This document shows, one piece after another, positions 1 through 45,484 of a stretch of DNA of 45,484 bases. The stretch is from Deltaproteobacteria bacterium. GTDB lineage: Bacteria; Desulfobacterota; Desulfomonilia; Desulfomonilales; Desulfomonilaceae. The position numbers and the translations under genes are program-made. Positions within the stretch are counted from its first letter, which is position 1; each line of letters starts with the position of its first letter. The stretch spans positions 1 through 45,484 of the forward strand of contig JAJYDQ010000032.1 of the NCBI GenBank assembly GCA_021777225.1, given 5' to 3'. The notes below the pieces were generated by a model. It did not search any database. It worked only from the letters and a program-made list of their open reading frames with translations, and was not told the DNA's origin.

Positions 1-32
1 CAATAGTTTGAAATCATACTGTATATAGAAAT

Positions 33-63
33 GAGGAACCCTGAATTGTCCTCCGGGTTCCTC
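33..63 (-). terminator. Hairpin terminator after the dehydratase-family gene
   Basis: A perfect 9-bp inverted repeat, GAGGAACCC (33-41) and GGGTTCCTC (55-63), encloses a 13-nt loop. It lies about 25 nt past the stop codon of the minus-strand gene ending at 88. On the minus strand the stem is followed by ATTTCTAT, so the U-tract is weak. The position suggests a transcription terminator for that gene; a stabilising 3' hairpin is the alternative. Confidence 0.55.
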
Positions 64-87
64 GAAAACGTCCCTTAGGAAACTCAA

Positions 88-1365
88 TTATCTGAGTCGT
101 TCTATGAAGGCTTCCACACGGGTTTTAAGTTGTTCGACATCTTCCATGCTATAATCCGTGTCTATTCTTAGCGTGGGAATCCCGGCGTTCTCCAGCGCAT
201 GCTCCACCGGCATCGCTTCCATCTGATAAGGTTGACAGAACTGTAATCCGTAATGAATGACACCATTGGCATTATAAACGGTGGCCATGTCCTTGACATG
301 TTGGAGTCTATCGGGATTGGGGGTAAATATTGCGCAATCTACCTGAAAATATCTGTCAACAATCGCATTCATCAATTCGTCCAAAGTTGGGGCCGTATCA
401 GCAGTAAGGTTGCGCACCCCTCTTTCTCCTACGCAAGACTCCTCACCCACGATGACCGCTCCGCTGGTTTCTACGATCCAGGGTAGCTTCCAGTTTGGGA
501 CCGCCATTGGGCACCCGGAGAGCAAAATCCTGGGGGCCCCTTTTGCCGCGACGCCTAAATTCGTTTTGATTCTCTCTTCAATCTCGTCACATATCTTGTT
601 TACCGATTCTGTGAAACGAATAGGGTCATCGTAAAAAAACACCTGATTGATAAGCAACGCGTCAAGCCCTGATATTGGGGCAGGGTCGGCTTTTCGCAGT
701 TGAGAGAGCCGATGAACCGCCTTGCGTTTATTGTTTACGATTTCAATGCCGTTCTTGAGCCTGGCGACGTCAATCCTGTTTCCAGTAAGTTGTTCTACCC
801 GATCCTTAAACCTGTAATACTCTGCTTTAAGTAATGCTTTGCCCTCTTGGCTTTTCATCTGCGGGAGATCCATGACGTAAAGGTTTGGAACAAGCTGTCC
901 AAAGACCTCGTAAGACTTTTTCTTTCCGTCGCAGGTGTTTTCTCCGACAATCATGTCCGCTGATTCAATATAGGGACAAACCTTGCCGAGCTTGAAACCA
1001 AACGCGGACTTGATCAAAGAACATGTGTTTCTTGGAAGGACCTTTTCGACTTCTTCAGTAGCGAAGTCCGCTCCAGTACACAGACCTACCAGGGTTGCGT
1101 CCGCCGCCCGAACTATTTCTTCCGGAACAAATACGCAGAACGAGCCGATGACCTTTTTGCCTTCCTTTTTTCCGTCGAGCAATTCCTTAATCCGAAGACC
1201 GTGAACTTCACTCATCACAAAGTTGAAGTAATCCATGCCCTGAGGCCGGGATTCTTGAGTCAGGAATATGTCCTGATATCCTTTACCGAGGACTTGAAGC
1301 AACATGTCGTGCGCGACCAGGTCAAGCCCGAGATCTTTCCACATCTGCTCATTAGCGGCAGTCAT
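88..1365 (-). CDS. 2-hydroxyacyl-CoA dehydratase / double-cubane cluster family protein
   Basis: This 425-residue protein belongs to the HgdB/BcrB family (PF06050), whose members hold iron-sulfur clusters and drive ATP-dependent low-potential reductions in anaerobes. Cysteines at about 77, 96, 115, 130 and 145, the string GENTCDGKKKSYE, then SGCPM (Cys near 285), EESC (near 311) and FCQPY near the C-terminus resemble the single-subunit YjiM-like / double-cubane cluster proteins more than the two-subunit dehydratases. No partner subunit or activator ATPase gene is adjacent, so the substrate is unknown. The open frame reaches 1404, but the ATG at 1363-1365 has GGAGG at the right distance, so I chose that start. 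It is divergent from the kinase at 1633. The family call is firm; the double-cubane assignment is inferred from motifs. Confidence 0.88.
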   Translation of the reverse strand: MTAANEQMWKDLGLDLVAHDMLLQVLGKGYQDIFLTQESRPQGMDYFNFVMSEVHGLRIKELLDGKKEGKKVIGSFCVFVPEEIVRAADATLVGLCTGADFATEEVEKVLPRNTCSLIKSAFGFKLGKVCPYIESADMIVGENTCDGKKKSYEVFGQLVPNLYVMDLPQMKSQEGKALLKAEYYRFKDRVEQLTGNRIDVARLKNGIEIVNNKRKAVHRLSQLRKADPAPISGLDALLINQVFFYDDPIRFTESVNKICDEIEERIKTNLGVAAKGAPRILLSGCPMAVPNWKLPWIVETSGAVIVGEESCVGERGVRNLTADTAPTLDELMNAIVDRYFQVDCAIFTPNPDRLQHVKDMATVYNANGVIHYGLQFCQPYQMEAMPVEHALENAGIPTLRIDTDYSMEDVEQLKTRVEAFIERLR

Positions 1366-1632
1366 TAATGTTTCCTCCAGACCAAGAGATTTTTGATGCT
1401 GCATTCCTATTTACGATAATAATCATCGTCTATTTCTATAGAGACTGGTCGAGCCTGTCAAGGAAAATGGCCCCGGCCAAAAAGTTGGATATTCCTGGAT
1501 CAGAGAATTCGTTATCGAGCGGAGATGGTTTTCGAGTACAATTTTTTATTCATTTCCCGACTGAGATTTGTTATCAATAACATGGGGAATTTTAATCATC
1601 TGCCATACCTTTCGCAAAGCGGAGTCCATGCG

Positions 1633-4080
1633 ATGTCGGATCAAGACAAAACCAAAGAAGAGCTTATTGAAGAATTGAAAGACATGCGCCTCAAAATGGC
1701 TGAATTGGAGGCTACTGAATCTAAACTCCTGCATTCCGAAGGGGCCCTCAAAGAAAGCGAAGAGAAGTACCGTAACCTCTTCAACAACGCTGGAGTTGGG
1801 ATGTTCAGGTCGAGGTTGGACGGCTCCGAAACCTTGGATGTCAATGATAAATTCCTCAAGATACTCAACGGGACCCGTGAAGAGGTTGAAGGCAAGCCCT
1901 CAATGATCCTCTGGGCTCATCCGCATGAACGGGAGGAAATGGTCCGTAGGCTCAATACCGATGGCCAAGTCACCGACTTCGAGTACAAGATGTTGACTGC
2001 ACAGGGCGAGGAGCGAACATGCCTAACCTCATTGAAGCTTTACCCAGATCAGGGGATTGTAGAGGGATCTATTGTGGACATAACTGGCCGCAAGCGGGCG
2101 GAGGAGGCTCTGCGTGAGAGCGAAGAGCGCTATCGTAGTCTGGTCGAGCACCTTCCGCAACGCATTTTCATCAAAGACTGCAATTCAGTCTACCGTTCCT
2201 GCAACAGAAACTACGCCTTAGACCTTGGAATCACGCCGGAAGAGATCGTAGGCAAGGATGACTTCGCGTTTCATCCCCCGGAACTGGCTCAAGCGTACCG
2301 CTCCGACGACCAAGCTTGTATGGATACCGGCATGGCAACAGTAACTGAAAAACTCTATCAACTCGCCGGTGAAGATCGTTGGGCGCATACTATCAAAGTG
2401 CCGTACCATGACAGACAAGGACGAGTCATTGGTGTAATGGGGATCTTCGAAGACATCACCGAGCGCAAGCGGGTAGAGGAGCAGTTGCAGCGAAGCGAGG
2501 AGAAATATCTAAATCTGTTTCAGGATGCGCCCTTGATGTATGTCATCACTCGGAATGAACAGGGTGTTCCCTTCATAAGCGACTGCAACAAATTGTTTCT
2601 CCGTTCCGTGGGTTTTAGCCGCGAGGAGGTAATCGGGAAGCCTCTGGCCGACTTTTATTCGCCCAATTCACGGGCTCGGCTCCTAGAGGGTGGTGGCTAT
2701 TCACGGGCTCTTGCAGGAGAATTCGTCATGGGTGAACGACAACTGGTGACACGCAACGGCGGAATGATCCAAACATTATTGTACACGAAACCTGAAACGG
2801 ATTACTCCGGCAACGTAACCGGCACGCGAGCCATGTTTGTGGACATCACCGCCTCACGAAAGGCCGAGGAAACTCAAAGGCATTTGTCGACCGCCATTGA
2901 GCAATCCATCGAGGCTGTTATGATTACGGATAGGAACGGGAAGATCCAATACATAAATCCTGCATTTGAGCATATCTCTGGTTATCGAAAGGAAGAAGTT
3001 ATAGGCAGGGATACCAGATTCCTTAGGAGCGAAGGACTCGACAGTTCCTACTACAAAGAGCCGTTGGCGGCCATCAGGAACGGTAAACCCTGGAAAGGAA
3101 GGCTTGTCAGTCAGAGAAAGGATGGCCAGAAATTCTACGAGGACGTTGCAATTTCCCCTGTTCGTGATTCCTCGGGCGAGATCGTAAGTTTTGTGGATGT
3201 AGCCCACGATGTGACCGAGAATGTGGAATTGCAGATACAGCTTCTACAGGCCCAAAAAATGGAAACGGTGGGGACTTTGGCTGGGGGTATCGCTCACGAT
3301 TTCAACAACCTTCTCCAAGCGGTATTGGGGTATTCCGAACTCATACTCCAACACAAGAAAGCAGAAGATCCTGACTACCCTGATCTACAGAAAATATGTC
3401 AGGCGGGAAGACGTGGGGCGGATCTGGTTAAGAGCTTGCTGACTTTCAGCCGAAAGGTTGAGACAAAGTTTGTTCCTGTCGACTTGAATCAGGAAATAAC
3501 CTCTATTCGGAGTCTGTTGTCTCGCACGATTCCAAAGACCATAAGGATCGATTTACATCTCAGTGGCGCCCTGGAATCAATTCACGGGGATTCGTCTCAG
3601 ATAGGCCAGGTATTGATGAATCTTGGAGTGAACGCCAGGGATGCAATGCCGGATGGTGGGATATTGACTATTGAGACTAAAAACATACGGTTAAGCGACG
3701 AATATTGCAGCGCACATCTTGACGCCAAACCTGGAAGTTATGTCTTGTTAACTGTTTCGGATACCGGTGAAGGGATAGCCAAGGAAACTCTGTCTCACAT
3801 ATTCGAGCCGTTTTTTACTACCAAGGAAACAGGAAAAGGGACGGGACTAGGTCTTGCGACCGTCTACGGTATCGTTAAACAGCATCATGGTCATATTACT
3901 TGTAATAGCGAACTGGGGCATGGTACCACATTCAAGATTTACCTACCCGCGATTCAGACGGAGCAAGACTTGAAAACTCCAACATCCGAGACGGCTATAC
4001 GAGGTGGGACGGAGACTGTTCTATTGGTGGATGACGAGGCTTTTCTCAGGGAGTTGGGCGCCAGGATTCTAAACCAATAA
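1633..4080 (+). CDS. Soluble multi-PAS sensor histidine kinase, receiver domain truncated by a nonsense codon
   Basis: The 815-residue product has a short coiled-coil start, four PAS domains (about 45-155, 165-285, 290-405, 415-530), a HisKA domain with the phospho-acceptor in GGIAHDFNN (His near 554), and a HATPase domain (N box near 657, then DTGEGI and GTGLGLATVYG). No membrane segment is seen, so it should sense a cytosolic signal. A receiver domain begins with ETVLLVDDE near 792 but meets an in-frame TAA at 4078-4080 after about 23 residues. The same frame continues with the rest of the receiver to 4377. The kinase core is intact, so the protein may work as a kinase without its own receiver. 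The open frame extends to 1525; the ATG at 1633 has GGAG 8 nt upstream and starts MSDQDKTKEEL, which I prefer. The closest relative in the window is the kinase at 12960. Confidence 0.82.
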   Translation: MSDQDKTKEELIEELKDMRLKMAELEATESKLLHSEGALKESEEKYRNLFNNAGVGMFRSRLDGSETLDVNDKFLKILNGTREEVEGKPSMILWAHPHEREEMVRRLNTDGQVTDFEYKMLTAQGEERTCLTSLKLYPDQGIVEGSIVDITGRKRAEEALRESEERYRSLVEHLPQRIFIKDCNSVYRSCNRNYALDLGITPEEIVGKDDFAFHPPELAQAYRSDDQACMDTGMATVTEKLYQLAGEDRWAHTIKVPYHDRQGRVIGVMGIFEDITERKRVEEQLQRSEEKYLNLFQDAPLMYVITRNEQGVPFISDCNKLFLRSVGFSREEVIGKPLADFYSPNSRARLLEGGGYSRALAGEFVMGERQLVTRNGGMIQTLLYTKPETDYSGNVTGTRAMFVDITASRKAEETQRHLSTAIEQSIEAVMITDRNGKIQYINPAFEHISGYRKEEVIGRDTRFLRSEGLDSSYYKEPLAAIRNGKPWKGRLVSQRKDGQKFYEDVAISPVRDSSGEIVSFVDVAHDVTENVELQIQLLQAQKMETVGTLAGGIAHDFNNLLQAVLGYSELILQHKKAEDPDYPDLQKICQAGRRGADLVKSLLTFSRKVETKFVPVDLNQEITSIRSLLSRTIPKTIRIDLHLSGALESIHGDSSQIGQVLMNLGVNARDAMPDGGILTIETKNIRLSDEYCSAHLDAKPGSYVLLTVSDTGEGIAKETLSHIFEPFFTTKETGKGTGLGLATVYGIVKQHHGHITCNSELGHGTTFKIYLPAIQTEQDLKTPTSETAIRGGTETVLLVDDEAFLRELGARILNQ

Positions 4081-4377
4081 GGGTACCATGTAATCACAGC
4101 CACTAATGGAAAAGAGGCATTTGAAATATACCAACGGGATGGTGAGAGTATATCACTGATCATTCTGGATCTGATCATGCCTGAAATGGATGGCAGGCAA
4201 TGTGTGGCCGAGATTCGCCGGATTGACCCCAATGTAAAGGTTGTCATAGCGAGCGGTTATTCTGATGGCCAACCAACTAATAGGGACATGGCGAGCGCAG
4301 CAAAGGGATTCGTGCAAAAACCGTACAACGTGAAGCAGCTTCTAAACACGGTTCGTGAGGTCCTGGACAATGATTGA
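4081..4377 (+). pseudogene. Receiver-domain remainder of the upstream hybrid kinase
   Basis: After the TAA at 4078-4080 the same reading frame goes on for 98 codons and encodes the rest of a response-regulator receiver: GYHVITATNGKEA, the phospho-acceptor Asp in IILDLIMPEMDG, the SGY segment and the conserved Lys in FVQKPYN. It aligns with the intact receiver at the end of the kinase at 12960 without a gap; the stop replaces one residue just before the GY pair. No convincing ribosome site precedes a start codon here, so separate translation is unlikely. A single substitution or a sequencing error would explain the break. Confidence 0.8.
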
Positions 4378-4391
4378 TAGGTAAAACTTAC

Positions 4392-4935
4392 ATGCAAGAT
4401 CAAGGCAAGCCCAAAGAACAGCAAAAAACTAAGAGCCCAAAAGATGGAAGCCCTCGGGACTCTCGTAGGAGGGATAGCCCATGACTTTAACAACATGCTT
4501 CAGATTATCCTTGGCTATTTCCAGCTACTTTTACAAGACAAGAAAGAGGGTGATTCGGGTTGCAAAGACATTCAAACTATAATCGAAACAGTCAAAGGAG
4601 GGGCGAGCCTTGTCAATAAGCTGCTGGCGTTTGGTCAACAGTCCCCGATATTTGCGGTAAATATGGATCTCAACCATCAGATCAGAGAGCTGATTCCGGT
4701 AATATCTCGAACTCTCCCTGAAATTGTGAAAATTGATGTCGATTTGATACATGGGCCTGTAAAGATAAATGCCGATCCCAACCAAATAGATCAGGTAATC
4801 ATGAACCTCGCCATTAACGCTTCAGAAGCCATGCCGAACGGCGGGACTCTCAAGATGGCAACGAAAACCATGGCGCTGGAAGATGAACATTGCATATTGC
4901 ATCCAGGAGTCAAACCCGGCAAATGTGAGACGGTA
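4392..4935 (+). pseudogene. Remnant of a second hybrid histidine kinase, broken at both ends
   Basis: The ATG at 4392 starts MQDQGKPKEQQKTK, which looks like the N-terminus of the kinase at 1633 (MSDQDKTKEE). About 14 codons later the kinase homology continues in another frame: RAQKMEALGTLVGGIAHDFNN from about 4432, a HisKA domain and the start of a HATPase domain with its N box (NLAINASEAMPNGG). All PAS domains are missing, as if an internal deletion fused the N-terminus out of frame to the core. Homology stops after GVKPGK near 4922, and the open frame then runs to 5136 through the antisense of the convergent permease gene. The G boxes of the ATPase domain and any receiver are lost, so no working kinase can be made. 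Confidence 0.75.
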
Positions 4936-6795
4936 TCAGTCGGTTTCCCTGGGCTTTTCGTCAGGTTCAGGATTCGAATAATCGATGTGAAAGTCAAAAC
5001 GAGGAAATACCTTGGGCAGATGCATAATGTTATATACCATTACACCAATGGACATGCGGTCCAACCAGGAAGACAAAGGCCAGCCATAATGGATTACGAT
5101 CTTTCTATCCGCCAATTCATATTCCACTACCTTTAACAGGGCAACCATCTGCTGATATAGAGTTCTTTTACTCGTAGCAAAGCGGAAATGATTTGGAGAC
5201 AATTTTGTTGGGGCGCCCTGGCGGGGATTGTAGAAAGTTACATAAACTTCACTGCTTTTAGGCTCTTCCATGGCTTCTTCCCTGGGCCTGCGAAAAATAA
5301 TATGGATTTCATTCTCAGTAGATTCGGCAAGAAAAAGGACCATGTCCATGTGACTGTCGGTTTGCGCTACGGCCTTGATTTCAGGGGCCCTTGTTCTGGC
5401 TACCACAAGGCCGCCGGTAAGCACTATACCTGTCACAATCGCCCATAACTCAGTTCCATGTGGTTTCATCCATGCCAGGAAAAGGAAACAGCTAAGGAAA
5501 ATAAAAAATAGAGCGATAGTCCCAAAACGATTGGTATAATAATGAATCACTCCTTTTGCGCCCATGAAATATCGGTAAATTACCAGCGACCCGGTATTTA
5601 TGGTGAAACACGCGAGTAGCCCGAGGGCGTACATATCCGCCAGGATCATTTGACTTCCGCCTGTTACTAAAATTATGCACGAGAATGAAATGGCGTTTAT
5701 AATGTGAATTCGGTACAAAGATTGTCTGCGGTTTGTAGCAATAAGCCATGAAAATCCGTATCGTTCCGCTACTCGCTCCATCAGTTCGCTTGAAGCTACA
5801 AAGGCGGTATTCACAGCCATTATAAGGGTAATGCTAGCCAAGACGGCTACAGCGATCCCAAAGGGAGCCCCATTTAACATAGTGGCATAGTGTGTGATAA
5901 GGTCTCCTTCATGCTCTGCGAAGTTGATGGGAGCGGATAAAGCCAGCGCCGCTACAATTGGCGTAACAATGCCTACGGTGAGAGCAAGAAACTTGTAGGC
6001 TTTTGCGATTTCGCGCCAGGAACGTACAAACCCCGCTGTTTGAAGGACCGATTCAACCCCGGAATAAGCTAGTACACAACTGGCTACCGAGGCTATAAAG
6101 ACACCATAACCCTGAGTCCATGACCCGCTGTCCAAATGCTTCGCCGCTCCGGATATGGAAGCCTGTAAACGAGCCAATGAGTCATGGTCAAGTCCCAAGA
6201 CCCCGGACGCGATTAAATTAAGAAAAACAAAAGCCGCAAGTACAAAGATCCCAAAAGTAAAACGCACATTGTCTCTGATCCCTATAATGTTCAGGCCTGC
6301 AATGCCCCAGACGATAACCATCGCTGTGGCAATCTTCCACAGGTGCGGCATTTCAACAAATGATGTAGCGTTTTCTATGGCGCTGATAGCAGATATACAA
6401 GCCGTCAGAATGTAATCCACCATAATCGAAGAGACTGCAACGAACGAAACCATCGGCCCCAACACCAAATATGAAAAAGAATAAACGCCGCCCCCAAACA
6501 TTTTCTGGCTCTCCAGAATTTCCGAAATTTCCACCAAACGGGAACTAAAATAGCGGATGACAATAGACGTAAGAGCTATGAAGAAAATAGCAGCGGGGCC
6601 GATAAATCGATACGCTTCGGCTGGAGCGTAAAAGACGGAGGTCAACTCGTCCATCAGAGTAATCACGCCAACGCCGAGCCAGGTGAGCCAGAACCGACCA
6701 TTTGAGTAATTAGTCAGAAGGCTCGGCTTCCGCAAAATATGGACAAAAAGACCCAGAAGCGCCGCGTTGATAATTAACAGGACTGCAAGCTTCAT
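4936..6795 (-). CDS. APC-superfamily permease with a cytosolic C-terminal extension
   Basis: The 619-residue protein has about a dozen hydrophobic segments over its first 470 residues, laid out like amino acid-polyamine-organocation (APC) permeases. The early stretch KMFGGGVYSFSYLVLGP is where the family has its glycine-rich substrate loop. A soluble tail of about 140 residues follows, with MDMVLFLAESTENEIHIIF and KVVEYELADRKIVIHYG. This tail is unlike the short ends of classic amino acid permeases and might be a regulatory domain. The substrate cannot be told. The start lies 5 nt after the DedA stop codon without a clear ribosome site, which suggests translational coupling. Its 3' end abuts the truncated kinase remnant. 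Family confident, substrate unknown. Confidence 0.8.
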   Translation of the reverse strand: MKLAVLLIINAALLGLFVHILRKPSLLTNYSNGRFWLTWLGVGVITLMDELTSVFYAPAEAYRFIGPAAIFFIALTSIVIRYFSSRLVEISEILESQKMFGGGVYSFSYLVLGPMVSFVAVSSIMVDYILTACISAISAIENATSFVEMPHLWKIATAMVIVWGIAGLNIIGIRDNVRFTFGIFVLAAFVFLNLIASGVLGLDHDSLARLQASISGAAKHLDSGSWTQGYGVFIASVASCVLAYSGVESVLQTAGFVRSWREIAKAYKFLALTVGIVTPIVAALALSAPINFAEHEGDLITHYATMLNGAPFGIAVAVLASITLIMAVNTAFVASSELMERVAERYGFSWLIATNRRQSLYRIHIINAISFSCIILVTGGSQMILADMYALGLLACFTINTGSLVIYRYFMGAKGVIHYYTNRFGTIALFFIFLSCFLFLAWMKPHGTELWAIVTGIVLTGGLVVARTRAPEIKAVAQTDSHMDMVLFLAESTENEIHIIFRRPREEAMEEPKSSEVYVTFYNPRQGAPTKLSPNHFRFATSKRTLYQQMVALLKVVEYELADRKIVIHYGWPLSSWLDRMSIGVMVYNIMHLPKVFPRFDFHIDYSNPEPDEKPRETD

Positions 6796-6800
6796 CGAAA

Positions 6801-7454
6801 TTATGGTCTGACTTGATTAGACGGCCAGGAAACAGGTACGGCGCACACCTGTTTCACCCGCCTTCTATTAAAAATGTAGACTGCGACAAAAGCCAATCCG
6901 ATTATAAGGAAGATCAAGACCTGGTAAATGGAATGCTCTGCTACAGCAGCCCACTGTTCACCCAGTATATAGCCCATTGAAATCATGGTAACAGACCAGA
7001 GTAAGCCCCCAGTATACGCAAACAGAGCGAACACCGGCAGCCTCAGTCTTGATACTCCGGCGAAAAACGCTGTCCAGTGCCGTACGCCGGCTACGAAATA
7101 TCCAAACAATAGCCCCCATTTGCCGAATCGACCGTACCAGCAATTGAGCTTGTGCAACCTGTCTGAGGTTACCCTGAAAAGATGACCATACCTGTCGACG
7201 ATGGGAAACCCAAAAAAACGACCGAGCGCATAACTCAAGCTTATTCCCAACAGACTTCCAACCCAGGCCGAAGCCATGGCCGGCTCAAGCTTCAAATAGC
7301 CCGCCGATACAAGATACCCCGTGAACAGTAGAACAAGATCGTCAGGGAACGGCGCGCCTACGATGCCTAGCATCAGTATCCCAATTAGAGACACATACCC
7401 ATATGATACAATCCAGCCCTGAATAATTTCCATTAATAACCCAATCAAATTCAC
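6801..7454 (-). CDS. DedA-family (VTT domain) inner membrane protein
   Basis: The protein has 217 residues and about five hydrophobic segments. GAPFPDDLVLLFTGY near residue 33 and FGYFVAGVRHWTAFFAGV near 117 match the two conserved re-entrant segments of DedA / SNARE-associated (PF09335) proteins, including the acidic residues in the first and the arginine in the second. Family members are linked to undecaprenyl-phosphate or phospholipid flipping and to proton-coupled envelope homeostasis. The assigned start is a GTG at 7452-7454 with no obvious ribosome site; the ATG seven codons later is an alternative. It sits between tatA (59 nt upstream) and the APC permease (5 nt downstream), probably co-transcribed. 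Confidence 0.85.
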   Translation of the reverse strand: MNLIGLLMEIIQGWIVSYGYVSLIGILMLGIVGAPFPDDLVLLFTGYLVSAGYLKLEPAMASAWVGSLLGISLSYALGRFFGFPIVDRYGHLFRVTSDRLHKLNCWYGRFGKWGLLFGYFVAGVRHWTAFFAGVSRLRLPVFALFAYTGGLLWSVTMISMGYILGEQWAAVAEHSIYQVLIFLIIGLAFVAVYIFNRRRVKQVCAVPVSWPSNQVRP

Positions 7455-7513
7455 ACTGTGGTCTGCGATTTTACGGCAATCTCTTGACCAGTTAACAGCC
7501 CCAATATGGAAAG

Positions 7514-7750
7514 TTATTTGACGTCTGCTCTGACTCCTGCTGATTCTACAGGTTTAGCTTCCTGGGGTGGAATTTGAGTTGATTGGGTTTGTGTGTGTTG
7601 TACAGGCTCGTCGTCTGGGTCAAGACTTTTCTTCAAAACTTTGATGCCCTGGCCCAAACCGCCCATTATTTCGGGTATTCTCTTTCCACCAAAAATTACG
7701 AGCACGATGCCTAGGATTAATAATAACTCAGTTGGCGCTGGAATGCCCAT
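7514..7750 (-). CDS. tatA: Sec-independent (twin-arginine) translocase subunit TatA/E
   Basis: From the ATG at 7748-7750 this is a 78-residue protein. It has a short N-terminal membrane helix (about 6-21), the hinge FGGKRIPEIM, an amphipathic helix GLGQGIKVLKKSL and a polar, Gln/Pro-rich tail, the standard TatA plan. TatA oligomers form the passage for folded twin-arginine substrates; the FAH-family protein at 37779 is one likely client. The open frame extends to 7825, but AGGAGG 6 nt before this ATG and the family length fix the shorter start. No tatB or tatC is nearby. Confidence 0.92.
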   Translation of the reverse strand: MGIPAPTELLLILGIVLVIFGGKRIPEIMGGLGQGIKVLKKSLDPDDEPVQHTQTQSTQIPPQEAKPVESAGVRADVK

Positions 7751-7897
7751 TTGGACCTCCTGTTTTTTAAATACGCGAGGTTTATAACCTTTTCTGATGG
7801 TAAGACATTGTAGGCCCGCTGTCAATCATGAACAGGTCCTGCGATTTTATAGTAAATTTCCGGTAGGTTAGCGTATAAAGGGCCACAAAAACGCGCT

Positions 7898-7930
7898 TGA
7901 CGTTGTTTCAATGACGTCGCTACATGACGT
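7898..7930. repeat. Three direct TGACGT repeats upstream of tatA
   Basis: TGACGT occurs at 7898-7903, 7912-7917 and 7925-7930, with periods of 14 and 13 nt, in the 180-nt stretch between tatA and the small membrane peptide; the third copy abuts the peptide's stop codon. On the transcribed strand they read ACGTCA. Evenly spaced direct copies before a gene suggest a regulator binding array, but no regulator can be named. Confidence 0.3.
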
Positions 7931-8043
7931 TAAATGAGTTCTTTAATAAACCTTAGCACGATAAGGCCTATCAAAGCTATAAGGTAGATACGGAGAAAGA
8001 AAAGCGCGAATCGGGTAGTTCTTGTCATTTGAATACGGGCCAT
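7930..8043 (-). CDS. 37-residue single-span membrane peptide in the Nramp/MgtE-like operon
   Basis: An ATG at 8041-8043, preceded by AAGGAG at about 6 nt, opens a 37-codon frame ending at TAA (7930-7932). The product starts MARIQMTRTTR and has one hydrophobic helix (about residues 12-33) with positively charged flanks and the end RFIKELI. It lies 10 nt after the stop codon of the MgtE-like gene and in the same direction. The strong ribosome site, tight spacing and clean basic-hydrophobic layout support a real gene. Its place suggests a small accessory of the metal transporter, in the manner of other small membrane regulators; that role is inference. No known family was recognised. Confidence 0.62.
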   Translation of the reverse strand: MARIQMTRTTRFALFFLRIYLIALIGLIVLRFIKELI

Positions 8044-8053
8044 GATTGTCTCC

Positions 8054-9349
8054 TTAACTTCTAACTCTAGTTTCGACACCCTTCATGATGTCATTATAAC
8101 GAATCGTTCCCAACAGACGATCCTGACCATTTACAACAGGGATCATCCTGTAATGATACTTGGCAAACATCTCAGCTAAATCCTTGCGTTCGTCGTTCTC
8201 CTCCGCCGTAACTACAGGGGCCGTCATGATCTCGCTGATTTTTACGTCATCGGGAGCGAGAACCAGTTCACGGAGATCAACAACACCAACAAGGACGTCA
8301 TCTTCATTAGTCGCAAAAATGTAAGACAAGTTTTCAGGTTCATATGACGAACTTTTCATGGAGGACAAAACATCGCCAACCTTTGCTTCTATAGATACAG
8401 CCAGGAAAGTTGGGGACAAAATATCCTTTGCCGTGGTTTCGTCTTCTGCAAGAATGGCGCTGACCCGTTCAGCCTTTTCTCTAGGTAGCAACCTCATTAA
8501 CCCTCTGACCTGGTCATGGGGCAATACTGTGAAGAGATCCGCCAATTGATGGACCGTCAGTTCGGAGAAAACGCTACGGGCTTTCTCCCTTGTAAGGTTT
8601 GCAACGATCTGACGTTGCGCTCTAGGCTCAGTTTCCATCAATGTCTCAGCGGCCTTTTCAGAATCCAGTGAGGTGAAAATGGCCTGTTGTTCGTGGCCGG
8701 AGAGTTCTTCTAGAGCATCAGCCAAATCTTCACTCGGCAGATCCAAGAGGTCCTTTCGCGTCAAAGAAAGCGAAAGCCGATCTTTTGAAACCGCATCCTC
8801 TACAGACAAAGGTTGGACATATTTCCACGATATTAGCTGGTCTTTAATCCATTTAACTTTTCCCAACCCTATCCTGCGAAGGAACCCGTTGAATGAAATA
8901 TCCACATCAACCAATATAAGTTTGCCCATGCTTTTAACCAGGCAAACGTCGTTCACCACTTCGACCTTACGGCCATCAATGTCCAAAATAGTGCGACCCA
9001 TCAAGTGCTCATCAAGGAGAATCCAACCAGGTTGGTCTACGAAAGGAGGATATTGATCGGCCCCCTCAGGAGGCAATACAAAAATCGCATCATCCTCAAT
9101 TCGTATCACCTTCTCCCACGGTACGAATTCCGTTGGTTTTCCCCATCCATGCTCGATGTAGATCCCTACGGATTGTGGATATGGTTCGCTTAATGAGAAA
9201 ACAAGATCAGTCAACTTTCCCAAGCGGTCCCTGATCTTTCCCTTGCAAACGGGTCTCTTGATCAGTTCAGAGAAATATATTAGTTGATGGCTGCCGTTAT
9301 GTTCGGATGGCGCCTTTACCCGCAAACTACTACCGTTGAACGTGTTCAT
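8054..9349 (-). CDS. MgtE-like cytosolic sensor: PRC-barrel, MgtE N-domain and paired CBS, no channel
   Basis: The 431-residue soluble protein has two PRC-barrel-like segments (about 27-100 and 105-160), a helical MgtE N-terminal domain of repeated short helices (about 195-300, for example LPSEDLADALEEL and LPHDQVRGLMRLLP), and two CBS motifs (about 305-428). In the magnesium channel MgtE the N-domain and CBS pair bind Mg2+ and gate the pore; here the transmembrane domain is absent. It lies 16 nt downstream of the Nramp-family gene, so it probably regulates that transporter in response to Mg2+ or a nucleotide (inference). GGAGG lies 7-8 nt before the ATG. Domain calls are solid; the regulatory role is proposed from family and context. 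Confidence 0.85.
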   Translation of the reverse strand: MNTFNGSSLRVKAPSEHNGSHQLIYFSELIKRPVCKGKIRDRLGKLTDLVFSLSEPYPQSVGIYIEHGWGKPTEFVPWEKVIRIEDDAIFVLPPEGADQYPPFVDQPGWILLDEHLMGRTILDIDGRKVEVVNDVCLVKSMGKLILVDVDISFNGFLRRIGLGKVKWIKDQLISWKYVQPLSVEDAVSKDRLSLSLTRKDLLDLPSEDLADALEELSGHEQQAIFTSLDSEKAAETLMETEPRAQRQIVANLTREKARSVFSELTVHQLADLFTVLPHDQVRGLMRLLPREKAERVSAILAEDETTAKDILSPTFLAVSIEAKVGDVLSSMKSSSYEPENLSYIFATNEDDVLVGVVDLRELVLAPDDVKISEIMTAPVVTAEENDERKDLAEMFAKYHYRMIPVVNGQDRLLGTIRYNDIMKGVETRVRS

Positions 9350-9365
9350 GATTTAACCTCCGCCA

Positions 9366-10676
9366 TCACTCAAAAAGTTGTGGGAATAGCGTTTGCACGC
9401 CCAGGAGCGTAGACATAACCACTACAAGTAGAACTATTGTCCAGTTTGCAATGTTTTTCGACCGAGTGTTCACAAAATCGCCCATTACGGACCTATCATT
9501 AAGAAGCAGGAGCAAAAATACTAGCGCAGCAGGTAACACAGTAACAGCGACAACCTGCACGAACATGGTAATTGTGACCAATGGGGCCCCGGGAATTAAA
9601 ACAACAGCTCCGGATGAAAGCAACATTCCCAGATATATAACGTAGAACCAGGGAGCGTCCTTAACTTTGTGGTTCAATGAGTGGGCCCATCCAAACACTT
9701 CACCTACCGCCCAGGACGAAGACAGGGAAACACACACAGCGCCCAAAAAACCAGCGTCGAAAAGACCTATAGCAAATAGCTTTCTGGCCAACTCACCCTG
9801 TCCACCCGGCAATAAAGGTACAATCGCTTCCGCTGTCTGCGCAGCGTCCTCAATAATTATTTGCGGATGATGATAATATAACACGGCTCCTGTAGCGATA
9901 ATAATGAAGACAGCTACTAGGCATGTAAAGAAAGAACCGATAAACGTGTCCAATTGACCAAACTTGATATCGTGAACATCCATTCCTTTATCCACAACAG
10001 CGCTCTGCTGAAAGAAAATCATCCAGGGGGCGATAGTTGTGCCGATGTTAGCCAATATTATGAAGAGCATATCCTTGCTAAGTCCCCCCACTAAATCCGG
10101 GTTGTAGAACCCGCGAAACACTGCGCTCCAGCCAGGGGCTGTAGGCGTGTTCATTCCCCAGATTGCCGCAGGGATATAAACAAAGTTAAAGAGGCAAAAA
10201 AATAAAGTTACCTTCTCGAAGGTCCAATACTGGCCTGTCATTACTATAATAAATAAGACGATTGTTACCCCTAAATAAGTTAAAACAGGCGGTATGCCAA
10301 AAATACTCATCGCCGCGGTCATCCCAATGTACTCGGTTATTAGGGTCAACCAATTTACTATTGCCAGGTCCGCCAGAGAAAACCATCCCCAAAAAGGTCC
10401 AAACGCATCAAAGATGGCCTCAGCATGACCTCTTTTGGTAACGGCGCCGAGACGTACAGTCATCTCCTGAACGTAATAGGCCATGGGGAGTAGAATTATA
10501 AATATCCAAAGTAGAGAGAAACCAGTTTTGGAGCCGGTGACAGCGTAGGTGGAAATGCCGCCGGCGTCATTGTCCGCCACCATGACGATCAGTCCTGGAC
10601 CAACTACAGCCAAGAAAACGACAAATCGTTTCCAGAATCGACTCGTAAGGTGGATACTCTTGCTTAAAAAATACAT
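9366..10676 (-). CDS. Nramp (SLC11)-family divalent metal transporter, magnesium-type binding site
   Basis: The 436-residue protein has about eleven membrane helices. The TM1 metal-site motif, DPGN in classical Nramp proteins, reads DAGG here (residues 37-40). The TM6 motif that normally begins with the metal-binding Met (MPHN) reads APWM (216-219). Loss of the Met and Asn ligands with the Asp kept is what is described for Nramp-related Mg2+ transporters (NRMT), so Mg2+ rather than Mn2+/Fe2+ uptake is likely. The adjacent MgtE-like sensor agrees. GGAGG precedes the ATG at 10674-10676 by 6 nt. It heads a three-gene unit with the sensor and the 37-residue peptide. Family assignment is firm; metal preference is inferred. 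Confidence 0.88.
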   Translation of the reverse strand: MYFLSKSIHLTSRFWKRFVVFLAVVGPGLIVMVADNDAGGISTYAVTGSKTGFSLLWIFIILLPMAYYVQEMTVRLGAVTKRGHAEAIFDAFGPFWGWFSLADLAIVNWLTLITEYIGMTAAMSIFGIPPVLTYLGVTIVLFIIVMTGQYWTFEKVTLFFCLFNFVYIPAAIWGMNTPTAPGWSAVFRGFYNPDLVGGLSKDMLFIILANIGTTIAPWMIFFQQSAVVDKGMDVHDIKFGQLDTFIGSFFTCLVAVFIIIATGAVLYYHHPQIIIEDAAQTAEAIVPLLPGGQGELARKLFAIGLFDAGFLGAVCVSLSSSWAVGEVFGWAHSLNHKVKDAPWFYVIYLGMLLSSGAVVLIPGAPLVTITMFVQVVAVTVLPAALVFLLLLLNDRSVMGDFVNTRSKNIANWTIVLLVVVMSTLLGVQTLFPQLFE

Positions 10677-10829
10677 CAGTAGCCTCCGTTGTCTTTTACC
10701 TGCCGCGTGGCCCTTAGCCGCTAAACGCAGGTCGAACCAGTCTCTTTCAATAACTCAGGGAATTACCAATAAAATAAAGATATTATTAATGGCAAATTAG
10801 AATTGTAAGAGTTATCTATAAGAATTAGG

Positions 10830-11030
10830 TCAAGAACTCGCTGTAGAGCTTGGGGAAGAGCGATTCCCGGAATGCTGAGCGCCGGATGCCCAAACCGCGA
10901 GGATTTTAAGACCCTGTAGAACGAGAACGGGGCCCCGCGCTGTAGGGAAGAAGGCAGCAAGCAAAAATGCCGCTGTTTCGAAAAAAACGGGAGATAATGT
11001 AGACTTTGGAGTTGGTTTCTTGAGCTTCAC
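10830..11030 (-). CDS. Possible 66-residue protein with GTG start and strong ribosome site
   Basis: A GTG at 11028-11030 has a perfect AGGAGG 6 nt upstream and opens a 66-codon frame. The product starts MKLKKPTPKSTLSP, has a hydrophobic middle (about 16-49, FFETAAFLLAAFF and PVLVLQGLKILAVWA) and a Ser-rich end. It lies 153 nt before the Nramp-family gene in the same direction, and could be a small membrane protein or a leader peptide of that operon. The ribosome site is the main evidence; no family was recognised. The overlapping frame on the same strand at 10763-10960 has no such site. Confidence 0.42.
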   Translation of the reverse strand: MKLKKPTPKSTLSPVFFETAAFLLAAFFPTARGPVLVLQGLKILAVWASGAQHSGNRSSPSSTASS

Positions 11031-11050
11031 AGTTCACCTCCTATGTCGGA

Positions 11051-11109
11051 CCGCAAGTGGGATGCGGCAGGAAGTGAACGCTCAGATTACACTAAACGTG
11101 TTTCACGTT
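11051..11109 (-). promoter_or_regulatory. Inverted repeats upstream of the Nramp operon
   Basis: Two inverted repeats lie just upstream of the 66-codon frame. CCGCA-N7-TGCGG is at 11051-11067. The perfect palindrome AACGTG-TTT-CACGTT is at 11095-11109. The second has the size and symmetry of a dimeric repressor operator, and its place before a metal-transport operon suggests a metal regulator. Which regulator cannot be told. The remaining 290 nt to the CDF gene (11110-11398) show no gene and no clear terminator. An M-box or Mn riboswitch fold was not recognised. Confidence 0.35.
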
Positions 11110-11398
11110 GATTACCGCAAAATGTCGAGCCCGCGATCCTAGCTTTTTGGTTTTAGTATCAGGAATTTCTGGTTGCTCCATTTCGCAACAGCAACTACTG
11201 GGGCCGTCAGAATCGGTCACTTGGTAATCCTTTCTTAGAATCTTCAAAAATAGAAACGCATTAACTTTTTACAAATTTCACATGTAAATCATAAAGTCAA
11301 GAAAAAAGTGCGAGGTTATCAGAATTAATTTTTTAGGCCATTTACATGGCTCTTTGTCTACAGTTAGTTCGGATAGTCAGTGTTTTCATGTCCTTCGG

Positions 11399-12547
11399 CT
11401 ATCTGCCATCGTCAATATCTCGTGTCAGCGCTTGCCGGTCCCAAATTTGGTGGTGTATAAGTGTTCCCTGTCTATGTTTACACGATTCCTGCTCACAGTA
11501 ACGGCATTCAGACTTGGCGCATGGATCCAGGTGGACCAGAACGTCTGACATTCCTCTAAAATGCCTGGCGAAAATGGCTTCCAATTCTTTGACTTCACGA
11601 TGCGCCTCCTGAACAGATAAACTGGTTGGAACCACCAAATGGAAGTCCACATTGACCCTTTTGCCGGAACACCACGCCCTGAGCCGATGTATATCAATCC
11701 ACGTCTCTTTCTTATTAGCTGTAAGCAAATGGGAAATTTCATCGAGCAATTTGGGGTCAGTGGCGTGCATCAAACTTCCAAAAGCTTTCCTCACAAGCCC
11801 AGTGCCCCAGAAAACGATATTTATCCCGGCAGCGCACGCAATTATACCGTCAAGACGAAACCATCCCGTCAAGTAAACAAGCAACAAACCAATTAAGACT
11901 ATGACGGATGTAAAAACATCGGTCAGCAGATGCTTGCCGTCAGCTTCGAGCACTATTGATCCAGTCCTTTCGCCCACACGTAGCAGAGCTACCCCTAACG
12001 CCAAATTGCCTGTCCCCGCTGTTATTAGGAAAAATAGGCCTTCTCCAAGGTTAGGAAGATCAATTGGATGAATCATTTGTTTCAAGCCTTCAACAAAGAT
12101 CCCAACTGCAGCCACCAAAATTAGCGAACCCTCGAACCCGGCGGAAAAGAATTCTATTTTCCCATGGCCATAAGGATGATTTTCGTCTGCCGGTCTGGCG
12201 GAAACTATAACGCTTCCAAGGCCGAATCCACTAGCAACAACGTTTATAATGGACTCCAGAGCGTCAGACAGAATCGCTGACGATCCCGTTATCCAATATC
12301 CATAAAATTTTAACCCCATTATAAATGCGCCGACAGTCACCGCGGCCAGCATAATCTTAAAGTTGGACCTGAAGTCTTCCCTCTCGGATGCCGAAACAGC
12401 AATCCGGGGATTGATTTTATTGTGTCTGGGGATAGGAGTGTTGGAATTCAAATTGAAATGTCCTTTGGAATGGCTCAAGTATGCGTCAATTCCGTGAATT
12501 CTCAAGGGAAAAACGGTCAGCCATAATAGCTGAACAGACCTAAACAC
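11399..12547 (-). CDS. Cation diffusion facilitator (CDF) family metal exporter with Cys-rich tail
   Basis: The protein has six predicted membrane helices, the TM2 string SDALESIINV, the inter-helix signature HPYGHGKIEFF, and TM5 EADGKHLLTDV, whose HxxxD is the metal-site half typical of zinc/iron CDF antiporters. A cytosolic CDF C-terminal domain follows. The last 40 residues hold CAKSECRYCEQESC, four cysteines spaced 4, 2 and 4 apart with neighbouring His, a likely extra metal-sensing site. The protein should export Zn2+, Fe2+ or a similar ion with proton exchange. The frame starts at a GTG (12545-12547) with a poor ribosome site; about 60 residues precede TM1, longer than usual, so the true start may be later, such as a TTG near 12451 with AAAGGA upstream. 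Divergent from the hybrid kinase. Confidence 0.88.
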   Translation of the reverse strand: MFRSVQLLWLTVFPLRIHGIDAYLSHSKGHFNLNSNTPIPRHNKINPRIAVSASEREDFRSNFKIMLAAVTVGAFIMGLKFYGYWITGSSAILSDALESIINVVASGFGLGSVIVSARPADENHPYGHGKIEFFSAGFEGSLILVAAVGIFVEGLKQMIHPIDLPNLGEGLFFLITAGTGNLALGVALLRVGERTGSIVLEADGKHLLTDVFTSVIVLIGLLLVYLTGWFRLDGIIACAAGINIVFWGTGLVRKAFGSLMHATDPKLLDEISHLLTANKKETWIDIHRLRAWCSGKRVNVDFHLVVPTSLSVQEAHREVKELEAIFARHFRGMSDVLVHLDPCAKSECRYCEQESCKHRQGTLIHHQIWDRQALTRDIDDGR

Positions 12548-12959
12548 ATCCTAATCGCTAACTATAGGCTTTGTCATGACTTTTTTGGTTTTGTATAGCG
12601 ACCGCAGGAAGGTGAGGCTGTCCAAGTATTAGAAGCCTAGCAGCGTTAAGAGCCTCTAACTTAGTTTATTTCAGGAAATCTGTTAAAACTTGAGCCGGGG
12701 GTAGAATTAATTCTCGCGATTAATTTGGAGCAATGCTATTGTGGAAACTCAATCCTAATTGAGTGGCGGTGTCGCCCCCAGACGATTCTGAGTAATCACA
12801 TGGCAGTGTTGATTAACTCTGGTCGAGAGCCCAAAATAATTGATTAAAATTTCCTCGGCGTAACTATCTCTTGTTACGATCTTTGAATCGTTCCTATGTG
12901 GCATAACGTGATGGTTGATGTTTGCGGGCTATTAACGATGTCATTCAATTGCGGAGATT
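12548..12959. other. 412-nt divergent intergenic region with several hairpins
   Basis: No gene was found between the CDF exporter and the hybrid kinase. Perfect inverted repeats include ACTCAAT-N4-ATTGAGT (12747-12764), directly followed by GGCG-N4-CGCC (12765-12776). Also present are CGTAAC-N8-GTTACG (12859-12878) and ACGAT-N6-ATCGT (12876-12891). The last two share the bases 12876-12878 and cannot form together, as in an attenuator or switch. The region must contain promoters for both genes, but no convincing -35/-10 or -24/-12 pair could be chosen by eye. Confidence 0.4.
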
Positions 12960-15900
12960 ATGCACATGTTGCAACGTTTTAACAGCTTACGTTATCGATT
13001 GACCTTTCTGCTTGTTTTGGGCCTGATTCCATGTGTTGGGTTGATTTTGCACGGCAACATCGAACAACGTCGTCTGTCTTTAATTCGTGCCCAGGAAACA
13101 GCCCTTCAATCTGCCACGGACTTTGCTGAAGTGATTGGTTTTATGATTGAGGGGACTAGTCAAATGCTTCAGGCGCTGGCTGATGAGCCGGAAATACAAA
13201 ATCTTGATAGTCAGGCATGCTCGGAATTTTTTAACGAAAAACTCCTTAAACATGCTTTCCCAATGTATTCCAACGTGGGTCTGGTAAATCTGAAAGGAAA
13301 GCTGGTGTGTAGCGCCTTTTCAGGATTGGATACGGCGCTGTTCTCTGAGCAACCATATTTCAAAGAAGTCGTCGAAACAAAAAGATTTAGGGTGGGTCCA
13401 ATTGTAACCGGCGATCGACAGGGCAAAGGGGCGTTATCCATGGGGTACCCGGTCCTGGACAATTCCGGTTCATTGCGTGGAGTTGTCTTCGCTTATCTGG
13501 AACTGGCTTGGATCAACCACATTGCAAGTCATGCCGGGCTACCTCCCCACGCTACTCTAACAGCCATAGACAAAAAGGGAAATGTTGTCGCCCGTAGTGT
13601 TGACGCTGAGAAATGGGTCGGACGGTCCACTCCTGACTCCGAGATCATAAGAAAAGTTTTGGCCGATGGCAAAGGCCAAACTGAAGCAACGGGCATTGAT
13701 GGTGTGGAAAAGATATATGGTTTCAAACAGGTTGGTGATTCGTCGAAGAATCTTTATGTATATGTTGGCATAAACAGAAGTAAAGTCATAGCCTCGGCAA
13801 ACCGACTGTTACTTTTTGATCTGGTCTGGCTAGGAATCGCCATTCTGGTCGCTATATGTGCAGTTTGGGTTTTTACTTACCATTTAATCACACGGCAAAT
13901 GAACACATTGGTAACGGCTACCAACAAAATTGCCGGTGGGAGTTTCAACGTTCGAACCGGTATGGATCGAAATCAGGGAGAAATAGGTTTTCTTGGAAGC
14001 GCCTTTGACCAAATGGCTGAAGCCCTTCAGGATCGGGAACGGGAACGTCAGCACTCACACGAAGCGTTGCAAAAGGAAAAGCAGTTTTCGGAAATGGTTA
14101 TCGATAGCTTACCTGGAATTTTCTATCTTTTTGACGCAAACGGCAAAATGATTCGATGGAACCATAATACCGAGACGATTACAGGTTATTCTGCCGAAGA
14201 AATCTCGAAAAGCAGTCCATTGGATTTCGTACTCGAGCAGGAACGAGACCTCCTCGTCGAGCGTATCAAAGAAGCCTTGGAAACCGGGGAAGCTTCGATG
14301 GAAGCGCACTATGTAACCAAGAGTGGCGCCACTATTCCATATTATTTCACTGGAAAGGTGGCTGGTATTGATCAGAATAGAAGTGTAATTGGAGTAGGAA
14401 TTGACATTTCAGTCAGGAAAAAAGTGGAGAAGGCGCTAGAGGATAGCGAACGACTCCTCAAAACGATCCTGGCCGCTTCTCCGGTTGGAATTCATGTGGC
14501 GGACAAGCGTGAGATCAAATGGGCTAACGACGCATGGGTAAAAATGTTCGGTTACAAGGAGGCGAAAGACTTCGTTGGCCAAAGCGCCAGCATACTGTAT
14601 CAGTCTGATGAAGAATTTCAACGTGTAGGCGCCGCCCTTTATCCGGGTCTGGAACCGACAAATGTAACTGAGACCGAGGCGAAAATGAAGCGTCAAGACG
14701 GGACATTTTTCGACGCTGTAATACGAATAGCCAGGTTAAACAGCGCTGACCCGGAAAAGGAGTCTATAGTAGCTGTCGTGTCGGACGTTTCCGAAAGAAA
14801 ACGTCAGGAACGGGAACTGAGCGAGAGTGAACAGCGCTATAAAAACCTTGTTGAAACAATGAATGAAGGTTTGGGAATGTTTGATGAAAGGGGAATGGTC
14901 ACCTATGTAAACAAAAGAGCCTGTGAAATGCTGGGTTATAGCGGGGATGAGATCATCAGACGTGGTGTAGTCGCGTTTGTTTCGGAATCGAGCAAACAGG
15001 TTTTACTTGAACAGATGGCTCGGAGGAACAGTGTACCGTCGAGATCTTATGAGCTTGAATGGACTACCAAGGATAACCAGGAAATCTGTACCCTTGTTTT
15101 TGCTAAAACACTCTGGGATACGGATGGAAAATTCAAGGGTAGTGTCGCAACTATAACCGACATCACTGAACGGAAGAAGTACGAGAGACAATTACAGGAT
15201 TCCGCGAAGAAGATGAGGCTATTAATCGAGCAGGCTCCGATAGGTATCGGTATCTTTCAAAACGCAAAATACGTTTACGCAAATCCGGAGCTTGTGAACA
15301 TTTTCAATTGTGACAGTCAGGATGAAATAATAGGAAAATCTCTAACGGAATTCGTCGCTCCAGGCCATCAACGTCTATTCATTGAACGTTATAAAAGGTT
15401 TATTGCGGGAAGACCGACCAGACCGTCATACCAAATGGAAGGTTTTAAGAAGACGGGTGAACTGTTTGACGTGGTACTCTGGCCAAAGAAAATAGAATAT
15501 GACGATAAATCGGCAATTCTGGCATTTATGATGGATGTCACGGAAAACAAAAATCTGCGAGCGCAACTTATGCAAGCTCAAAAGATGGAAGCCATCGGGA
15601 CATTGGCTGGAGGCATTGCGCATGATTTCAACAATCTGCTCCAGGTAGTAGTTGGTTACTCGGAGTTGATCTTGATGGATTCGAATTTGTCGGACAAACT
15701 CAGACAGAGCGTAAAATCAATTAACAAAGTAGCCCTAAATGGAGCTGACCTGGTTAAGAGACTACTAACTTTCAGCAGGAATACCGAAACGGCCCCTGAA
15801 CCTCTGAGTCTGAACGACGAAATTGTAAACATCAAGAAGTTACTGGATCACACAATTCCAAAAATGATCGAAATTGAAATCGGTCTTCAGAAAGGATTAG

Positions 15901-16715
15901 GAACAATCAATGCGGATAGTTCACAGATAGAGCAAATAATAATGAACCTCGCTGTAAACGCCAGGGACGCCATGCCGGATGGAGGACGACTAGTTATAGA
16001 AACTGAGAATATCGTCTTGGACCAGGCTTACTGTTCCGGACACATAGAAGCGACTCCTGGTCCGTACGTGTTACTATCCGTTTCTGACTCCGGGCAAGGG
16101 ATGGACAAAAGGACAATGGAACGTATTTTTGAGCCATTCTATACCACCAAAGCTCCAGGAAAAGGTACAGGACTAGGCCTTGCAATGGTCTACGGTATTG
16201 TGAAACAGCATGGCGGCTATATAATCTGTTACAGCGAGCCTGGTATAGGGACGACTTTTAAGATCTATTTCCCTGCGCTAATTTCAGGCATGGTTTCCGA
16301 AAAACCGGCAGAAGCCTTTGATGAGCAAAGAGGGACTGAAACGATTCTCCTTGTTGATGATGAGGAACAAGTGCGGAATGTCGGAACAGACCTGCTGCAA
16401 GGGGCGGGGTACAGGGTTATTACAGCGGCAAACGCGAAAGAAGCTCTGGAATTATTCAATAACAAACATAGTAGTATAGCGCTCGTAATCCTGGATCTTA
16501 TAATGCCGGAAATGAGCGGCAAGGAATGTCTTGAGGAACTTCTCAGGATCGACCCTAACGCGAAGGTCCTTATGTGTAGCGGTTACTCGCCCAATGGCGC
16601 GGTAAAGGTAGCCATAGACGCTGGAGCCAAAGGGTTCATGAGCAAACCTTACAATTCACATGAAATGCTTGTCCAAATACGTAAAATTTTAGGTCCCACG
16701 AAACCACAAGCATAA
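12960..16715 (+). CDS. Membrane hybrid histidine kinase: Cache, HAMP, four PAS, kinase core, receiver
   Basis: The 1251 residues order as follows: TM1 (about 14-32), a periplasmic double-Cache sensor (35-275), TM2 (282-304), HAMP (306-360), four PAS domains (starting about 375, 498, 626 and 752), HisKA with GGIAHDFNN (near 880), HATPase (N box near 992, then DSGQGM and GTGLGLAMVYG), and a C-terminal receiver (from about 1126) with the phospho-acceptor Asp in LDLIMPEMSG and the Lys in FMSKPYN. It should sense a small extracellular ligand and phosphorylate its own receiver; no phosphotransfer partner is adjacent. ATG 12960 has GGAG only 3 nt away, so the ATG at 12966 (9-nt spacing) may be the true start. 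Its core closely resembles that of the kinase at 1633, a sign of duplication. Confidence 0.93.
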   Translation: MHMLQRFNSLRYRLTFLLVLGLIPCVGLILHGNIEQRRLSLIRAQETALQSATDFAEVIGFMIEGTSQMLQALADEPEIQNLDSQACSEFFNEKLLKHAFPMYSNVGLVNLKGKLVCSAFSGLDTALFSEQPYFKEVVETKRFRVGPIVTGDRQGKGALSMGYPVLDNSGSLRGVVFAYLELAWINHIASHAGLPPHATLTAIDKKGNVVARSVDAEKWVGRSTPDSEIIRKVLADGKGQTEATGIDGVEKIYGFKQVGDSSKNLYVYVGINRSKVIASANRLLLFDLVWLGIAILVAICAVWVFTYHLITRQMNTLVTATNKIAGGSFNVRTGMDRNQGEIGFLGSAFDQMAEALQDRERERQHSHEALQKEKQFSEMVIDSLPGIFYLFDANGKMIRWNHNTETITGYSAEEISKSSPLDFVLEQERDLLVERIKEALETGEASMEAHYVTKSGATIPYYFTGKVAGIDQNRSVIGVGIDISVRKKVEKALEDSERLLKTILAASPVGIHVADKREIKWANDAWVKMFGYKEAKDFVGQSASILYQSDEEFQRVGAALYPGLEPTNVTETEAKMKRQDGTFFDAVIRIARLNSADPEKESIVAVVSDVSERKRQERELSESEQRYKNLVETMNEGLGMFDERGMVTYVNKRACEMLGYSGDEIIRRGVVAFVSESSKQVLLEQMARRNSVPSRSYELEWTTKDNQEICTLVFAKTLWDTDGKFKGSVATITDITERKKYERQLQDSAKKMRLLIEQAPIGIGIFQNAKYVYANPELVNIFNCDSQDEIIGKSLTEFVAPGHQRLFIERYKRFIAGRPTRPSYQMEGFKKTGELFDVVLWPKKIEYDDKSAILAFMMDVTENKNLRAQLMQAQKMEAIGTLAGGIAHDFNNLLQVVVGYSELILMDSNLSDKLRQSVKSINKVALNGADLVKRLLTFSRNTETAPEPLSLNDEIVNIKKLLDHTIPKMIEIEIGLQKGLGTINADSSQIEQIIMNLAVNARDAMPDGGRLVIETENIVLDQAYCSGHIEATPGPYVLLSVSDSGQGMDKRTMERIFEPFYTTKAPGKGTGLGLAMVYGIVKQHGGYIICYSEPGIGTTFKIYFPALISGMVSEKPAEAFDEQRGTETILLVDDEEQVRNVGTDLLQGAGYRVITAANAKEALELFNNKHSSIALVILDLIMPEMSGKECLEELLRIDPNAKVLMCSGYSPNGAVKVAIDAGAKGFMSKPYNSHEMLVQIRKILGPTKPQA

Positions 16716-16810
16716 GACAATCCGGAAAATTAAATTGGAACCTTCCACGCTGTTCGTGGTCTGTATGGCATAGGTGATGAGACAGAAACAGCAAGAAAGG
16801 ATCTTATGGT

Positions 16811-17188
16811 ATGGATTCTATTATTGATTCTTTGATTGAACTGATTAGCGCCGCTCAAAGGATTTCAGACGTTGGGTTTGACATTAAGGCATTTCTGACC
16901 TGGAAATCGCTAGTGTTCATTACCCTGGTCAGCCTTCTCGGACCGTTTAATTATTATACTCGACAATTCTGTCGTTTCACTGCTGATTCTAGCCGCAAAG
17001 GACTTATGGCAGGAGAAGGGGTCCTGATTGCGGTTAAGGAAGAACTGTCGAAACGTGGGTTTTCATCCAAAGCGCTGGAATGTATTCCTGAGGCATGTAA
17101 GACTGGAGAGGAAAATGCGCCGTGGATCAAGCGACGGAAAAAATGGTATTCTTTCGATTCTATAAAACAAATTATGTGTAATGACTGA
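16811..17188 (+). CDS. Uncharacterised small membrane protein (125 aa)
   Basis: I do not recognise this family. The product begins MDSIIDSLIELISAAQ, has one likely membrane helix (about 31-47, SLVFITLVSLLGPF), then a basic, cytosol-like C-terminal part of about 75 residues ending KRRKKWYSFDSIKQIMCND. AAAGGA lies about 11 nt before the ATG. It follows the hybrid kinase by 95 nt in the same direction and is closed by a strong terminator at 17216, so it may be the last gene of that unit. Coding is supported by the clean frame, the ribosome site and the terminator placement; function is open. Confidence 0.62.
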   Translation: MDSIIDSLIELISAAQRISDVGFDIKAFLTWKSLVFITLVSLLGPFNYYTRQFCRFTADSSRKGLMAGEGVLIAVKEELSKRGFSSKALECIPEACKTGEENAPWIKRRKKWYSFDSIKQIMCND

Positions 17189-17215
17189 CTTGAAAATTGC
17201 CCTTTTTCTTAGAAG

Positions 17216-17247
17216 AGACGATCCGAGCTTTGCTCGGATTGTCTTTT
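17216..17247 (+). terminator. Rho-independent terminator after the kinase/small-protein unit
   Basis: A 13-bp stem, AGACGATCCGAGC (17216-17228) with GCTCGGATTGTCT (17232-17244) and one G-U pair, has a TTT loop and runs into TTTT (17244-17247). It starts about 27 nt after the stop of the 125-residue gene and separates that unit from the sensor kinase at 17437. This is the clearest terminator in the window. Confidence 0.9.
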
Positions 17248-17436
17248 GCATTATCTGACACCTCGCCTGATTTTCAATTTCACTCAAACCGTCTGTACTT
17301 CAATCCAGGAAATTATTGTCAGAACATTGATTGATTGCACACTTTCTGGTAGCATGAATTCATTCCGATAAAAGACACATCCAGATCCTAGTTGTTCTTT
17401 CAAAGGGGCTAAAAGGCTCATGGAAAGGGTCGTGGC

Positions 17437-18876
17437 ATGAAAAAGGCCAGTTTCAAGATCCGTCGCAAAATTATTCTAGCCTTTATTTTCTGTTTCCTTT
17501 CGGTATTGTTGTTCGCAATTTTTAGTTTTGAGTCTCAGAGGGAGATCGGGAGACGGTTACGTTTGGTTGAGGTCGCCGATGATCTCGTGAACAATCTGCT
17601 CGAAGTCCGACGTTTTGAGAAAAACTTTTTTCTTTACAAGCAACCAGCGAGTTTACATGAGGCGCTAAATCACGTTGACAGAGTGGAAGCGCTCTATCTC
17701 AAACATGAGCCCGCCATCCGAAATCTATCAAAGGACAAAAAAGAACCCATCTTTTATCAAACTCTTCTCTGTTACAAAGAAACCCTCTCGGAACTCCAGG
17801 CAAGCATCTCCAAAGAGACCAGGCCAATTGATAAAATGGATTTCTCAGCGCCGGAGGAATCACTCAGAATCATAGCGCAATCTTTGCTCGATGTTGCGGG
17901 CACTTGGGCCAAGGAAGAAAGGGATAGAATCGACCATCTCTTTCGCCGCGCCCTGTATTTGTTCATAGCCGCCCTGGCCTTTTTCGTCGTGATCGGGATA
18001 GCTGTGGCCTTTTACATATCACGACTATTTACTGCCCCGCTGGTTCGTATGCAACAAGCAATGGAAAAAATAGCACAGGGAGATTTTACTCCAATTCCTG
18101 AAGATCAGCGTCATTCTGAAGAATTTGCGCCGCTATTCAAAGCGTTCAACAGGATGATCAACGAACTTGAGGAACGTCAAGAGCAGCTTGTGCAAGCCAG
18201 GAAGATTTCGGCTATTGGCACTTTCACTTCGGGGATAGCCCACGAGCTGAACAATCCTGTCAACAACATTGTTCTTACCGCCGAAGCGCTTAAAGAAGAT
18301 TTTGGGAGCATCGAGGAACAGGAAGCGCTAGGAATGATCCAGGACATTATCATTCAGTCCGAACGCGCGTCTGAAATAATCAGGAACTTACTGGACTTTT
18401 CAAGATCAGAAAAACCCGAGATGATTTCTACGTCAATTTCTTCCGTAATCGGCGATACTTTAAAGCTCGTCAGAAACCAGTTGTTGCTTTCAGGGGTTGA
18501 ACAGAAGGTCGATCTTCCGGCTGACCTTCCCAATGTTTGCGGGGATTACAAAAGTCTGCAACAGGTGTTCCTGAATCTTTTCATTAATTCAATCCAGGCG
18601 ATGCCTCACGGTGGAAATCTGATTATTAAAGGCGCCATGGCGGACGCAGGACAATCAGTCAGGATTTCCATTACTGACACTGGTGAAGGCATTGATCCAG
18701 AGGACATACACCATATCTTTGATCCATTCTTCACGACGAAGGAGGTGGGTAAAGGTACCGGTCTGGGTCTGTCTGTCACGTATGGAATTCTTCAAAAACA
18801 TGGCGGAACTATCGAGGCGCACAGCCAAAAGGGTCAAGGCGCGACTTTCCTGGTGACGTTACCTACGGAAAAGTAA
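17437..18876 (+). CDS. Membrane sensor histidine kinase partnered with the NtrC-type regulator
   Basis: The 479-residue protein has TM1 (about 10-30), a helical periplasmic sensor of about 135 residues with [12 protein letters not shown] as found in helical-bundle (HBM-like) sensors, TM2 (about 168-192), HAMP, then a HisKA domain with GIAHELNNP (His near 267). The HATPase domain shows the N box [20 protein letters not shown] and [11 protein letters not shown]. The NtrB-like H box (HELNNP) fits kinases that pair with sigma-54 activators. The regulator gene begins 32 nt downstream, so the two form one system. AAGGG about 8 nt before the ATG supports the start. The ligand is unknown. Confidence 0.93.
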
Positions 18877-18907
18877 ATGACTTTATCTGTGTGAGGCTGA
18901 CATCCAA

Positions 18908-20245
18908 ATGCGTATTGCAGTAATCGACGACGAGGAAATTGTTCGCTCTCGCCTCCATAAGGCGCTGACCAAAGAGGGCTATGCCGTCGAAACATATGGA
19001 TCTGGAGAAGAATTCCTTAACGCTCTGGAGCATACTCCAGTCGATCTGGCGTTTCTGGACATTTCCTTGCCAGGAATTAGCGGCCTGGAGGTTCTAAAGC
19101 ACGCCAAACCGAAATTTCCTGAGATGGAAGTAATTCTAATGACAGGTTATTCGTCAATAGAATCAGTAATTGACTCCGTCAGACAAGGGGCTTTCTATTA
19201 TGTGGCCAAGCCTCTCAAGCTCGATGAAATCAGACATCTTGCTTTAAAGGTCCATGATCGAAAGCGTCTTTTGGATGAAAACCGAGCGTTGAAAACCGTT
19301 CTCAGCCCTGTAGACGGATGGGGGGCGATGATTGGTGTCAGTTCAGCGATGAAGGAGGTTTTCAGCCTTATAGAGAAGGTGGCTCCTCTGGATTGTAATG
19401 TTTTAATTCAGGGAGAGAGCGGAACTGGCAAAGAACTTGTCGCCAGATCAATTCATCGTCAGAGCCGACGAAAGGATAGGGCCTTTGTGGCCTTCAATTG
19501 TGGTGGTTTCACCGAAGAATTGATAGCCAGCGAACTTTTCGGATACCAACGCGGGGCGTTTACCGGGGCCACCGCGACTAAAATAGGCATTCTGGAAACT
19601 GCGTCCGGAGGAACAGTGTTCATGGATGAAATAGGGGATATGCCTTTGTCCATGCAGGGCAAGCTCCTGAGAGTCATCCAGGAAAAACAGATCATGCGCG
19701 TAGGCGCGAACAAACCCATTCAGTTGGATTTACGTTTCATAGCCGCTACTAACAAAGACCTCAAAAAAGCTGTTCGGGAGGCAAGGTTTCGAGAAGACCT
19801 CTATTTCAGGTTAAACGTAGTGCAAATCAATCTTCCTTGTTTGATGGATCGCAAAGAAGACTTGTCTTTGTTAATAGACTTCTTTACTCAAAAATACTCA
19901 ACAAAATTCTCAAAAAAGATTTCCAATATGGAACATATCGCCAGACAAATTCTTCTTTCTTACAGTTATCCGGGAAATGTAAGAGAACTCGAAAACATTG
20001 TGGAAAGAGCAGTTGCCCTGGCTGAGAGTGAATCTATAACGTTAAATGATCTTCCTCCAGATTTGAGGGAATATTCGGTAACACAATATGGAAAGTGGCT
20101 AACTTATGAAGAGCAAGAGCGGGACTATATCAAGCGTGTACTCAAATTTACGGATCATAATCTAGGTAGAACCGCCAAGATATTGAATCTGCCTCGCACC
20201 ACCCTATGGAGAAAACTTAAAAAGTATGGTCTGTCACAGTCCTGA
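18908..20245 (+). CDS. NtrC-family sigma-54-dependent response regulator
   Basis: The 445 residues comprise an N-terminal receiver (phospho-acceptor Asp51 in FLDISLPG, Lys101 in VAKPL), an AAA+ activator domain (from about 140; Walker A GESGTGKE at 169-176; GAFTGA at 216-221, the loop that contacts sigma-54; Walker B region VFMDEIGDM) and a C-terminal Fis-type helix-turn-helix (about 400-445, RTAKILNLPRTTLWRKL). It should turn on sigma-54 promoters when phosphorylated by the kinase encoded just upstream. Two repeated sites and a -24/-12 promoter begin right after this gene, so the Usp/TauE gene run is the likely target. Confidence 0.95.
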   Translation: MRIAVIDDEEIVRSRLHKALTKEGYAVETYGSGEEFLNALEHTPVDLAFLDISLPGISGLEVLKHAKPKFPEMEVILMTGYSSIESVIDSVRQGAFYYVAKPLKLDEIRHLALKVHDRKRLLDENRALKTVLSPVDGWGAMIGVSSAMKEVFSLIEKVAPLDCNVLIQGESGTGKELVARSIHRQSRRKDRAFVAFNCGGFTEELIASELFGYQRGAFTGATATKIGILETASGGTVFMDEIGDMPLSMQGKLLRVIQEKQIMRVGANKPIQLDLRFIAATNKDLKKAVREARFREDLYFRLNVVQINLPCLMDRKEDLSLLIDFFTQKYSTKFSKKISNMEHIARQILLSYSYPGNVRELENIVERAVALAESESITLNDLPPDLREYSVTQYGKWLTYEEQERDYIKRVLKFTDHNLGRTAKILNLPRTTLWRKLKKYGLSQS

Positions 20246-20321
20246 GTGTTAGATTTATCTCATCTTTTCGCCCGTATTATAGCGTATGACAATATGAATA
20301 TTCCACATCCCCCACCAAGTA

Positions 20322-20399
20322 CCATTTTGAAACATTTCTCAATCGGCTTCATTTCTGGTTTAAGCCATCTTACTCCTTAATATGTTTCCATTTTGAAAC
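20322..20399 (+). promoter_or_regulatory. Paired CCATTTTGAAAC repeats, candidate upstream activator sites
   Basis: The 12-mer CCATTTTGAAAC occurs exactly twice, at 20322-20333 and 20388-20399, 66 nt apart (about six helical turns). The second copy extends to the inverted repeat GTTTC-N6-GAAAC (20384-20399). They lie roughly 160 and 95 nt upstream of the transcription start predicted from the sigma-54 promoter, where NtrC-type activators usually bind. The regulator gene ends 76 nt before the first copy. Binding is inferred. Confidence 0.6.
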
Positions 20400-20464
20400 G
20401 CGAACTTGTTTAACCCATTGCGTGACTAAACGACATGTGCTTGTTTTAATTTATGGTTTAGGTT

Positions 20465-20480
20465 TGGCATCTTTCTTGCT
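20465..20480 (+). promoter_or_regulatory. Sigma-54 (-24/-12) promoter of the Usp/TauE operon
   Basis: TGGCATCTTTCTTGCT matches the sigma-54 consensus TGGCAY-N5-TTGCW, with the invariant GG (20466-20467) and GC (20478-20479) separated by exactly 10 nt. Transcription would start near 20491, followed by GAGGAG (20497-20502) and the ATG at 20512. The promoter lies inside the longest open frame, which is why that frame's upstream start must be wrong. Confidence 0.8.
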
Positions 20481-20511
20481 TTACTTAACCACAAATGAGG
20501 AGATGTTTCCA

Positions 20512-20982
20512 ATGGGTAAGAAGGTTCTTGCCGCAGTGGACCTAAATTCAATAACTGATTCGTCCCCCTTGTACGGCATACAATTAGCTGCAAGGACACA
20601 AGGGGCGATCGTCCTTATGGTAATCTCGACTTCAAAACAGACTAAACGACACGGGCGGGCCACAGTCTCTTCAGGTGACATCGATGATAATCTAAATGGT
20701 TGGTTCGACAAGCTTGTTGATCAAAGTCAACAGAATGGTGTCGCAATGGAGATTTTTTTCGCTTCCGGTGATTTCTTTGAGGAGATCACAAAGTTCGCAT
20801 CTTTCAATCCTTCTGTTCAGTTCATAGTCATGGCCGCTCCGGAAGAGTTCAACGCCGTGGACAATTCCGCCTTTGTCGAGGATCTAAAGTTACTTCGTGA
20901 AAAATTTGAGGGGGAGATTCTTCTTGTTCAAAAGGCTGGGCATGTTACTCGAGTGCCCGATCTAGGTTCTGAAGACCCATAA
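20512..20982 (+). CDS. Universal stress protein-like (UspA superfamily), single domain
   Basis: From the ATG at 20512 this is a 156-residue protein starting MGKKVLAAVDLNS, the usual first strand of the Usp fold. It goes on with an alpha/beta pattern to FIVMAAPEEF and EILLVQKAG. The ATP-binding signature G-x2-G-x9-G(S/T) of nucleotide-binding Usp proteins is absent. GAGGAG lies 9 nt before this ATG. An upstream start at 20422 would put a sigma-54 promoter inside the coding region and add an atypical extension, so I reject it. First gene of the predicted sigma-54 operon; TauE/SafE follows after 14 nt. The fold call is fairly sure, the role unknown. Confidence 0.8.
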   Translation: MGKKVLAAVDLNSITDSSPLYGIQLAARTQGAIVLMVISTSKQTKRHGRATVSSGDIDDNLNGWFDKLVDQSQQNGVAMEIFFASGDFFEEITKFASFNPSVQFIVMAAPEEFNAVDNSAFVEDLKLLREKFEGEILLVQKAGHVTRVPDLGSEDP

Positions 20983-20996
20983 AGGGAGATCTGATC

Positions 20997-21926
20997 ATGA
21001 GTTGGAATATTTATCTGCCAATAGCCGGCGCGAGTGTAAACATTTTTTTGTTACTCGGTCTGGGAGGAGCTGTAGGTTTCCTTTCCGGACTCTTCGGGGT
21101 CGGAGGAGGTTTCCTTATGACCCCTCTTCTCATAATGGCCGGTATTCCGCCACTGGTAGCCGCCGCATCTGATTCCAATCAGATAGTCGCGGCGTCAACA
21201 TCCGCAACATACGCCCATTACCGGATGGGAAATGTAGATTTTAAAATGGGTATTTTGCTTTTGATCGGTGGTGTTGTGGGGGGCGCCTTGGGGGTTCAAC
21301 TGATTCACATTCTGCGAAGTATGGGTAATGCAGACTTTGTAATCAAAATCACTTATGTTGTTATGCTTGGGGTAGTAGGCTTTTACATGTTCATGGAGAG
21401 TCTTCAGAGTCTCCGCAAGGCATCTATGGCCGAGGAAAGGGTGGAGCCTTCCAAGCCTTCACTTTATGTTCGAACTGTTCAAGCGCTACCGTTTCAGATG
21501 AAGTTTCCGAAGTCCGGCGTAACGCTGTCGATTTTTCTACCTCTCATTCTGGGGATTTTCGTTGGAATTTTAGCAGCGATCATGGGCGTCGGCGGTGGTT
21601 TCATAATGGTCCCAGTCATGGTTTACATGCTACGTATGCCCATGCACGTAGTTGTCGGAACAAGTCTGTTCCAGATCCTGTTTACTTGTGTGAACGTTAC
21701 AGTCTTGCAGGCTGTTGAGAACCACACGGTTGATTTGATTCTTGCTATACTATTGTTGTTGGGTTCTACGATCGGAGCGCAATTCGGAGCTCGTTTGAGC
21801 AGACGACTCAAGGGTGACCAATTGAAAATAATTCTGGCCTCTGTTGTGCTGCTTGTGATGTTCCAGATGCTTTTTGGGTTAATCCTTTCACCGTCTATTA
21901 TGCTTGCATACAAAGGAGGACACTAG
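20997..21926 (+). CDS. TauE/SafE-family (sulfite/organosulfur) membrane exporter
   Basis: The 309-residue protein has about eight membrane helices in two repeats, each starting with the family signature (GLFGVGGGFLMTP near 32 and AIMGVGGGFIMVP near 194). TauE/SafE (PF01925) members export sulfite, sulfoacetate or related anions, or act as uncharacterised anion permeases. AAAGGGAG lies before the ATG. The next gene starts directly at the following base and encodes the TIGR02186 partner often found beside this type. In a sulfur-metabolising anaerobe sulfite or thiosulfate export is plausible, but the substrate is not shown. Confidence 0.92.
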   Translation: MSWNIYLPIAGASVNIFLLLGLGGAVGFLSGLFGVGGGFLMTPLLIMAGIPPLVAAASDSNQIVAASTSATYAHYRMGNVDFKMGILLLIGGVVGGALGVQLIHILRSMGNADFVIKITYVVMLGVVGFYMFMESLQSLRKASMAEERVEPSKPSLYVRTVQALPFQMKFPKSGVTLSIFLPLILGIFVGILAAIMGVGGGFIMVPVMVYMLRMPMHVVVGTSLFQILFTCVNVTVLQAVENHTVDLILAILLLLGSTIGAQFGARLSRRLKGDQLKIILASVVLLVMFQMLFGLILSPSIMLAYKGGH

Positions 21927-22706
21927 ATGAACACTCGAAATGGTGTCCGGTTTGTTTTTATTTTAATACTGACTCTTTTTGTAACGAGTCTCTCCTGTTC
22001 CTTGGTCTCGGCCACATCTCGGGATCTTAAACTAAATCCATCAGAGATTCATATCCGCGAGTTTTTCCAAGGCGCTTCGATGACGATAACGGCTTCAGTT
22101 CCGCCTCAAGCTCTGTACATTATTGAGATCAAGGGCGAATCTCATGCACAGGAACTGCTACGCAAAGGTCGCAGGGGCGGTCTCTGGATGAACGTCGGAG
22201 AGGTCAAGGTTCGAGCTGCGCCTTCCCTATACCTTATGCTGACAAGTGAAACAGGCGATTTGCTAAAAAAGGACATTGGGCCTGATTTTGGGTACGCAGC
22301 CTTGAAGAAGGTAATAACTTTTTCAGGTCAGTTGCCGAAGAATGGGAGCGATATGCTTTTTGACCAATTCCTGAAGCTAAAGGAGAATCAGGGTCTCTAT
22401 GGGATTTTCCCAGGAGCTATAAAAGTTAAGGGTAAGGGGACTGAAGGACAGAAAATTGAAGGTAAAGTAGATCTTCCGTGCAATATTACTCCCGGCTCTT
22501 ACCAGGTCATTCTTTCTGTTGTTAGGGATAGCAAGTTGCTGGAACAGGAAATTACAGAGTTTACGGTAGAAATGAAGGGTCTGCCGGAACTCCTTTCAAC
22601 TCTGGCCTTTGAACACGCTTTGTTTTATGGTTGCCTAGCGGTAATAATAGCAATTGTATTTGGTTTCCTGATGGGTTTTGTTTTTGGAGGCAAAGGCGCA
22701 CATTAG
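21927..22706 (+). CDS. TIGR02186-family (PF09608) membrane-anchored protein
   Basis: The 259-residue protein has an N-terminal signal or anchor (about 8-30), a beta-rich extracytoplasmic middle (LKLNPSEIHIREFFQGASM, VPPQALYIIEIKGE, GLWMNVGEVKVRAAPSLY, GLYGIFPGAIKV) and one C-terminal membrane helix (about 230-253). The WMN..V.V..AP.LY pattern is typical of the PF09608 family, found next to TauE/SafE genes. The start codon follows the TauE stop with no gap, and AGGAGG lies within the end of tauE, so translation is coupled. It is probably a periplasmic partner of the exporter; its exact role is unknown. Confidence 0.85.
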   Translation: MNTRNGVRFVFILILTLFVTSLSCSLVSATSRDLKLNPSEIHIREFFQGASMTITASVPPQALYIIEIKGESHAQELLRKGRRGGLWMNVGEVKVRAAPSLYLMLTSETGDLLKKDIGPDFGYAALKKVITFSGQLPKNGSDMLFDQFLKLKENQGLYGIFPGAIKVKGKGTEGQKIEGKVDLPCNITPGSYQVILSVVRDSKLLEQEITEFTVEMKGLPELLSTLAFEHALFYGCLAVIIAIVFGFLMGFVFGGKGAH

Positions 22707-22769
22707 GGGTTTGATTAATCGAGACGTGTAGAAATCTTGAAGCTTGTCTATGTGAAGGAGCTGTCTCGA

Positions 22770-25370
22770 GTGTGGTCTCGAATAGGGAAATTAATAAAGA
22801 AACTGTTTTCTGGAAAGCGATCAAAGGTCGCTTTCCAGCAGGTATTCGAACAATTCCAGACCTTGCTCCAGAACCATCAGGACGCAATGGAACTTATAGC
22901 TGATCTTGGAGAAAAGTCTGGGGGAGATTACATATTTGATCGAAAATATTTGGTTGATTCGGTCTCAGAGTTACAAGAATTATTGTTACGAATGGTTAAA
23001 GGCCTTAATCTGATTTCATCCGAGAGGTATTATGAATTATACTCGACTCTTGATCGAGTCTTTTTTCCGATTGAGATGGAACTCAGAGGCCGACTTGCGT
23101 TATCAAACGCTCCTTATGTTATTTCCCTTACAGAAATGCCCTTAGATACTCCTGAACTGACAGGAGGGAAAGCCAACGCCTTGGGTGAAATCATTCATAA
23201 ACTTGGAATTCCGGCGCCTTCAGGATTTGTGATCACTAACCGGGCTTACAATCGTTTTGTGGAATACAATGACCTCGAGGAACGAATCCATTCCTGGCTT
23301 GAACTCTGGATGTCGGGTAAGGAGACTTTGGAAAAATCTTCAGGCCAAATTAGATACGGCATACTGGCCGGCATTGTGCCGCAGGACATTTCCCGGCAGA
23401 TTCGAGACAATACGAAGACTGATAATGAGTTTTGGGCCATACGAAGTAGCGCATATGGCGAAGATGGGGATTTGTCATTTGCCGGGCTGCATGAAAGTGT
23501 CCTAAATGCCCCCGCGTCCCAAATCCCTGACGCTTACAAGCAGGTCCTTGCGAGTCTTTATTCTACAGAGGCGCTAACTTACCGGCGGCAAATGGGTATG
23601 ATCGGCGAGGAAGCCGCAATGGCCGTGCTTTGCCAGGAGATGATTGACAGTCGTGCAAGTGGGGTCATCCAGACATTATCACTCGAATCCTCGCAGCCCA
23701 ATTGTCTTGCGATTTATGCCGCATTTGGTTTAGGTCGGACTGTAGTTGAGGGGAGGGATTCCTCCGACCGATACATTGTTGAACGGGCTTATCCTCACAA
23801 AATCGTCTTTAAACGAATCGCAAAAAAGGAGTCATTTGTCAGGGCCGCTTCGAGAGGTGGCGAAGAAGAGGCGATCTTGCCTGAAGATATACGGAGCAAA
23901 TCGTCTATCTCCGAAGGAATTGTTAATTCTTTAGCAAAGTGGGCCATGGCCCTCGAAAGGTATTTCAAGCGCCCACAGGAAATCGAATGGGCTATAGACT
24001 CGGCGGATCAGATATGGATTCTTCAGTGCAGAAGGCTTGCGATAAGCCCGGAACAGGCAGAAACTGACGGAAACATACCAGACCGATTTTCGAGCCATCC
24101 TATTCTTATCGAGAACCGCGGCGTGGTGGCTCATGCCGGAGTAGGATCAGGGCGAGTTTACATAGTCAACAACCACGCGGACATGGCTGTTTTCCCGGAA
24201 GGGTCGGTGCTAGTCACAAAATATACTGCCCCGTGGCTGGCTCAGATTGTTCCGAGAGCTACCGCAATTGTTGCTGAAAAGGGTTCTGTCGCTGGTCACC
24301 TCGCTACAATCGCAAGGGAATTTCGTGTCCCTGCTCTTCTAGGAATAGACAATGCCACCGAGATCCTTCAAAATGGTATGGAAATTACTCTCGATACACA
24401 CCATCGAACTGTTTACTCAGGAAAGGTTGACGAACTCATCAACTTTGAACGTGTACAGTCTATGGTTTTTGAAGAGTCTCCGGAATTCCGCCTGTTGAGA
24501 AGACTGCTCAAAAGAATAGCGTCGCTTCATCTAATCGATCCTTACGCCTCTGATTTTACGCCGGATAATTGTGTTTCGGTTCATGATATGATTCGATTCA
24601 TACATGAGAAATCGGTCCAGGAATTAATGGAAATCCCGGGTTCGCTTGCACGTTTTAAGGAGGCGAAGGTTTGGCAATTGGAGAGTGATGTGCCGCTTGA
24701 TTTGAGGATACTTGATCTGGGTGGTGGTATCGATCCGGAACTTTGTGGAAACAAGGTCGAGATTGAACAGGTCCGGTCATTGCCCCTAAGGGCACTATGG
24801 GAAGGCGTTTCTCATCCGGATTCGTGGAGCACCAGACCGGTTGAGATAGATTTTAAGGGCTTGATGTCGAGCCTCACCAGGAATTGGGACGCTGCAGGTG
24901 GTGGAGTCGCCAACGCAGGATTCAACCTGGCCGTGGTCAATGGCCTGTACATGAACCTCCACTTGAGACTGGGGTACCATTTCAACCTGATTGACGCCAC
25001 TATGCATGAACAGGCGCAGCGTAATCATATCTATTTCAGGTTTGTCGGTGGAGTTACCGATCTGACTCGCAGGTCCCGAAGGGCCCAGGTACTCTCGCAG
25101 ATACTTTCCAATTATCACTTCAACGTATTGATCAAAGGGGACCTTGTTATAGCGAGGCTTGTGGACCTTCCTAAAGAAGAGATCGAAAGCCATCTCAAAG
25201 TAATAGGGGCCCTGATTGGTTTTAGCAGACAACTGGATATACAGTTGAGAAGCGACCAGGATGTTGATCAGTTTGTCGAACAGTTTTTAAACCGGTATGG
25301 CAGTCTAACAAAGTCCGTTCCGGCAGGAGGAGAAGATGAACAAGTTAAAGATTATGGTCTTGGACGATGA
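22770..25370 (+). CDS. PEP synthase-like protein: ATP-grasp and phosphohistidine domains with an unusual C-terminus
   Basis: The 866-residue protein has a helical N-terminus, then a PEP/pyruvate-dikinase ATP-binding domain (from about 120: GGKANALGEI, AIRSSAYGED, SFAGLHESVL, QEIEWAIDSADQIWILQ) and a swivelling phosphohistidine domain (catalytic His near 510 in VAGHLATIARE). The PEP/pyruvate TIM barrel of true PEP synthase is replaced by about 290 residues of another kind (RFVGGVTDLTRRSRRAQVL near the end). So it likely phosphorylates its His from ATP and passes the phosphate to an unknown acceptor, or is regulatory. The open frame reaches a TTG at 22737; the GTG at 22770 has AAGGAG 9 nt upstream and is preferred. 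Its 3' end overlaps the receiver gene by 35 nt. Confidence 0.82.
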   Translation: MWSRIGKLIKKLFSGKRSKVAFQQVFEQFQTLLQNHQDAMELIADLGEKSGGDYIFDRKYLVDSVSELQELLLRMVKGLNLISSERYYELYSTLDRVFFPIEMELRGRLALSNAPYVISLTEMPLDTPELTGGKANALGEIIHKLGIPAPSGFVITNRAYNRFVEYNDLEERIHSWLELWMSGKETLEKSSGQIRYGILAGIVPQDISRQIRDNTKTDNEFWAIRSSAYGEDGDLSFAGLHESVLNAPASQIPDAYKQVLASLYSTEALTYRRQMGMIGEEAAMAVLCQEMIDSRASGVIQTLSLESSQPNCLAIYAAFGLGRTVVEGRDSSDRYIVERAYPHKIVFKRIAKKESFVRAASRGGEEEAILPEDIRSKSSISEGIVNSLAKWAMALERYFKRPQEIEWAIDSADQIWILQCRRLAISPEQAETDGNIPDRFSSHPILIENRGVVAHAGVGSGRVYIVNNHADMAVFPEGSVLVTKYTAPWLAQIVPRATAIVAEKGSVAGHLATIAREFRVPALLGIDNATEILQNGMEITLDTHHRTVYSGKVDELINFERVQSMVFEESPEFRLLRRLLKRIASLHLIDPYASDFTPDNCVSVHDMIRFIHEKSVQELMEIPGSLARFKEAKVWQLESDVPLDLRILDLGGGIDPELCGNKVEIEQVRSLPLRALWEGVSHPDSWSTRPVEIDFKGLMSSLTRNWDAAGGGVANAGFNLAVVNGLYMNLHLRLGYHFNLIDATMHEQAQRNHIYFRFVGGVTDLTRRSRRAQVLSQILSNYHFNVLIKGDLVIARLVDLPKEEIESHLKVIGALIGFSRQLDIQLRSDQDVDQFVEQFLNRYGSLTKSVPAGGEDEQVKDYGLGR

Positions 25371-25713
25371 ACCAATCGTTTGTAAACGATTGAAGCCCGC
25401 TCTTGAGAAGCAGGGTTACGAGGTCGATACCTTCACCCAAAGCTCGGACGCGATGGAACAAATCAAGAATGTGGAATATGACGTAATTATTACTGACCTA
25501 AAAATGAAGGGTATTGACGGAATGCAGCTTTTAACCGAGGCTAAACAACGCTCACCGAAAACGGAGGTCATTGTAATAACGGGTTTTGCTACAATGGAAA
25601 CCGCCAAAGAATCTTTTCATAAGGGTGTATTTGACTTTATTGCGAAGCCATTCAAACTAAGTGAAATTCAGGAAGTGGTATCTCGAGCCGAAGCCAAAAT
25701 TCGGGGAGAATAG
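25336..25713 (+). CDS. Single-domain response regulator (CheY-like receiver)
   Basis: The 125-residue protein is only a receiver domain: acidic pocket LDDEP (Asp10, Asp11), phospho-acceptor Asp54 in IITDLKMKG, Thr in VITGFA, and Lys in FIAKPFK. There is no output domain. GGAGGAG before the ATG lies inside the last codons of the PEP-synthase-like gene, and the 35-nt overlap means the two are translated together. It may take phosphate from the upstream kinase system and act on the PEP-synthase-like protein or the Usp proteins by direct contact (inference). It resembles the receiver of the NtrC-type regulator in the same cluster. Confidence 0.92.
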   Translation: MNKLKIMVLDDEPIVCKRLKPALEKQGYEVDTFTQSSDAMEQIKNVEYDVIITDLKMKGIDGMQLLTEAKQRSPKTEVIVITGFATMETAKESFHKGVFDFIAKPFKLSEIQEVVSRAEAKIRGE

Positions 25714-25786
25714 ACCAGAATTGTCATAGACGACTGGTAGGTTCTTGGATCTACAGTTTTTTATCCCCATAAGGGAGGACTGAGAC

Positions 25787-26587
25787 GTGATAAAGACTTT
25801 GGTGTCAATTGAAATGGATCTTGCTTCCAGCCTTGCTATCCGTTTTGCGTGTCAACTAGGGGGGGCCATTGATATGGAAATCCACCCTGTTTATGTCAAA
25901 GAGCCACTTTCCCCAGACTCTTCACGGGGCGCAGGCTGGGCGAGTAGAACGTGGGAACGGGAAATCGTAGAAACGGGGAAAGAAGAAATATCTAAAATGA
26001 TCGCCCCGGAAATGGATTTTTGTCCCAAGCTTTATGATCCTAGTGTAATATACGGGGATCGTCATTCAGAAGTAGGTAGAATAGTTCAGGAGGGCCTGTT
26101 CGATCTGTACATAGAAGGGGCCGATTTTACTTGGAGCCACGCAGAACTGTACAAGTTGGCTCATACCAAGTTTTATCAACGGTTAACATGTCCCATAATT
26201 CTAGTCCAATCGCTCAGAAAAATGAAGAAGGTTCTGATATTGTGTTCGGATATAGCAGGAACAGACATTTTAACAAAGACATTTGAAAAAATTTGGAAAG
26301 GATCATCTGTGGGTCTGGTCCTGGCTCATCCTGCGGATTATTTGACTTCGTCCGGAGAAATGGGCCTCAAAGAAAAGGTCCTGGAATTAAGGGGCCTTTT
26401 GGAGAAGGCTGGTTGCGCTGTTGAACAGAAACAGATTGATCCGGAAGTTTTCTCCAATCCCAAGGAAGATTTCGTGAAAGACTTTGATTTAGTGGCACTA
26501 GGATTAGACAGAGCAGTCCGAAAAGACAGTGTTGAGCTGGAATGGCTCAGTTTCGTCAGAACGGCCTCTCTGATAGCATTTTACTGA
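25787..26587 (+). CDS. Divergent tandem universal stress protein-like protein
   Basis: This 266-residue protein with a GTG start (GGGAGG about 8 nt upstream) has two Usp-like halves. The first starts MIKTLVSIEMDLASS and ends CPIILVQS; the second starts KKVLILCSDIAGTD and ends with a short strand at the C-terminus. Strand/helix order fits the Usp fold, but the G-x2-G-x9-G(S/T) nucleotide motif is not present in either half. Assignment rests on the layout and on two flanking Usp genes, so it is moderate. It follows the receiver gene by 73 nt. Confidence 0.65.
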   Translation: MIKTLVSIEMDLASSLAIRFACQLGGAIDMEIHPVYVKEPLSPDSSRGAGWASRTWEREIVETGKEEISKMIAPEMDFCPKLYDPSVIYGDRHSEVGRIVQEGLFDLYIEGADFTWSHAELYKLAHTKFYQRLTCPIILVQSLRKMKKVLILCSDIAGTDILTKTFEKIWKGSSVGLVLAHPADYLTSSGEMGLKEKVLELRGLLEKAGCAVEQKQIDPEVFSNPKEDFVKDFDLVALGLDRAVRKDSVELEWLSFVRTASLIAFY

Positions 26588-26605
26588 GAGCTTAAGGAGA
26601 GCGCC

Positions 26606-27463
26606 ATGAGAATTCTATTTGCGGGAGACGAACATCCGTATAGCGAATACGCCCTTAAGGAAACCGTTAAATTGGCCATGAATACATGGGCGGACGTAAC
26701 CTTGCTGGGGATAAGTCAGGCTACAAATCCGGTTGAAGATACCCAAGTAGGGAAAGCCTTGAGAGGTTATCGAGACACGTTTCTAAATAGCTGGAGCCGT
26801 GAAGATTCCCCATACATACAGGGTGAAGGAAAATATGAGTGGGTCCCGGTTAAAACCGGCGTTGTTGAAGAAATGAAAGTCCTTATGGGCCGCAAAAAGG
26901 ATTTCAAGGTACGGTTGAGGTCTGGGTCGCCTGCGCGAGAGATTTTGACGGAATCTCAGGAAGATGGCAGTGATTTGATTGTGCTTGGTTGCGCAAAAGG
27001 TGCCAAGTGCGAATGGGCAAATTCTCTTCCAGCCCCGCAGCAGGTTGTGGATGACGCTGATTGCTCAGTGCTTCTTGTCAAAGAGCAACAACCGGTAACA
27101 AGGATTGTGGCCTGCCTTGATCAAGGCTATATAAGTCAGGAATCGCTCGAAATGATCAATCAGATGATCACAATTTACAATGCTCGTTTGGATCTGATAG
27201 GGTTAAGCCAAAATGGTGACATGGAGAAATCTGTATACACCAGGCTCATTGAAATCGGAGACTATTACAACGATAGGCAAGTGGAGATAAATACACGCTT
27301 AATGGACATATCCGATTTTGAGCAGTTGATAGCCCAGGAAATCAAACAGGACCTTCTTGCTTTATGGTTGGGCAAGAAATCGCTCCTTAGCCGTTTCTTT
27401 TCCCGGGGTTGGGTGGGGCGATTTGTGAGTAAATGTCCCACGAGCGTTTTAGTGATGAGATAG
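26606..27463 (+). CDS. Tandem universal stress protein
   Basis: The 285-residue protein has two Usp-like halves: MRILFAGDEHPYSEYALKET, then the segment SDLIVLGCAKGA and CSVLLVKEQ close the first; TRIVACLDQGYISQESLEM opens the second, which ends TSVLVMR. The first half keeps the strand-Gly turn (LGCAKG) but not the downstream G(S/T) of the ATP motif. AAGGAG lies before the ATG, and the gene begins 18 nt after its Usp-like neighbour. Probably a cytosolic stress or energy-status protein of the sigma-54 cluster. Confidence 0.78.
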   Translation: MRILFAGDEHPYSEYALKETVKLAMNTWADVTLLGISQATNPVEDTQVGKALRGYRDTFLNSWSREDSPYIQGEGKYEWVPVKTGVVEEMKVLMGRKKDFKVRLRSGSPAREILTESQEDGSDLIVLGCAKGAKCEWANSLPAPQQVVDDADCSVLLVKEQQPVTRIVACLDQGYISQESLEMINQMITIYNARLDLIGLSQNGDMEKSVYTRLIEIGDYYNDRQVEINTRLMDISDFEQLIAQEIKQDLLALWLGKKSLLSRFFSRGWVGRFVSKCPTSVLVMR

Positions 27464-27492
27464 CGCAACAGGCTGGACCATTCTGTGTTACA

Positions 27493-27509
27493 AGTTTCAC
27501 TGTGAAACT
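27493..27509. promoter_or_regulatory. 17-bp perfect palindrome between two Usp genes
   Basis: AGTTTCACTGTGAAACT is a perfect inverted repeat (8 bp arms, 1-nt centre) in the 77-nt gap before the third tandem Usp gene. Its GTTTC/GAAAC half-sites are the same as those of the candidate activator site at 20384-20399, with a 5-nt instead of 6-nt spacer. It could be an operator for an internal promoter. No -24/-12 element is close by. A transcript hairpin is the alternative. Confidence 0.45.
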
Positions 27510-27540
27510 CAAACCGGTCTTGCCGAAGGAGGGTTGAAAC

Positions 27541-28386
27541 ATGAAAGTCCTGGTGGCTGTAGATAAGAATCCGGAGACCTTTACAGGTCTGGAATTCACA
27601 TGCCATTTGCTGGAGGGCCAAAATGCGGTAGTAGACGCGATACATGTAAAACCGGACCTGGCCGACATAGTGGCTGAAGGCTATGCTCCATTTCTTTCCA
27701 AGGGTGGATTGGAAGGAGAGATTGAAGGCGATGTAAAAGAGGTCAAAAGGCAGTTCGAAGACGCCTGCCAATCCTGCCTTTCCGCCAGGATCCCCTGTCG
27801 ACTGGTTATTGAGGAAGGCGACCCGGCTGAAGAAATACTTAACACGGCGGAATCGGAAAAGTATGACATGATTGTCTTGGGCTCACATGAACAATCATAT
27901 TTGAGAGGTTTTCTGTTAGGAGCGGTACACGCCAAGATTTTGCATAATGCTGAACAGCCTGTGCTGATTGTACGACAGTTTCGAGAAATCCACAGGGTCC
28001 TTGTAGTTTATAGAGGTTCGGAAACCGACAAGGCTGCGCTTGAATTTACAGCCCCTTTGCTTGCCGGAAAAGGCGCGGAGATAACGCTTCTCCATGTTCA
28101 GGAGACTGGACAATACGAGAGCGACGAGTTTGCTAGTCAATCTCTTCAGCAGGGCGCTCAAATACTCAGAAAGTTTGATTTTGAACCAATCACCAAAATG
28201 ACCAAAGGGGACTTCGTCGAACAGATCCTCAGGGATGTCGCAGTACACAGATACGATCTCGTAGTCCTCGGGGCATATGGACATAAGAGGCCGAAATATC
28301 TCAAGCTGTTGAGCGACGAAGCCCTGAACCTGGCCCGGTTGACAACTCGACCGATCCTGGTATTTAGGGAAAAGACAAGATCTTGA
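27541..28386 (+). CDS. Tandem universal stress protein
   Basis: The 281-residue protein has two clear Usp domains. The first runs from MKVLVAVDKNPE to QPVLIVRQF with a partial ATP motif (GSHEQSYLRGFLLGAV). The second runs from IHRVLVVYRGSETDKAALEF to RPILVFREK with GAYGHKRPKYLKLL. In both, some glycines of G-x2-G-x9-G(S/T) are replaced, so nucleotide binding is uncertain. GAAGGAGG lies about 8 nt before the ATG. It is the most typical Usp of the four in this cluster. The methyltransferase gene starts 3 nt after its stop. Confidence 0.88.
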   Translation: MKVLVAVDKNPETFTGLEFTCHLLEGQNAVVDAIHVKPDLADIVAEGYAPFLSKGGLEGEIEGDVKEVKRQFEDACQSCLSARIPCRLVIEEGDPAEEILNTAESEKYDMIVLGSHEQSYLRGFLLGAVHAKILHNAEQPVLIVRQFREIHRVLVVYRGSETDKAALEFTAPLLAGKGAEITLLHVQETGQYESDEFASQSLQQGAQILRKFDFEPITKMTKGDFVEQILRDVAVHRYDLVVLGAYGHKRPKYLKLLSDEALNLARLTTRPILVFREKTRS

Positions 28387-28389
28387 TGT

Positions 28390-30120
28390 ATGGGTCCTGA
28401 AAGATCAGATAAAGAAACTCCCCAAAGGAATTTAGACCCCAAGGCTAATCTATCGGAAAATCTTCTTAATATACCAGCGTCAGTCGCGCCCGAGGTTGAA
28501 CTCCTCTGGCGCGGAAAAACACGTCATAAAAATCGGAAAGTTGACGCTCTTCGTTTGGTAGAGCGTGTTCACATTATTCCCAATTTATGCGCAGGGACTC
28601 TTCGAAGGTCAAAATCCGCCCAAGACCCCTGGAATAATAAACTGATCCGGGGAGATAATAGATTGGTTATGAGTTCCCTTCTTACAGATCGCATGCGAAG
28701 AGAAATTGATGATGTCGGAGGGATTAAGCTCATATACATTGATCCTCCATTCCTGGTTGGTTCCGATTACAAAATGACTCTTCTGATTGGTGAGGATAAT
28801 CAGGATCGGCCCAACATTGTTCAGGAGTTCGCATATAAGGATTCCTGGGAGGCGGGGCCCAGCGCATATCTGGACATGATGTACGAACGTCTTTGGCTCA
28901 TAAATGAACTTCTTGCTGATGACGGGAGCATTTGGGTTCATTGTGATTGGAAGGCCAATTTTATGTTGCGGTCTATTCTGGACGAGGTTTTTGGATCAAC
29001 AGCCTTTCGAAACGAGATAATCTGGTATTACACTAATAAAATCCCTGACACACGCAAGCGTCAGTATACAAACGCCACAGATACAATTTTTTATTATTGT
29101 AAATCAGACAGGAGCATTTTTAACTGGCAATTTGAAAAGAGAGAAAAACCGATAAGAGTTTCCCGGATGCAGAAAGTGGAAGGGAAAAAGATTTATCCCA
29201 AAGGGCCAGATGGGAAATGCGTTTATGTAACTCGTGAAGAAAGGACCGCGGACAACGTCTGGAAGTTCCCACTGTTACACGCTCACCCGGAAATGTGGGG
29301 ATATCCTACTCAAAAACCCATGCGACTTTTGGAAAGAATCATGCTCACTGGAACTAACGAAGGTGACTTGGTGGCAGATTTCTTCTGCGGTTCTGGGACT
29401 TCACTGGAAGTTGCCCAAAGATTGGGCAGAAAGTGGATAGGCTGCGACTTGGGCAAAATTGCCGTTCATGTATGTCGCAAACGTATGGTCAAGACCCTTA
29501 ATGAAGTAATGCGCCTGTCAGAGAAAGTATTTGGGTTCGATGTGCTTGAAGCGGAAGAACCAGAAGACTTGAAACTTAAGAAAGCTGCTAACGCAGTTCC
29601 TGTAAATGATTATCACAGAGGCGAATATAACTTGGCCAAAGATCTCGCCTATTTCAAAGTAAATATTTCAATCAATGCTCTCACAGTCTCGGTCACTCTA
29701 GTTGATTTTTGTGCGCTTTCTGGTAGAACCATAAATGAGATTTTCCAATTCAAAGGGAAAACTGGTTCGTCAAGAATTATTCTGGACAATGGGCAATTGG
29801 TGAAAATCGTCAACAAAAAGGATGGCAGTGAACAAAGGTGTTTGCTTACTCAAAAATGGAGTGACTGGATCGACTGTTGGGCTGTGGATTTTGAATATGG
29901 CGCGGCTCAATTGCAATCAGGGGAACAGCCAAGAGTTGAGCCGGATGGACCTATTTTCAACAGTGTCTGGCACAGTTTCCGGACGCCGAAGCGTCGATCC
30001 ATTGAATTATCAAGCCCGACATGGGAATATGAATGTCCTGGAAATTACAATATTGCGGTCAAAGTCATCGACATATTCGGCAATGAAACATTTCAAGTGT
30101 TAGGAATAGAAGTCCTTTAA
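28390..30120 (+). CDS. Site-specific DNA methyltransferase (amino-methylating, beta-type order) without a restriction partner
   Basis: The 576-residue protein has the catalytic motif IV DPPF (about 118-121) before the S-adenosylmethionine motif I DFFCGSGT (about 330-337). That is the order of beta-class N6-adenine / N4-cytosine methyltransferases such as type III Mod subunits. The region between holds the target-recognition part. The last 150 residues are a beta-rich tail ending YECPGNYNIAVKVIDIFGNE, which looks like a PKD-type beta-sandwich strand pattern. No restriction (Res) or helicase gene follows; ABC transporter genes do. It starts 3 nt after a Usp gene with a weak ribosome site, so it may be translationally coupled. 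It could be an orphan regulatory methylase; the target sequence is unknown. Confidence 0.88.
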   Translation: MGPERSDKETPQRNLDPKANLSENLLNIPASVAPEVELLWRGKTRHKNRKVDALRLVERVHIIPNLCAGTLRRSKSAQDPWNNKLIRGDNRLVMSSLLTDRMRREIDDVGGIKLIYIDPPFLVGSDYKMTLLIGEDNQDRPNIVQEFAYKDSWEAGPSAYLDMMYERLWLINELLADDGSIWVHCDWKANFMLRSILDEVFGSTAFRNEIIWYYTNKIPDTRKRQYTNATDTIFYYCKSDRSIFNWQFEKREKPIRVSRMQKVEGKKIYPKGPDGKCVYVTREERTADNVWKFPLLHAHPEMWGYPTQKPMRLLERIMLTGTNEGDLVADFFCGSGTSLEVAQRLGRKWIGCDLGKIAVHVCRKRMVKTLNEVMRLSEKVFGFDVLEAEEPEDLKLKKAANAVPVNDYHRGEYNLAKDLAYFKVNISINALTVSVTLVDFCALSGRTINEIFQFKGKTGSSRIILDNGQLVKIVNKKDGSEQRCLLTQKWSDWIDCWAVDFEYGAAQLQSGEQPRVEPDGPIFNSVWHSFRTPKRRSIELSSPTWEYECPGNYNIAVKVIDIFGNETFQVLGIEVL

Positions 30121-30167
30121 ATTCTAATTCTTTGTCCCATGTTCATTTTAGGAAAGGAGATGTCGGC

Positions 30168-31445
30168 ATGAAGAAAATCTTTCTAACGGCTAATCTGGTT
30201 ATCGGCTTGCTAATGGCCCTTCTTATCGGGGTATCGTGTGCTGCGGATCCCATTTTGATTGGTGTGCCGACCGCTGAAACCTCGGTCGAGGGGAAAGAAT
30301 CTATTAAAGCCGTTCAGATGGCCGTTAATGAGATCAACGACAAAGGTGGAGTCAAAGTCGGTCAGGAAAAGAGACTTTTACAGGTTGTTGTCTCAGATCT
30401 AAGAGACGCTTCCGCAGGAGTGCCGGTTTCTGAGGCTCTACTAGGTCTGGAAAAAATTATCACCGAGAAAAAGGTTAACGCAATCTTGGTCGGCCCCTTC
30501 AGGTCCGAATCACTTCTCGCTGGTATGGACATCATAGCGAAGCATAAGGTTCCGCTTCTGGAGACCATCGCCATGTCTCCCAAATTCGAAGAAAAGGTCA
30601 AAGAAGATCCTGTCAAATACAAGCATTGTTTTCGAGTTTGTCTGAACGCTCAGTCTCTGGTTGGCTATCTTGCTCAGACATTGGGGTTCATGAAAGAGGA
30701 ATTCGGCTTCGAAAAACTCTATGTCATGACTCAGGATGTACTGTGGGCAAAGGCGACCGGCCAAGGCGTCACTAAAGTCGCTACTTCAAAAATGGGCATT
30801 GAACTCGTGGGGTCAGAGACGTATCCGACCGGAGCTTCCGATTTTTCACCCGGTTTAATGAAGGCCAAGATGAAAAACGCTCAAGTTATAATGCCGATAT
30901 TTGATATGCCCCAAAGTGGAATCCTGCTCAAGCAATGGAAATCACAAAAGATACCTGGAATGCTTTGCGGATTCATCTCACCCATGACTGGTCCGGGGGC
31001 CTGGAAGATTTTTGAAGGTAAAATCGGCGGCCTGATCAACTCCAATTTTGAATTAGGTAGCGCCATCCCTGTCGAAAAATATCCCCCAGCAACCAAATTC
31101 TACAATGATTATCAAAAAAAGTTTGGGGTTCCTATGGAAGCTGGACATGGCCCCGCTCCTTCTTATGACTCCGTTTATATCTTTGCCGAGGCGGTTGAAC
31201 GGGCCGGTTCACTTGATCCTGACAAGGTAGCCGATGAAATCAAGAAAACCGATCGAGTAGGGGTCATTGGACGAATAAAATTCAACGAAGGTAACCAGGT
31301 AATATATGGAGCCGATCCCAAAGAGACCGCCGCCGGTTGTGTCTATCAGTGGACGGATGATGGGAAAAGGGTAATAGTGTTTCCTAAATCCATAGCAGAA
31401 GGGAAAGTAGCCCTTCCGGAATGGATGAAAGCGGCCAAGAAATAG
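30168..31445 (+). CDS. ABC transporter periplasmic substrate-binding protein, branched-chain amino acid type
   Basis: From the ATG at 30168 (AAAGGAG about 10 nt upstream) the 425-residue protein starts with the signal peptide MKKIFLTANLVIGLLMALLI, likely cut near SCAA-DP. It continues as a Peripla_BP_6 (LivK-like) fold: ILIGVPTAETSVEGKESIKA, AVNEINDKGG, and the hinge and second lobe with YDSVYIFAEAVERAG. The upstream frame start at 30132 would put 12 polar residues before the signal peptide and is rejected. Such proteins bind branched-chain amino acids, but relatives in anaerobes also bind aromatic or carboxylic acids. The other four transporter genes follow. Confidence 0.92.
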   Translation: MKKIFLTANLVIGLLMALLIGVSCAADPILIGVPTAETSVEGKESIKAVQMAVNEINDKGGVKVGQEKRLLQVVVSDLRDASAGVPVSEALLGLEKIITEKKVNAILVGPFRSESLLAGMDIIAKHKVPLLETIAMSPKFEEKVKEDPVKYKHCFRVCLNAQSLVGYLAQTLGFMKEEFGFEKLYVMTQDVLWAKATGQGVTKVATSKMGIELVGSETYPTGASDFSPGLMKAKMKNAQVIMPIFDMPQSGILLKQWKSQKIPGMLCGFISPMTGPGAWKIFEGKIGGLINSNFELGSAIPVEKYPPATKFYNDYQKKFGVPMEAGHGPAPSYDSVYIFAEAVERAGSLDPDKVADEIKKTDRVGVIGRIKFNEGNQVIYGADPKETAAGCVYQWTDDGKRVIVFPKSIAEGKVALPEWMKAAKK

Positions 31446-31556
31446 ACGCGAAGTTCGATTGTTACGTCGGGCTAGGGTTTGTATACGCCCTGAGAGCATC
31501 AAGTCGTCCTCGGGGCGTAAATTCTCGGAAAGTTATCGTTAGCAAGGAACGAGGCC

Positions 31557-32429
31557 ATGTGGGAAGTCGCTTTAATATACGGCTTTATCAATAGTGTAAT
31601 ACTCGCTTTAACAGCCCTTGGTTTCAGCTTGACCTTTGGTATAAGTGGCGTGTCGAATTTTGCCTATGGAGCCATGTACATCTTTGCAGGATTCGCATCG
31701 TGGCTGTTTTTAAACAAACTGGCGCTTCCATTCTTTCTGTCCGCTGCAATTGCGGTATTTTTGACAGCTCTTCTAGGAGCCGCAATGTATCGCTTCGTTT
31801 TGCTCCGAGTTCGCGGTCTTGTGATTTCAGAAGTCATAGCCACTTTCGGCGTTGGTTTAATAATTCTCGAACTTTTTCGTTACCTTGGATTCTCAGGCTT
31901 CGAATACACTCTTCCTGTATTTACTGATGGCAGTCTACTCATCGGCAATACCTACGTAGATTATCAGCGGATCTGGATCGTGGGAGTTGGCATAGTGTTG
32001 GCCATTGGCCTTTATCTATTTACCCACTATACAAAGATTGGGCTTGCTTTCCGAGGCATCGCCCAGGATGAGCATACAGCCCTGTCTCTAGGAATCAATT
32101 CTGATCGAATTGCTGGATTGAGTGTCGCGTTCGGGTCCGGCCTGGCAGCCGTAGCCGCAATACTGATACTGCCCCGTGGAACGATCGCTGTGAACGATGG
32201 ATATGATGTTCTGATAAACGCAATGGCGGTATGTATAATTGGTGGGCTGGGGAGTTCTGTTGGCGTTGTGTTGGCTTCATTTCTCATTGGATACGCTCAG
32301 ATAATGACTGACATATTGTCCGGCCCGCATTGGAAAATGATCATATCTCTGATTGCGATTCTTCTGATACTGGTGGTCAAGCCTTCCGGCCTTCTTGGTA
32401 AACAAAAAGAGCTGGAAGAACGAATATAG
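31557..32429 (+). CDS. Branched-chain-type ABC transporter permease (LivH-like)
   Basis: The 290-residue protein has about eight membrane helices and the LivH features NSVILALTALGFSLTFGISG at the N-terminus and GLGSSVGVVLASFLIGYAQ near residue 235. The coupling-helix region FRGIAQDEHTALSLGIN (about 163-180) contacts the ATPase. AAGGAACGAGG precedes the ATG. It pairs with the LivM-like permease 49 nt downstream. Confidence 0.93.
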   Translation: MWEVALIYGFINSVILALTALGFSLTFGISGVSNFAYGAMYIFAGFASWLFLNKLALPFFLSAAIAVFLTALLGAAMYRFVLLRVRGLVISEVIATFGVGLIILELFRYLGFSGFEYTLPVFTDGSLLIGNTYVDYQRIWIVGVGIVLAIGLYLFTHYTKIGLAFRGIAQDEHTALSLGINSDRIAGLSVAFGSGLAAVAAILILPRGTIAVNDGYDVLINAMAVCIIGGLGSSVGVVLASFLIGYAQIMTDILSGPHWKMIISLIAILLILVVKPSGLLGKQKELEERI

Positions 32430-32478
32430 AGTTTTCATGTATCGAGAATAATAACGATGCTTTGAGAGTGGCGCTCAG

Positions 32479-33486
32479 GTGAAACAAAAGAGAAAGGAAA
32501 GAATAGACAGAGGGATCAAAGCCAGATCCGACGACGTGTTCTCACTAAACTCGTTTCGCGAGATGCTTTATGTGGCTGTTCCTCCACTAGCTCCGGTCCT
32601 TTTGCTGGTCATATTGCCTCTTGTTCTGCCTTCTTACTGGCAGAAAGTCTTGATCTCCACGTGTGTTTTTGCGCTACTTGCAATGAGTTGGGACTTTCTT
32701 GTCGGCGTCGGAATGGTATCGCTTGGCCAGGCCCTGTTTTTTGGCGTCGGATCATATATCGCAGGGGTTTCGAACAAAATCCTTGGAGTACCTATCTGGA
32801 TCGATCTCCCAATTGCTACGGTTCTGGGAGGACTTATCTGCACGGTCCTGTTAACGCCGGTCCTGAGGTTGCGAGGCGTCTACTTTTCCATGGTGACCCT
32901 CGTTTTGCCGTTGATGCTGGAACGTATCATTGAGGCCGCGGGCATATTTGGAGGCACAGAAGGAATAACCGGTATCAAGACATTCGCCAATCCCTTTGTC
33001 GAATCGTACGTGATTGTTTTAGTGACACTTTTTGCCCTATTCGCCTTCAGACGTCTGGTCACAACTGATTACGGCCTTGTCCTCAAAGCCATAAAGGACA
33101 ATGACAGAGCTGTTATGAGCGTTGGAATCAACATCTATTGGATGAAGGCTCAGGCACTGTTTATAACAGGGTGTGTAGGCTCTTTTTGCGGGGCTTTTCT
33201 AACCCATGTTTACGGGTTTGTAGGCATGCCTTCTTTTGCGCTTGACTATTCAATTCTGCCTCTATCCGCTGCTGTCGTAGGAGGCATGGGAACCTTCGCC
33301 GGCTCCTTTATCGGCGCTTTCATTCTCGTCCCCCTGTCTGAAGCGCTTCGAGGCATCGGAGGGTTGAGAATAGTGCTGTATTCTTTTTTCCTGGTGGTCT
33401 TTATTGTCGCTTTGCCAGAAGGTATTTTCCACTACATCCAAAGGAAGTATCAGCAATTCGAAAGATGGGTCGAAGTTGACAAATGA
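32479..33486 (+). CDS. Branched-chain-type ABC transporter permease (LivM-like)
   Basis: The 335-residue protein opens with a basic cytosolic stretch. LivM-type membrane helices follow, with LAMSWDFLVGVGMVSLGQAL, RGVYFSMVTLVLPLMLERI, the coupling helix LKAIKDNDRAVMSVGIN and AAVVGGMGTFAGSFIGAF. The assigned start is a GTG without a good ribosome site; a later start near 32560 (MLYVAVPP) cannot be excluded. Its last codon overlaps the ATPase start by 4 nt (ATGA), a sign of coupling. Confidence 0.92.
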   Translation: MKQKRKERIDRGIKARSDDVFSLNSFREMLYVAVPPLAPVLLLVILPLVLPSYWQKVLISTCVFALLAMSWDFLVGVGMVSLGQALFFGVGSYIAGVSNKILGVPIWIDLPIATVLGGLICTVLLTPVLRLRGVYFSMVTLVLPLMLERIIEAAGIFGGTEGITGIKTFANPFVESYVIVLVTLFALFAFRRLVTTDYGLVLKAIKDNDRAVMSVGINIYWMKAQALFITGCVGSFCGAFLTHVYGFVGMPSFALDYSILPLSAAVVGGMGTFAGSFIGAFILVPLSEALRGIGGLRIVLYSFFLVVFIVALPEGIFHYIQRKYQQFERWVEVDK

Positions 33487-34256
33487 ATGATCAGAATAAA
33501 CGTCAAAATGACGCAGACCCGATTTTGCGAGTCGAAAACATTAGCAAGAGCTTTGGGGGTGTTAAAGCAGTCGTCGGTGTAAATTTTGATCTTCATGAAG
33601 GGCAATTGCTAGGCGTAATCGGCCCGAACGGATCAGGAAAAACCACTCTTGTCAATCTCATAACGGGATTCCTGAAGCCGGATCAAGGCAAGATAGTGTA
33701 CAAGGGAAAAGACATTAACGGTTGGGCACCATATCGAATCGCCAGGGTGGGCATAGCCAGAACATTTCAGATGATTCGACCCTTTGCTGAACTGCCTTCA
33801 TTCAAAAACTTGATCATCCCCCTGTATTCTCCCCGAGTCAAGGCGCTGTCCGGAGGTCAATACGGTGATCTTGACGCTGTGGCGAAAGATTACCTGGAAG
33901 AAGTGGGCTTTGAACGGGAATCCGCAGTAACATACAAAGCCGCCGGGAGTTTGCCTCATGGGTACCTAAAGCGATTGGAACTTGCTAAATGCCTCGCCCT
34001 GCGTTCTGACCTGATAATTCTTGATGAGTTGTTTTCAGGTCTCAGCATCGCTGAATTGGCGAGCATTGTTCCGATAATAGAAAAACTTGTTTCAGAGGGA
34101 AAGACAGTAATCATGATAGAGCATCGGCTACGCGAACTATTCAGGATTGCAGACCGTGTTGTTGTCCTCAATTATGGTAGTGTTATAGCTGATGGCATAC
34201 CTTGTGAAGTAATGGAAAGGTCTGAAGTCAGAAAGGCTTATCTGGGATCAGAATAG
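33483..34256 (+). CDS. Branched-chain-type ABC transporter ATPase (LivG-like)
   Basis: The 257-residue protein has Walker A GPNGSGKTT, Walker B LIILDE with the catalytic Glu, and the switch His in IEHRL. The ABC signature is degenerate: where LivG proteins usually read LSYGQQ it reads LPHGYLKRLE. The segment between is longer than in typical ABC ATPases, as usual for LivG. Coupled to livM by a 4-nt overlap; the LivF-like ATPase follows with no gap. Confidence 0.92.
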   Translation: MNDQNKRQNDADPILRVENISKSFGGVKAVVGVNFDLHEGQLLGVIGPNGSGKTTLVNLITGFLKPDQGKIVYKGKDINGWAPYRIARVGIARTFQMIRPFAELPSFKNLIIPLYSPRVKALSGGQYGDLDAVAKDYLEEVGFERESAVTYKAAGSLPHGYLKRLELAKCLALRSDLIILDELFSGLSIAELASIVPIIEKLVSEGKTVIMIEHRLRELFRIADRVVVLNYGSVIADGIPCEVMERSEVRKAYLGSE

Positions 34257-35003
34257 ATGCTCGAAATTTCCAATCTTATGGTTTTCTATGAAAATGCCGT
34301 CGCGTTGAACGATTTCAGCATGAACGTTCAGTCTGGCGGTATCGTAGCTGTCATTGGCTCCAACAGCGCGGGCAAGACAACACTCATGAACACGTTGTCG
34401 GGTTTGATCATCGATACCAAGATCAAGGAGCAGCGTAAAGGCGGAGAAAGAATCACCATATACGGAAAGATAGTTTTTAATGGCGAAGACATAACAGACC
34501 TCTATCCCAGTGAACGAGTCAAGAGGGGAATGGTCCTCTGCCGAGAACGTCACCCGATATTTCAGGAATCCGATCTTCTGGAGAATCTCCGGATCGCCGG
34601 TTACTTGCGAAAAAGGGCAGAAGTCAGGAAAACCATAGATTATGTATTTGATCTTTTCCCGACCCTGATTAGGCTCAAGAATCGTAAAGCTGGTTTTTTG
34701 AGTGGTGGTGAACAGCAGATGCTCACAATAGGTATGGCGCTGGTTGTCAAACCTAGTTTGTTGCTTCTTGATGAGCCATTACTTGGCTTGAGTCCTATGA
34801 TGCAAACGACCCTGGTTGACGCGATCAAGAAGATCAGCGTTGAAACCGGCCTTACGATCATAATATCCGAGCAATTCGCGAGACCCATTCTACCCATGAT
34901 AGATCATGGATACATTATCGAGAATGGTATGTTGACACTTGATGGGTCAGGTCTCGAACTTATGGAAAATCCAGAAGTCAAGGGGGCCTATTTTGGTGTC
35001 TGA
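34257..35003 (+). CDS. Branched-chain-type ABC transporter ATPase (LivF-like)
   Basis: The 248-residue protein has Walker A GSNSAGKTT, signature LSGGEQQML, Walker B LLLLDEPLLGLSP and the LivF-type ending. Its ATG directly follows the LivG-like stop codon. The signature is intact here but altered in the LivG-like partner, so one of the two ATP sites of the heterodimer may be weakened (inference). It has a roughly ten-residue insertion, IDTKIKEQRKGGERITIYG, after the Walker A helix. Confidence 0.93.
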   Translation: MLEISNLMVFYENAVALNDFSMNVQSGGIVAVIGSNSAGKTTLMNTLSGLIIDTKIKEQRKGGERITIYGKIVFNGEDITDLYPSERVKRGMVLCRERHPIFQESDLLENLRIAGYLRKRAEVRKTIDYVFDLFPTLIRLKNRKAGFLSGGEQQMLTIGMALVVKPSLLLLDEPLLGLSPMMQTTLVDAIKKISVETGLTIIISEQFARPILPMIDHGYIIENGMLTLDGSGLELMENPEVKGAYFGV

Positions 35004-35021
35004 TGCGCAGTTATTTATGTC

Positions 35022-35037
35022 TGGAAGTGTTTGAAAC
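35022..35037 (+). repeat. 16-bp element TGGAAGTGTTTGAAAC before the acyl-CoA ligase
   Basis: TGGAAGTGTTTGAAAC ends right at the ligase ATG. A copy with one mismatch, TGGAAGCGTTTGAAAC, lies at 37666-37681 upstream of the Tat-exported FAH-family gene. The core GTTTGAAAC is an odd palindrome. Here the GGAAG part also serves as the ribosome site. Shared regulation is possible; chance is not excluded. Confidence 0.3.
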
Positions 35038-36675
35038 ATGTCCGTATTAAAATATCAGACAATATACGGGGCCTTTTCTGCGATGGCCGACAAATATCCG
35101 CAAAAAACAGCGGTATACTTTCTTGGATCCTCTTATTCCTACCAAAAAGTGCTGGATCTGTCGGAAAAATTCGCTGCGGGCTTATATGAAATGGGGATGC
35201 GAAAAGGTGATCGCATCCTGATGTATATCCCCAATTCAATTCAGTTCGTCGTCTGTTGGTTGGGGATTCAACGACTTGGGGCCGTAGCTACTCCAATCAG
35301 CCCGATCTACACCGCTTTTGATTTGAAATACATGGCCAACGACACAGGCGCCAAGGCCGTTATATGTTCTGATCGCAACTATGGGTACGTAAAACAGGCT
35401 ATGCCGGATACTCAACTTGAACAGGTTATATTTACCGGTTTAATTGAGTTACTGCCTTGGTGGAAGAAGGTCTTTGATTTATTTGCGGATAAAGCGCCCA
35501 AAGGCAAAGTGGAAGAAAGCTCCCAAGTGTGTTCCATGAGCGACGTGATCAAACGAGGGATCAGGCCGGCTCCCAAGCCCGATTCATCTGATCGCGATAT
35601 AGCCCAGATTATGTATACCGGTGGCACTACGAAGCATCCCAAGGGCGTTCCGATGAGCCATGGTCTGTTTCTGGTTTCTTCGGAAGAACAGCTTGATGTT
35701 CGAAATCCCCTTTTCCCAAAGCATGAGGACGTGATTCTTGCAGGTTCCCCGTTGTTCCACATAGCGGGGCAGACATGTTCGTTAGCCACTATAATTGTTG
35801 GCGGCGGGACGATGATTGTGTTCCCCAAGGTAAATCTGGACGCTTTTTTTGACGCAATTGAGAAATTAAAGGCAAAGAGCCTTGTCGGGGTTCCGGCTTT
35901 TTATCGTATGATCCTGGAACACGATCGTGTTGATCAATATGACCTTTCATCCTTGAGTTATTGTTTTTCCGCCGCAGATGTCTTACCTCAGGATGTTGCA
36001 AGACGATGGACGGACAAATTCCACATGCCGGTTTATCAGGGCTACGGAGCTACGGAAACGTGCGGTGGAGTCATAATGTGCCCGACGGATCGCGAGAGTC
36101 CTCCGATGGCGATGGGGTTAAGAGTTCCAAGCAAACAAATAAGGATCACCGAGCAGGAGGGACTAGACAAAGTTCCTCTGGGAGACCCGGGTGAATTGCT
36201 GGTACATTCGGAACTAATGGTGTCGGCCTATCTTAACAAACCTGAAGAGACAGAAACTTCCTTTGTAACAATAGATGGAAAGCTCTGGTACCGAACGGGC
36301 GATATAGTCCGGCAGGACGAAAATGGTTTTGTTTACTTTGTGGACCGTACGGTGGACGCCATAAAGCACAAAGGTTACCGTGTGTCCGCTTCCGAAGTTG
36401 AGGCGGTTCTTCAGGAACATCCCGCAGTTATCGAATCATGCGTTGTAGGTATTCCGGATAAAAAAGTGGGCGAACGAATCAAGGCTTTTGTTGTGCTTAA
36501 AAAGGATGTCAAAGGCGTCGCCGGTTATGAGTTGACGAAATTCTGCCGGGACCGACTTCCAGCGTACAAGATTCCTCAATATATAGAATTTCGGGACATG
36601 CTGCCAAAGTCCAAGGTTGGAAAATTACTCCGAAAAGAAATCAGGAGCGAAGAGCGTAAACGTCTCGAAACCTAG
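35038..36675 (+). CDS. AMP-forming acyl-CoA ligase
   Basis: The 545-residue protein has the full set of adenylate-forming enzyme motifs: phosphate loop MYTGGTTKHPKGVPMSHG (near 192), YQGYGATETCG (near 335), WYRTGDIV with the ribose-binding Asp (near 420), the hinge DRTVDAIKHKGYRVSASEVE, and the C-terminal catalytic Lys in SKVGKLLRKE (near 529). It activates a carboxylic acid to its CoA ester via an acyl-AMP. Lying 35 nt after the Liv-type transporter genes, it probably activates what that transporter brings in, such as a fatty, aromatic or branched-chain acid. The exact substrate cannot be read from the sequence. GGAAG lies about 10 nt upstream of the ATG. Confidence 0.93.
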   Translation: MSVLKYQTIYGAFSAMADKYPQKTAVYFLGSSYSYQKVLDLSEKFAAGLYEMGMRKGDRILMYIPNSIQFVVCWLGIQRLGAVATPISPIYTAFDLKYMANDTGAKAVICSDRNYGYVKQAMPDTQLEQVIFTGLIELLPWWKKVFDLFADKAPKGKVEESSQVCSMSDVIKRGIRPAPKPDSSDRDIAQIMYTGGTTKHPKGVPMSHGLFLVSSEEQLDVRNPLFPKHEDVILAGSPLFHIAGQTCSLATIIVGGGTMIVFPKVNLDAFFDAIEKLKAKSLVGVPAFYRMILEHDRVDQYDLSSLSYCFSAADVLPQDVARRWTDKFHMPVYQGYGATETCGGVIMCPTDRESPPMAMGLRVPSKQIRITEQEGLDKVPLGDPGELLVHSELMVSAYLNKPEETETSFVTIDGKLWYRTGDIVRQDENGFVYFVDRTVDAIKHKGYRVSASEVEAVLQEHPAVIESCVVGIPDKKVGERIKAFVVLKKDVKGVAGYELTKFCRDRLPAYKIPQYIEFRDMLPKSKVGKLLRKEIRSEERKRLET

Positions 36676-36799
36676 TCCCAGCAATGTTTGAAAACTTAGC
36701 CACAAATACATTTGTAGAATCAACCATTACTTTCAATCCATGATGATCCTTTTAAAAACTCATAAGAACCTGTAATTTCAGCTCATTGGGAATTAGGTG

Positions 36800-37633
36800 A
36801 TGTCGCAAAAACGAGTGTTAATATTAACGTTGTTTGCCATGATCGCCTTCGCTGGAAATTCTTTACTGTGTCGAGTGGCGCTGAAACTCGACCAGGTTGA
36901 CGCTGCCAGTTTTACTTCAATTCGAATCATTTCAGGTGCCCTTACTCTTTGGATCATTGTGAAGATGCGTGGTAGGTCCCAGGCTACAGCGGGGAATTGG
37001 CCATCAGCCATAGCGCTGTTTTCTTATATGGCAAGTTTTTCGTTCGCCTATATTAGTCTGCCGGTCGCCACGGGAGCGCTACTGCTCTTCGGCGCCGCAC
37101 AGGCTACAATGATAGGCTATGGGCTGTGGACCGGAGAAGGTTTGAGAATGAGGCAGGTAGTAGGTTTAGCAATTGCGTTTGGCGGACTGGTTGGTCTGTT
37201 GTTACCAGGTATTTCGGCGCCGCCGCTATATGGTTCCATATTAATGCTTTGCGCCGGAGCCTCATGGGGTGTCTACTCATTGCTCGGCAAATTCGCAGAT
37301 GATCCTATATTGGTAACGGCCGAAAATTTCCGGCGGGCGGGCTATTTGACATTGGGGCTGAGCGTGCTCATGATACCTTGGATGTCCATTGACAGGGCGG
37401 GTTTTTGGTGCGCTTTGACGTCAGGAGCATTGGCTTCTGGGGTTGGGTATGTAATCTGGTACGCTGCGTTACGCCGACTGAAGGTGACAAGCGCAGCTAC
37501 AGCTCAGCTAAGTGTGCCGGTTATCGCCGCTGTAGGTGGCATAGTCCTGCTCGGTGAACCTGTGAGTTTACGTCTCTTTTTCGCATCTACCGCAACCCTC
37601 GGTGGGATCGCCTGGGTGATTTTCGACATCTAG
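36800..37633 (+). CDS. EamA/DMT-superfamily permease
   Basis: The protein has about 277 residues and ten short membrane helices, with two EamA repeats: FAMIAFAGNSLLCRVALK opens the first, and SILMLCAGASWGVYSLLGKF (about 150-170) opens the second. The end QLSVPVIAAVGGIVLLGEP is the usual DMT signature of the last helices. These are metabolite exporters or importers of amino acids, sugars or nucleotides; the substrate is unknown. The frame permits a GTG one codon earlier (36797); the ATG at 36800 is chosen. It stands alone between the ligase and the FAH-family gene, 124 nt after the ligase. Confidence 0.88.
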   Translation: MSQKRVLILTLFAMIAFAGNSLLCRVALKLDQVDAASFTSIRIISGALTLWIIVKMRGRSQATAGNWPSAIALFSYMASFSFAYISLPVATGALLLFGAAQATMIGYGLWTGEGLRMRQVVGLAIAFGGLVGLLLPGISAPPLYGSILMLCAGASWGVYSLLGKFADDPILVTAENFRRAGYLTLGLSVLMIPWMSIDRAGFWCALTSGALASGVGYVIWYAALRRLKVTSAATAQLSVPVIAAVGGIVLLGEPVSLRLFFASTATLGGIAWVIFDI

Positions 37634-37736
37634 ACTCATCCCGTGATTGAATTAGGGTTCACAATTGGAAGCGTTTGAAACCTTATTTTGATATAGAATT
37701 TAATGGAGTCGAACGGCGCCTATTATTTTACAACCC

Positions 37737-37759
37737 GATGTCTAACAGTTTGAGACATC
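37737..37759. promoter_or_regulatory. Inverted repeat before the FAH-family gene
   Basis: GATGTCT (37737-37743) and AGACATC (37753-37759) form a perfect 7-bp inverted repeat with a 9-nt spacer, ending about 8 nt before the AAGGAGAG ribosome site of the gene at 37779. Its place in the leader fits an operator or a hairpin that could mask the ribosome site. Confidence 0.4.
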
Positions 37760-37778
37760 CAGGATCAAGGAGAGACAC

Positions 37779-38798
37779 ATGAATCAGAATCGCAGAGATT
37801 TTCTGAAGGGAGCGGGAATTGCCGCCGCCATAGCGGCGACTAGCGGACTAACGGTAGGACAGGTCGAGGCCCAGCCCGTCAAGACGAATGAGCGTGGAAT
37901 GGCTCACGGGTTGACCTTGTTAACCATTCGTCGCAATGGCGAATATCTGCTCGGGGTCAAAACCGACCAAGGCATTCTGGATGTGCCGCAGGCCGCGAAA
38001 CTGCTCAACATGCATGCCCCGGCTACCATGGATGACCTGCTTCAAAAAGAGGAGGGCCCCAGTCTCAATGCGCTGGTGGACGCTGCGTTTAAATCCAGTG
38101 CCGCGAGCACGACTTTTGCGAAAGAAAGTACAATAGAATATGGACCGGCTGTGACCCGACCGGAAAAGATCATCTGTGTAGGCCTGAATTACCGAAGACA
38201 CGCCAAGGAAGTTGGCATGGAGTTCCCCAGTCAACCGGTGCTTTTCAACAAGTACAACAATGCGCTTAATTATCACAACGGGGCCATCAAACTGCCGGTA
38301 GATGTAGCCAAGAAGTTCGATTATGAAGTCGAACTCGTAATGGTCATGGGCAAGGAAGCGAAAAACGTTTCGGAGACCGATGCCCTTTCCTATGTCGCAG
38401 GCTATTGCACCGGCAATGACTTCACGGCAAGAGACCTGCAGCTAGAGACCCCCAGCAAGCAATGGATGATCGGCAAGACACCTGACCAGTTTGCGCCAAT
38501 AGGTCCTTATTTGGTCACCGCTGACCAGATCAATCCCGACAACCTGAAGATCGAATGTCGGGTCAACGGTGAGACACGGCAATCCTCGAATACAAATGAT
38601 TTCATCTTTAACTCCAGGCAGATGATTAGTTTTATCTCCCGCCATATGACACTCAAACCCGGTGACATTATTTTTACAGGCACTCCTGAAGGAGTTATAC
38701 TAGGTTATCCCAAGGAAAAGCAGGTTTGGCTCAAACCTGGTGATAAGCTTGCCTGCAGTCTGGAAAAGCTGGGTGAGCTGAAATTTGAACTGGTTTAA
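37779..38798 (+). CDS. Fumarylacetoacetate hydrolase-family protein with a twin-arginine signal
   Basis: The 339-residue protein begins MNQNRRDFLKGAGIAAAIAA, a textbook Tat signal peptide (RRDFLKG, then a hydrophobic stretch ending near VEAQP). The rest is an FAH-family domain (from about 125: KIICVGLNYRRHAKEVG, metal ligands in DYEVELVMVMG, GNDFTARD, MIGKTPDQFAPIGPY, IFTGTPEGV). Family enzymes hydrolyse or decarboxylate acyl-pyruvates and 2-hydroxydienoates at a Mg2+/Mn2+ centre, normally in the cytosol, so export is unusual. AAGGAGAG lies before the ATG. The TatA gene at 7514 shows that the route exists. Substrate unknown. Confidence 0.92.
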   Translation: MNQNRRDFLKGAGIAAAIAATSGLTVGQVEAQPVKTNERGMAHGLTLLTIRRNGEYLLGVKTDQGILDVPQAAKLLNMHAPATMDDLLQKEEGPSLNALVDAAFKSSAASTTFAKESTIEYGPAVTRPEKIICVGLNYRRHAKEVGMEFPSQPVLFNKYNNALNYHNGAIKLPVDVAKKFDYEVELVMVMGKEAKNVSETDALSYVAGYCTGNDFTARDLQLETPSKQWMIGKTPDQFAPIGPYLVTADQINPDNLKIECRVNGETRQSSNTNDFIFNSRQMISFISRHMTLKPGDIIFTGTPEGVILGYPKEKQVWLKPGDKLACSLEKLGELKFELV

Positions 38799-38894
38799 CG
38801 CTCGGTTTCGGCGGCTACCTGTAACGTTCCGCTATGCCGAAGTGGTTCAAACCAGGTTATTTGTTAACCGCAGAGTATCTAGGCGAGGACAAAG

Positions 38895-39239
38895 ATGAAA
38901 AAACGGCTCCGGAAGAAAGCTCATCGCGGTGAATTCACCGAATGGGGAAGACAACTTCTTATTATACGAAATCGGAAAGACGGATTCGATGAATTTGTTG
39001 ACACCTTCATTGACGAAGCCATTGTAGCTAACGGATGCTGCTGTGGTGGAGGCGGGGAGGAAGACAAGCTTAATGTAATAGTTGAGCTTGGCTGTCGCTC
39101 TAACAATCCTGATGCTCGAGCAAAGGCGATCACGGCTTGGCTCGATGCTCAACCGGACGTTCAGAGTTGGAAGATAGGTGAGGAGTTTGACATCTGGTAC
39201 GGGGATTTCGAGGATGTCAATGATGATATCCGCCGATAA
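38895..39239 (+). CDS. YggL-like (DUF469) small protein
   Basis: The 114-residue protein starts MKKRLRKKAHRGEFTEWG and carries FDEFVDTFIDEAIVANG, a Cys/Gly-rich turn GCCCGGGG, then ARAKAITAWLDAQPDVQSW and the end EEFDIWYGDFEDVNDD. This is the layout of E. coli YggL (basic start, FINEVIEPN, RKWLEERKLDEVRTSELFD), a ribosome-associated protein. The CCC run is a feature to note; it could bind metal or be a plain variant of the family's Gly-rich loop. GCGAGGAC precedes the ATG. It stands alone; a longer minus-strand frame over it is a shadow. Confidence 0.75.
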   Translation: MKKRLRKKAHRGEFTEWGRQLLIIRNRKDGFDEFVDTFIDEAIVANGCCCGGGGEEDKLNVIVELGCRSNNPDARAKAITAWLDAQPDVQSWKIGEEFDIWYGDFEDVNDDIRR

Positions 39240-39429
39240 GCTCATAACTGATCTGGATTCACTATAAAGCAAGCAGCAGGTAACCAAATGCCAAAAACCT
39301 AAGAGCGAATCAGTTAGTTCGACTAGCTCAAGTATAATTAAAATATTAAGCACTTCCACTTTTCGAACTTCTGTTTAATGTTCCAACTGGAATAAAGTTT
39401 GTGAATCACTCGAATTCAAGGAGGCGATC

Positions 39430-40221
39430 ATGAGAACAGCTCTAGTTTTACTTGGAACAATCCTGTGGCCTGTTATGGCATGCGCTCAACTGCAGACGAG
39501 TGCCGTGGAATATACAGACAAAGGGACAGCGCTAGAAGGCTATATGGCGGAGAAAACGGACCTACATGGAAAACGGCCGGGAGTCCTGGTAGTTCCTGAT
39601 TGGATGGGAGTGAGCGATTCCTACAAAAGAATCGCCGACAAACTCGCAAACATGGGTTACGTTTCTCTTGTTGCGGATATTTACGGAAAGGGGGTTCGGC
39701 CTGCTAATAATCAGGAGGCCGCGGCGGAGGCGACGAAATATAAGGCAGACAGGAAATTGTTACGGGAAAGAGTCCTTGCTGCGCTCTCAGAACTTGAGAA
39801 AAATCCCGATGTGGACCCGAATCGCATTGCAGCCATTGGCTATTGTTTCGGTGGCACTACAGTTTTAGAGCTTGCCCGAAGTGGAGCCCCTGTCCTGGGC
39901 GTGGTCAGCTTTCATGGGGGGCTGGATAGTCCCTCTCCAGAAGACGGCAAAAAGATACGAGCCAAAGTACTTGTATTGCATGGAGCAGATGATCCGGTTT
40001 CTAAACCCAAGGACATCGCAGAATTCCAAGAAGAGTTAAGGAAAGGCGGCGTGGACTGGCAAATGATATACTACGGTGACGCCGTTCACTCATTCACACA
40101 ACAGAAGGCGGGAACCAACAAATCTACAGGAAACGCATATAATGAAAAGGCTGACAGGCGCTCATGGGAAGCCATGAAACAATTCTTCAGAGAGATTTTT
40201 GGTGAAAAAGCGCCAAAATGA
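39430..40221 (+). CDS. Exported dienelactone hydrolase-family protein
   Basis: The 263-residue protein has a Sec signal peptide (about 1-20, MRTALVLLGTILWPVMACAQ) and a dienelactone-hydrolase fold with the nucleophile Cys139 in GYCFGG, Asp187 in HGADDPV, and His220 in DAVHSFT, the Cys-Asp-His triad of the family. It should hydrolyse a lactone or ester in the periplasm. AAGGAGGCG lies 7 nt before the ATG. The next gene is also an exported hydrolase 37 nt downstream, so the two may be co-transcribed. Its natural substrate is unknown. Confidence 0.92.
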   Translation: MRTALVLLGTILWPVMACAQLQTSAVEYTDKGTALEGYMAEKTDLHGKRPGVLVVPDWMGVSDSYKRIADKLANMGYVSLVADIYGKGVRPANNQEAAAEATKYKADRKLLRERVLAALSELEKNPDVDPNRIAAIGYCFGGTTVLELARSGAPVLGVVSFHGGLDSPSPEDGKKIRAKVLVLHGADDPVSKPKDIAEFQEELRKGGVDWQMIYYGDAVHSFTQQKAGTNKSTGNAYNEKADRRSWEAMKQFFREIFGEKAPK

Positions 40222-40258
40222 TCATGATCAATCTTTGTAGTAGAGGCTGTTTTCCGAG

Positions 40259-41341
40259 ATGAAAAGAAACATAAGCATCATAGCCCTTGCTTTAGTCATG
40301 GCCATGACATCAATTCTAATCGGGCAGGGCCAACAGGAAGCTGCAGTTCAGCCTGGAGGCAAGAATAATTCCCGCCATGTTCCCGCTCGGACAATTCCTG
40401 CGCCGACCACGGTCAGCCCCGAATTGAAGAAAGTGATCACTCTTCCCTTGCGTTCCACAATGAATCTTGTACCCAAAACCTCCGAAGAATGGCGTAGTCT
40501 TGTAGCCAGCGAAGCACAACGCCACAAACCTGTTCTGGCACAGTTGCGTAGCCTGTTTCCTGTCGGCATTCAAAGCGAACTCAAAGCTGGAGTCAGAACA
40601 TATACTGTTACTCCAGAAACCATTGCAGAGGAGAATGCTAACCGGATTCTAGTCCACCTTCACGGTGGAGGTTACGTATTCAATAGCGGGGAAGCTGGTT
40701 TGGGCGAAGCAATTCTCATGGCTTACTACGGAAAGATCAAAGTGGTTTCAGTGGACTATCGGATGCCGCCGGATTTTCCTTTCCCGGCGGCTCTAAATGA
40801 CGCTGTGGTGGTATATAATGAAATCATCAAAACTTACAAACCGTCCAATACCGGAATTTTTGGCACATCGGCCGGAGGAGGTTTGACAGCCGCTACTGTT
40901 CTCAAACTTCTGGAATTGAATATCGCTCTACCTGGAGCGGTAGGACTGGGCACACCGTGGGCAGATTTGACTAGAACTGGAGACACGCTGTTCACGAATG
41001 AATATATTGACGACGTCCTGATTACATACGAAGGTTTTCTGGATGCGTGCGCTAAATTGTACACAGGGTCTCACAACATGAAAAACCCACTGATATCTCC
41101 GGTCTACGGGGATTTTACAAAAGGTTTTCCTGCGACAATACTAACTTCTGGAACTCGTGACATGCTACTCAGCGACACAGTCCGGATGCATCGTAAGCTC
41201 CGGCAAGCCGGGGTAGAAGCCGATCTTCAGGTATTCGAAGGCATGTCGCACGCTCAATATATTTTGGTATTCACTTCTCCTGAATCTAGAGAAGCTTTTC
41301 AGGGGATAGCTCGCTTTTTCGGAAATCATCTTGGAAAGTAG
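40259..41341 (+). CDS. Exported alpha/beta hydrolase, hormone-sensitive-lipase type
   Basis: The 360-residue protein has a signal peptide (about 1-22, hydrophobic IIALALVMAMTSILIG), the oxyanion motif HGGGY (135-139), the nucleophile Ser204 in GTSAGGG, an Asp in SGTRDMLLSD and the catalytic His in GMSHAQY. This is the family IV (HSL) carboxylesterase pattern, acting on short or medium acyl esters. It follows the exported dienelactone hydrolase by 37 nt without a strong ribosome site. No gene follows on this strand; the facing gene is the small peptide at 41583. Confidence 0.92.
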   Translation: MKRNISIIALALVMAMTSILIGQGQQEAAVQPGGKNNSRHVPARTIPAPTTVSPELKKVITLPLRSTMNLVPKTSEEWRSLVASEAQRHKPVLAQLRSLFPVGIQSELKAGVRTYTVTPETIAEENANRILVHLHGGGYVFNSGEAGLGEAILMAYYGKIKVVSVDYRMPPDFPFPAALNDAVVVYNEIIKTYKPSNTGIFGTSAGGGLTAATVLKLLELNIALPGAVGLGTPWADLTRTGDTLFTNEYIDDVLITYEGFLDACAKLYTGSHNMKNPLISPVYGDFTKGFPATILTSGTRDMLLSDTVRMHRKLRQAGVEADLQVFEGMSHAQYILVFTSPESREAFQGIARFFGNHLGK

Positions 41342-41741
41342 ATATGGCCCATTCGACCCCGCAATATCGACGAAAACGATACAGTCTTAAATCAAGTTTA
41401 CTCCGGCGATCGAAGTCCAAAATGACGGTCGTTGCGAGAGCGTATCCTCTCCGGTGTCCAGTGGTAAATAGTACGCATCTTGAGACGAGAGCGCCGGTAA
41501 TTTGCGCAACACCTGTTCGTGAACAAACGGGGTCGTTATTCACCAACTTGGTAAAAATATCAAGAAACACATCATGCGCAAATTATTCGGCAGTTTCCGC
41601 CGTGGCTTGATAGACAAATGGATACACTACTGAAAATAGAATCAAAAGCCCGACGGCAAGCAATTTGGTGTTGACGTTCATTCCTATTTCTCCCTTTTTG
41701 TTCACAAATACATTTTCCCAATCTCTGTAGCGAGAGGGTTC
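41342..41741. other. 400-nt convergent intergenic region
   Basis: Between the esterase and the oxalate decarboxylase only one small frame with a good ribosome site was found (41583-41681, minus strand). Two longer frames, plus 41344-41610 and minus 41286-41570, have basic, unpatterned products and no ribosome site and are not called. No clear terminator hairpin with a T-run was seen for either facing gene. Confidence 0.45.
41583..41681 (-). CDS. Possible 32-residue secreted or membrane peptide
   Basis: An ATG at 41679-41681 with AAAGGGAG about 9 nt upstream opens a 33-codon frame ending at TAA (41583-41585). The product starts MNVNTKLLAVGLLILFSVVY and ends YQATAETAE: Lys, a hydrophobic helix of about 18 residues, then a polar end with A-x-A-like sites. 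It could be a small membrane protein, or the signal-peptide remnant of a lost secreted protein. It lies downstream of the oxalate decarboxylase gene in the same direction. No family recognised. Confidence 0.4.
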   Translation of the reverse strand: MNVNTKLLAVGLLILFSVVYPFVYQATAETAE

Positions 41742-42875
41742 TCACTTTCGGCCACCATGAGCCGCAGCGATAAATTCCTGTCTCTTGGGCAGTTTTTCAA
41801 TGACCGGTTCCGACAAATACAGATTGGTCTTCAACAAGTATGTTGGTTGAGTCGCCAAAACGGTGCTGATGCTAATTTCCTGGTACTCTCCGCTGTTGAA
41901 AACCAGGAGAAGTTCAGCCGGGCCATCACCGATATTTTCGAGAGCGTGTCCGTAGCCCATGGGGGCGAAACCGATGTCACCAGGTTCAAGTTCCACGGCG
42001 GTCGCGAGGCCATGCGACGCGAATACCGTTAGTCTGATCTTGCCCGAAAGGATGTATTGCCATTCATCGGCATTTGGATGCCAATGTAGTTCGCGCAATC
42101 CTCCACGGTGAAGACTCATCAGTGCGCCGGTCATGGTAGTAGAAATAGGAAATTCGCCTGCAGAAGCGAGACGAACCTCTCCGTGAGCGGATTTTACAAA
42201 AGGCTTTTGCGAACGAAGCTGATACTTGTGTGTCAACGGTGGGGCAAGAACCGTTCCTAAACCGGAGAGAGAAGCGACCGGAAGGATCGGTGGCGTGGGG
42301 CCCTGCGCTATGTAAACTTCTTCTGTAGGCAGTTCCGAGAGTTCTTCAGGGGATAGGTTGAGATTTTTTGCCACAATTCCCTTCGGCGTCTGTGCAAGCC
42401 AGTCAGATACACTGAATGTAGCAAACTCGGAGAAATATCCATTGTCAAAAACGAGAAGGAACTTGGCCACGGTTGATCCCGGCCCAAGGCCCTGAATCGA
42501 GTGGACGTGGCCTCGAGGGAAGTACCATATATCTCCTCGCCCGAAGTCTGCTATTTCAAGTCGCCCTTGAGTGTCAACGATGGTCACCCGGACATTGCCT
42601 TCGATTACATACGCCCACTCGGCGGCGTTAGCATGCCAGTGAAGCTCACGAAGGCCTCCTGGCTTTAATGTCATGAGGACTGCGGCAATATTTTGGGATA
42701 CTGGAAATTCCCTTGCGGTCACTTCTCTTGCAGTTCCACCCGGCAATTCACGCAAAGGTTGCTTTCCCATTGAAAACCGGAAATCCGGCAACTGGGTCGC
42801 TCCAGGATCTACCGATTTGGAAGTCTGGCCAGACTTGTCCTCTCCTTCGATTTCTTTATTTATATATTTATTCAT
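41742..42875 (-). CDS. Bicupin oxalate decarboxylase
   Basis: The 377-residue protein has two cupin domains, each with the Mn2+ site: HWHANAAEW with a later HVH in the first (His79, His81, Glu86, His125) and HWHPNADEW with GYGH in the second. The lid after the first barrel reads FSEFATF (Glu150); in Bacillus OxdC the lid SENST carries the catalytic Glu162 that favours decarboxylation over oxidation, so the Glu here supports decarboxylase activity. The reaction turns oxalate into formate and CO2. No signal peptide is seen, so it acts in the cytosol. AAAGGG lies 8 nt before the ATG. In an anaerobe formate would feed formate dehydrogenase or syntrophic partners (inference). Confidence 0.9.
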   Translation of the reverse strand: MNKYINKEIEGEDKSGQTSKSVDPGATQLPDFRFSMGKQPLRELPGGTAREVTAREFPVSQNIAAVLMTLKPGGLRELHWHANAAEWAYVIEGNVRVTIVDTQGRLEIADFGRGDIWYFPRGHVHSIQGLGPGSTVAKFLLVFDNGYFSEFATFSVSDWLAQTPKGIVAKNLNLSPEELSELPTEEVYIAQGPTPPILPVASLSGLGTVLAPPLTHKYQLRSQKPFVKSAHGEVRLASAGEFPISTTMTGALMSLHRGGLRELHWHPNADEWQYILSGKIRLTVFASHGLATAVELEPGDIGFAPMGYGHALENIGDGPAELLLVFNSGEYQEISISTVLATQPTYLLKTNLYLSEPVIEKLPKRQEFIAAAHGGRK

Positions 42876-42913
42876 TGGAGTACCCTTTCACTATGAAAAA
42901 TCCATTCTTCTAA

Positions 42914-42928
42914 ATGTTTTATAAACAT
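42914..42928 (-). promoter_or_regulatory. Palindrome upstream of the oxalate decarboxylase gene
   Basis: ATGTTT-TAT-AAACAT is a perfect inverted repeat (6-bp arms, 3-nt centre) 39-53 nt upstream of the start codon on the minus strand. The AT-rich centre could also be part of a -10 element, so an operator overlapping the promoter is plausible. The rest of the 218-nt gap to the penicillin-binding protein gene holds no gene. Confidence 0.35.
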
Positions 42929-43093
42929 ACAAGCACGACAGATCGCCCGTGTGAACAACACTTTGACATCCTAGATGCGCTGGCGCCAAAATGGATTCAA
43001 TTTTGAGTAGTTATTTCCAGATACTGTTTTTCTCTGAAGAGACCCATCATTTGCGAGTTGCCCCGGCAAAGCCTCGACCTTACCAGTCTTTGG

Positions 43094-45409
43094 TTACTCT
43101 ACATGAATTTTGATTGAAGCGGCGTCATTAAATGGCGTCAGAGCCATTACTGAATGCTGTCCATGACAGGGGGTCCAAAAGAATTCGTAAGGAGGGGGTG
43201 TTCTCTCCACTTCTTTCCCGTCAACGAGCCAAATTACATTTTCAACTACCATGCGCGGCAGGGCCCTGAATGGTATTCTAATAGACGAATCCGTCTCCAC
43301 GAACCGGTCACCGTCGTGAGGATTTATTATTTCTATAGCTGGCTTATCCCTTGTATAAGTATTTAGAGATCTAACAACACTCCTATCAAGAGTCAGTTGT
43401 TGAGATTCAGGATTTTTCACAGGTTCCTGAAGTCGAAATCTGCTCAATCCCTGTTCTTTTTCCCGTCTATATATCCATCTAGCATAGGCTGGACCTAAGT
43501 AGACATGTTGGTGTCTTGAGCCAGGCGCTATTGTGTTGTCTTCTCGTGGCAGACGATCCGGTACTGGGCGTGTATTCGATTTCATCAAATAAGTGCGGCT
43601 AGACCCACCTTCACCTGAGAACTTGTCTTGTAAATTAGATGGCGCCCCTGAATAAACTATATTCAGGATTTCTTTTATTATCGGGCCACAAGATGAAGCG
43701 CCTAATGCATCCCCCGTCGAGGCGCCATTAAAGTTCCCTGCCCAGATCCCAACAACATGTTTCGATGTATAGGCTACAGCCCAGGCATCCCGATAGTTGC
43801 TACTGGTACCTGTTTTAAGGGCTACGGGAAATCCAAAATCAAAATATATTGGGTTCCCAAATGTTAGAATTCTGGCAAGAGGATCTGCTAAAATGTCTGT
43901 AATTTGAGAAGTCACTGATTCTGAGAAAATTCGCTCGGAGTGGCCGTGTTGACATGGCTTCATTCTCAGCGACTGAAACATCCCTCCACCAGCCAAACAC
44001 GCGTAGGCCTGGACCAAGTCATAAAGACGAACCTCAATAGCGCCTATAGAAAGGCCCAGTCCATAGTTTTCAACTGGTCCATGCGCTATTTCCGAAATTA
44101 ATCCAAGACGACGCAGGACTGAATAAAAGTCATCGACTTTAACTTGTTGAATCATTTTTATGGCAGGCAAATTTAGGGAGTTTCCCAAAGCTGACCGTAA
44201 GCTTACAGGACCGTAAGAAGTCCTGTTTGCGTTTAACGGCATATAATCACCGTTAGCGCCCTTGTAATTTCTTAAAGTATCAGGGATTTCTGAAGAATCT
44301 GAATATCCTTTCGATAGAGCGAGAGCGTACAAAAAAGGCTTGAGGGTAGAACCAGCCGATCGATAGGAAATTGCTCCACTGTTGTAACCCAGGTTTTCCT
44401 CTGTATAGTTCAGGGAACCAATCATGGCGAGAATTTCTCTGCCCCCAGTCCCAACAACTACTACCGCACACTGAGAAATACCGAGGCGCCGTAGCCTGGC
44501 GGCATGAGACTTGAGGACTTTCTCGATCGAGCGTTGAAGATCAAGGTCAAGGGTTGTTCGTATTTCAGGAGAAACCTCTGACCTGTCAATCAAAGTATAA
44601 TCCACGAAATGGGCCGCTTCATGTGGAAACTTACGATGGTAAAAGGAAACCATGCATTTCGTGTCCGCATCTTTAATGAAACCAGACGAAAATCTGGTGG
44701 ATTCGGCCATTTTGCGAACCAGCTTATCGGCATTAGCGAGCAGGGCTTTTCTCCCCGCTGGACGATTAGGATCCAACCTGGTTGGGGCCCTTGGAATAAT
44801 AGCCAAACAGGCGATTTCACAAACACCGATTAAGCTTAGGTCCTTGCGAAAATAGATTAGAGACGCGATGCCCACTCCCCGTAGCTGTCCCCCCATGGGA
44901 ACAAGATTGAGATATAGCTCAAGGATCTCTCTTTTCGAGAGTTGATACTCGAGCTTCAGGCTTTCCAAAAATTCGATTGATTTGGAATAATATGTTCGGG
45001 GCCTTGGGTTTAATAATCTGACGACCTGTTGCGAAATTGTCGAAGCGCCAGAGATTTTTCTTCCAGTCTTCAAATTTGTGTAAATTGCACGACCAATAGC
45101 TAAAGGATCAAATCCGAGGTGATAAAAAAAATTATGATCTTCAGCCGTTATGACTGCATGAATCAAAATGTTCGGCACATCCTGGATGTTTTTCCAAACA
45201 TTAAAAAACCCTCTTTCATCTGGAAGATATCGCAAAATGCGGCCATTTCGATCAGTGACGAATCTTGCGGGCTTATTTTTCTCCTGAATCAACTCTTCTT
45301 TAAAGTTTGGCGCCTCAAAAGCGACGAAAATCGTCAAAATTGTTCCAAGGATTAATATGACAAATCCGGAAATGAGAATCAGCTTTTTAATAGTAAAATA
45401 AAGAAACAT
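43094..45409 (-). CDS. pbpC: Penicillin-binding protein 1C (bifunctional transglycosylase/transpeptidase)
   Basis: The 771-residue protein matches PBP1C in length and plan: an N-terminal membrane anchor (about 8-32); the GT51 glycosyltransferase (TAEDHNFFYHLGFDPLAI, GASTISQQVVRLL); a penicillin-binding transpeptidase with SAGSTLKPF (SxxK), the SLN segment in GNSLNLP and KTGTS; and a C-terminal BiPBP_C domain (about 690-771, VIWLVDGKEVERTPPPYEF). It polymerises and cross-links peptidoglycan at the outer face of the inner membrane. pbpC often follows an alpha-2-macroglobulin gene; only 75 nt of upstream sequence is in the window. The ribosome site before the ATG is weak. Confidence 0.93.
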   Translation of the reverse strand: MFLYFTIKKLILISGFVILILGTILTIFVAFEAPNFKEELIQEKNKPARFVTDRNGRILRYLPDERGFFNVWKNIQDVPNILIHAVITAEDHNFFYHLGFDPLAIGRAIYTNLKTGRKISGASTISQQVVRLLNPRPRTYYSKSIEFLESLKLEYQLSKREILELYLNLVPMGGQLRGVGIASLIYFRKDLSLIGVCEIACLAIIPRAPTRLDPNRPAGRKALLANADKLVRKMAESTRFSSGFIKDADTKCMVSFYHRKFPHEAAHFVDYTLIDRSEVSPEIRTTLDLDLQRSIEKVLKSHAARLRRLGISQCAVVVVGTGGREILAMIGSLNYTEENLGYNSGAISYRSAGSTLKPFLYALALSKGYSDSSEIPDTLRNYKGANGDYMPLNANRTSYGPVSLRSALGNSLNLPAIKMIQQVKVDDFYSVLRRLGLISEIAHGPVENYGLGLSIGAIEVRLYDLVQAYACLAGGGMFQSLRMKPCQHGHSERIFSESVTSQITDILADPLARILTFGNPIYFDFGFPVALKTGTSSNYRDAWAVAYTSKHVVGIWAGNFNGASTGDALGASSCGPIIKEILNIVYSGAPSNLQDKFSGEGGSSRTYLMKSNTRPVPDRLPREDNTIAPGSRHQHVYLGPAYARWIYRREKEQGLSRFRLQEPVKNPESQQLTLDRSVVRSLNTYTRDKPAIEIINPHDGDRFVETDSSIRIPFRALPRMVVENVIWLVDGKEVERTPPPYEFFWTPCHGQHSVMALTPFNDAASIKIHVE

Positions 45410-45484
45410 AGCTACTGGTCGGCGACCGACATATTAAGCCAAATTAGATCAATTATTGCATCGACTTATTCACAGGAATTGTCA
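45410..45484. other. Upstream edge of the window
   Basis: These 75 nt upstream of pbpC contain stop codons in all minus-strand frames, including a TAA near 45452 that could end a preceding co-directional gene. Too little is present to name one. Confidence 0.3.

Follow-up and report, generated by a model that had tools for sequence, protein, structure and literature searches.

The window, that is, the whole 45,484-nt stretch of DNA analysed here, contains the genes of a sensor kinase and of its likely partner regulator, followed by a short region of predicted regulatory elements and by a series of genes on the same strand, which begins and ends with a universal stress protein (Usp). These features, and the basis on which each was recognised, are as follows:

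17437-18876, plus strand: sensor histidine kinase (HAMP, HisKA, and HATPase domains, by Pfam), likely partner of the regulator, which it adjoins in most homologous loci
18908-20245, plus strand: NtrC-family response regulator with a receiver, a sigma-54 AAA+ domain, and a Fis-type HTH (Pfam, motif, and clade)
20319-20333, no strand: distal predicted operator, GTACCATTTTGAAAC, with two mismatches to GTTTCA-N3-TGAAAC; conserved in six species; PWM rank 4 in the window
20385-20399, no strand: proximal predicted operator, TTTCCATTTTGAAAC, with two mismatches; invariant run at 20389-20399 in five species; PWM rank 1 in the window
20465-20480, plus strand: -24/-12 element of the predicted sigma-54 promoter, TGGCATctttcTTGCT (letters; GG and TTGC retained in relatives; rpoN in the genome)
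20491, plus strand: predicted start of transcription, approximately 12 nt past the -12 GC, placed by the geometry of sigma-54 promoters
20495-20504, plus strand: likely ribosome-binding region, AATGAGGAGA, in which TGAGGAGAT is retained in close relatives; precedes ATG 20512
20512-20982, plus strand: divergent universal stress protein, 156 aa, first gene of the predicted operon (Pfam Usp in homologues; AlphaFold model)
20997-21926, plus strand: TauE/SafE (TSUP) family transporter (PF01925, E 6e-52)
21927-22706, plus strand: TIGR02186/Alph_Pro_TM family protein (PF09608; TIGR02186 score below its cut-off)
22737-25370, plus strand: PEP-synthase-like protein (PPDK_N and mobile domain, by Pfam)
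25336-25713, plus strand: stand-alone receiver domain (Pfam)
25787-26587, plus strand: conserved operon protein, 266 aa (synteny; no Pfam family found)
26606-27463, plus strand: second universal stress protein (PF00582)

Upstream of the kinase-regulator pair, at 12960-16715, lies the gene of a large sensor kinase of the hybrid type (dCache, HAMP, several PAS, HisKA, HATPase, and receiver domains), and a 576-aa frame with an N6/N4 DNA methylase domain (28390-30120) lies between a third Usp gene (27541) and a cluster of branched-chain amino-acid ABC transporter genes.

The predicted promoter and the putative operon downstream

The sequence TGGCATCTTTCTTGCT at positions 20465-20480 reads TGGCAT-N5-TTGCT, with the GG at 20466-20467 and the GC at 20478-20479 set 10 nt apart, exactly as a sequence-only reading of the window had reported, and this corresponds to the GG-N10-GC arrangement within TGGCAY-N5-TTGCW that is typical of sigma-54 promoters. 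The genome encodes rpoN (PF04552, E 6e-61), and the element is conserved upstream of the orthologous operons. Five other genomes of the family carry orthologous loci with the kinase, regulator, Usp, and TauE genes, the regulators being 71-97% identical. Between these close relatives, the intergenic sequence has diverged except in the boxes and the -24/-12 core, which are conserved. In the alignment of this region, the positions that are invariant in five species number 25 of 30 in the boxes and 10 of 16 in the promoter, against 38 of 208 elsewhere (Fisher p about 1e-13, for species that are related, and thus not independent). The positions of the promoter that stay are the GG and the TTGC, while the two longest invariant runs fall in the boxes.

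The same alignments bear on the start of the first gene, which the sequence-only reading had moved from 20422 to 20512. The frame between GTG 20422 and ATG 20512 is interrupted by stops in four of the five relatives, and its sequence is not conserved, while the conserved TGAGGAGAT stands before ATG 20512, so the later start is upheld. The possibility that the whole arrangement is fortuitous, in that a longer Usp gene begins at GTG 20422 and its genuine 5' end happens to include an AT-rich repeat and a -24/-12 word, would be consistent with the frame from this codon being open in the window, and with the modest excess of the -24/-12 word alone, which has 17 matches genome-wide versus 6 for the control, or approximately three times as many. 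It is contradicted by the broken frames of the relatives, by the conservation of the elements, and by the abundance of the operator boxes in homologous loci, as described below, and is scarcely credible.

The assignment of this first gene to the universal stress proteins, also proposed from the letters of the window, is borne out by its homologues and its predicted fold. The Pfam Usp model does not match the window protein (20512-20982) taken alone, but is matched by 28 of the 32 homologous first genes, and UspA-type structures are the top matches of its AlphaFold model (mean pLDDT 82; E 5e-7), with modest TM-scores of 0.5-0.6.

The earlier placement of the promoter in front of a Usp gene stands, but the promoter probably serves a longer operon, rather than this gene alone. 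In addition to the first Usp, it would drive the TauE-family transporter, the TIGR02186 protein, the PEP-synthase-like protein, the receiver protein, and a further Usp. The start of the operon might instead depend for the most part on a housekeeping promoter, or on read-through of transcripts from the kinase and regulator genes, leaving the -24/-12 element a minor role, given that the regulator gene points in the same direction as the Usp gene, and that no terminator-like site turned up in 20200-20560. A search of the same interval recovered no sigma-70-like promoter, however, and the kinase and regulator genes are divergent from the operon in many relatives, which makes read-through impossible there, and the boxes and the -24/-12 element are still present. 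This alternative is considered highly unlikely.

Operator boxes in the window and in related genomes

The two exact copies of CCATTTTGAAAC noted in the initial inspection, at 20322-20333 and 20388-20399, 66 nt apart, were confirmed in letters and coordinates, although the palindrome of which they form part was framed incorrectly. It had been described as a 16-nt palindrome, GTTTC-N6-GAAAC, which lies one base out of frame with the 15-nt GTTTCA-N3-TGAAAC recovered by an unbiased search. For this search, a scan of the GTDB genomes with a TauE alignment yielded 80 loci, mostly from the Desulfobacterota (sulfate-reducer-type bacteria), among which the order of kinase, regulator, Usp, TauE, TIGR02186-like, PEP-synthase-like, receiver, and Usp genes is widely kept. 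All the 5+5 gapped palindromes upstream of the homologous transporter gene were enumerated in 78 of these loci, without the use of the earlier motif. The top palindrome was TTTCA-N3-TGAAA, which is found at 84 sites in 55 of the 78 upstream regions, and at none in the coding controls. When extended to GTTTCA-N3-TGAAAC, with up to one mismatch, it occurs at 105 sites in 63 of the 78 loci, against 0.05 expected from shuffles. As both the de novo search and the one-mismatch count return this form, the predicted operator spans 15 nt, with two 6-nt half-sites around 3 central nucleotides.

A candidate -24/-12 element, scored against a threshold of the analysts' own choosing, follows within 300 nt in 62 of the 63 box-bearing loci, with a rate of 0.08 in shuffles. 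The commonest distance from the start of a box to the -24 element is 77-81 nt, and it is 80 nt in the window, where the centres of the distal and proximal operators lie approximately 165 and 99 nt, respectively, upstream of the predicted start of transcription. These are paired palindromic sites in the range of approximately 80-200 nt upstream of the promoter that characterises the NtrC family. The spacings between paired boxes (loci L062-L141) cluster at 41-43, 80-85, and 91-93 nt, and also at 62 nt, that is, near whole helical turns. The 66-68-nt class, which includes the window, falls between whole turns, and given that 66 nt is approximately half a turn off the commonest spacings (41, 82, and 92 nt), the two dimers may not share one face of the helix.

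In a scan of the 45-kb window with a matrix trained on the distant loci only, leaving out the close relatives, the two boxes rank first and fourth, and form the only pair within 120 nt. The same scan found no high-scoring box upstream of 17437, and autoregulation of the kinase-regulator operon was rejected for this reason. There are only four occurrences of CCATTTTGAAAC in the 4.04-Mb genome, compared with none of a control pattern, and the two outside the window pair are located within gene-like open frames, one similar to an ABC-transporter ATPase and the other to a glycosyltransferase, so that this word revealed no second target. The genome scan with GTTTCCATTTTGAAAC that had been suggested would fail, given the true frame of the palindrome, and its sole other exact copy (C122:37470) is in the glycosyltransferase-like frame. 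A scan allowing two mismatches to the consensus, in turn, returned 285 matches versus 178 in the control, and is too noisy to define the regulon. A perfect palindrome, GTTTCACTGTGAAAC, is also present at 27494-27508, between the second and third Usp genes. It was rejected as an operator, being kept in only the two nearest species and followed by no obvious -24/-12 element, and was treated as a chance occurrence or hairpin.

The regulator and its probable recognition sequence

The regulator encoded at 18908-20245 combines a receiver, a sigma-54 AAA+ domain with GAFTGA at residue 216, and a Fis-type HTH whose recognition helix is PRTTLWRK, the architecture of the NtrC family. The regulators adjacent to boxes form a single clade of 92 sequences (support 0.994; FastTree, midpoint-rooted), of which 91 have the helix RTTLWR, the exception being L058, with RVSLWR. 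No box of up to one mismatch was found within 3.5 kb of 22 of the 92 regulators, most of which have sites with two or three mismatches, or a target further off.

A number of exceptional loci separate the regulator from its neighbours. In L059 and L109, tauE follows another kinase gene and has no boxes, and the pair of sites is instead located between the regulator gene and a Usp-like gene. In L058, there is neither tauE nor a GTTTCA box, and GTTGCA-type sites are present instead, followed by TGGCACGGACCTTGCT. No box was found upstream of tauE in L108, L122, L130, or L134, all of which lack an adjacent regulator. The sister family of regulators, with the helix DRVSLWRK, likewise lacks the GTTTCA box, and is associated in some of its loci with GTTGCA-N3-TGCAAC sites (approximately 7 with up to one mismatch in 75 kb, against 0.3 expected), which were not found upstream of tauE in any of the core loci. 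The contrasts provided by L059 and L109, by L058, and by the sister family tie the boxes to the regulator clade, and GTTTCA-N3-TGAAAC is thus probably what this regulator recognises.

The genome encodes at least 28 homologous regulators, and the palindromes might be bound by another of them, or by a factor that is not an enhancer-binding protein, with the promoter itself being real and the adjacent regulator acting elsewhere. This is improbable, considering that the boxes follow the regulator clade rather than tauE or the kinase alone, that they are missing from the four loci without an adjacent regulator, and that a change in the recognition helix coincides with a different palindrome.

Overall, the region 20319-20480 is very probably a sigma-54 promoter with two activator sites, which the regulator at 18908-20245 would bind to switch on the operon that extends from the first to the second Usp. 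On receiving a signal, the neighbouring kinase (17437-18876) would phosphorylate the response regulator, whose dimers would bind the two palindromes and assemble an AAA+ ring, and looping of the DNA would bring this ring into contact with the promoter. There, ATP and the GAFTGA loops would open the sigma-54 RNA polymerase held at TGGCAT-N5-TTGCT, and the operon would be switched on from ATG 20512, through the transporter, the TIGR02186 protein, the PEP-synthase-like protein, and the receiver, to the second Usp. As the dozens of related bacteria compared here show, this putative switch has been kept by selection, and the comparative evidence supports the original proposal, in which the neighbouring activator acts on a sigma-54 promoter from two sites upstream of it. 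The promoter and the two predicted operators appear, then, to be genuine and conserved elements, and while the NtrC/sigma-54 mechanism is ordinary, the specifics are new.

A broader proposal has roughly even chances of being correct. It holds that a single NtrC-type clade governs an undescribed Desulfobacterota regulon by reading GTTTCA-N3-TGAAAC, and that specificity has switched between the sister families, with RTTLWR reading GTTTCA and RVSLWR reading GTTGCA. The other loci of the sister family, represented by short stretches only, carry neither a GTTTCA nor a GTTGCA box, and, as the loci are also few and the comparison partly post hoc, the pairing of helix and half-site is put forward as a hypothesis. 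If true, it would supply one predictive element of a code for DNA recognition by activators with a Fis-type HTH, and a specificity rule open to analysis through point mutants. Palindromes of the GTTGCA-N3-TGCAAC type are located at L190:5919-5984, L191:4919-4987, L058:8075-8176, and L189:11498-11622, beside regulators with the RVSLWR helix, and lie near the gene of a Lon-domain response regulator in two of these loci. Next to a further kinase-regulator unit, at L190:9526-17001, lie TGGCATGGAGGTTGCT (at 11741), which resembles a sigma-54 element, and the genes of a different TauE-like protein and a PEP-synthase-like protein, which indicates that this type of module recurs with another transporter.

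Comparison with known systems

The window shares the general plan of the NtrC-family two-component activators that act with sigma-54, that is, a receiver-AAA+(GAFTGA)-Fis HTH protein, paired palindromic sites, and a -24/-12 promoter in front of a neighbouring operon. It differs from the general kind in its palindrome, GTTTCA-N3-TGAAAC, and its target operon, no description of which, or of the regulator, was found in the papers searched. The search covered the text of this literature, in which the letters of the motif are not mentioned, the published logos being figures.

In Desulfovibrio vulgaris, DVU3305 is associated with the Lon-domain regulator DVU3303, and targets DVU3302-3298, with UspA domains (PMC3333781). 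The sister family (L189-L192; 42-46% identical) is apparently of this type, as assigned by synteny, and resembles the window in its Usp-containing operons. It is distinguished by the helix DRVSLWRK and a candidate GTTGCA-N3-TGCAAC palindrome near the Lon-type gene, whereas the window regulator has PRTTLWRK and, in the genes examined around it, no neighbour of the Lon type. The sigma-54 regulators DVU0110 and DVUA0057 (with DVU0132-0133) bind upstream of an operon encoding a TSUP-family permease (PMC4641369). They are set beside the window by description, rather than by sequence, and differ in being tied also to exopolysaccharide genes.

The regulon of DVU0539 and DVU0946 is the closest functional parallel, yet appears to be a different regulon. 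Both regulators bind a shared motif, and the operons under their control encode Usp and a putative sulfate exporter of the PSE type (PMC3333781, PMC4641369), the genes involved being DVU0539/DVU0540, and DVU0946 with DVU0542-0545, DVU0943-0946, and DVU2133-2132 (PMC3333781, PMC4641369, PMC10102598). Activation of the DVU0542 promoter has been confirmed by reporter (PMC3333781), and transposon fitness data tie this cluster to molybdate (PMC10102598). As in the window, a sigma-54 response regulator stands beside an operon of Usp, a putative sulfate exporter, a small membrane protein, and Usp, although the exporter belongs to the PSE family (PF03601), and the window transporter to TauE/TSUP (PF01925). 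In tests on likely congeners of D. vulgaris (cytochrome c3 similarity 85-89%), the species itself being absent from the 288 family genomes searched, this family was rejected as that of the window regulator on the basis of its transporter, and of the regulators encoded near PF03601 genes in the Nitratidesulfovibrio-like genomes, which are only 35-39% identical, have a different helix, fall in a separate clade, and lack a GTTTCA box. One of these genomes (G149) also has a separate 52% orthologue, located beside TauE. Alongside these systems, the window offers a corrected start for the Usp gene, at 20512, and a concrete predicted operator. The two-component system to which this operator would belong is widely conserved among sulfate-reducer-type bacteria, yet apparently unstudied, and its target operon would bring together stress proteins, a transporter of the TauE type, and a PEP-synthase-like enzyme.
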